NCBI GenBank assembly: GCA_020719775.1
Contig: DYPS01000003.1
Span: 32,937-68,657 of the forward strand
Reading direction: 5' to 3'
Origin: Desulfosporosinus sp.
Lineage (GTDB): Bacteria; Campylobacterota; Campylobacteria; Campylobacterales; Arcobacteraceae
Length of the DNA: 35,721 nucleotides
The position numbers and the translations under genes were made by a program. The number at the start of each line of letters is the position of its first letter. Position 1 is the first letter of the stretch. Below the pieces are notes generated by a model, which was not told the origin of the DNA, searched no databases, and saw only the letters and a program-made list of their open reading frames with translations. Shown here in pieces: positions 1 to 35,721 of the stretch.

Positions 1-611
1 AGTTGTTTAAAAAGCTTGAGATTTTCTTTTAATTTTTCTAAATTGCCACCAAGTTCTTTTTTATAATATTTTTCATTGAAAGATTTGAGGTCAACATTTG
101 CTCCATCAATAAGTCCAGCCATATCATTTAGCACTTCGGTTGATTCAAATCCATTTGTTACAAAAATATTTTTGAGTCCACGTTGATGAGCCAAAATGGC
201 AATATCTCTAATATATGGATAAAAAATCGTTGGTTCGTTGTAGGTGTATGAAATGGAGTCACATTTATTGATAGTAGCAAGTTGTACAATATCCTCTGGT
301 GAATAGTATCTCTCTTTATTAATCTTATGTTCTTGTGAAATTCCATGATTTTGACAAAAAGAACATTTAAAATTGCATCCAACAGTTCCCAAGGAGAGAG
401 TTTTTGTTTTTGGTAAGAAGTGATAGAGTGGTTTTTTTTCAACTGGATCAACATTGATAACAGCAGGATAGCCATACACCAAACACTCAATTTTTTCTCC
501 TGTATTTTTATTGACCCCACAAATACCAGTATTCCCAACTCCTATATGACAATAGTGCCCGCAAAGGGTGCAGATAAGTTTGTCATCTTTGCCAGATTTA
601 TAGAATTTCAT
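1..611 (-). CDS. amrS: AmmeMemoRadiSam system radical SAM enzyme (partial, C-terminus off the window)
   Basis: Reading the minus strand from the ATG at 611, the frame stays open to the window edge (about 203 codons seen, stop not reached). The N-terminus has a cysteine-rich lead-in (LICTLCGHYCHIGVGNTGIC) and then, near residue 87, the radical SAM cluster motif GCNFKCSFCQN (CX3CX2C), followed by SYTYNEPTIF and VTNGFES segments. This layout is that of the AmrS (pyruvate-formate-lyase-activating-like) branch. The family is assumed to cleave SAM reductively to a 5'-deoxyadenosyl radical; its substrate is unknown. The ATG overlaps the TGA of amrA in an ATGA junction (608-611), so the two are translationally coupled. 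The Memo-like AmrB partner is not in view. Confidence 0.9.
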   Translation of the reverse strand, partial: MKFYKSGKDDKLICTLCGHYCHIGVGNTGICGVNKNTGEKIECLVYGYPAVINVDPVEKKPLYHFLPKTKTLSLGTVGCNFKCSFCQNHGISQEHKINKERYYSPEDIVQLATINKCDSISYTYNEPTIFYPYIRDIAILAHQRGLKNIFVTNGFESTEVLNDMAGLIDGANVDLKSFNEKYYKKELGGNLEKLKENLKLFKQ

Positions 612-1150
612 TTGATTTTCTTTGCTTGGTATTTATAAATTTGTGGATGATTATCTAAACAATTCCCCTCTAGCCTTGCTTTTTTGCAAAGATGGATAAA
701 AAAAGTATCAAAATCTTTGATATCTTCCCAAACTTGTGGCAAAAAAGTTGCTTGATTGTCACCTTGTTTTAAAATAATGCCATCAACACCGATGGTTATT
801 TTTGATTTTAAATCTTCACTATTCTGGTACTCTACTAGGGTAGGAGGGGTGAGGATTGAAACTTCAAGGGAGATATTTGGAAGCTCATCAACACTCACTG
901 GTCTAAATCTAGGGTCTTCAAACGCAGCTTTTTTGGCATTGGTGACCAAATCATCAAATAGTTCCCTATGTGCGATAAGTGAACCGATGCAACCTCGAAG
1001 TTGTCCATCAATTTTAAGGGTGATAAAAGTAGCACGAGGCAAAACAAATTCAGGATAGAGTTTTACTGCTTCATATTTAGAAAAACTATTTGTGCTCCCT
1101 AGAGAACTTTGTATCGCTTGCCATGCTATTTGTTTTATAAGTTCATCCAT
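608..1150 (-). CDS. amrA: AmmeMemoRadiSam system protein A (AMMECR1 domain)
   Basis: A 180-residue protein that is essentially one AMMECR1 domain. The diagnostic LRGCIGSLIA segment lies near residue 51, followed by AAFEDPRFRPV and a C-terminal FLPQVWEDI stretch, all hallmarks of the family. AMMECR1 proteins co-occur with Memo and radical SAM proteins in bacteria and archaea; the molecular function is not established, although a role in radical-based modification has been proposed. The ATG follows an AAAAGG-like ribosome binding site. It overlaps the downstream amrS by four bases, which supports a working pair. Its 158-base upstream spacer separates it from lspA, which is transcribed the same way. 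The family call is certain; the function is not. Confidence 0.92.
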   Translation of the reverse strand: MDELIKQIAWQAIQSSLGSTNSFSKYEAVKLYPEFVLPRATFITLKIDGQLRGCIGSLIAHRELFDDLVTNAKKAAFEDPRFRPVSVDELPNISLEVSILTPPTLVEYQNSEDLKSKITIGVDGIILKQGDNQATFLPQVWEDIKDFDTFFIHLCKKARLEGNCLDNHPQIYKYQAKKIK

Positions 1151-1309
1151 TGTGTCAACCTTTTGAATATTTTTGATTATTCTATACCAAATAAAATAAT
1201 AGAGAGATATTGTGGTAAAAGTTTTTGGTTTTTCTTATGTTGAACAATGAGAATGAAAAAGGGTTTTTTTAGGGGAAAAGAGGAAACGGTCATTTTTTCC
1301 CTCGGGTTA

Positions 1310-1768
1310 TTAAACTTTAGCTTTAGCCTTTTCATCTTTATAGTTAAAATAGATAATTACAACTACGGCAATATCTATCAAAACATCAGCAAGATTAAAA
1401 ATAGCAAAATCAAACCCACAATGCCAATAAACATAATCAACCACACCTTCATGGATAAATCTATCATAAATATTACTCACACCACCTGCGATAAGGATAG
1501 ATGCTGGAATATAGTAGCGATTAAAAATCTCTTGTTTAGAAAAAAGATAGAGCATACCAGCTAGAAGCATAACAATTTGGATATATTTAAGATTCCCTTC
1601 TAAAAAAGCAAACATTGAAAATGCAACCCCTTTATTATAAGCAAGCACTAAAGAGACACACTCTCCATCAACACCAAACCCACCTACAAAAAGGAGTTTA
1701 ATATATTGATCAAAAGTAAATAAAACAACAATAATGGATAAAAAAAGTATTAATCTTTTCTCCATCAT
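1310..1768 (-). CDS. lspA: Lipoprotein signal peptidase (signal peptidase II)
   Basis: Inner-membrane aspartic protease that removes the signal peptide from diacylglyceryl-modified prolipoproteins. The 152-residue product has four predicted membrane segments. It carries the family motifs: the YNKGVAFS stretch (residues 44-51), GGVSNIYDR (95-103), GVVDYV with catalytic Asp111, and FNLADVLID with catalytic Asp128. Its ATG directly abuts the TAA of glmM with no spacer, so it is translated as part of a glmM-lspA operon, the same order as in Helicobacter pylori. One likely client in this window is the UPF0323 lipoprotein at 26665-27309. The start used is the first of two adjacent ATG codons; the second is equally possible. 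Confidence 0.96.
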   Translation of the reverse strand: MMEKRLILFLSIIVVLFTFDQYIKLLFVGGFGVDGECVSLVLAYNKGVAFSMFAFLEGNLKYIQIVMLLAGMLYLFSKQEIFNRYYIPASILIAGGVSNIYDRFIHEGVVDYVYWHCGFDFAIFNLADVLIDIAVVVIIYFNYKDEKAKAKV

Positions 1769-3112
1769 TTAACACAATTTACTTTTAATCAATTTCACAA
1801 GTATTTCCATTGATTCTTCTAATACTTTTTTATTCTCACATTCAAGAAGAAGTCTAATTTTATTTTCTGTACCAGAATATCTTATAAGATCTCTAATTCC
1901 TAAAGTTCTAAACCCTTGAAGCATCTCTTCAAGTCCAACTATCTCTTTCAGTGGTATTTTTGTTTCAATATTGATATTTTTCAGTATTTGTGGAGAAAGT
2001 TCAAAAGGGCTAAGGGCTTCACTTGCTTTTTTGCCACTTTTTAAGATGAGCGAAAGTACTTGAAGAGCGGAAGCCAATCCATCTCCAGTTTTAGCAACAT
2101 CACTAAATATAATATGCCCACTTTGTTCTCCACCAAAATTAATATTTTTTTCTTGCATTATTTCAAGAACATATTTATCACCCACATTTGAACGATGCAG
2201 CTCTATCCCATTTTTCTTTAGGTATTCTTCCAATGCTATATTGCTCATAACAGTTGCTACGCAGCAGTTTGATGGCAATTTTCCCTCACTTTTTAAAAAA
2301 ACAGCAAGAGCCCCTATAAGCTTATCTCCATCTATAACTTCCCCTTTTTCATCAACTACCACAAGCCTATCTGCATCACCATCAAGAGCAATACCTATAT
2401 CTGCACGATATTCTCTTATTACTTTCCCAAGATTTTCAGGATGGAGTGCTCCACAATTATCGTTAATATTAAATCCATTTGGTTTGTTATTTAAAACGAT
2501 GAGATCAGCCCCAAGTTCCTCTAAAATGGTTGGAGCAACTTTATATGCAGCACCATTTGCACAGTCAAGAACAATTCTCAAGCTGCTTAATGAAAGATTT
2601 TTTGGGAATGATGTTTTAATAGATACAATATATCTTCCTATAACATCATCGATTCTTTTTGCTTTTCCAATATTCATTCCAGTAACTTGTGAAGAAGCTA
2701 AGAGCTTATCATCAAAGAAAATTTCTTCAATTTTTGCTTCAATGTTTGAACTTAATTTATCACCTCTGCAGTTAAAAAATTTGATACCATTGTCTTCAAA
2801 AGGATTGTGTGAAGCACTTAACATTATCCCTGCATCACATCTCATAGATTCTGTTAAATATGCTATGGCAGGAGTTGGCATAGGACCTACTTGAATAACA
2901 TCATAGCCAACACTCGTAAAACCGCTTACAAGGGCATTTTCTATCATATAGCCACTTCTTCTTGTGTCTTTTCCAAGAAGTATCTTTTTTGTTTTTGTAG
3001 TTGTAATTGAACTAAAATATATCCCAGCAGCTTGTGCTAGTTTAAGAGCAGTCATTACATCCAAAAAATCTCCAGCTTTTCCTCTTACTCCATCTGTTCC
3101 AAATAATTTCAT
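1769..3112 (-). CDS. glmM: Phosphoglucosamine mutase
   Basis: Interconverts glucosamine-6-phosphate and glucosamine-1-phosphate, supplying UDP-GlcNAc for peptidoglycan and LPS. From the ATG at 3112 the product is 447 residues, the usual size. It begins [11 protein letters not shown], the canonical GlmM N-terminus. It has the phosphoserine loop SASHNP (phosphorylated Ser101), the metal loop DGDADR (244-249), a GEQSGH sugar-binding loop and [10 protein letters not shown] near the C-terminus for phosphate binding. A nine-residue upstream extension is open, but the inner ATG follows AAAGAG at good spacing and matches the family start. The stop codon abuts the lspA start codon. Confidence 0.97.
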
Positions 3113-3308
3113 TATTGACTCTTTTATCATAAATTTCAAATAGCAATTCTATCCAATTGAAACTTAAGTAGCAAAAACAAATAAACAAATATTAATTAAA
3201 GCTTATTTTAAGCACTTCTTAAGTAGTATTCCACACAAAAATTCGCTGATACTCATTAAACACAGAGTTTGGCAAATAAAAATAAAAAAATAAGAGGATT
3301 CAACCAGT
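3113..3308. promoter_or_regulatory. Divergent promoter region between glmM and rpsT
   Basis: A 196-base AT-rich spacer between divergently transcribed genes, so it must hold promoters for both. On the minus strand a TAGAAT box (3146-3151) is a plausible -10 element for glmM. On the plus strand no strong -10 stands out, but the rpsT ATG is preceded by an AGAGGA ribosome binding site. The nine-base sequence CTTAAGTAG occurs twice in direct orientation (3163-3171 and 3218-3226). A short GCTTA/TAAGC inverted repeat lies at about 3201-3213. Campylobacterota sigma-70 promoters lack a conserved -35 box, so -10 calls are inference. Confidence 0.4.
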
Positions 3309-3569
3309 ATGGCAAATCATAAACAAACTGCAAAAAGAGCAAGACAAACTGTTGTAAAAACTGAAAGAAATAGATTTTACAAAACAAGAATTAAAAACAT
3401 TACAAAATCGGTATTAGTTGCAATAGAATCAAATGATAAAGAAAAAGCAACTGAAGCAATGAAAACTGCTAATAAATATTTACATCATTGTGTAAGTAAA
3501 AATATTTTAAAACTTGGAACTGCTTCTAGAAAAGTAAGTAGATTACAACAAAGAATCAATTCACTTTAA
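3309..3569 (+). CDS. rpsT: 30S ribosomal protein S20
   Basis: Small primary rRNA-binding protein of the 30S subunit. The 86-residue, strongly basic product starts MANHKQTAKRARQ, the usual S20 N-terminus, and is all-helical in the family. An AGAGGA ribosome binding site precedes the ATG. It stands upstream of prfA in the order conserved across Campylobacterota, but a strong intrinsic terminator directly after its stop codon suggests that much of its transcription ends before prfA. Confidence 0.97.
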   Translation: MANHKQTAKRARQTVVKTERNRFYKTRIKNITKSVLVAIESNDKEKATEAMKTANKYLHHCVSKNILKLGTASRKVSRLQQRINSL

Positions 3570-3570
3570 G

Positions 3571-3598
3571 AGATTAAGCGCCCGCTTAATCTTTTTTT
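3571..3598 (+). terminator. Intrinsic terminator of rpsT
   Basis: The sequence AGATTAAGC (3571-3579), loop GCCC, then GCTTAATCT (3584-3592) forms a perfect 9-bp stem followed by a run of T (3592-3598). It lies one base after the rpsT stop codon. It may also attenuate read-through into prfA, 35 bases further on. Confidence 0.9.
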
Positions 3599-3632
3599 CT
3601 TCCAAAAACACTCAAACTTTTAAGGCAATTCA

Positions 3633-4700
3633 ATGTTACAAGAAAAACTACAATCTTTTATAAAAAGAAGTGAAGATATTAATGAATTATTAACATCATC
3701 TGACATTTTAAATGATATCAAAAAAATGACTGAACTTTCAAAAGAGCAATCAAGCATAGCAAAAATTGTAGCAGCCGCGAAAGAATATAACCAAATCATT
3801 CAAGACATTGAAGATAATAAAATGCTTCTTGACGACAAAGAATTAGTTGATTTAGCAAAAGAAGAGCTTAAAGATTTGGAACAGAGAAAACCTATTTTAG
3901 AAGATGAAATAAAAATTCTTCTTCTTCCAAAAGATCCAAATGATGACAAAAATATCTATATTGAATTACGAGCTGGTACAGGTGGAGACGAAGCTGCACT
4001 TTTTGTTGCTGACCTTTTTAGAACTTATATAAGATATGCCGAAAATCAAGGTTGGAAAAGTGAAATTATGAATAGCAGTGAATCTGAATCTGGTGGATTT
4101 AAAGAGATGGTTTTCCTTGTAAAAGGGGAGGCTGTGTACTCTAAAATGAAATTTGAGAGTGGAATTCATAGAGTACAAAGAGTTCCCGCAACAGAATCTC
4201 AAGGAAGAGTTCATACTTCAGCCATTACGGTTGCAGTTATTCCAGAAGTAGATGATATAGAAATAGAAATAAGAGAACAAGATCTCAAAATTGATGTAAT
4301 GAGAAGTAGTGGAAGTGGTGGACAATCAGTTAATACAACAGATTCAGCCGTCAGAATCACCCACTTACCTACAGGAATTGTTGTAACAAATCAGGATCAA
4401 AAATCACAACATAAAAATAAAGAAAGAGCAATGAAAGTTCTCAAAGCACGACTTTATGATATGCAAGAACAAGAAAAAATGTCTAAAGAAGATGCGAACA
4501 GAAAAGAGCAAGTAGGGACTGGGGATAGAAGTGGAAGGATCAGAACTTATAACTACCCACAAGGAAGAATAAGTGATCACAGAATCAACCTAACTTTATA
4601 TCGTCTTGATGCTATTATGCAAGATGGTTTAATGAATGAAATTATTGATCCATTAACAGCTGATTATCAAGCAAGACTAATGGAAGCAGCGGGCGTTTAA
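3633..4700 (+). CDS. prfA: Peptide chain release factor 1
   Basis: Recognises UAA and UAG stop codons in the ribosomal A site and triggers peptide release. The 355-residue length is standard. The codon-reading tripeptide PAT sits at residues 185-187 within [15 protein letters not shown], which makes this RF1 rather than RF2. The catalytic GGQ motif is at 229-231 ([16 protein letters not shown]), where the glutamine is normally methylated by PrmC. The C-terminal [14 protein letters not shown] segment is also typical. It follows rpsT as in Helicobacter pylori. Confidence 0.98.
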
Positions 4701-4759
4701 TTTTTTAGATAAAATTAAAGTAGCCTTTTAAAAATAGATTTGTCTATCGAGGGTAAAAA

Positions 4760-6088
4760 ATGAAATACTATCTTCTTAAAGTTTTTTGTGAATACCTTGT
4801 TAAATTTACGCATATCAAATCTATTAAACGAGTTGACAATAATCTTTTAAAAATTGATTTTTCTAAAGATGAGATATTTTACTTTGATATTACTCGTGGA
4901 AACTCTCTGGTATACATTAAAGAAAACACCGAGAATATCAAAAAAGATTTTAAATCTCCTTTTGATATTCTACTTCAAAAGAAATTCACCAACTCACAAA
5001 TCAATAGAATTTATCTTTTAAATGATGATAAAATTCTATGTATTGAAGTTATTACGAAATCGAGCTACAAAAAAGAAACTATAACTCTACAGTTTGAATT
5101 TACAGGGAAAAATGTAAATGCCATCATCGTTAATGAAAACAGGACCGTATTAGAAGCTTTAAGACATATTGATGAACAAAGCTCTTCAAGAGTTGTTAAA
5201 GTAGGGGTCAAATTACTTGATCTTCCAAAGCCTAACTTTATTTTTCAACAATTGGATTGTGAAGATATCATTGAAGAACTTAAGAATAACTATAAATTAA
5301 AAGAAGTTGCCCTTTTAAATAGTACAAAAATACAAAAAATTAATCAATTAAAAAAAGAAAAAGAAAAATTAGAAAAGATTATTCTTAAGTTAGAAGATAA
5401 AGAAATTTTGAAGCTTCAAGCAGAAGAAGTATACCAAAAAGCAAATCTTTTACTGTCAAATCTTTATCAAATCAAATCGTATGTAAAAGAAATTGAAGTG
5501 ATTGATTTTAATAATAAAAAGATTAAAATTACTCTTGATGAAACCTCTTTATCCCCATCAAATTATGTCAATTTTTTATTTAAAAATTGGAAAAAAATCA
5601 AACAAAAAATAGAAAACCAGCATCTTGAATTTGAAAATTTATCTCAAAAAATAGAATTTTTAAAAAGACTTATTGAAATAATTAAACATGCTCCTTCTCT
5701 AGATGAGATAGAATTTTATCTTCCTAAAAAAGACAAAAATATTAAAAAAACAAAGAAAATGGAACCATATCAAAGCTTTTTTATTGATGGATTTAAAATA
5801 ATGCTCGGTAGAGATGAGAGAGAAAATATCTATTTACTAGAGCATAGTAAAGCAAATGATTTTTGGTTTCATCTTCAAGGAAGAACGTCTGCTCATGTAA
5901 TAGTTCATAATACAAAAAAAGAACTCCCTCCCTATATTATTGAAGAAGCTAGTAAAATATGTGCCAAATTCTCTAGTGATACTGGTGGTATTTTTATAGT
6001 TGACTATACACAAAGACGAAATGTCAAAATTCAATTAAAAGCAAATGTTTTGTATAATCCCTACTTTACAACAATCGTTAAAGTTTAA
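4760..6088 (+). CDS. NFACT/RqcH-family protein (ribosome quality control-like)
   Basis: A 442-residue protein with NFACT architecture: an N-terminal domain (about 1-165, including FTGKNVNAIIVNENRTVLEA), a charged coiled coil (about 195-325) and a C-terminal NFACT-R domain with the signature DFWFHLQGRTSAHVIV (about 371-386). Bacillus RqcH binds 60S-like stalled 50S subunits and adds alanine tails to nascent chains. Campylobacterota homologues are shorter than RqcH (about 570 residues) and their activity is not known to me. The Asp-Arg pair essential in RqcH/Rqc2 seems to be Asp90-Lys91 here (LLNDDKILCIEV), though that alignment is by eye. Such genes are often mis-annotated as fibronectin-binding proteins. 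It stands alone between prfA and cdsA, with a GAGGGT ribosome binding site. Confidence 0.85.
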   Translation: MKYYLLKVFCEYLVKFTHIKSIKRVDNNLLKIDFSKDEIFYFDITRGNSLVYIKENTENIKKDFKSPFDILLQKKFTNSQINRIYLLNDDKILCIEVITKSSYKKETITLQFEFTGKNVNAIIVNENRTVLEALRHIDEQSSSRVVKVGVKLLDLPKPNFIFQQLDCEDIIEELKNNYKLKEVALLNSTKIQKINQLKKEKEKLEKIILKLEDKEILKLQAEEVYQKANLLLSNLYQIKSYVKEIEVIDFNNKKIKITLDETSLSPSNYVNFLFKNWKKIKQKIENQHLEFENLSQKIEFLKRLIEIIKHAPSLDEIEFYLPKKDKNIKKTKKMEPYQSFFIDGFKIMLGRDERENIYLLEHSKANDFWFHLQGRTSAHVIVHNTKKELPPYIIEEASKICAKFSSDTGGIFIVDYTQRRNVKIQLKANVLYNPYFTTIVKV

Positions 6089-6121
6089 AAAAAGTTACAT
6101 AATGCATAAAGAAGGGAATAA

Positions 6122-6883
6122 ATGTTAGAAATTTTAAAAGATAGCAACGAAAGGATTAGAACTGGAGTCATTATTGCTGTTGTAGTAGTACTAATAGGTA
6201 TCATTAATAGTAAAATTCTCACTTGGTTCTTTTTGGGTGGAGTTATGATGGTTGGTGTATCCGAAGCGATGAAACTCTTTAAAAGCGAAAGAAATTTAAT
6301 TTATCTAGTTGCAGGATTTATTTGGATTTTAGCTTATTTTTATCCAAATCCTCAAGATCTGGTTTTTTTATCAATTCTTTTTTTTGCTTCCATTCTGGCT
6401 TATACAAAAACATTTGACAAAGCACTTTTTTTGCCACTTTTGTACCCACTAGTTTCTTATCTTTTCCTATTTTCTTTATATCTTTCTTTTGGGATGAATT
6501 CTCTTTTTTGGCTTTTAGTAATAGTTGCAGGAACTGACATAGGGGCTTATTTTGTTGGACGAAGCATAGGAAAAAGACAATTTTGTCCAACAAGCCCTAA
6601 GAAAACTTTGGAAGGAGTTTTTGGTGGTGTATTAATTGCAACAATATTAGGAGTTTTGCTTGCCCCTTCTACTTACGAAATTCAAACAACCCTATTTATC
6701 TCATTTATAGTTGCAATTGGATCTGTTTTTGGAGACCTTTTTGAGAGTTATCTCAAACGAGAAGCTGATGTTAAGGATAGTGGAAATTTATTACCAGGGC
6801 ACGGTGGAATTTTAGACAGAACAGACGGATATCTTTTTGGTGGTGTTTTAATGTATATTTTCCTTAAACTTTTAATTATCTAA
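6122..6883 (+). CDS. cdsA: Phosphatidate cytidylyltransferase (CDP-diglyceride synthase)
   Basis: Integral membrane enzyme that makes CDP-diacylglycerol from phosphatidate and CTP, the branch point of phospholipid synthesis. The 253 residues contain about seven to eight hydrophobic segments and a near-perfect family signature at residues 209-235: SYLKREADVKDSGN, then LLPGHGGILDRTD, which includes the metal-binding aspartates. Only three bases separate its stop from dxr, so the two are co-transcribed, an arrangement conserved in Campylobacterota. Confidence 0.97.
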   Translation: MLEILKDSNERIRTGVIIAVVVVLIGIINSKILTWFFLGGVMMVGVSEAMKLFKSERNLIYLVAGFIWILAYFYPNPQDLVFLSILFFASILAYTKTFDKALFLPLLYPLVSYLFLFSLYLSFGMNSLFWLLVIVAGTDIGAYFVGRSIGKRQFCPTSPKKTLEGVFGGVLIATILGVLLAPSTYEIQTTLFISFIVAIGSVFGDLFESYLKREADVKDSGNLLPGHGGILDRTDGYLFGGVLMYIFLKLLII

Positions 6884-6886
6884 AAT

Positions 6887-7966
6887 ATGATTCTATTAGG
6901 TTCAACGGGTTCAATTGGAGTAAATACACTCCTTATCGCTAAGAGATTTCGTCTTGAAGTTGAGATTTTAGTAGCCGGAAAAAATATCAAACTTTTAAAT
7001 CAACAAATTCAAGAACACAATCCGAAACTTGTCATTATTGCCAATAGCGAAGATCTATTTAAAGTAAATCATTCCAATGTCAAAGCCGGAGAAGTTGCTA
7101 TTCTAAATGCAATCGAAGATAGCAAATCAAACCTTGTAGTAAATGCTCTTGTAGGATTTACCGGGTTACGTCCAACTCTAAAAGCACTTGAATGTGGAAA
7201 AAAATTAGCTTTAGCAAACAAAGAAAGTTTGGTAGCTGCTGGAAAATTTATCAATACTTCAAATATCATTCCAATTGATAGTGAACATTTTGGACTTTGG
7301 TACTTATATGATAAAACGAAAGTAATAGAAAGTCTACTCCTCACTGCAAGTGGTGGGAGTTTTAGAGATATTCCAATAGAAAAATTAAAAACAGTATCGA
7401 TTAAAAATGCATTAAATCATCCGAATTGGTCGATGGGAAATAAAATTACAATTGATAGTGCAACTATGACAAATAAACTATTTGAGCTTATTGAGGCAAG
7501 ATGGCTTTTTGATACTTATAAATGTGATGCGATAATTGAACCAAAATCGATTATCCATGCTCTTATCAATTTTAAAGATGGAAGCACAACAGCTCATCTA
7601 GCCAATGTTTCCATGCAGCTTCCCATTGCCTATGCGATATTGGATAAAATAGAAGAGGAGATTTTAGGAAAAGTTGATTTACTCCAAATTCAAAATCTTG
7701 AATTTCGGGCAATTGAAACATTAAGATATCCGATTTGGGAACTTAAAGAAGAGCTTTTGCATAATGATAATTTAGGTGTCGTGATAAATTCTGCCAATGA
7801 TTTTGCTGTTGAAAAGTTTTTATCTGGAGCAATTGGATTTTTAGATATTGCAAAAATAAATGCAATATCTATCAATAAATTTCATAATCTCAAAGTGCAA
7901 AATAGTGATGATATTTTTTTAGCAAATGAGGAAGTGAAAAGATATGTTACTGAGTTGAAATTTTGA
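6887..7966 (+). CDS. dxr: 1-deoxy-D-xylulose-5-phosphate reductoisomerase
   Basis: First committed step of the non-mevalonate (MEP) isoprenoid pathway: NADPH-dependent rearrangement and reduction of DXP to MEP. The 359-residue protein has the NADPH-binding GSTGSIG at 5-11, the metal-site DSEH at 131-134, ASGGSFRD at 154-161 and the active-site flap HPNWSMG at 178-184, followed by KITIDSATMTNKLFE. The N-terminus is slightly shorter than in most homologues, but no better start exists upstream because cdsA ends three bases before. Its TGA overlaps the TTG start of the next gene by four bases. Confidence 0.97.
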   Translation: MILLGSTGSIGVNTLLIAKRFRLEVEILVAGKNIKLLNQQIQEHNPKLVIIANSEDLFKVNHSNVKAGEVAILNAIEDSKSNLVVNALVGFTGLRPTLKALECGKKLALANKESLVAAGKFINTSNIIPIDSEHFGLWYLYDKTKVIESLLLTASGGSFRDIPIEKLKTVSIKNALNHPNWSMGNKITIDSATMTNKLFELIEARWLFDTYKCDAIIEPKSIIHALINFKDGSTTAHLANVSMQLPIAYAILDKIEEEILGKVDLLQIQNLEFRAIETLRYPIWELKEELLHNDNLGVVINSANDFAVEKFLSGAIGFLDIAKINAISINKFHNLKVQNSDDIFLANEEVKRYVTELKF

Positions 7967-8493
7967 AAAAAGTTTTAATTTTACATGGTTGGAATGGAAG
8001 TGATTTTCCACATTGGCAGTCACACTTAGCAATGCAACTAATAGAAAATAATTACACCGTATCTTTCCCAAGCTTACCAAATAAAGATTTCCCAAATCTA
8101 AAAGAATGGTTGGAGTATTTGGATATTGAGATGAATCACTTTAAACCTGATATTGTTGTTTGTCACTCATTGGCCAATGTCCTTTGGTTTCATTATGTGA
8201 ATACTTATAGTGTTGAAAGAATAGAAAAATTAATGCTTGTAGCACCAGTCAGTCCAACCTGTAGCGTGCCTGAACTCTCATCATTTTTCCCCTATCTTAT
8301 TCCAAACGATTTAAAAGCAAAAGAAAAAATTATGGCTTGTAGTGACAATGACCCTTATATCACAATTAATGAGGCATATACATTGCATGATATTTTAGGA
8401 ATAGGGCTTAAGGTACTTGAGGGCGCCGGACATATTAATACTTCTAGTGGATTTGGAAAACTTGATTGTGCTTTTGATTGGATAATACGATGA
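7963..8493 (+). CDS. RBBP9/YdeN-family alpha/beta hydrolase (putative serine hydrolase)
   Basis: A 176-residue single-domain alpha/beta hydrolase. It opens with a [19 protein letters not shown] segment typical of the RBBP9 family. The nucleophile elbow reads VVCHSLAN (Ser69 instead of the usual GHSLG elbow, as in this family). An acid is probably near Asp128 or Asp130 (SDNDPYI) and the catalytic His is in [12 protein letters not shown] (His157). The substrate is unknown. Translation starts at TTG, overlapping the dxr stop in TTGA, and its own stop overlaps the tsaD start in ATGA, so it is embedded in a cdsA-dxr-hydrolase-tsaD operon. Confidence 0.85.
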
Positions 8494-9482
8494 TTTTAAG
8501 TATTGAATCGAGTTGTGATGATAGTTCAATCGCTATCACAAGAATAGCTACTTTAGAACTCATTTATCATAAAAAGATCTCTCAAGAAATAGACCACAAC
8601 ATCTATGGTGGTGTAGTTCCAGAGCTTGCGGCAAGACTTCATGCAGAAGCTTTACCTAAAATTTTAGAAGAGTGTAAAAATTATTTGAAAGAGTTAAAAG
8701 CGATAGCGGTTACAAATGCCCCAGGACTCAGTGTCACTCTACAAGAAGGTGTGATGATGGCAAAAGCCTTAGGCATTTCTCTTCAAATTCCACTTATCGC
8801 AGTCAATCATCTCAAAGGGCATATCTATTCTTGCTTTATAGAAAAAAAAATGACTTTTCCTATTACCGTACTTCTTGTATCAGGTGGACATACTCAGATT
8901 GTTGAGGTTGAAAGTTTAGAAAATATGGAAATCATAGGGCAAACAAGTGATGATAGCTTTGGTGAGAGTTTTGATAAAGTTGCAAAAATGCTCCATCTTG
9001 GTTATCCTGGTGGTCCTATTGTACAAAAATATGGGTTGCTTGGAGATGATACGAGTTATGATTTTCCTATACCTCTTCGGCAATCACCAAATATAGAATT
9101 TAGTTTTAGTGGATTAAAAAATGCCGTTAGAATGGCAATTTTAAACGAAGAAGAAAAAGATTTTCTTAATGAAGTGAAAATTGCAAATATTTGTGCTAGT
9201 TTTGAAAAAACAGCCATTGCTCATATTATGATGAAACTTAAAAAATATTTTAAAATGAAACCGCCAAAAAAGTTTGCTATAGTTGGTGGAGCAAGTGCAA
9301 ATATTAGGCTCCGAAGTGAATGTGAAAAGCTTTGTAACCAATATAATTGTGAACTTATTTTATCACCACTCCAGTATTGTAGTGATAATGCAGCAATGAT
9401 TGGGAGAGTTGCCATTGAACAATATTTAAAAAAAGATTTTACCCATTTTAACAGCCTAGATATTCAAACTAGAATAAAATAA
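8490..9482 (+). CDS. tsaD: tRNA N6-adenosine threonylcarbamoyltransferase
   Basis: Transfers the threonylcarbamoyl group from TC-AMP to A37 of ANN-decoding tRNAs (t6A), working with TsaB, TsaE and TsaC. From the ATG at 8490 it has 330 residues and starts [13 protein letters not shown], the family N-terminus. An in-frame TTG four codons earlier is less likely because the ATG forms an ATGA overlap with the preceding hydrolase. Metal-binding histidines His107 and His111 are in NHLKGH, followed by SGGHTQ (131-136), [19 protein letters not shown] and, near the C-terminus, SDNAAMIG. All catalytic motifs are intact. Confidence 0.97.
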
Positions 9483-9569
9483 GCAAAAGCAAACTTAAAG
9501 AAAGTTTTCTGTATTATTCGCAACTTTATGTAAAAATCATTTATAAATTTATGAAAGGAGTTCTAAATT

Positions 9570-9767
9570 ATGCCAAAAATGAAATCAAATAGTGGTGCAC
9601 TTAAAAGATTTAAAATCAAAAAAAATGGTCAAATTAAAAGAGGAAGTGCTTTCAGAAGTCACATCTTAACTAAAATGGATCAATCAAGAAAAGTTAAACT
9701 TAGAGGACCACAAACTGTAGATTCTACAGATGTCAGAAGAGTTAAAGCAATGCTTTGTAAAGCTTAA
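9570..9767 (+). CDS. rpmI: 50S ribosomal protein L35
   Basis: A 65-residue, very basic protein beginning [16 protein letters not shown], the standard L35 N-terminus, with the SHILTKM segment near the middle. An AAAGGAG ribosome binding site lies eight bases upstream. It is paired with rplT, but infC, which often leads this operon in other phyla, is not adjacent. The upstream 87-base spacer contains a TATTAT box (9512-9517) that could be the promoter. Confidence 0.97.
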
Positions 9768-9816
9768 TAAGCTTTTGTCCCTCCGATTTAATTCGGACAA
9801 GTTCAGTGTAAACTGA
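9759..9816 (+). promoter_or_regulatory. Candidate RNA structure between rpmI and rplT
   Basis: Three small hairpins can be drawn in a row. AAAGCT/AGCTTT (9759-9764 with 9770-9775) spans the rpmI stop codon. TCCGA/TCGGA is at 9782-9786 with 9793-9797; alternatively GTCC at 9777-9780 pairs with GGAC at 9795-9798. TCAGT/ACTGA is at 9803-9807 with 9812-9816. In Escherichia coli and Bacillus, L20 represses its own operon by binding mRNA that mimics its 23S rRNA site. A similar role here is inference from position only. Confidence 0.35.
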
Positions 9817-9859
9817 CACCTAAAAATATAAATATATTGCGGTAAAGAAAGGAAATAGA

Positions 9860-10222
9860 ATGCCAAGAGTAAAAACAGGTATAGTAAGAAGAAGAAGACA
9901 TAAAAAAATATTAAAAATGGCTAAAGGTTTCTATAGTGGAAGAAGAAAACACTTCAGAAAAGCAAAAGAAGCTGTAGAACATGCACTTGTTTATGCTTTC
10001 AGAGACAGAAGAGCTAAAAAAAGAGATTTCAGAAGACTTTGGATAGTTAGAATCAATGCTGGTTGTAGATTGAATGATATCAACTACTCAAGATTTATAA
10101 ATGGTTTAAAAATTGCTGGTATTGAATTAGACAGAAAAATTTTAGCTGATATGGCTATGAATGATCCTGTGTCATTTACATCTTTAGTTACAAATGCTAA
10201 AGCTGGATTAGCAACTAAATAA
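9860..10222 (+). CDS. rplT: 50S ribosomal protein L20
   Basis: Early-assembly 23S rRNA-binding protein, and in other bacteria an autogenous repressor of its operon. The 120-residue product starts [18 protein letters not shown] and keeps the long basic N-terminal helix and the globular C-terminal part ([20 protein letters not shown]). It lies 92 bases after rpmI with an AAAGGAA ribosome binding site and is followed by a strong terminator. Confidence 0.98.
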
Positions 10223-10240
10223 TTACTTATCATTACAAAA

Positions 10241-10272
10241 AAGGCTAGGTAAAACTTACCTAGCCTTTTTTA
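10241..10272. terminator. Bidirectional intrinsic terminator between rplT and the DsrE-like gene
   Basis: AAGGCTAGGTAA (10241-10252) pairs perfectly with TTACCTAGCCTT (10256-10267) across a three-base loop. A-rich sequence lies on the left and T-rich sequence on the right, so the hairpin works in both directions. It can end the rplT transcript (plus) and that of the convergent DsrE-like gene (minus). Confidence 0.9.
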
Positions 10273-10294
10273 TTGTTCTTCAAACTTTTAAAAT

Positions 10295-10741
10295 TCAGTA
10301 AGGTTCAACACCTATCCATCCTCCTGCTATTTTCTCAATAACCTCAGCGATACCAGCCTGAACAAAAGATATATCTTTCAAAAACTCTGCTTCTTTCCAT
10401 TTCATGGTATCCATTGTATTTTTACAAACTATAAATTCAACCTCATATTTCATAAGAGATTTAATTCTTGTTAAGGTATCTGAATCATAATCACTTCGAA
10501 GTACCCTAACACCTTGCGCATAAGTAACAACAGCTATCTTAATAGATTCGGAAGGGTATTCTTTAAGAACATTATTAATGGAGCTTAGCATATGATTTAC
10601 ATCTTCAATATTTGCGGTATTTAATTTTATTACCCACTTTCTTGGATTCTCAAAAGTTGGCTGAGGATCAGCATATTTCATTTCAGCTGATACATAATTG
10701 AATAGCAATATCATAATAAAAAGTAATTTTATCATTTTCAA
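10295..10741 (-). CDS. Secreted DsrE/YchN-like protein
   Basis: A 148-residue protein with a clear Sec signal peptide (basic KMIK start, hydrophobic core, probable cleavage after VSA at about residue 19). The mature part looks like a DsrE/DsrF-like alpha/beta domain: KWVIKLNTAN, IKIAVVTYAQGVRVL, and VEFIVCKNTMDTMKW containing the single conserved Cys106. Cytoplasmic DsrE relatives carry sulfur on that cysteine. Periplasmic versions are common in sulfur- and hydrogen-oxidising Campylobacterota, but their role is not settled. The gene is monocistronic. Its promoter lies under a perfect inverted repeat (10766-10789), and the start is preceded by an AGGAT site. Confidence 0.75.
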   Translation of the reverse strand: MKMIKLLFIMILLFNYVSAEMKYADPQPTFENPRKWVIKLNTANIEDVNHMLSSINNVLKEYPSESIKIAVVTYAQGVRVLRSDYDSDTLTRIKSLMKYEVEFIVCKNTMDTMKWKEAEFLKDISFVQAGIAEVIEKIAGGWIGVEPY

Positions 10742-10763
10742 ATCCTAAAGGTAATTTTTTTAA

Positions 10764-10789
10764 ATTATACTTAACATAGCTTAAGTATA
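10764..10789 (-). promoter_or_regulatory. Promoter and candidate operator of the DsrE-like gene
   Basis: On the minus strand a perfect TATAAT -10 box is at 10764-10769. It partly overlaps a perfect 9-bp inverted repeat with a six-base spacer: TATACTTAA (10766-10774), CATAGC, TTAAGTATA (10781-10789). This geometry is what a dimeric repressor site over a promoter would look like. No regulator can be named. The repeat lies in the spacer shared with the divergent HAD gene. Confidence 0.5.
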
Positions 10790-10827
10790 GAAAAATTAAA
10801 ATACTTATAATTTTATCTTTTCTTATG

Positions 10828-10833
10828 TACAAT
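10828..10833 (+). promoter_or_regulatory. Probable -10 box of the HAD phosphatase gene
   Basis: TACAAT lies 24 bases before the ATG at 10858 and is preceded by TTATG, in line with Campylobacterota sigma-70 promoters, which rely mainly on the -10 element. No -35 box is needed or seen. Confidence 0.45.
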
Positions 10834-10857
10834 ATCTAAAAGTAATAAAGGAAATTG

Positions 10858-11514
10858 ATGAAAGGATTAATTATATTATTTGATTTAGATGGTACATTAA
10901 TAGACAGCACAGATGCTATTCTTGAAAGTTTTGAGTATAGTTTTGAAAAAAAAGAATTTTTTTTTCAGGGAAATACTGAAGATATTAAAAATTTAATAGG
11001 CTATCCCCTTGATATTATGTATGAAAAGTTAGGTGTTCAAGAAAAACAAATCAATGAATTTGTTCAAATTTATAAAGAACGATATAGAGAAATTTCAACA
11101 GGAATGACAACTCTTTTAGATAATGCAAAAGAAGCAATTGAATTAGCATCAAAATATGCAAGACTCGGCGTAGTCACAACAAAAACAACCAACTATTCAA
11201 TACCACTTTTAGAAAATATGGAGTTAATGCAATATTTTGAGTGTATTGTTGGAAGACAAGAAGTAGAAAATCCAAAGCCACATCCAGAACCTATATTAAA
11301 AGCAATGGATATAATGGAAGTATCAACCAATAACTATGATATATATATGATAGGAGATACAAAACTGGATTTAATCGCAGCAAGAGAAGCAAAAATAAAA
11401 AGCGTAGCGGTTCTGTGTGGATACGGTAAAATAGAAGAATTATCTCAGTATACTAACCATATTGAAGTCAATTCTTTACAAGCTGTAAAAAGAATAATTA
11501 ATCTAATAAAATAA
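10858..11514 (+). CDS. HAD-superfamily hydrolase, phosphoglycolate phosphatase-like
   Basis: A 218-residue HAD hydrolase with a helical cap domain. The nucleophile motif is FDLDGTLIDS (Asp9 and Asp11), the second motif is around VVTTKT, the Lys is in NPKPHPEP, and the metal acid is in IGDTKLDLIAA. Overall it resembles Gph or PpaX, which dephosphorylate 2-phosphoglycolate or pyrophosphate, but the substrate cannot be fixed by sequence. The ATG at 10858 is chosen over the adjacent TTG because it follows AAGGAA at proper spacing. It lies upstream of the por operon with an 87-base gap and is probably a separate unit. Confidence 0.85.
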   Translation: MKGLIILFDLDGTLIDSTDAILESFEYSFEKKEFFFQGNTEDIKNLIGYPLDIMYEKLGVQEKQINEFVQIYKERYREISTGMTTLLDNAKEAIELASKYARLGVVTTKTTNYSIPLLENMELMQYFECIVGRQEVENPKPHPEPILKAMDIMEVSTNNYDIYMIGDTKLDLIAAREAKIKSVAVLCGYGKIEELSQYTNHIEVNSLQAVKRIINLIK

Positions 11515-11544
11515 AGCATATTATAAGTTGTATTTGTTTAGAAT

Positions 11545-11567
11545 TAAACTAGCAATAATTTAGTTTA
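11545..11567 (+). promoter_or_regulatory. Inverted repeat upstream of porGDAB
   Basis: TAAACTA (11545-11551) and TAGTTTA (11561-11567) form a 7-bp perfect inverted repeat with a nine-base spacer, 35 bases before the porG ATG. It could be a regulator site or a leader hairpin. In such AT-rich DNA chance is a real alternative. Confidence 0.25.
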
Positions 11568-11601
11568 TTTCGTGAATTGATTGAAAAAAAGGAGAACAAA
11601 G

Positions 11602-12168
11602 ATGCTAGAAATTAGATGGCATAGTAGAGCTGGACAGGGTGCTGTTACAGGAGCAAAAGGATTGGCTACTGTTGCAGCTGAGACTGGAAAAGAAGTTCAG
11701 GCATTTTCATTTTATGGTTCAGCCAAAAGAGGTGCTGCAATGACAGCTTATAATAGAATTGATGATAACATAATATTAAATCATGAAAGATATATGTGTC
11801 CAAATTATGTATTTGTTATTGATCCTGCACTAGCGTACACCGACAATATTACACTTGATTGTGATGAAAATACTAAATATATTATAACAACACATCTTAC
11901 TGATAAAAGTGAATTAATAAGTTTAATACCGGCGCTTCAAGGAAAAGAGGATAATGTCTTTATTCTTGATTGTTTGAAAATCGCTACAGAAACTATCGGA
12001 AGACCCATACCAAATACACCGGCACTTGGTGCGTTTATTAAACTTTCTGGTATGCTTGAAATTGAAGATTTTAAATTAGCATTAAAGAAAACATTAAAGA
12101 AGTTACCTGAAAAAATTAAAGAAGCAAATATGTTAGCAATTCAGCGAGCATATGATGAAGTAAAGTAG
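11602..12168 (+). CDS. porG: Pyruvate:ferredoxin oxidoreductase, gamma subunit
   Basis: The 188-residue gamma subunit of the four-subunit POR starts MLEIRWHSRAGQGAVTGAKG, matching the family N-terminus (GxGGQG-like loop). The inner ATG at 11602 is preferred over a TTG at 11581 because the ribosome binding site AAGGAG lies between them. The gamma domain helps bind coenzyme A. It opens the operon porG-porD-porA-porB, the order found in Helicobacter (there called porC, D, A, B). The enzyme oxidatively decarboxylates pyruvate to acetyl-CoA, reducing ferredoxin or flavodoxin, or runs in reverse to fix CO2. Confidence 0.95.
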   Translation: MLEIRWHSRAGQGAVTGAKGLATVAAETGKEVQAFSFYGSAKRGAAMTAYNRIDDNIILNHERYMCPNYVFVIDPALAYTDNITLDCDENTKYIITTHLTDKSELISLIPALQGKEDNVFILDCLKIATETIGRPIPNTPALGAFIKLSGMLEIEDFKLALKKTLKKLPEKIKEANMLAIQRAYDEVK

Positions 12169-12179
12169 GAGAGTATATT

Positions 12180-12668
12180 ATGGCAAAAGAAAAAGATTTA
12201 TCTACGAGGGTTGTCCCTACTTTGGGTGGAATAACTGCTCCTAAGTCTATATGGGACATGGGATGGAATGAAATTGTACCTGGTGCAGCCTGTTTTTCTT
12301 TCGAGAATGAGATTGATTTTAGTGTTGTAAATGTACAACCTGAAAACAGACAGTACTCGGAAACAAATTCTATGAATAAATATGTTGGTGATTGGCGAGT
12401 TATAAAACCAGTTTGGAATGTTGACCTATGTATAGATTGCCAAAATTGTTGGTTATTTTGTCCGGATTCTTCAATTGTTTCAAGAAATAAAGAAATGGTT
12501 GGAATTGACTATGATCACTGTAAGGGATGTGGAATTTGTGTTGAAGTATGTCCAACAAATCCTAAATCATTATTAATGTTCAGTGAAAATGAGAAAAATG
12601 AAGATGCGTTAATGCAATGGCCAAGTAAAGATACAAGTAAGCCAGATAACAATGAGAAAGGTGAATAA
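12180..12668 (+). CDS. porD: Pyruvate:ferredoxin oxidoreductase, delta (2[4Fe-4S] ferredoxin) subunit
   Basis: The 162-residue electron-transfer subunit of POR. The C-terminal half is a bacterial ferredoxin with two cluster motifs: Cys84, 87, 90 and 94 (CIDCQNCWLFCP) and Cys114, 117, 120 and 124 (CKGCGICVEVCP). A family-specific N-terminal extension of about 75 residues precedes them. It passes electrons from the TPP/Fe-S core in PorB to the external carrier. It follows porG by 11 bases and precedes porA by three. Confidence 0.95.
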   Translation: MAKEKDLSTRVVPTLGGITAPKSIWDMGWNEIVPGAACFSFENEIDFSVVNVQPENRQYSETNSMNKYVGDWRVIKPVWNVDLCIDCQNCWLFCPDSSIVSRNKEMVGIDYDHCKGCGICVEVCPTNPKSLLMFSENEKNEDALMQWPSKDTSKPDNNEKGE

Positions 12669-12671
12669 TTT

Positions 12672-13910
12672 ATGTTTATAAATAAAAGAACAATGGAATT
12701 AAATAGTGTTGAGGTCTGGGATGGAAATGTAGCAAATGGACATGCTTTAAGACAGGCAAGTGTTGATGTTGTTGCTGCATACCCAATTACGCCTTCAACT
12801 GGTACAGTTGAAGCTTATGCTTCACATCATGCAAATGGATATGTAGATGGTGAATTTGTGATGGTTGAGTCTGAGCATGCTGCAATGTCAGGATGTATAG
12901 GAGCTTCAGCTGCAGGTGCAAGAGCTGCAACTGCTACTTCTTCTCAAGGTTTAGCACTTATGGTTGAAACTTTGTATCAAGCTTCTGGTATGAGAATGCC
13001 AATCGTACTTTGTATGATAAATAGAGCATTGGCTGCACCACTTAATGTAAATGGTGACCACTCAGATATGTATCTTGCAAATCAAAGTGGATGGATCTCA
13101 ATTGATGCATGTACACCTGAAGAATCATACGATTTAGTACTTTGTGCATTTAGAATTGCTGAACATAAAAGTGTGAGGCTTCCAGTTATTGTAAATCATG
13201 ATGGATTTTTGACTTCACATAAAGCTCAAAATGTAAGACCATTAACTGATGAGCAAGCTTACAATTTTGTTGGGGATTATCAAGAGGTAAATTCACTATT
13301 AAACTTTGACAAACCTGTAACACATGGTGTACAAACTGAATCTGATTGGCATTTTGAGCACAAAGCAAAACAACACGATGCAATGATGAATTCAGTTAAA
13401 ATTATTGAAGAAGTATTTGAAGAATATGCAGCAATTAGTGGTAGAAAATACAATATGATAGAATCGTATTTAGTTGAAGATGCTGATGTTGTTCTTGTAT
13501 GTTTAGGCACAACTTATCAAACTGCTCAAATGGCAGCTGATAAATTAAGAGCAGAAGGTAAAAAAGTTGGTGTAGTATTACCTAGAGTCTTTAGACCAAC
13601 TCAACTTGATACATTTGCAAAATTATTAAAAAATGCAAAAGCTGTAGTTTGCATGGATAGATCAGCTCCAGGTGGGCAAACAGGTCTTATTTACAGTGAC
13701 ATAGCTTCTGCATTATTCAACACGTCTGCAAGACCTCTTTTATCAAATATTATTTATGGATTAGGCGGGAGAGATATCAGTATTGAAAACTTAAAAGGTA
13801 TATTTAATTATGCTCTAGATGAAGTAGCAAATGGTAAATTAAATGGTGCCATCCAGCGATTTGTTGGAGTAAGAGGACCAGAATTAAAATATTACAGTGT
13901 AGAGGAATAA
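12672..13910 (+). CDS. porA: Pyruvate:ferredoxin oxidoreductase, alpha subunit
   Basis: The 412-residue alpha subunit has the pyrimidine-binding and transketolase-like domains of the POR superfamily. It has the signature YPITPST (37-43), followed by the VESEHAAMSGCIGASAAGAR loop and TATSSQGLALM, which contact TPP and pyruvate. The C-terminal half carries the VCLGTTYQTAQ domain. With PorB it forms the catalytic core. The AAAGGTG site before the ATG lies inside the end of porD. Confidence 0.96.
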   Translation: MFINKRTMELNSVEVWDGNVANGHALRQASVDVVAAYPITPSTGTVEAYASHHANGYVDGEFVMVESEHAAMSGCIGASAAGARAATATSSQGLALMVETLYQASGMRMPIVLCMINRALAAPLNVNGDHSDMYLANQSGWISIDACTPEESYDLVLCAFRIAEHKSVRLPVIVNHDGFLTSHKAQNVRPLTDEQAYNFVGDYQEVNSLLNFDKPVTHGVQTESDWHFEHKAKQHDAMMNSVKIIEEVFEEYAAISGRKYNMIESYLVEDADVVLVCLGTTYQTAQMAADKLRAEGKKVGVVLPRVFRPTQLDTFAKLLKNAKAVVCMDRSAPGGQTGLIYSDIASALFNTSARPLLSNIIYGLGGRDISIENLKGIFNYALDEVANGKLNGAIQRFVGVRGPELKYYSVEE

Positions 13911-13913
13911 ACA

Positions 13914-14900
13914 ATGAGTTGTAGTCTAAATGGTGGTTGTTTACCACAAGGAAATAAGGAAATTAAAAACTTAAAAGCATTTTCAACAGCAGCAGAAAGA
14001 TTTGAAGGAGCACACGTACTTTGTCCAGGTTGTGCTCACTCTATTATCGTTAGAGAAGTATTAAATGCTACAAATGACAATATGGTAATAGGTTCAAGTA
14101 CAGGTTGTCTAGAGGTTTGTACGGCAATTTATCCGCATACAAGTTGGGATAGTTCGTGGATCCATATTGGATTTGAAAATAGTTCAACAGCTATTGCTGG
14201 AGCTGAAGCTGCAAATAAAGCATTAAGAAACAAAGGGAGAATTGATCCGAATACTCCTGAGCCTAAATTTGTTGCATTTGGTGGAGATGGTTCAACTTAC
14301 GATATTGGTTTTCAATGGATAAGTGGATGCTTTGAACGAGGACATAATATGATGTATGTTTGTTTAGACAATGAAGTTTATGCAAATACAGGTGGACAAA
14401 GAAGCTCATCTACTCCAATTGGTGCAAGCGCAACTACAAGTCCTGCTGGAAGCCATTCTTATGGTGAGAAAAAACACAAAAAAGATATGATGCAAATTAT
14501 GGCAGCTCACGGTGCACCTTATGTTGCTCAAATTGCTCCAAATAAATGGAAAGATATGGTTAAAAAGATCCAAAAAGGATTTGAAGCAAATGGACCTGTT
14601 TATATTAATGCAATGTCTGCTTGTACAACTGAGTGGAAATTCTTAGAGCATCAAACAATTGAGGTATCTGATTTAGCTACTGATTCCTTGGTTTTTCCAT
14701 TGTATGAAATCATTGAGGGGAGAGAGTTAAATATCACATATAGACCTAAAAATATTGTTCCTGTTAGAGATTACTTAGGTGCTCAAGGTAGATTTAAACA
14801 CTTATTTACTCCAACTAATGAACATATAATTACGGAATGGCAAAAAAGAGTTGATAGAGACTGGGATTATCTTCAAAGAAGAGAAGAAGCTAGAGTTTAA
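13914..14900 (+). CDS. porB: Pyruvate:ferredoxin oxidoreductase, beta (TPP-binding) subunit
   Basis: The 328-residue beta subunit binds thiamine pyrophosphate and one [4Fe-4S] cluster. Cluster ligands are Cys37 and Cys40 (LCPGCAH), Cys65 (SSTGC) and probably Cys237 (SACTTEW). The TPP motif starts at GGDGS (123-127) and ends in DNEVYANTGGQ (about 152-162). It closes the operon, which ends at a strong terminator. All elements for an active enzyme are present. Together with the FrdAB-like genes this hints at, but does not prove, a reductive TCA cycle. Confidence 0.97.
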   Translation: MSCSLNGGCLPQGNKEIKNLKAFSTAAERFEGAHVLCPGCAHSIIVREVLNATNDNMVIGSSTGCLEVCTAIYPHTSWDSSWIHIGFENSSTAIAGAEAANKALRNKGRIDPNTPEPKFVAFGGDGSTYDIGFQWISGCFERGHNMMYVCLDNEVYANTGGQRSSSTPIGASATTSPAGSHSYGEKKHKKDMMQIMAAHGAPYVAQIAPNKWKDMVKKIQKGFEANGPVYINAMSACTTEWKFLEHQTIEVSDLATDSLVFPLYEIIEGRELNITYRPKNIVPVRDYLGAQGRFKHLFTPTNEHIITEWQKRVDRDWDYLQRREEARV

Positions 14901-14931
14901 TTACAAAGCTTATATCCGCGAAAAATATTTT

Positions 14932-14960
14932 AAAAAACCTCGAGTTTTCGAGGTTTTTTT
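14932..14960 (+). terminator. Intrinsic terminator of porGDAB
   Basis: AAAAAACCTCGA (14932-14943), loop GTTT, then TCGAGG (14948-14953) and seven T residues. A compact GC-rich core stem with a clean U-tract, 31 bases after the porB stop codon. Confidence 0.92.
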
Positions 14961-14996
14961 ATGGTTAAAAAAATAGTGAAATCAAAAAGGAAAAAC

Positions 14997-15308
14997 ATGA
15001 GTGAAATCAAAAATATTACAGTAAAAAAAGAAGCAAATATTTATTACAATGGACAAGTAACAAGCAGAACTATCACATTTGAGGATGGAACGGTACAAAC
15101 TTTGGGGATAATGCTTCCAGGAGATTATACATTTAGCACAGCAGAAGCTGAGATTATGGAGATCATGAGCGGTGAACTTAATATCAAACTTCCAAATGAA
15201 GAATGGAAAACACTTAACACCCCAGAAACTTTCAATGTTCCTGAGAATTCATCATTCGAGCTGCAAATTAAAACAGTAACTGATTATTGTTGTAGCTATA
15301 TAAAATAA
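14997..15308 (+). CDS. ppnP: Pyrimidine/purine nucleoside phosphorylase PpnP (DUF1255)
   Basis: A 103-residue single-domain cupin of the PpnP (formerly YaiE) family, which phosphorolyses a wide range of nucleosides in Escherichia coli. Recognisable are RTITFEDGTVQTLGIMLPG, then YTFSTAEAEIMEIMSGELN, and the C-terminal FNVPENSSFELQI segment. The ATG at 14997 follows AAAGGAAAAAC; an upstream in-frame ATG at 14961 sits in the terminator tail of porB and is rejected. It ends two bases from the convergent argS stop codon, with no terminator between them. Confidence 0.88.
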   Translation: MSEIKNITVKKEANIYYNGQVTSRTITFEDGTVQTLGIMLPGDYTFSTAEAEIMEIMSGELNIKLPNEEWKTLNTPETFNVPENSSFELQIKTVTDYCCSYIK

Positions 15309-15310
15309 GC

Positions 15311-16900
15311 TTACATAACCTCTTTTGCAGTAATTCCAAGTACCTTTAAGCCTACTCGTAAACTCAGTCCGACTATCGATAGAGCTTTGAGGTACTGTTT
15401 CTCAACACTATCTCCAATTATTCTATGTTCATTATAAAACTTATGTATCATTGCGCTTAATCCATGAAGATAATCTGTAATTTTCTGAATATCTCTTTTA
15501 CTAAAAGCATCTTCTAAAACATCAGATAAGAGTAATGCTTGGAATATTAAATCTTTTCCATCTTGATTTACAGAAGAGATATCTTCATTCGAAACATCGT
15601 TAACGGTTAGATTTGCCTTTTTAAAAAGTTGATTAATTCTAGCATGAGCATAATTAATATAAAAAACAGGGTTAGAGCTATCTTGATTTTTTAAAGTATC
15701 AATATCAAATTCCAAATGTGTATCACTTTTTTTAGTAAGAAATATAAATCTTAATGCATCAGCACCTATTTCATTGGTTATATCACTCATTAAAATAACA
15801 TTCCCTGCTCGTTTTGACATCTTATAAGGTTCGCCACCTTTTAATAATGCAACCATTTGAGAAAGTAAAATTTCTAATTTTGAAGAATCATGTCCAATAA
15901 ACTCTACTGCTGCTTTTACTCTTGTGATATACCCATGGTGATCTGCTCCCCAAATATTAATATATCTATCAAAGTTTCTATCAAACTTATTTTTGTGATA
16001 AATTATATCTCCAGCTAAATAAGTGGGGATTCCATTCTCTCTTATCACAACTCTATCACTATCGTCGCCATACATAGTTGAACGCAAGAAAGTTTTACCT
16101 TCTTTGTCATAAAGAGAATTATTGATTAAAAGAGTTTTTTTTGTCTCTTCCCAATCTTTATACAGTGTTTTTTCACCCACAAAAGTATCGAAAACAACAC
16201 CCAAATCAGCTAAATCAGAGATGATAATCTTCATCACCTCATCTTTAGCAAAAAGAGCCAATTCTTGTTGTTTTGTTTCATCCTTAAAAATATCTTTTCC
16301 ATACTTCTCTACACACTTATCAGCTATATCAAAAAGATACTCACCTCTATAAAACTGTTCTGGATATTCAACATCTTCTTTATAGATATGCTCCTCTGCT
16401 GCAAGATAAAGTGAAGTTGCCAACATCTCCATTTGAGTACCTGCATCATTGATATAATACTCGGCCGTGATATCATAACCCAAATATCGTCCAACTTTTA
16501 AAAGAGTGTCTCCAAAAATAGCTCCCCTTGCATGTCCTATGTGCAGTGGTCCTGTAGGATTTGCGCTTACAAATTCAAGAAGAATTTTTTCATTTCTCCC
16601 TTCCCCTTTTGCAAAATCCAAATCAAGTTTTAACGATTTATTGATATTTTCAAGAAGATATTTATTTGATAATTTAAAATTTAAAAAACCTTTTACAGCA
16701 GTAACACTCTCAAAAATATCAATACCTTGAAATCGTAAAGCGAGCTCTTCAGCTATCACCATTGGATTTTTTTTCTCCTCTTTTGCCAAAGCAAAAGCTG
16801 CTGGGGTTGCATAATGTCCAAAAGAGATATCTTTTGGTTTTTCCAAAATAATATCTTTTTGTATAATCTTTTCTATCAGTGATTTGATTTCTAAGTGCAT
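15311..16900 (-). CDS. argS: Arginyl-tRNA synthetase
   Basis: Class I synthetase charging tRNA-Arg; 529 residues. An additional N-terminal tRNA-binding domain (about 1-105) is followed by NPTGPLHIGHARGAIFGD, with the HIGH motif at 120-123. The KMSKS equivalent is YKMSKRAGNVI near residue 368. The DALR anticodon domain is at the end. It is the last gene of the aroK-hisD-DUF2018-fluC-tatA-argS run, 13 bases after tatA, and has no strong Shine-Dalgarno sequence of its own. The tatA-argS pairing is also seen in Helicobacter pylori. Confidence 0.97.
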   Translation of the reverse strand: MHLEIKSLIEKIIQKDIILEKPKDISFGHYATPAAFALAKEEKKNPMVIAEELALRFQGIDIFESVTAVKGFLNFKLSNKYLLENINKSLKLDLDFAKGEGRNEKILLEFVSANPTGPLHIGHARGAIFGDTLLKVGRYLGYDITAEYYINDAGTQMEMLATSLYLAAEEHIYKEDVEYPEQFYRGEYLFDIADKCVEKYGKDIFKDETKQQELALFAKDEVMKIIISDLADLGVVFDTFVGEKTLYKDWEETKKTLLINNSLYDKEGKTFLRSTMYGDDSDRVVIRENGIPTYLAGDIIYHKNKFDRNFDRYINIWGADHHGYITRVKAAVEFIGHDSSKLEILLSQMVALLKGGEPYKMSKRAGNVILMSDITNEIGADALRFIFLTKKSDTHLEFDIDTLKNQDSSNPVFYINYAHARINQLFKKANLTVNDVSNEDISSVNQDGKDLIFQALLLSDVLEDAFSKRDIQKITDYLHGLSAMIHKFYNEHRIIGDSVEKQYLKALSIVGLSLRVGLKVLGITAKEVM

Positions 16901-16913
16901 AAAGTTGATATCT

Positions 16914-17162
16914 TTATACAGCTTTTGTTTCAGTTGCTTTTACTGTTGTTTGCTCAGTTGTAGTATCCGTTGCATTGATTTTAGTAGTATCGACTTTTTC
17001 TGTTGTAGTCGCTACAGTTGTTTCATCATCTTTTACTGCTGTTTTAAAGTTTTTGATCCCCTGCCCTAAACCTCTTGCTAATTCTGGTATTTTTTTACCT
17101 CCAAAAAGTAACACGATAACAGCTACTATTATAAATAATTCCATTCCACTTGGTACACCCAT
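16914..17162 (-). CDS. tatA: Sec-independent protein translocase subunit TatA
   Basis: An 82-residue TatA/E protein. It has an N-terminal membrane helix ([18 protein letters not shown]), then the FGxxKIPEL-type hinge and amphipathic helix ([19 protein letters not shown]), and a threonine-rich acidic tail of about 40 residues that is probably disordered. It exports folded proteins, often cofactor-bearing periplasmic enzymes, with TatB and TatC. The start at 17162 follows an AGGAG site. Confidence 0.95.
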
Positions 17163-17193
17163 AATTGACTCCTAATTAAAAATTTAATTTTTG

Positions 17194-17199
17194 ATTATA
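17194..17199 (-). promoter_or_regulatory. Probable -10 box for tatA-argS
   Basis: On the minus strand a perfect TATAAT lies about 31 bases before the tatA ATG, in the 44-base gap after fluC. It would give tatA-argS a promoter of their own inside the longer run. Confidence 0.5.
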
Positions 17200-17206
17200 T
17201 CTTAAA

Positions 17207-17593
17207 TTATCTTAAAAAATACAACATCAGTTTATATCCTAATGCTACAGCAACTATACTACCGATAAGATTTAAGGCTATATTTACAATCCCCACCCAA
17301 AAAGAGGATTGTAATAAAAAAAATGTTTCAATAGCAAAAGTAGAATAGGTAGTTAAAGCACCTAAAAATCCGGTAAGGAGAAATAATTTCAACCATTCAG
17401 TTGGGGTAAAATACAAAAACATAGCTACCAAAATTCCTACAACAAAACTCCCCACAACATTTACGCCTAGTGTCGCTAACGGAATATCATAGGGAAAAGT
17501 TTTTGCCACCATCACATTAACATAAAATCTAGTAGTGGCTCCAAAAAAACCGCCAACACCAACAGCAAATATATTTTGCCAAGCAAAGCTCAT
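17207..17593 (-). CDS. crcB: Fluoride ion channel FluC (CrcB)
   Basis: A 128-residue protein with four membrane helices that forms an antiparallel dimeric fluoride channel and protects cytoplasmic enzymes from fluoride. Family motifs are GGFFGATTRFYV near residue 14, NVVGSFVVG near residue 44 and GFLGALTTYSTFAIE near residue 77, which carries the phenylalanine and Thr-Tyr-Ser-Thr-Phe pore elements. Its ATG overlaps the stop of the preceding DUF2018 gene by one base (TAATG), so translation is coupled. No fluoride riboswitch is visible; as an internal operon gene it would not be expected to have one. Confidence 0.94.
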   Translation of the reverse strand: MSFAWQNIFAVGVGGFFGATTRFYVNVMVAKTFPYDIPLATLGVNVVGSFVVGILVAMFLYFTPTEWLKLFLLTGFLGALTTYSTFAIETFFLLQSSFWVGIVNIALNLIGSIVAVALGYKLMLYFLR

Positions 17594-17889
17594 TAACTAT
17601 CTAACCTGCAAATAATATCACCGGTAAATTCTATATAAAGAGATTTCTTATGATTCTCAAGTTCATCTATATCTGCATAAAAAAGATTTTTCATCTTTTT
17701 ATCAATTTCTTCATCGCTATAATGTTCTCTGAGCATTATCTCCATAACTGCAAATTTCTGAAATATAATATCAAACTGATCTTTGACTAAATCATCATTC
17801 GCTTGATTAACTATGTCCCAGAACTTTGACTTTGGAGTCCCCCCAAAAATATCATTTTCATCTTCAAACAGTGCGTCATATTTGTTCAT
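17593..17889 (-). CDS. DUF2018 family protein, HP0242-like
   Basis: A 98-residue acidic, all-helical protein. The start at 17889 follows AGGAG; an open extension to 17916 has no such site. Residues 9-27 (DENDIFGGTPKSKFWDIVN) resemble, by memory, the N-terminus of Helicobacter pylori HP0242 (EGNPLDKWNDII), the DUF2018 founder, whose homodimer is tightly intertwined. The helical middle part and an IDELENHKKSLY segment also fit. The function is unknown; the family is confined to Campylobacterota. It lies between hisD and fluC with one-base overlap to the latter. Confidence 0.72.
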   Translation of the reverse strand: MNKYDALFEDENDIFGGTPKSKFWDIVNQANDDLVKDQFDIIFQKFAVMEIMLREHYSDEEIDKKMKNLFYADIDELENHKKSLYIEFTGDIICRLDS

Positions 17890-17953
17890 TTTATCTCCTA
17901 ATATTAATTTTTGCATAAGTCTAACTATCTCAGCTTTATAATACCTTGGATAG

Positions 17954-19243
17954 TTATCTTAGTCTTATTCTTACAGATTCTGCATGTGCCGTTAATCCTT
18001 CAGTATCTGCGAGGATAGAACATTCCTCACCAATTTCTTCTATTGCCTTTTTACTAAAACTTATAATTGAACTTTTTTTCATAAAGTTTTCTACATTTAA
18101 AGGACTGTAAAACTTAGCGGTTCCCCCTGTTGGGAGGGTGTGATTTGGTCCAGCTACATAATCTCCAATAGGTTCAGGCGTATTTTCTCCTAAAAATATT
18201 GCTCCAGCATGTTTTATTTTTGGTAAAAGTTCAAATGGATTTTTCGTCATAACTTCAAGATGTTCAGGCGCTATTTCATTCATAAGCTCTATCGCTTCAT
18301 CCATATTTTGTGCTACAATGATACAACCTCGTTCATCTATTGATTTTCGAGCTATCTCATTTCTTGATAACACGCTTAAATATCTCTCAACCTCATCGCT
18401 TGTAGCGACTGCCAAAGCTCCATCTGTTGTAATCATAATCGAACTAGCCATCTCATCATGTTCTGCTTGAGAAAGCAAATCTATTGCTAAATAATTTGCT
18501 TTTGCACTTTCATCAGCAAGTATTCCGATTTCACTAGGACCTGCTATCATATCAATATTTACTTCACCAAAAACCAATTTTTTGGCAGTTGCTACAAAAA
18601 TATTTCCAGGACCTGTGATTACATCCACTTTTTTTAGACTCCGAGTACCGTAAGCCATCATGGCAATTGCACTAGCTCCTCCCACTTTAATAACAGTTTT
18701 TACACCACAAAGATGACAAGCCGCAAGGAGAAGTTCATTTGGTTCATTGTTTGGAGTAGGGGTACAAACTACAATCTCTTTTACACCTGCCACGAGTGCA
18801 GGAATAGCATTCATCAGTAAACTACTAGGGTAAGCCGCTTTCCCACCTGGAATATAGAGCCCTGCACGATCTACTGGAGTTACTTTTTGCCCCAACATTG
18901 TCCCATTTTCTTCAAAATCAAGCCACGATTTTGGAAGTTGTTTTTGGTGATATTTTTCTATTCTATCGTAGGCTAAGTGGAGAGAAACTCTCAGCTTTGG
19001 TTCAAGATTATTATATGCTTCTTCCATGTCAGCAACATTGATAAAAAGCTCTTCCACGCCTTCTGGTAGCCACTTATCAAATTTTTTAACATGGTTACAA
19101 AGTGCGCTATCTCCATCTTCAATAATCTCATCAATAATCGCCTGAACTATGCCGCTCACACCTTTGATATCAACTTTTCCCCGTCCTAAAATCTCAGTAA
19201 AATCATCTTTAAAATTACTATCATTTGTATTTATTATTTTCAT
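17954..19243 (-). CDS. hisD: Histidinol dehydrogenase
   Basis: Catalyses the last two steps of histidine synthesis, oxidising L-histidinol to L-histidine with two NAD+ and a zinc ion. Full length at 429 residues. Present are the ITGPGNIFVATAKKLVFG segment, DMIAGPSEIGILAD, the zinc/catalytic SQAEHDEMA and PEHLEVM, and the C-terminal GPNHTLPTGGTAKFYSPL. Ten bases separate it from the upstream aroK. The other his genes are elsewhere, except hisF at 31076, so histidine genes are scattered, as is usual in this phylum. Confidence 0.97.
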   Translation of the reverse strand: MKIINTNDSNFKDDFTEILGRGKVDIKGVSGIVQAIIDEIIEDGDSALCNHVKKFDKWLPEGVEELFINVADMEEAYNNLEPKLRVSLHLAYDRIEKYHQKQLPKSWLDFEENGTMLGQKVTPVDRAGLYIPGGKAAYPSSLLMNAIPALVAGVKEIVVCTPTPNNEPNELLLAACHLCGVKTVIKVGGASAIAMMAYGTRSLKKVDVITGPGNIFVATAKKLVFGEVNIDMIAGPSEIGILADESAKANYLAIDLLSQAEHDEMASSIMITTDGALAVATSDEVERYLSVLSRNEIARKSIDERGCIIVAQNMDEAIELMNEIAPEHLEVMTKNPFELLPKIKHAGAIFLGENTPEPIGDYVAGPNHTLPTGGTAKFYSPLNVENFMKKSSIISFSKKAIEEIGEECSILADTEGLTAHAESVRIRLR

Positions 19244-19253
19244 CTTCTCTTCT

Positions 19254-19766
19254 TTATTTTATTTGAATAAGTATTTCACTTACTATTCTTTTGATATTCC
19301 AATCTTCTACATTAACTATAATATCAGCTACTTTTCCATACTCTTGTACTCTTGTTTCGTAAATCTTTTTAGCAACTTCCAAATCTTTCAAAAGGGGTCT
19401 TTTTTTAAACTTCTTTTTGCTATCAGGGGCATTTTCTAAAGCTTCTATTATCTTCTCAAATGAGGATTGTAAATAAACAATTGTACCAATATTTTTGATA
19501 TTTTCTTGTTTATAAAAACCACCGCCTGTTGAGATAATTGTATTGTGAAGATTCTTTTCACACCAGAACGCACATTTCTTTTCTAAAGCTCTAAAATAAG
19601 CTTCCCCTTCCTCTTCAAATATTTTTTTTATCCTCTTATTTTCAATACTTTCAATCAAATCATCAGTATCAATCGCAAAATAAGTGCTATTTTTGACAAG
19701 CGCTCTTCCAATAGTCCCTTTTCCAACACCCATAAAACCTATGAGTAAAATATTATTATTTTTCAA
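19254..19766 (-). CDS. aroK: Shikimate kinase
   Basis: Phosphorylates shikimate at the 3-hydroxyl in the chorismate pathway. A 170-residue P-loop kinase: GFMGVGKGTIGRAL (Walker A, residues 10-23), DTDDLIE for shikimate and magnesium, EEGEAYFRALEKK with the substrate arginine, STGGG, and KKRPLL in the lid. The Walker A reads GKGT where shikimate kinases normally have GKST, so the usual Mg-coordinating Ser is Gly and the next Thr may substitute, as in adenylate kinases. All other family motifs are intact. It leads the minus-strand operon into hisD. Confidence 0.93.
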   Translation of the reverse strand: MKNNNILLIGFMGVGKGTIGRALVKNSTYFAIDTDDLIESIENKRIKKIFEEEGEAYFRALEKKCAFWCEKNLHNTIISTGGGFYKQENIKNIGTIVYLQSSFEKIIEALENAPDSKKKFKKRPLLKDLEVAKKIYETRVQEYGKVADIIVNVEDWNIKRIVSEILIQIK

Positions 19767-19791
19767 AACTTCCCTTCGCCTTTTTCTCTTT

Positions 19792-19797
19792 ATTGTA
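19792..19797 (-). promoter_or_regulatory. Probable -10 box of the aroK-hisD operon
   Basis: On the minus strand TACAAT lies 25 bases before the aroK ATG, inside the dead 3' end of the neighbouring SulP gene and right after its presumed original stop codon (19798-19800). Confidence 0.45.
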
Positions 19798-20334
19798 TCA
19801 AATAGTTGATAAATTTTTTAATTCAACAGCTCTAAGAAGTGCTTTATCAATTCCAGATTCTTTTATTTAATTGTGTTCTTTGAAGATATTTATCCACTTT
19901 TCTAGTCATCCATGAGAGTATCAAATAGGAACCTTTCTCTTGCAATTATCATAAACAACCTCAATAGCATGAACTCCAGCAGCATCTATCAAAGTGACAT
20001 AACGAAGCCTTAAAATAAATACTTTTTTAGAATCTTCTTGATTGCTAAAAGTATCAATAAAATTCTCAACAATCCCAAAAAAGAGTGGCCCACCCACTTG
20101 CAATCTGCTACCACCAAAAAATGAGATTAAAAATCCAGCAATAATCGCTGTAAATAAACCTCTTTCAGGTGGTAAATTGGAAGCTATCGCAATAGCTAAA
20201 GAGAGAGGAAGTGCTACAATAGCAACCGAAAGACTCGCCAATAAATCTTTATAAAAGTCATTTTTACTATAACCATATTTTTTAAAATAAACAAAAAATT
20301 TTGGTTCAAGTACCTGTGCAATATGTTTAATCAT
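19798..20334 (-). pseudogene. SulP-family anion transporter remnant (internal deletion plus frameshifts)
   Basis: The N-terminal 83 residues from the ATG at 20334 read as a normal SulP start (DLLASLSVAIVALPLSLAIA, RGLFTAIIAGFLI, GGSRLQVGGP). They then jump in frame, near 20086, straight into a STAS domain (LFFGIVENFIDTF, KVFILRLRYVTLIDAAGVHA). Most of the transporter, roughly 370 residues, is missing. The STAS domain itself breaks at 19921 (VPI then TGA) but continues in another frame (LSWMTRKVDKYLQRT) and then a third (ESGIDKALLRAVEL), ending at TGA 19798-19800. Intact relatives carry sulfate or bicarbonate. A 137-residue chimera could still be translated. A 22-residue upstream extension overlapping the antiporter gene is not part of the family and is ignored. 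Confidence 0.88.
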
Positions 20335-20350
20335 CCGTTTAGCACCTATT

Positions 20351-21964
20351 TTAATTTGGCAATGAGCATGTTGTTGCTTTTTTGATAAGTTCGTTTGCAA
20401 CTATCTCATTTTCATTTACAAAAATTTTCACATCTAAATCAATCAAATCATCAATTTGTGCTTGATGTGATATTTTCACTATTACCTCAATATTTGTATC
20501 GATAGATTTTATTGCTTCTGTGATAAGTCTTACTTTTTCATCATTATCAATCGCAATAATAACTGCAATGGCATTTTTAATCCAAACAGAATTAAGCATT
20601 GTTTTAGAAGCTGCATTTCCAAAGAATACTATATCACCGATATCCTGACCTCTTTTTATATGATTTCTATCATGTTCTATTGCCACATAAGTAATATTGT
20701 CTTGTTTAAGTTTTTTCACTATTTTTTGTCCAAGGAGGGAATATCCACACACAATAATATGATTGCTAATCTCAGCACTGACTATCGGTTCCTCAAGCAA
20801 CTCGCTTTTTTTGATAAAAAATATATCACTAAACTGCCTGACATATTTCAAAGCAATAGAGGTAAAAATCAAGGAGATGATGATAGAGGAGAGCATAATT
20901 TGGTGTATCTCATTTGACAATAAATGACTTGAAGCAGCTAAAGCTAAAACAGCAAAAGAAAATTCCCCCACTTGTGCTAAAGTTAATGCCGTTTTGAAAG
21001 CCCGTTTTGGAATAGTAAAAAGACTAACAAGTCCAAAAATAAGGATTAATTTAAAAAATAATATCCCAACAGTTAAAGCTACGATTGAGGAAAAATGCTC
21101 TATAACATAATGGATATTGACTTGCATCCCAACTGTTATAAAAAATAATCCAAGCAAAATATCTCGAAAAGGTACCAAATCAGCTTCTATTTGGTATTTG
21201 TATTTTGTTTCAGCTATCAACATCCCAGCTATAAAGGCACCCAAGGAATATGAAAATCCAAAAAGATGAGCAAGTAATGCTGAAGATAATACAAGAAGTA
21301 AAATGGTTCCTATAAATAACTCTTCACTTTTGCTATCAACAACAAGAGCTAATAATTTTTCCAATGTAAATCTTCCCATAAAATAGAGTATTGCTAATAC
21401 AATCGCTCCAGAAACAATTGTATCAAGTACCAAATCTTCAAGAGAGGCACTTTTATCTGTAAATATCGTAATCATAATCAAAATAGGGATAACTGCTAAA
21501 TCTTGAAAAATTAAAATGCCTACACTATTTCTCCCATAAGGTCGATGAATATCCCCAGTTTCATTTAAAATTTTTAAAACTATAGCGGTTGAAGAGAGGG
21601 AAAGTGCTGCTCCTAAAATAATCGATGTTTTAACATCTATGCCAAAAAAATGGTTTGAGATAAAACCAAATACCGAAGATACAACAAGAACTTGCAATCC
21701 ACCAAATACAAAAACTTCCTTTTTCATCTGCCTAAGATGATGAAGTGAGAATTCTAATCCGATCGTAAACATCAAAAATACAATTCCAAATTCAGCAATA
21801 CGGGAAAGTTCATTTTGAGCCATTTTAGAAAACCCCATAAAATAACCAATTAATGTGCCAGTAAAGATATATCCCACTATAGAACTAATGTGAAATTGTT
21901 TAAGAAAAATATTTACAATAATTGCCACAAATAGTGTGCCTACGATAACCGATAAAATATCCAA
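20351..21964 (-). CDS. Kef-type monovalent cation:proton antiporter (CPA2) with RCK/TrkA-N domain
   Basis: A 537-residue protein: twelve or so membrane helices (1 to about 375) with the CPA2 motifs FGIVFLMFTIGLEFS, ALSLSSTAIVLKILNE, GILIFQDLAVIP and LGAFIAGMLIAET. A Rossmann-like RCK domain follows from about residue 400 (HIIVCGYSLLGQKIV, where the usual GxGxxG is GYSLLG), ending in a short TrkA-C-like tail. It resembles KefB/KefC, which exchange potassium for protons; specificity cannot be read from sequence. It starts at TTG after AAGGGA. The decayed SulP gene follows 16 bases later, so they once formed an operon. Confidence 0.88.
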   Translation of the reverse strand: MDILSVIVGTLFVAIIVNIFLKQFHISSIVGYIFTGTLIGYFMGFSKMAQNELSRIAEFGIVFLMFTIGLEFSLHHLRQMKKEVFVFGGLQVLVVSSVFGFISNHFFGIDVKTSIILGAALSLSSTAIVLKILNETGDIHRPYGRNSVGILIFQDLAVIPILIMITIFTDKSASLEDLVLDTIVSGAIVLAILYFMGRFTLEKLLALVVDSKSEELFIGTILLLVLSSALLAHLFGFSYSLGAFIAGMLIAETKYKYQIEADLVPFRDILLGLFFITVGMQVNIHYVIEHFSSIVALTVGILFFKLILIFGLVSLFTIPKRAFKTALTLAQVGEFSFAVLALAASSHLLSNEIHQIMLSSIIISLIFTSIALKYVRQFSDIFFIKKSELLEEPIVSAEISNHIIVCGYSLLGQKIVKKLKQDNITYVAIEHDRNHIKRGQDIGDIVFFGNAASKTMLNSVWIKNAIAVIIAIDNDEKVRLITEAIKSIDTNIEVIVKISHQAQIDDLIDLDVKIFVNENEIVANELIKKATTCSLPN

Positions 21965-21993
21965 AACAAATCCCTTTCTCTTAAAAACTTTAG

Positions 21994-21999
21994 ATTATA
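21994..21999 (-). promoter_or_regulatory. -10 box of the Kef antiporter gene
   Basis: A perfect TATAAT on the minus strand in an extended GGTATAAT context, about 29 bases before the TTG start. It is paired back-to-back with the queF promoter. Confidence 0.6.
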
Positions 22000-22023
22000 C
22001 CATAAAATTTATCATAGATTTGA

Positions 22024-22029
22024 TATAAT
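22024..22029 (+). promoter_or_regulatory. -10 box of queF
   Basis: A perfect TATAAT, 26 bases before the queF ATG. No preQ1 riboswitch fold was recognised in the short leader between this box and the start. Confidence 0.6.
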
Positions 22030-22055
22030 GATTACAAAAAAATTTGGAGACTAGT

Positions 22056-22433
22056 ATGAGATACGGTGAAAAAGAGATTGCAGAATTTGATATAAATAAA
22101 GAAGAAAATTTTTGGCCAAATGATCATTCAAAAAATTATGTAATAGATATTGAACTACCAGAATTCATTGCTCTTTGTCCAAGAAGTGGCTATCCTGATT
22201 TTGCAAAAATCAAACTTCAGTATATCCCAAATAAAAAAGTAATAGAACTCAAAGCACTGAAACTCTACATTAACTCGTTTATGGTAAGATATATTTCACA
22301 CGAAAATGCAGCTAATGAAATTTACGATATCTTAATGGATAAATTAGCTCCAAGATGGATTAAGATTGTGGCCGATTTTAATCCAAGGGGAAATGTCCAT
22401 ACTGTTATTACTATTGATAGCAACAACCAGTAA
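22056..22433 (+). CDS. queF: NADPH-dependent 7-cyano-7-deazaguanine reductase (type I QueF)
   Basis: Reduces preQ0 to preQ1 for queuosine in tRNA. The 125-residue product is of the short, unimodular type. FIALCPRSGYPDFAKI carries the nucleophilic Cys41 and proton-donor Asp48. IELKALKLYINSF followed by ISHENAANEI is the QueF signature that binds substrate and NADPH. The ATG at 22056 follows GGAG; an ATG four codons upstream lies over that site and is rejected. It is followed after nine bases by a gene of unknown function. Confidence 0.95.
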   Translation: MRYGEKEIAEFDINKEENFWPNDHSKNYVIDIELPEFIALCPRSGYPDFAKIKLQYIPNKKVIELKALKLYINSFMVRYISHENAANEIYDILMDKLAPRWIKIVADFNPRGNVHTVITIDSNNQ

Positions 22434-22442
22434 GGATTTTTT

Positions 22443-23051
22443 TTGCTCACTCTTTTATCTACAAACGAAGCAGCTTTAAAATTAGGATTATCTGTACAAG
22501 GTGTTCATTATAGAATTAAAACAAATAAGCTCAAATCTATTGTCAAAGATGGGAAAACATTTGTATATGTTGATATCGAGGAAGAAAAAACAGAAACACA
22601 ACAATCCTTCATCGATAATACGAATGAGATAATACAAGGGAAAGATGAACAAATTGGGTTTTTAAAACAGGCTATTAGATGGATGACATTTCAACACAAA
22701 AAAGAGCTTATCCGAATGGAGAAAACACACAATAAAATTATTGAGATATTTAAAAGTGAAGTAGTACTTTTACAAAGAGCCTACAATGAAATGCAAACTC
22801 TTTACAAAACAAATAATACTCTTCATTATCAATATCAACAAACAACAACTCAATCTCAAAAAGAATACAAGGGAGACGATACTGTTCCAATAAAAGAATT
22901 TCTAATTTTTTTAAGGAGTAAAGGTAAGAGCAATAATCAGATTAAACAAATCCTATATAATGTAATTAAATCAGCTGATTCCCGTTTTATTTACAATCCA
23001 TTTACAAAAGAAATTATAATTCTTAAAGATAATTTCCAAGATCTTTTATAA
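22443..23051 (+). CDS. Unrecognised helix-turn-helix and coiled-coil protein
   Basis: I do not recognise this family with confidence. The 202-residue product starts at TTG (an AAGGAT site lies just upstream). Residues 4-25 (LLSTNEAALKLGLSVQGVHY) look like a MerR/excisionase-type winged helix-turn-helix, followed by a strand region (SIVKDGKTFVYVDIEEE) that would be the wing. Residues 55-135 are highly charged and probably coiled coil, suggesting a dimer. The C-terminus (VPIKEFLIFLRSKGKSNNQ) may be a second small helical domain. The gap after queF is nine bases, so they are probably co-transcribed. It could bind DNA, but its target is unknown. Confidence 0.6.
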   Translation: MLTLLSTNEAALKLGLSVQGVHYRIKTNKLKSIVKDGKTFVYVDIEEEKTETQQSFIDNTNEIIQGKDEQIGFLKQAIRWMTFQHKKELIRMEKTHNKIIEIFKSEVVLLQRAYNEMQTLYKTNNTLHYQYQQTTTQSQKEYKGDDTVPIKEFLIFLRSKGKSNNQIKQILYNVIKSADSRFIYNPFTKEIIILKDNFQDLL

Positions 23052-23091
23052 TTACTTTTTAAATATATGCAATAATTTATCTTTAATTAAT

Positions 23092-23097
23092 TACAAT
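23092..23097 (+). promoter_or_regulatory. Possible -10 box for the FrdAB-like pair
   Basis: TACAAT about 85 bases before the flavoprotein ATG. An alternative is a TTGACA at 23138-23143 with a poor TACAAA 19 bases later. Both are weak calls in AT-rich DNA. Confidence 0.25.
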
Positions 23098-23182
23098 ATA
23101 CCCAATGTAGTATCTCACGATTTCAAAAATTGATAACTTGACAGAGAGACTAAAAATACATGTACAAATGCTAGGATAATTG

Positions 23183-24766
23183 ATGGAAAATTTTGATTAT
23201 GATGTTGTGATTATTGGGAGTGGTGGAGCGGCTCTAAGTTGCGCAATTAACGCAAAAAGAAATGGGTTATCTGTACTTCTTGTCACAAAATCAAATGGAA
23301 CAGCAGCTCAAACAACACAAGCTCAAGGTGGTATCAATTCTGTTTTAGGGAAAGGAAATGATACTATCGCATCACATATTCAAGATACATTCAATTCTTC
23401 ATGCGAGCTAGGAGATATTTCCTCAATAAGTTTAATGTGTGAAAATGCTATGCAAACAATCGAATGGTTAAATAATTTAGGTGTTCCATTTAGTAGGGAT
23501 GACAACAATAATATTGCTCAACGAAAACTGGGAGGAGCATCTTTTCCAAGAGCTTGTTATAGCTCAGACTATACTGGGCTAAAAATACTTCATACGCTTT
23601 ACGATACAGTTATTAAACTACAAATACCAATTTTAGAAAATTCATTTCTGATTGATTTAATTTCAGATGATCAACAAGTATACGGGATTAAATATTTAGA
23701 TATAAAAAGCACTAAATTAAAACAAATATTTGCCTATCAAACTATTCTAGCAACAGGTGGATACAGTTGCGTTTACCATGGTTTTAGCACAAATAGCAAA
23801 GAAACAACAGCAGATGGTTTAGTTTCCGCTTTTAAGGCTGGTGCCATTCTTGAAAATATGGAATTTATTCAATTTCATCCAACAGCATTAAAAAATCGAT
23901 TTATACTCATTAGTGAATCAGCAAGAGGAGAAGGTGGCTATTTAGTTACAAAAGATGGGAATAGATTTGTTGATGAACTTCTACCAAGGGACATAGTAGC
24001 TAGAGAGATTTATAAAAGACTTCAAAATAATGAAGAAATATTTCTTGATTTACGTCATATTCCTAAGAAAAAACTCCTTCACTTATTACCTCAGGAATAT
24101 AAATTGATCTTTAAATTTACTTCATTAGAGATGGATAAAGACTTGATCCCAATCATACCAGCAGCACACTATACTATGGGTGGTATAATGTGTGACAAAA
24201 ATTCGAAAACTTCTTTACGTAATTTATATGCTATTGGTGAAGTTGCTTCAAATGGTGTTCATGGTGCCAATAGATTAGGTGGAAATTCTCTTTTGGAAAT
24301 AGTAACTTTTGGAAGATTACTAGGTGAAAATTTAAAAAATTCCATTTACGTTTCTAATCTTTATAGTAAAAGCAATTTAAAAGAAAACATTTCTGCACTA
24401 ACAAATTTATTTCAGCAAACCCCTTTATTAGATTTTTATTCAAAACGAAAAGAGCTTGGGAAAATCATGTTTGATAATGTTGGACTTTTTAGAAGTGAAA
24501 AAAAACTTTATTATGCCTTGGAATTTATTGAAGATATACTCAACAATATAGATAAATATGGTATAGAAGATAGGTCAAAATGTTTTAACTCAAATTTAAT
24601 TGATTTTTTAGAGTTTAAGAATCTTGTTTTATGCTCAAAAGTAATTATATTAAGTGCATTAGAAAGAAAAGAAAGTAGAGGTGCTCATTTCAGAAATGAT
24701 TATCCAGCACAAAATCCAATCTATAAAAAATCAATAATAATAGATAATAATTTTTTACTGAAGTAG
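23183..24766 (+). CDS. Fumarate reductase/succinate dehydrogenase-like flavoprotein, soluble type
   Basis: A 527-residue FAD protein of the FrdA/SdhA/NadB superfamily. The dinucleotide fold is VVIIGSGGAALS (8-19). Substrate residues are HPTALK, SARGEGGYL and LPRDIVAREI (catalytic Arg). NLYAIGEVASNGVHGANRLG and a C-terminal ERKESRGAHFRNDYP close the FAD site. The His that binds FAD covalently in FrdA/SdhA appears to be Gln43 (QTTQAQGG), so FAD is probably non-covalent, as in L-aspartate oxidase. The LGGNSLLEIVTFGR segment and the adjacent iron-sulfur gene favour a fumarate reductase-type enzyme over NadB. There is no Tat signal, so it is cytoplasmic. Six bases separate it from the iron-sulfur gene. 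Confidence 0.75.
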   Translation: MENFDYDVVIIGSGGAALSCAINAKRNGLSVLLVTKSNGTAAQTTQAQGGINSVLGKGNDTIASHIQDTFNSSCELGDISSISLMCENAMQTIEWLNNLGVPFSRDDNNNIAQRKLGGASFPRACYSSDYTGLKILHTLYDTVIKLQIPILENSFLIDLISDDQQVYGIKYLDIKSTKLKQIFAYQTILATGGYSCVYHGFSTNSKETTADGLVSAFKAGAILENMEFIQFHPTALKNRFILISESARGEGGYLVTKDGNRFVDELLPRDIVAREIYKRLQNNEEIFLDLRHIPKKKLLHLLPQEYKLIFKFTSLEMDKDLIPIIPAAHYTMGGIMCDKNSKTSLRNLYAIGEVASNGVHGANRLGGNSLLEIVTFGRLLGENLKNSIYVSNLYSKSNLKENISALTNLFQQTPLLDFYSKRKELGKIMFDNVGLFRSEKKLYYALEFIEDILNNIDKYGIEDRSKCFNSNLIDFLEFKNLVLCSKVIILSALERKESRGAHFRNDYPAQNPIYKKSIIIDNNFLLK

Positions 24767-24772
24767 GACAAA

Positions 24773-25477
24773 ATGACAATAATTATAGATACAACCAGTT
24801 ATGATATTGATGAAAAAATAACAAATTTACTTGATGCTTTTATCTATATTAAAGAAAGTCTAAATAAATCATTTACATTTAAGTATGCTTGTAAAAGTGG
24901 AAATTGTGGTAGCTGTGCTGTTAGAGTTAACGGGGTAGAGAAATTAGCTTGCACTACATCATTCAAATCATCTGATGTAATTTTACCACTTAGAAACCTT
25001 CCAATTGTTAAAGATTTAATTATAGACAATCAAAATATAAAAGATAAACTTCTCTTATCCCAAGCTTTTCTATCTACATTTAATAATGAAGCTAGCATCT
25101 CTCAACATGATGTTGATATTATAGATATTGAAAGTAGCTGTATCTTATGTAATAGCTGCTATAGCTCTTGTCCTGTTTATGAAGTAAATAAAGAGTTTTT
25201 AGGTCCATTTGCTCTAACTAGAGTCTACAGATATCTCAATGATACAAAGGAACTATCAAGCAAATCAAAACTTGATGCTATTCAAAAGAATGGCGTATGG
25301 GATTGCACTTTATGTGGAGCTTGTAGTATTGTTTGTCCTCAAAGTATTGATATCAAAAATGACATAGTTAAACTACAAAATCTAAGTGTTCAAAATGGAT
25401 ATCAAAATCCAGCTTTTTCTAGCTCTTTTGAGAGTAATTTTAGTTTTGATGGTGGATTTAATCCAAACGGATTTTAA
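24773..25477 (+). CDS. FrdB/SdhB-like iron-sulfur subunit with two predicted [4Fe-4S] sites
   Basis: A 234-residue partner of the preceding flavoprotein. The plant-type [2Fe-2S] ligands are Cys40, 45, 48 and 60 (CKSGNCGSCAV). The first cubane motif is Cys123, 126, 129 and 133 (CILCNSCYSSCP). The second is Cys178, 181, 184 and 188 (CTLCGACSIVCP). Canonical FrdB has a non-Cys residue at the position of Cys181, giving a [3Fe-4S] cluster next to quinone; here a fourth cysteine should give [4Fe-4S]. No FrdC, SdhCD or SdhE-like membrane subunit is encoded nearby, and the next gene is convergent. The C-terminal 25 residues are Ser/Phe/Asn-rich and of low complexity. Confidence 0.8.
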   Translation: MTIIIDTTSYDIDEKITNLLDAFIYIKESLNKSFTFKYACKSGNCGSCAVRVNGVEKLACTTSFKSSDVILPLRNLPIVKDLIIDNQNIKDKLLLSQAFLSTFNNEASISQHDVDIIDIESSCILCNSCYSSCPVYEVNKEFLGPFALTRVYRYLNDTKELSSKSKLDAIQKNGVWDCTLCGACSIVCPQSIDIKNDIVKLQNLSVQNGYQNPAFSSSFESNFSFDGGFNPNGF

Positions 25478-25484
25478 TCCTTAG

Positions 25485-26675
25485 TTATTCTACAATATGC
25501 CCCACAAATTTTGACATATTATCAAGAATCTCCCCACCTTTTCTAAATCCTAATCCACAGGCTTCATAAGCATAAAAAACTCCTGCTTGGTAGCTATTCC
25601 CCTCTGTATCTTTTGCAAATTCTACATATTCTTGATAGATTGGTTTAAAGTTTTCATATTCACCTTCCGTTTTTTTGTAAAGTGAATTATCCCTATTGAT
25701 GATAGCAACATTTGCACCTTCTCTCCCAAAACACATCTTTTCAACTTGTTTTTTATTTTGGAGTGGCTCAAAAGAAGTTTCTAAAAGAAGTGGATGATTT
25801 GGAAACAGATCCCATAAAATTTTCATAATTCCTTTGCTTTGGAAGAGTAGAGTATATGCTGGATTAAATACGATTGCCTTTTGATTCTCTATAAGTTCGG
25901 TAAGAGTCAAAGCCAATTCCCCCTCATCAATAGCGATGTTTTCCCAAGGGATAAGTTTAAACCAAAATTCAAACAACTCTCCATCTTTACTAATCCCCTC
26001 ATCACTAAAAGCAACCTCATCTACAAAAGCAAAATCTGTTCTATATCCAACTTCAGATGCGATATGTTGGAGTAATTTAACAGTATGTTCCTCTTCTATA
26101 TTTCCTTTAATTGAAGAAAAAAGTATCTTCCAACCTAGCTTTTCATAATACTCATCGAACTTTTCTAACTCTCCATTTAAAGTGATACATCTTCTAAAAT
26201 TATCCCCAATCGCTTCATATATTGAGTTAAATTGACTTGATTCATCTAAGTTATTAAACTTCAACATCGCCCACTGGATAATCATTGTTTCAAACAGTGA
26301 AGTGGGGGTATCAGCATTAAATTCTATCAGTTTTATTGGTTTACCATCTATTCCACCAGCTAAATCAAATCTTCCATACAAATGCCAATGAACATCATTT
26401 TCCCAAGACTTTTTGATAATCTCTACAAGATTAAAAGGGATATCAAGTTCATGAAAAAGATTATTATCTATCACAAACTGTCCAGCTTCCACATACATAT
26501 CATACAGTTCATTAGTTGCATCATAAAAGTTTGTCGCTTCTTCTTCACTCAGCTGAATCAATTTATTTGAGATATAAGAGCTATTATCTAAATCGGTATG
26601 CCAAGTAAACCCAATAGATTCTAAATAACTATTTGTTAGTGGTTTAAGTTCTTTCAATTTCACTTTATGCTCCAT
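25485..26675 (-). CDS. Glutathionylspermidine synthase-family ATP-grasp protein (YgiC/Cj0372-like)
   Basis: A 396-residue protein matching the synthetase (ATP-grasp) domain of the GSP_synth family. Recognisable are DVHWHLYGRFDLAGGIDG, IKLIEFNADTPTSLFET (metal and ATP site), LIENQKAIVFNPAYTLLFQSKG and CFGREGANVAI. YgiC and its relatives have ATPase activity; their ligation product is unknown. The ATG at 26675 (MEHKVKLKEL) is chosen because it overlaps the 3' end of the lipoprotein gene by 11 bases. The longer open frame to 26852 is only an out-of-frame reading of that gene. The pairing with a lipoprotein recalls Cj0371-Cj0372 and ygiB-ygiC. Confidence 0.88.
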   Translation of the reverse strand: MEHKVKLKELKPLTNSYLESIGFTWHTDLDNSSYISNKLIQLSEEEATNFYDATNELYDMYVEAGQFVIDNNLFHELDIPFNLVEIIKKSWENDVHWHLYGRFDLAGGIDGKPIKLIEFNADTPTSLFETMIIQWAMLKFNNLDESSQFNSIYEAIGDNFRRCITLNGELEKFDEYYEKLGWKILFSSIKGNIEEEHTVKLLQHIASEVGYRTDFAFVDEVAFSDEGISKDGELFEFWFKLIPWENIAIDEGELALTLTELIENQKAIVFNPAYTLLFQSKGIMKILWDLFPNHPLLLETSFEPLQNKKQVEKMCFGREGANVAIINRDNSLYKKTEGEYENFKPIYQEYVEFAKDTEGNSYQAGVFYAYEACGLGFRKGGEILDNMSKFVGHIVE

Positions 26676-27309
26676 AAGTACTGCTTGATGCAGGTGCTTT
26701 ATTTGAGTTGTTAAAATAGCCACTTTTCGCTGTATTTGTGGTACTTTTTCCAGTTGATGTACCACTTGAACCACTTGATGGTTTGTTGAAACTATTGACA
26801 CTTTTACTATAAGTTTGAGGTGATTTATAGTTTGTTCTTCTTTGGTTTTCATAATTGCTATTGTTAAAAAGTTTATTTCCTATATATGCCCCAATCATAG
26901 CTCCAGCTGCACTTGCTAGGAGCGTTTCTCCTAAACTCATACCACCACTACTCATAGATGGATTTGTAAGTCCAGAGGTATTATTATCAATCTTTTTCGC
27001 TTCATCTGCTACTAATGTATCAATCTCCTCTTTTGATAAAATTCTCTCTTTTCCATCTTCTCTTAAAACAATAGTTGTATTTGTACTAGGAAATTCATCA
27101 ACTATTTTATAGCTTCCATCTGGTGATTTTTCTATCACAACAAAAACATTTTTCTTTTCACTGACATTTGAAAGTGCCGATTCGGTTTGTTGTGGTTGCT
27201 CTTGTTTATTTTCACAACCTGCAAAACTAATAAGTAGCATTGAACCAAATCCACCAACTATCGCAAAATTTGATATCTGTTTTAAAAAATACTTTTTATC
27301 TCTTTTCAT
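26665..27309 (-). CDS. UPF0323 family lipoprotein (Cj0371-like)
   Basis: A 214-residue lipoprotein: a basic N-terminus, a hydrophobic stretch and the lipobox SFAGC with Cys32, a substrate for LspA. Residues 50-115 form a mixed domain (VFVVIEKSPDGSYKIVDEFP, VLREDGKERILSKEEI). A glycine-rich hydrophobic hairpin follows (SLGETLLASAAGAMIGAYIG, about 125-144), then a Ser/Asn/Thr-rich tail of about 60 residues. The function is unknown. It resembles YgiB (DUF1190) in having the same ATP-grasp partner downstream, with an 11-base overlap of the two genes. Confidence 0.85.
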   Translation of the reverse strand: MKRDKKYFLKQISNFAIVGGFGSMLLISFAGCENKQEQPQQTESALSNVSEKKNVFVVIEKSPDGSYKIVDEFPSTNTTIVLREDGKERILSKEEIDTLVADEAKKIDNNTSGLTNPSMSSGGMSLGETLLASAAGAMIGAYIGNKLFNNSNYENQRRTNYKSPQTYSKSVNSFNKPSSGSSGTSTGKSTTNTAKSGYFNNSNKAPASSSTYGA

Positions 27310-27321
27310 TTTTTTACTCTT

Positions 27322-28728
27322 TTATCTTCCAAAATTAATTTCTATCGCCGTATCAATTCTTTTGATTGTCTCTTCAAGACCTAAAATCGCTATGATATCA
27401 TATACGGAAGGTGCTTGTGTTGCCCCTGTTAAACTGATTCTAATAGGTTGAAATAGTTCTGGAAATTTCAATCCATTTTCACTAATAAAAGGTTTTGTTA
27501 CCGCTTCAATATCTGGTGCAATATGTAAATCTTTTTCGTTTACCCTTAAAAGTTCACAATATTGTTTAAGCATCCCCATTGTATTCTCTTTTATAAACTT
27601 ATTCACACCAGCTGTTTCATACTCAGTTGGGAGATTTAAAATAGCTTCTATGCTCTCTTTTAATTCAACTATTGTATTTGCTCTCTCTTTACAAAGGTCA
27701 AGTATCATCTCTTTTTTATCATGTCCAACAAGATGAAAATCAAAAAATTCTAACTCTTTGCTCAATCTTTCATTTGATACATTTTTAATATAATGGCTAT
27801 TAAGCCAATTTAATTTTTCACTGTTATATGCTGATGCAGATTTGTTGATATTGTTTGGATCAAATAATTCTAACATCTCTTCAATGCTAAAAATCTCTTG
27901 ATCTCCATTTGACCATCCAAGTCGTACAAGAAAGTTTAAAAGTGCTTCTGGAAGATAACCCAATCTTTTGTATTCCATCACATCCATTGCACCATCTCTT
28001 TTTGAAAGCTTTTTCCCTTGTGGATTATTGATCATTGGTATATGATAAAACTTTGGTACATCAAACCCTAATGCATTATATACAACTATCTGTTTTGGAG
28101 TATTTGAAAGGTGATCATCACCCCTTATCACATCTGTTATCCCCATCAAATGATCATCAATCGCTACTACAAAATTGTATGTTGGGATTCCACTTCCTCT
28201 AGCTATTACAAAATCATCAACTTGATTTGCATCAAATTTCATAGCACCTTTTACACCATCTGCAAATTCAATAGTGCCACTTATCGGAGCTTTGATTCTT
28301 ATTACTGGTTCAATATCAGCTGGAATTTCTGGAAGTACTTTATCTCTCTCAGGTCGCCAAGTTCCATTATATCTTGGTGTTTCCTTATTGGCTTCTTGTT
28401 TATCTCTTAAAGCTTGTAACTCCTCTTTAGACATATAACACTTATAAGCATTTCCATTTTCAAGTAATTTATCAATATACACTTTATAAATATCTATTCT
28501 TTTTGATTGATATTCAATCGCACAATCACTTGGCATTCCAACCCATTCAAAAGCTTCTAATATAGCCTTAACAGCATCTTCACTATTTCTAGCCATATCT
28601 GTATCTTCAATTCTAAGTTTAAACTCTCCATTTGTTTTTTTTGCCCATAAATAACTATAAAGTGCTGTTCTAAGCCCTCCAATATGTAGGTATCCTGTTG
28701 GACTTGGTGCAAATCTTGTTATTGCCAT
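27322..28728 (-). CDS. gltX: Glutamyl-tRNA synthetase
   Basis: Class I synthetase of 468 residues. FAPSPTGYLHIGGLRTALYS contains the HIGH-type motif, and GKKLSKRDGAMDVMEY the KLSKR loop. The start at 28728 (MAITRFAPSPTG) is preferred over an ATG six codons upstream, since it follows AAAGGA and fits the family N-terminus. Campylobacterota usually have two GltX copies, one charging tRNA-Gln for later amidation by GatCAB. This one looks like the canonical GltX1 type, but the split needs the second copy for comparison. It begins one base after a 38-residue small ORF. Confidence 0.96.
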   Translation of the reverse strand: MAITRFAPSPTGYLHIGGLRTALYSYLWAKKTNGEFKLRIEDTDMARNSEDAVKAILEAFEWVGMPSDCAIEYQSKRIDIYKVYIDKLLENGNAYKCYMSKEELQALRDKQEANKETPRYNGTWRPERDKVLPEIPADIEPVIRIKAPISGTIEFADGVKGAMKFDANQVDDFVIARGSGIPTYNFVVAIDDHLMGITDVIRGDDHLSNTPKQIVVYNALGFDVPKFYHIPMINNPQGKKLSKRDGAMDVMEYKRLGYLPEALLNFLVRLGWSNGDQEIFSIEEMLELFDPNNINKSASAYNSEKLNWLNSHYIKNVSNERLSKELEFFDFHLVGHDKKEMILDLCKERANTIVELKESIEAILNLPTEYETAGVNKFIKENTMGMLKQYCELLRVNEKDLHIAPDIEAVTKPFISENGLKFPELFQPIRISLTGATQAPSVYDIIAILGLEETIKRIDTAIEINFGR

Positions 28729-28729
28729 T

Positions 28730-28846
28730 TTATTTATCCTTTTCATCTTTATTTAATTCATCTTGATTCATTTTAATGAAGAAAAAAACTCCTCCAAATC
28801 CTACCGCTAGTGTAAATATTGCTAATATCCCATCAAGTATTCCCAT
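28730..28846 (-). CDS. Small single-pass membrane protein, 38 residues
   Basis: A short ORF filling the gap between rlmN and gltX. It starts at ATG 28846 behind a strong Shine-Dalgarno sequence (AAGGAG, seven bases upstream), overlaps the end of rlmN by 14 bases and stops one base before the gltX ATG. The product begins MGILDGILAIFTLAVGFGGV and continues FFFIKMNQ, giving one hydrophobic helix (about 4-24). A charged tail follows (DELNKDEKDK), which would face the cytoplasm. I know no named family for it. The tight fit, ribosome binding site and membrane-protein composition argue that it is real. Confidence 0.72.
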   Translation of the reverse strand: MGILDGILAIFTLAVGFGGVFFFIKMNQDELNKDEKDK

Positions 28847-29897
28847 TTACTTTCTCCTTCAATTGTCCACATGCTGCACTAATATCAAGTCCTTTTGATT
28901 CTCTTATAGTGCAGAGCAACCCTTTACTTATCAATCTTTCTTGAAATTTTACCATATTGTTTCTTGATGGTCTTTCGTACGGGGTATCTGGATAAGGGTT
29001 AAAATATATCAAATTAACTTTTGAAGGTATTCCTGATAATAGTTTGATAAGTTTATCTGCACTTTTTAAATCATCATTTTTATCTTTTATCACTAAATAT
29101 TCAAACATAATTTTCTTTCTTGTATCTACAGGAAATTTTTTAACAGCATCTATAATAGATTGAATATTATAAGCTTTATTCATAGGAATCAATTCGCTTC
29201 TAAGTACATCATCAACAGCATGCAGTGAAATGGCAAGTTGAACACCCAAATCAAGATTTGCCAGTTTATTTATCTTATCACTTATCCCACTTGTAGAAAT
29301 TGTTTGTCTTCTTGTACTTATAGCAAGTCCATCTAATTCACTGATGATTTTGATCGCTTGGATTAAATTATCATAATTATCAAGTGGCTCCCCCATCCCC
29401 ATATAGACAATATTAACTGATTTATTTTCAGGTATATTATTAAGTTGTTTAAGATATTTAACTTGAGCCACTATCTCTCCAGCAGTGAGATTTCTTGTAA
29501 AACCACCTTTTGCAGTAAGACAAAAACTACAACCCACTTTACATCCAATTTGAGAAGAAATACAAAAAGTATATTTTCCACCTTGCTCAATATTTCCATC
29601 TTCATCTTTTATTTCATCTTTCATAAGTAAAAAAACTGCTTCTACAGTATGTCCACCTGCAAATTCGAAAAGATATTTTATTGTTCCATCAGAGCTTTTT
29701 TCTTCTTTAATAATTTTACAAATATCTATTGGATATCTCTCCTGTAATTCGCCTTTTAACTCTTTAGGAATATTTTTCATATCATCATAAGATGTAGCAT
29801 ATTTTTTGTAAAGCCAATTATAAATTTGTTTTACTCTAAATGATGGTTTTATTTGTTGTTGTAATTCTTCCAAAGTATAATCATATATTGTTTTAAT
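28833..29897 (-). CDS. rlmN: 23S rRNA/tRNA adenine-C2 methyltransferase RlmN, apparently starting at ATT
   Basis: Radical SAM enzyme methylating C2 of A2503 in 23S rRNA and A37 in some tRNAs. It has the cluster motif CKVGCSFCLTAKGG, NIVYMGMGEPLDNYDN, and the methyl-carrying Cys in AACGQL near the C-terminus. The frame has no ATG. The first TTG (29873) would give MEELQQQ and has no ribosome binding site. Family members begin about eight residues earlier with a segment like KTIYDYTLEEL, which is encoded here right after an ATT at 29897 preceded by AAAGGA at a six-base spacing. A TAA in frame at 29928-29930 bars longer forms. The ATT start gives 354 residues. Confidence 0.93.
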   Translation of the reverse strand: MKTIYDYTLEELQQQIKPSFRVKQIYNWLYKKYATSYDDMKNIPKELKGELQERYPIDICKIIKEEKSSDGTIKYLFEFAGGHTVEAVFLLMKDEIKDEDGNIEQGGKYTFCISSQIGCKVGCSFCLTAKGGFTRNLTAGEIVAQVKYLKQLNNIPENKSVNIVYMGMGEPLDNYDNLIQAIKIISELDGLAISTRRQTISTSGISDKINKLANLDLGVQLAISLHAVDDVLRSELIPMNKAYNIQSIIDAVKKFPVDTRKKIMFEYLVIKDKNDDLKSADKLIKLLSGIPSKVNLIYFNPYPDTPYERPSRNNMVKFQERLISKGLLCTIRESKGLDISAACGQLKEKVNGNT

Positions 29898-29927
29898 TTT
29901 AAATCCTTTAGTTCCATGTGGAACATT

Positions 29928-30470
29928 TTATTTTTTAACTATAAGTTTTTTTTCTTCTAAATAGTTTATAAGTTTCTCAATTGCTTCTTGATGGTTATTT
30001 AAAAAGTCTTTATGAGCATCTTGATTCGTATAGTTAGTAATAACGAAAATGCCTGCCATAGGGATATCAAACTCTTGAGCAACACTACATACAGAAAAGA
30101 ACTCCATATTCTCAATCCCTATATTATATTGTTCAAACTCTTTTGAAATTTTGAAATCTGTTGTAATATAGTTTGAGCTATTGACAATCGTTTCATCTTT
30201 AAAAGTGAAATTTTGTGTCTTGATAACATTGTCAAGAGGAGTATAACTTTTCTCTTCCAAAAAAGACAATTCAAGATTTGCCCCACTACTACTTTCAACT
30301 ATATCGAAGATATTATAGTTACCATAACTCCCAGCACTTCCAACAAATATCAAATAATCAGGTTTATCAAATAAACACATCCTTGTAAGATTAATCGCGC
30401 TGTTTATAAGACCAATCCCAATAGGAATAGCAAAATCAAATGCCTCATTTTTTCCTGCACACACTATCAT
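29928..30470 (-). CDS. Nucleoside phosphorylase-superfamily protein
   Basis: A 180-residue PNP/UDP phosphorylase-fold protein, shorter than MTAN or PNP (about 230-280). Recognisable are IPIGIGLINSAINLTRM, the FVGSAGSYG strand-turn (phosphate or ribose side) and IENMEFFSVCSVAQ, equivalent to the ribose-binding Met-Glu. The catalytic purine-side residue appears to be Asn in VITNYTNQD rather than the Asp of MTAN, which is more like enzymes acting on 6-oxopurines. The substrate cannot be assigned; a role in purine salvage or the futalosine pathway is possible. Its ATG overlaps the stop of the methyltransferase by four bases, so the two are coupled. Confidence 0.68.
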   Translation of the reverse strand: MIVCAGKNEAFDFAIPIGIGLINSAINLTRMCLFDKPDYLIFVGSAGSYGNYNIFDIVESSSGANLELSFLEEKSYTPLDNVIKTQNFTFKDETIVNSSNYITTDFKISKEFEQYNIGIENMEFFSVCSVAQEFDIPMAGIFVITNYTNQDAHKDFLNNHQEAIEKLINYLEEKKLIVKK

Positions 30471-31075
30471 TTTTTTGTTCCAATAGCTATAAAAATATCA
30501 TATGATGTATTAACTTTATTAATGGAATGTAATTTTTCTATGGTAATATTTTTGAGTCCTGCTTTAAAAAATACATGATATACCTCCTCTTCGCTAAAGC
30601 CAAAATGAACAACATCAGTATTGTCGCTGTGAAATGTTCCATCCTCTTTATAAAGATCCGCTACAAAAAGCTTTCCATTAACTTTAAGAGAATTTGCCAA
30701 TTTAAAAACAAAATCTTCAATATTATTGACATGATGCATTGTCATATTTGTCACTACTATATCATATTTGTTTCCACTCAAATCTTCCTTATTTATATCG
30801 TGAATTTTTCCAAAAATATTATCCATTTCAATTTGTTTTGCTTTCTTATTGTACACTTCAATCATCCCCAAAGAGCAATCAAGCCCTTCAACACAACTTA
30901 CTTCTCCTGCAAATCCAAACGAGACTAAACCACTACCACAACCATAATCAAGTACTATAAAGTTCTTAATATCACACTTCAAATACTCTTTAACCTTGTC
31001 AACAAAAATCATTGCTCCTTCAACCCGTTCTGGCTTGCTATCCCAAGCTTTTGCCAAATCATCAAATCTTCCCAT
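30467..31075 (-). CDS. Class I SAM-dependent methyltransferase, substrate unknown
   Basis: A 202-residue small-molecule-type methyltransferase. Motif I is VLDYGCGSGLVSF, the acid after strand 2 is in VEGLDCSLGMIE, and the post-motif region is YDIVVTNMTMHHV, followed by LKVNGKLFVADLYKEDG and a FGFSEEEVYHVFFKAGL segment seen in UbiE-like enzymes. It begins MGRFDDLAKAWDSKPER, typical of Campylobacterota members of this family. The ATG directly abuts the hisF stop codon, and its own stop overlaps the nucleoside phosphorylase start. The substrate is unknown. Confidence 0.85.
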   Translation of the reverse strand: MGRFDDLAKAWDSKPERVEGAMIFVDKVKEYLKCDIKNFIVLDYGCGSGLVSFGFAGEVSCVEGLDCSLGMIEVYNKKAKQIEMDNIFGKIHDINKEDLSGNKYDIVVTNMTMHHVNNIEDFVFKLANSLKVNGKLFVADLYKEDGTFHSDNTDVVHFGFSEEEVYHVFFKAGLKNITIEKLHSINKVNTSYDIFIAIGTKK

Positions 31076-31840
31076 TTACAGCCTCACTGGGATATTATTT
31101 GATTGTAAATATCTTTTTAAATCCATAATGTCTATCTCCTTAAAGTGGAAAACAGAAGCTGCAAGAGCTGCTTCTGCCCCACCAATAGTAAAAGCATCTT
31201 TCATATGTTCCATTGTCCCAGCTCCTCCACTTGCAATTACAGGGATATCAACCGCACTACTAATTTGTTTTGTGATATTAAGTTCAAATCCTGTTTTAGC
31301 TCCATCTCTATCCATGGATGTCAGAAGAATCTCCCCCGCGCCTCTATTATAAACCTCTTTTGCCCATGCAACCGCATCAAGCCCGGTATCTTCTCTACCA
31401 CCTTTTACAAAAACATGGTAAGTTCCATCGGCAACTCTTTTTACATCTATGGCCACGACGATACATTGACTCCCAAATCTTTTTGAACTCTCATTGATAA
31501 AATTAGGATTTACTACAGCACTCGAATTTATACTTACTTTATCACATCCAACATTTAGTAGACTGTAAATATCCTCAATCTTTCTAATTCCACCACCGAC
31601 AGTTAAAGGTATAAAAACTTCTTTCGCAACCCTTTTAACAACATCAACAATAGTATCTCTTCCTTCGTGACTAGCACCAATATCTAAAAATGTAATTTCA
31701 TCGGCACCTTCTTGATTGTAACGTTTGGCAACCTCAACCGGATCACCAGCATCACGAAGACCAAGAAAATTAATTCCTTTGACAACTCTTCCGTTATCAA
31801 CATCAAGACAAGGTATTATCCGTTTTGCAAAATAATTCAT
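31076..31840 (-). CDS. hisF: Imidazole glycerol phosphate synthase, cyclase subunit HisF
   Basis: The (beta/alpha)8-barrel half of IGP synthase. With ammonia from HisH it turns PRFAR into imidazole glycerol phosphate and AICAR. The 254-residue product starts with [19 protein letters not shown], carrying catalytic Asp12 by family numbering. It also has [32 protein letters not shown] and the second catalytic Asp in [15 protein letters not shown], then [12 protein letters not shown]. It leads the long minus-strand run; hisH is not adjacent. Confidence 0.97.
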
Positions 31841-31924
31841 ATATTAATCCAATTTCAAAGTGATGATTTTCTAATTTTTTTAAATTTTAGCCAAAGTTGA
31901 TATTAATACAGATTAAATTTAAGG

Positions 31925-31930
31925 ATTATA
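31925..31930 (-). promoter_or_regulatory. Probable -10 box of the hisF-led operon
   Basis: On the minus strand TATAAT lies about 85 bases before the hisF ATG. A nearer TAAAAT-type box also exists. The spacer to the divergent rlmB additionally holds a 9-bp hairpin with two G-U pairs (31966-31974 with 31982-31990) in the rlmB leader. Confidence 0.4.
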
Positions 31931-32012
31931 GGATAAGAGATTTGATAAAATCGTATTTAAACAACACCATGTTTGAATTTTAAATGTGGTATTAATTTAT
32001 TGGCGGGTAATC

Positions 32013-32696
32013 ATGATAGTTTATGGCAAGCAAATAGTATTTTATATATTGGAGAAGCATCCAACAATAATTAAACAAATTTTTCTAACAAAAGAATTAG
32101 ATAAGAAGTTATTCAAAAAATTTATGGATATTGGTGTAAAAATCATACGACCAGATGAACAAAAAGCACAAAGCTTAGCTAGAGGTGGAAATCATCAGGG
32201 ATTTTTGCTTGATATTGGAGAATTTAATTTTGAAGATATTAACGAAATGAAGAAAAAAGATTTTCTAGTAGTTTTAGATGGACTTACAGATGTTGGTAAC
32301 ATTGGTGCAATAGCAAGAACTTGCTATGGTTTAGGAGCAGGTGGCCTTGTAATTTGTGGATTAAAACACTTTGATATGGCTCCAGTTGTAAGAACAAGTA
32401 GTGGAACAGCACTTGATTTACCAATTGCATTAATTCAAAACAGTAGTGATTTGGCAAATGAATTAAAACAAGTTAAGTTTACACTTGTTGGAGCCGATGC
32501 TAGTGGGTACGATGTAAAAAGTGTTGAAACAAGCAATGGGCAAAAAATAGCACTATTCTTAGGTAGTGAGGGAGAAGGCTTATCGGGAAAATTAGTGAAA
32601 AAACTCGATATAAAACTTTCTATTAAAATGGAAAATAATTTTGATAGCTTAAATGTTTCAGTCGCTGCTGGAATATTAATTCATTCATTAAAATAA
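32013..32696 (+). CDS. rlmB: TrmH/SpoU-family RNA 2'-O-methyltransferase, RlmB-like
   Basis: A 227-residue knotted SPOUT methyltransferase. There is a short N-terminal substrate-binding domain (MIVYGKQIVFYILEKHP and RGGNHQGFLLDIGEF), then the three SpoU motifs: DVGNIGAIARTCYGLGAGG, LFLGSEGEGLS and SLNVSVAAGILIHSL. RlmB methylates G2251 of 23S rRNA; other targets are possible in this superfamily. The ATG at 32013 matches the family start; an open nine-residue upstream extension is dropped. Its TAA overlaps the next ATG by one base (TAATG). Confidence 0.9.
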   Translation: MIVYGKQIVFYILEKHPTIIKQIFLTKELDKKLFKKFMDIGVKIIRPDEQKAQSLARGGNHQGFLLDIGEFNFEDINEMKKKDFLVVLDGLTDVGNIGAIARTCYGLGAGGLVICGLKHFDMAPVVRTSSGTALDLPIALIQNSSDLANELKQVKFTLVGADASGYDVKSVETSNGQKIALFLGSEGEGLSGKLVKKLDIKLSIKMENNFDSLNVSVAAGILIHSLK

Positions 32697-33481
32697 TGAT
32701 TTCAAAAAAAATTATTCTTGGAATAGTTTTATATTGTGTAGCTTTACAAGGTGATATTATTCGCGATAAAGTCGTTAGTATCACTGGTCAGGAAAATTAT
32801 CAATCACATAAAGATATAATAGACGAGGCACTCATCAATAAGGATCTATTCTCAAAAGAAAAAGCTCTTTTAAATACATCACTATCAGAGCAAACTGATA
32901 TTAACATATGCTTTAATATAATAAATTCAAACAAAATTGGATTTAAAATAATAAAGGATATATTATCAAATATTGGTTATGCATACTACTTTACTGATCA
33001 ATTTAAAAATGACAGCCAATATTTAACATGGCGAATTCATTTTAAAAGTGACTTTGCTTTAGATCCATCAATTTTTAGTGAAAAATTATCAAAATATAAT
33101 GTAAAAATAACAAATGTCAATAAATTAACCCAAACAAATTGGGAATATGAAATTGATATGAAAAATGGATTATTATATAATACTAGGATACTCGTATTAG
33201 GTGAAAGATTAACTTTACCTATGCCACTTGAGCCTTATATTTTATCAATTCCAAATGCGAAAGAATTGTTAATAGCGAGTAGCAATGCAAATAATTGGGT
33301 TCCAAAAATATCCTTTTACGACAAAGAACTAAATATTTTGGGAACAATTGAAATGGATAGAGTACATGAAGGAATTAAAGTAGTTATTCCTAAAAATGCA
33401 AAATATACAAAAATTAGTGACAAATGGTCTTTGCTAAATATAAAAAGAGGGCTATCTATTCTAGCATCAAATAGCCTTTAA
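32696..33481 (+). CDS. Conserved periplasmic protein of unknown function
   Basis: A 261-residue protein with a Sec-type signal peptide (MISKKIILGIVLYCVALQG, cleavage probably near residue 19) and no further membrane helices. I recognise no enzyme motif. The mature part has a helical first half (KDIIDEALINKDLFSKEKAL). Its second half is strand-rich (YFTDQFKNDSQYLTWRIHFK; TNWEYEIDMKNG) and ends with a repeated hydrophobic-strand pattern, so a beta-rich binding domain is possible. It is coupled to rlmB by a one-base overlap. From memory Campylobacter jejuni has the same order (rRNA methylase, periplasmic protein or proteins, aminotransferase), which argues for a conserved role. Confidence 0.7.
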   Translation: MISKKIILGIVLYCVALQGDIIRDKVVSITGQENYQSHKDIIDEALINKDLFSKEKALLNTSLSEQTDINICFNIINSNKIGFKIIKDILSNIGYAYYFTDQFKNDSQYLTWRIHFKSDFALDPSIFSEKLSKYNVKITNVNKLTQTNWEYEIDMKNGLLYNTRILVLGERLTLPMPLEPYILSIPNAKELLIASSNANNWVPKISFYDKELNILGTIEMDRVHEGIKVVIPKNAKYTKISDKWSLLNIKRGLSILASNSL

Positions 33482-33562
33482 AAGTAAAAGGTTTATTTAG
33501 CTAAAATTTAAAAAAAGTTAAATGTAATAATGATACATACAAACTTAGAAAAGGAAAATAAT

Positions 33563-34780
33563 ATGTTTGATGAAATAGAATTTGATAGAATAAAACGCCT
33601 ACCAAAATATGTTTTTGCTCAAGTGGGTGAACTAAAAATGGCACAAAGGAGAGCAGGTCATGATGTCATAGATTTTTCCATGGGAAATCCAGATGGGGAT
33701 ACGCCAGAACACATCAGAAAAAAACTTATTGAATCTGCACAAAAAACAAAAGTTCATGGCTATTCAGCTTCAAAAGGAATACCAAAACTACTTATAGCAA
33801 TATCAGATTGGTACAAACGAAGATACGATGTAGATCTTGATCCTCAAACAGAATGTGTCGCAACAATGGGAAGCAAAGAAGGATATGCTCATCTAGCCTA
33901 TGCCATCACGAATCCTGGTGATGTTGCTGTTGTCCCGGATCCAACTTATCCAATCCACAGTTATGCATTTATTTTGGCAGGTGGAAATGTTGTAAAATTT
34001 GAGCTTATTTTTGATGAAGATTACAAAGTAAATGAAGATAAATTTTTTGAAGATTTAGAAAGAGTTTTCAAAGGAAGTTCACCAAAGCCAAAATATGTTG
34101 TTGTAAATTTCCCTCATAATCCAACAACAGCAACTGTTACACCAGATTTCTACATAAGAATAGTAGCAATGGCAAAAAGAGAGAGATTTTATATTATCTC
34201 TGATATTGCATATGGAGACTTAACTTTTGATGGATATAAAACCCCCTCCATCATGGAGGTTCCAGGTGCCAAAGATGTCGCAATTGAAAGCTTTACGCTC
34301 AGTAAATCATACAATATGGCTGGATGGAGAGTTGGATTTTTCGTTGGAAATCGAAAACTTATTGGTGCATTGCAAAAAATTAAATCGTGGCTTGATTATG
34401 GTATGTTTACTCCAATTCAAGTATCGGCAACTATAGCTTTAAATGGTGATCAACAATGTGTTAAAGATATTACAGACAAATATGATCATAGACAGAATGT
34501 TTTATTGGAAGCATTTTCGAGAGCCGGATGGAAAATTAAAAAAAATAGAGCAACAATGTTTGTATGGGCTAAAATTCCTGATTGTGTCGCACATCTTGGA
34601 AGCTTAGAATTCAGTAAAAAACTTCTTGTAGAAGCGGATGTTGCCGTAGCTCCTGGTATTGGATTCGGTGAATATGGTGATCAATATGTAAGAATTGCAT
34701 TAATTGAAAATGATAAAAGAATCAGACAAGCAGCTAAAAATATCAAAGCTTTTTTAGCAAGCTATGAAAATAAAAAATAA
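33563..34780 (+). CDS. alaC: Class I PLP-dependent aminotransferase, AlaC-like (glutamate-pyruvate transaminase)
   Basis: A 405-residue fold-type I aminotransferase. The match to Escherichia coli AlaC, as I remember it, runs along the whole length: RLPKYVFAQVGELKMAQRR, DFSMGNPDGDTPEHI, TMGSKEGYAHL, VPDPTYPIHSYAF, SIMEVPGAKDVA, LSKSYNMAGWRVGF with the PLP Lys248, and PGIGFGEYGDQYVRIALIEN. It should interconvert pyruvate and alanine. Related LL-diaminopimelate aminotransferases (DapL) are less similar. The start at 33563 follows AAAGGA; an in-frame ATG at 33530 lacks such a site. Ends at a probable terminator. Confidence 0.87.
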   Translation: MFDEIEFDRIKRLPKYVFAQVGELKMAQRRAGHDVIDFSMGNPDGDTPEHIRKKLIESAQKTKVHGYSASKGIPKLLIAISDWYKRRYDVDLDPQTECVATMGSKEGYAHLAYAITNPGDVAVVPDPTYPIHSYAFILAGGNVVKFELIFDEDYKVNEDKFFEDLERVFKGSSPKPKYVVVNFPHNPTTATVTPDFYIRIVAMAKRERFYIISDIAYGDLTFDGYKTPSIMEVPGAKDVAIESFTLSKSYNMAGWRVGFFVGNRKLIGALQKIKSWLDYGMFTPIQVSATIALNGDQQCVKDITDKYDHRQNVLLEAFSRAGWKIKKNRATMFVWAKIPDCVAHLGSLEFSKKLLVEADVAVAPGIGFGEYGDQYVRIALIENDKRIRQAAKNIKAFLASYENKK

Positions 34781-34790
34781 TCTCAAAGGG

Positions 34791-34826
34791 AGTGTAAGTC
34801 TTATTTTGATAGACTTCACTGTTTTT
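34791..34826 (+). terminator. Probable intrinsic terminator of the aminotransferase gene
   Basis: AGTG-T-AAGTCT (34791-34801) pairs with AGACTT-CACT (34811-34820), giving a 10-bp stem with one bulged T and a nine-base loop. G plus five T residues follow. It lies ten bases after the stop codon and before rsmA. Confidence 0.6.
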
Positions 34827-34848
34827 AAAAATAGAAAGATACAATAAA

Positions 34849-35622
34849 ATGATAAAAGCGAAGAAAAAGTACGGGCAAAATTTCCTCAAGGATGAGTCTG
34901 TGCTTATCAAAATCATCGAATCGATGCCCAAAAACAACAATAAAGTTGTTGAAATTGGGCCTGGCTTAGGTGATTTGACAAAACAACTTGTCAAGTACAA
35001 AGATGTGAAAGCTTATGAGGTCGATAGAGACTTGTACTCTATCTTAATGGTTGAATTTATAAATGAGATAAGTTCTGGAAAACTAGTTTTAGTCTTAACG
35101 GATGTTCTAGAAGTCTGGAATGAAAACTCATCGCTACATGAAGAGAAGTATGACTTGATAGCAAATCTTCCTTACTATATAGCGACAAATATAATTTTAA
35201 ATGCATTTGACGATAATAATTGTGAGAACATTATCGTTATGGTTCAAAAGGAAGTTGCTGATAAATTTACAGCTACTTCTGGGAATAGTGATTTTTCCGC
35301 TTTGGGCGTTATTTCTGAGCTACTTTGTCTAAAAAGAGAAGTAGTTATAGAAGTTCCTCCAACAAGTTTTAATCCACCACCAAAAGTGGATTCTTCGGTT
35401 ATCTTTCTAAGTAAAGATATGTCAAAAAGTATCGATAGTAAATTTAATAAATTCCTAAAAGTTGCTTTTTCTCAACCAAGAAAAAAACTGATAAAAAATC
35501 TCTCTTCCGCGTATGATAAAGAAAAATTAACTTCTTTATTCCTTGAACTCAGTATAAATGACAATATTAGACCTCATGAGCTAAGTTCATCTTTGTATAG
35601 CCAAATTTACACTAGTTTATAA
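34849..35622 (+). CDS. rsmA: 16S rRNA (adenine-N6,N6)-dimethyltransferase (KsgA)
   Basis: Dimethylates A1518 and A1519 in helix 45 of 16S rRNA and acts as a late checkpoint in 30S assembly. The 257-residue product starts MIKAKKKYGQNFLKDESV (the KxxGQNFL family N-terminus). It has SAM motif I VVEIGPGLGDLTKQL, the acid in AYEVDRDLY, the catalytic NLPYYIATNII (NLPY) and VVIEVPPTSFNPPPKVDS. The next gene appears to be rnj, the arrangement in Helicobacter pylori. Confidence 0.96.
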   Translation: MIKAKKKYGQNFLKDESVLIKIIESMPKNNNKVVEIGPGLGDLTKQLVKYKDVKAYEVDRDLYSILMVEFINEISSGKLVLVLTDVLEVWNENSSLHEEKYDLIANLPYYIATNIILNAFDDNNCENIIVMVQKEVADKFTATSGNSDFSALGVISELLCLKREVVIEVPPTSFNPPPKVDSSVIFLSKDMSKSIDSKFNKFLKVAFSQPRKKLIKNLSSAYDKEKLTSLFLELSINDNIRPHELSSSLYSQIYTSL

Positions 35623-35641
35623 ATCTTTTTTGATTTATAAA
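35616..35641 (+). repeat. Perfect AT-rich inverted repeat over the rsmA stop codon
   Basis: TTTATAAATC (35616-35625), six T residues, then GATTTATAAA (35632-35641): a 10-bp perfect palindrome with a six-base loop that includes the rsmA stop codon. It may be a weak terminator or mRNA-stabilising hairpin, or part of the leader of the next gene. Confidence 0.45.
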
Positions 35642-35665
35642 GAATACAATATAAAAGAGGAAAAT

Positions 35666-35721
35666 ATGGAAAATACAAGCTGCGAAGAGATAGTAATTAA
35701 AAACAATACAAATGAGAGTAC
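35666..35721 (+). CDS. rnj: Start of a gene, probably ribonuclease J (partial)
   Basis: An ATG preceded by AAGAGGAAAAT opens a frame that runs to the window edge (18 full codons, starting MENTSCEEIVIKNNTNES). This is a polar, low-complexity leader with no domain in view. The assignment to rnj rests on position: in Campylobacterota rsmA is followed by rnj, whose product has a long disordered N-terminal extension. The next bases would settle it. Confidence 0.5.
   Translation, partial: MENTSCEEIVIKNNTNES

Follow-up and report, generated by a model that had tools for sequence, protein, structure and literature searches.

The reductive TCA cycle includes the reduction of fumarate, a reaction that is also a common electron sink. 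The 8-methylmenaquinol:fumarate reductase (MFR) of Wolinella succinogenes, the product of SdhABE (type E), binds its FAD non-covalently, has an SdhB with the E-type pattern of cysteines for a second [4Fe-4S] cluster, lacks the FAD-linking histidine, oxidises 8-methylmenaquinol and reduces fumarate with no succinate oxidation (PMC2680327). Variants of the FAD-linking histidine in the E. coli and yeast enzymes likewise reduced fumarate and lost succinate oxidation (reported in PMC2680327). Simpler assemblies have also been described. The relevant text of PMC4674564 reports an FrdAB of two subunits alongside one of three, and Sievert et al. (2008), as cited there, suggested that the two-subunit Frd of Sulfurimonas denitrificans is cytoplasmic and serves the reductive TCA cycle; the idea of a soluble enzyme is therefore not new. 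S. denitrificans, by implication in PMC2628731, differs from Nautilia in having a single complex that lacks an anchor, and putative TfrAB have been placed in reductive TCA clusters of other bacteria (PMC6315080). Cofactor traits and a C-terminal tail form no part of the account in the relevant text of PMC4674564, and the contribution of the present analysis is a conserved set of such traits, a G/F-rich tail and an argument from distribution.

The window analysed, a stretch of 35,721 nucleotides from a genome of the family Arcobacteraceae (order Campylobacterales), holds a flavoprotein gene (A) and an iron-sulfur protein gene (B) in the same direction with 6 bases between them, each start being preceded by AGGA (Table 1). 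The start of A was taken as the ATG at 23183, one codon after the TTG at 23180 used in the ORF listing; the protein begins MENFDYDVVIIGSGG, its FAD domain match runs from residue 8 of the listed ORF, and no Tat signal of the MFR type was found on it. In profile searches, the best NCBIfam match of A was TIGR01812 at 468 bits, which is under the cut-off of that model, and B matched TIGR00384 (dhsB family) with an E-value of 4e-50 and 170 bits vs a cut-off of 88. A QueF-like gene and a gene for a 202-aa protein without a Pfam match lie 5' of the pair. The gene after B (25485-26852) is glutathionylspermidine-synthase-like (GSP_synth) and lies on the opposite strand, so that no anchor gene follows B, just as the original prediction had it for both membrane and CCG-domain subunits, and the membrane anchor of classical SQR/QFR (types A-D) is thus absent directly after the pair in the window. 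No ferredoxin or flavodoxin gene is linked to the pair. The GSP_synth-like ORF overlaps a lipoprotein-like ORF (26665-27309) by 188 bases; its true start is probably later, since the first 74 residues lie outside its Pfam match, which starts at residue 75.

Table 1 Features of the A-B locus, with positions in the window
Feature	Position	Strand	Detail
Spacer 5' of A, Phd/YefM-like gene absent	23052..23182	.	125-250 aa gene there in relatives
Flavoprotein subunit A, 527 aa, FAD_binding_2 + Succ_DH_flav_C	23183..24766	+	PF00890 E 2e-88, PF02910 E 1e-26
Gln43 of A, position of the FAD-linking His	23309..23311	+	codon CAA
Leu116 of A, position of E. coli FrdA Phe / NadB Glu121	23528..23530	+	L/M/F in 40/40 orthologues
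Iron-sulfur subunit B, 234 aa, plant-type [2Fe-2S] domain + two predicted [4Fe-4S] sites	24773..25477	+	PF13085, PF13183
Cys181 of B, fourth cysteine of third-cluster motif WDCTLCGACSIVCP	25313..25315	+	codon TGT; Val at the aligned site of E. coli FrdB
G/F-rich C-terminal tail of B, end GGFNPNGF	25406..25474	+	G+F enrichment, terminal Phe

Classical SQR/QFR enzymes of types A-D carry the FAD-linking histidine, which in E. coli FrdA and SdhA and in the SdhA of the window's own genome stands at the site aligned with residue 43 of A. A has Gln43 instead, as had been read from the window originally, and this glutamine is kept in 39 of 40 orthologues of A, the remaining one having Gly; the NadB proteins of the host family and of E. 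coli have Asn or Ser there. The dicarboxylate-binding and proton-transfer residues of the complex II superfamily are all present in A (H232, S244, E245, R269, H329 and R364), and this fumarate site is conserved in 40/40 orthologues except at Ser244 (39/40). Since enzymes without the FAD-linking histidine reduce fumarate only (PMC2680327), A is best read as a putative one-way fumarate reductase.

The identity of the flavoprotein as L-aspartate oxidase (NadB), which the original prediction had named as the outcome to be watched for by clustering and by a search for nadB elsewhere, was rejected. A resembles NadB in its flavoprotein fold and in having no covalent histidine. However, NadB has no iron-sulfur partner, it has Glu at the Leu116 position (in all 12 rows of the NadB clade, vs 0/40 orthologues of A), and a separate NadB of 484 aa is encoded on C36 of the window's own genome. 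In a quick tree, with SH-aLRT support only, the Wolinella-type FrdA on a long branch and methanogen TfrA left out, A formed a clade (99) separate from that of NadB (99) and from that of the covalent SdhA/FrdA (97). The split ran between the NadB side and a side with the nif-linked flavoproteins, the covalent SdhA/FrdA clade and the clade of A.

A different substrate, either another C4-dicarboxylate or a related compound, on which the enzyme would act as reductase or dehydrogenase with an aspartate-oxidase-like or mesaconate/enoate activity, could be imagined from the Leu116 position, which is Leu or Met in 31/40 orthologues of A, and from the Mfr of Campylobacter jejuni, which according to a reference title in PMC6682613 also reduces mesaconate and crotonate. 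This reading is distinctly improbable, as the remaining residues of the fumarate site are all kept, the NadB-type Glu is missing throughout and NadB has a gene of its own.

The third cluster of classical SQR/QFR (types A-D) is held by three cysteines; B has a fourth, and its cluster is predicted from Cys181 to be [4Fe-4S]. Replacement of valine by cysteine at the third-cluster site of E. coli FrdB gives a [4Fe-4S] cluster. The residue aligned with Cys181 is Val in E. coli FrdB, Ile in E. coli SdhB and Leu in Wolinella-type FrdB, and all 12 cysteines of B, including Cys181 as originally noted, are kept in 38/38 orthologues. Judged from this degree of conservation in aligned sequences, Gln43 and Cys181 are not chance substitutions, and together they fit one-way fumarate reduction. 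Cysteine also occurs at the aligned position in 3/3 SdhB proteins of the SdhABE type, and the anchor-bearing SdhB of the window's own genome (L012, C36) has the fourth cysteine as well; the trait is therefore a type E feature and not special to the pair.

The original prediction took Gln43, Cys181 and the missing anchor together as pointing to an enzyme that does not use quinone directly. Only the last of these stands as an argument, because the quinol-oxidising MFR joins non-covalent FAD to an E-type SdhB, which removes the other two. The pair resembles MFR in the fourth cysteine and, by prediction here and by measurement there, in non-covalent FAD and one-way direction; it differs in that MFR has the CCG membrane subunit SdhE and a Tat signal, neither of which is present here (PMC2680327). 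From the Wolinella-type quinol:fumarate reductase FrdCAB, with which it shares the superfamily fold and the fumarate site, the pair differs in the covalent histidine, the three-cysteine third cluster and the FrdC anchor of that system. The search for a separate frdCAB or sdhABE set gave a divided answer, in that SdhABE was found on C36 and no Wolinella-type FrdA was found in the window's own genome, so that a hidden Wolinella-type FrdCAB was rejected.

The case for solubility accordingly consists of the missing anchor and of the inventory of CCG proteins (PF02754) in the window's own genome, which comprises only SdhE (C36, with its own SdhAB) and a 445-aa protein (C14); no orphan CCG partner for the pair was found there. 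Of the 40 gene neighbourhoods retrieved around A, 38 also contain B, mostly directly after A, one of the other two being cut by a contig end, and no anchor or CCG gene was seen after the pair in the neighbourhoods with both subunits. These observations also bear on the rival idea that the pair takes electrons from quinol through a membrane partner, either one with a distant gene or one of a type not yet recognised, with the tail of B as docking element. MFR offers a precedent for such a combination of cofactors with quinol oxidation (PMC2680327), and strong conservation of the tail behind a variable linker is common in docking tails, but with neither a partner gene beside the pair nor a spare CCG protein in the genome we regard this arrangement as unlikely.

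With somewhat more belief than doubt, and by reading of genes and residues, we take A-B to be a soluble, essentially one-way fumarate reductase. It would be a cytoplasmic heterodimer of FAD flavoprotein A and iron-sulfur protein B that converts fumarate to succinate, probably without a useful succinate dehydrogenase direction. Electrons would enter at B and pass through the predicted [4Fe-4S], [4Fe-4S] and [2Fe-2S] clusters to the non-covalent FAD of A, and from there to fumarate bound at the conserved His/Arg site. As neither an anchor nor a CCG module accompanies the pair, a soluble low-potential carrier such as ferredoxin or flavodoxin, reduced for example by POR, would be the most likely donor; taken alone, this choice of donor is tentative and may well be wrong.

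A thiol donor, which had been among the original proposals, is unlikely because there is no CCG module. The methanogen thiol:fumarate reductase TfrAB (CoM/CoB) is also a pair of FrdA and FrdB-like proteins, and the profiles for TfrA and TfrB gave 393 and 157 bits; these scores are, however, far under the curated cut-offs (718 and 385, respectively), and B, with its 234 residues, is without the CCG domain, so that a thiol-driven TfrAB was rejected. The NADH-dependent FrdABCDE of Hydrogenobacter consists of five subunits with an NADH module, whereas only two genes are linked here. Closer in gene content is the two-subunit FrdAB of S. denitrificans and the Zeitz epsilonproteobacterium, which has FrdA and FrdB genes without an anchor in the relevant text of PMC4674564; the pair, likened to it by description, is probably orthologous.

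B ends in a G/F-rich tail, a feature absent from the original prediction. Gly and Phe account for 44% of its final 20 residues vs 7% elsewhere in the protein, and the terminal Phe is found in 35/38 orthologues. The tail follows a variable linker and reads GGFNPNGF in most members of the host family and FGSFGLDF, GFDPNGGF and similar elsewhere, while it is absent from the SdhB of SdhABE. In the window's own genome this motif precedes a stop at a single place, and the tail as a tag common to other proteins was thereby rejected. The tail is a mark of the pair's family. It may shield the surface that meets the anchor in complex II, or dock close to it; whether it caps that former anchor face or docks the donor is a guess, as is its position, since the AlphaFold model of B, made from a two-sequence alignment, had a pLDDT of 31 and was left unused.

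Within the window's family, 64 of the 104 genomes carry the pair, with orthologues taken as matches with E below 1e-120, a cut from paralogues set by the analyst; elsewhere in the order Campylobacterales, other families likewise include many genomes with the pair. Beside the distant matches outside Campylobacterota, at most 37% identical, a scan by query-specific patterns found no B-like gene. The pair is an old conserved family with a clade of its own.

The window's own genome has porGDAB and an ATP-citrate lyase (C44, E 2e-79), and, given that it has no Wolinella-type FrdA, a cytoplasmic enzyme dedicated to the fumarate step of the reductive TCA cycle, as suggested in the original prediction and by Sievert et al. 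(2008) as cited in the relevant text of PMC4674564, would be an attractive reading. The pair does occur in 19 of the 22 lyase genomes of the family. However, 45 of the 64 pair genomes are without the lyase and 3 lyase genomes are without the pair, whereas SdhE and the lyase occur together in 22 genomes, with 1 genome having SdhE only and none the lyase only. A role of the pair dedicated to the reductive TCA cycle is therefore not supported in the host family and is improbable, carbon fixation being at most one of several uses. The association of SdhABE with ATP-citrate lyase offers a direct alternative for the carbon-fixation role, and Wolinella-type FrdA is absent from 16 of the 23 SdhE genomes.

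The pair tracks POR and nitrogenase better than the lyase. In plain Fisher counts, which ignore ancestry although related genomes are not independent, 48 of the 104 genomes had both the pair and POR, 16 the pair with no POR match at the cut-off used and 7 POR only (pair in 48/55 genomes with POR vs 16/49 without), and 29 had both the pair and NifH, 35 the pair only and 1 NifH only (pair in 29/30 genomes with NifH). This pattern fits a low-potential donor, with ancestry and genome size as confounders, the latter likely because pair-bearing genomes tend to be larger. A wider proposal, speculative and on the whole rather doubtful, is that of a ferredoxin- or flavodoxin-fed soluble Frd, widespread in Campylobacterales, which would be complex II minus anchor, covalent flavin and three-iron cluster, plus a conserved G/F tail that would either cap the former anchor surface or dock the donor. 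Such an enzyme would take up low-potential electrons that POR or nitrogenase-linked metabolism releases, and would not serve carbon fixation. If A-B is indeed a soluble one-way enzyme, many Campylobacterales would have a second succinate route that bypasses the quinone pool, and reconstructions that credit "FrdAB" with carbon fixation may name the wrong enzyme.

The SdhABE of the window's own genome (L012:4949-8542, C36) is a cytoplasmic type E enzyme with the covalent-FAD histidine, and SdhABE of this kind was found in all 22 lyase genomes of the family and in one 86%-complete genome.

A Phd/YefM-like gene lies just 5' of A in all five same-genus neighbourhoods read and in most others in the family (for example L106:5481-5912, L112:5297-5989 and L014:5591-5995). 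Its product has a Phd/YefM-like N-terminal part, a charged variable linker and a conserved C-terminal LK(E/D)FW; a search of the window's own genome gave no match. As it is missing there and has no conserved cysteines, it was rejected as a required subunit. Across families, the region 5' of the pair repeatedly holds a gene for a D-2-hydroxyacid dehydrogenase, in many cases together with purT- and yjbQ-like genes (L110, L112, L113, L165-L168 and others). The nearest named relative (L014) has the same gene set and order as the window, and its title, Helicobacter pylori PMSS1, is probably a mislabel.

A solo FrdA-like flavoprotein of about 549 aa with Asn at the FAD-linking position (L126:5971-7611, L127:6021-7661, L128:6067-7716 and L129-L132), is encoded close to nif genes, with an aldo/keto reductase on one side and a sigma-54 activator on the other; no neighbouring FrdB-like gene was found, and the flavoprotein was present in all 30 NifH genomes and in one 76%-complete genome.
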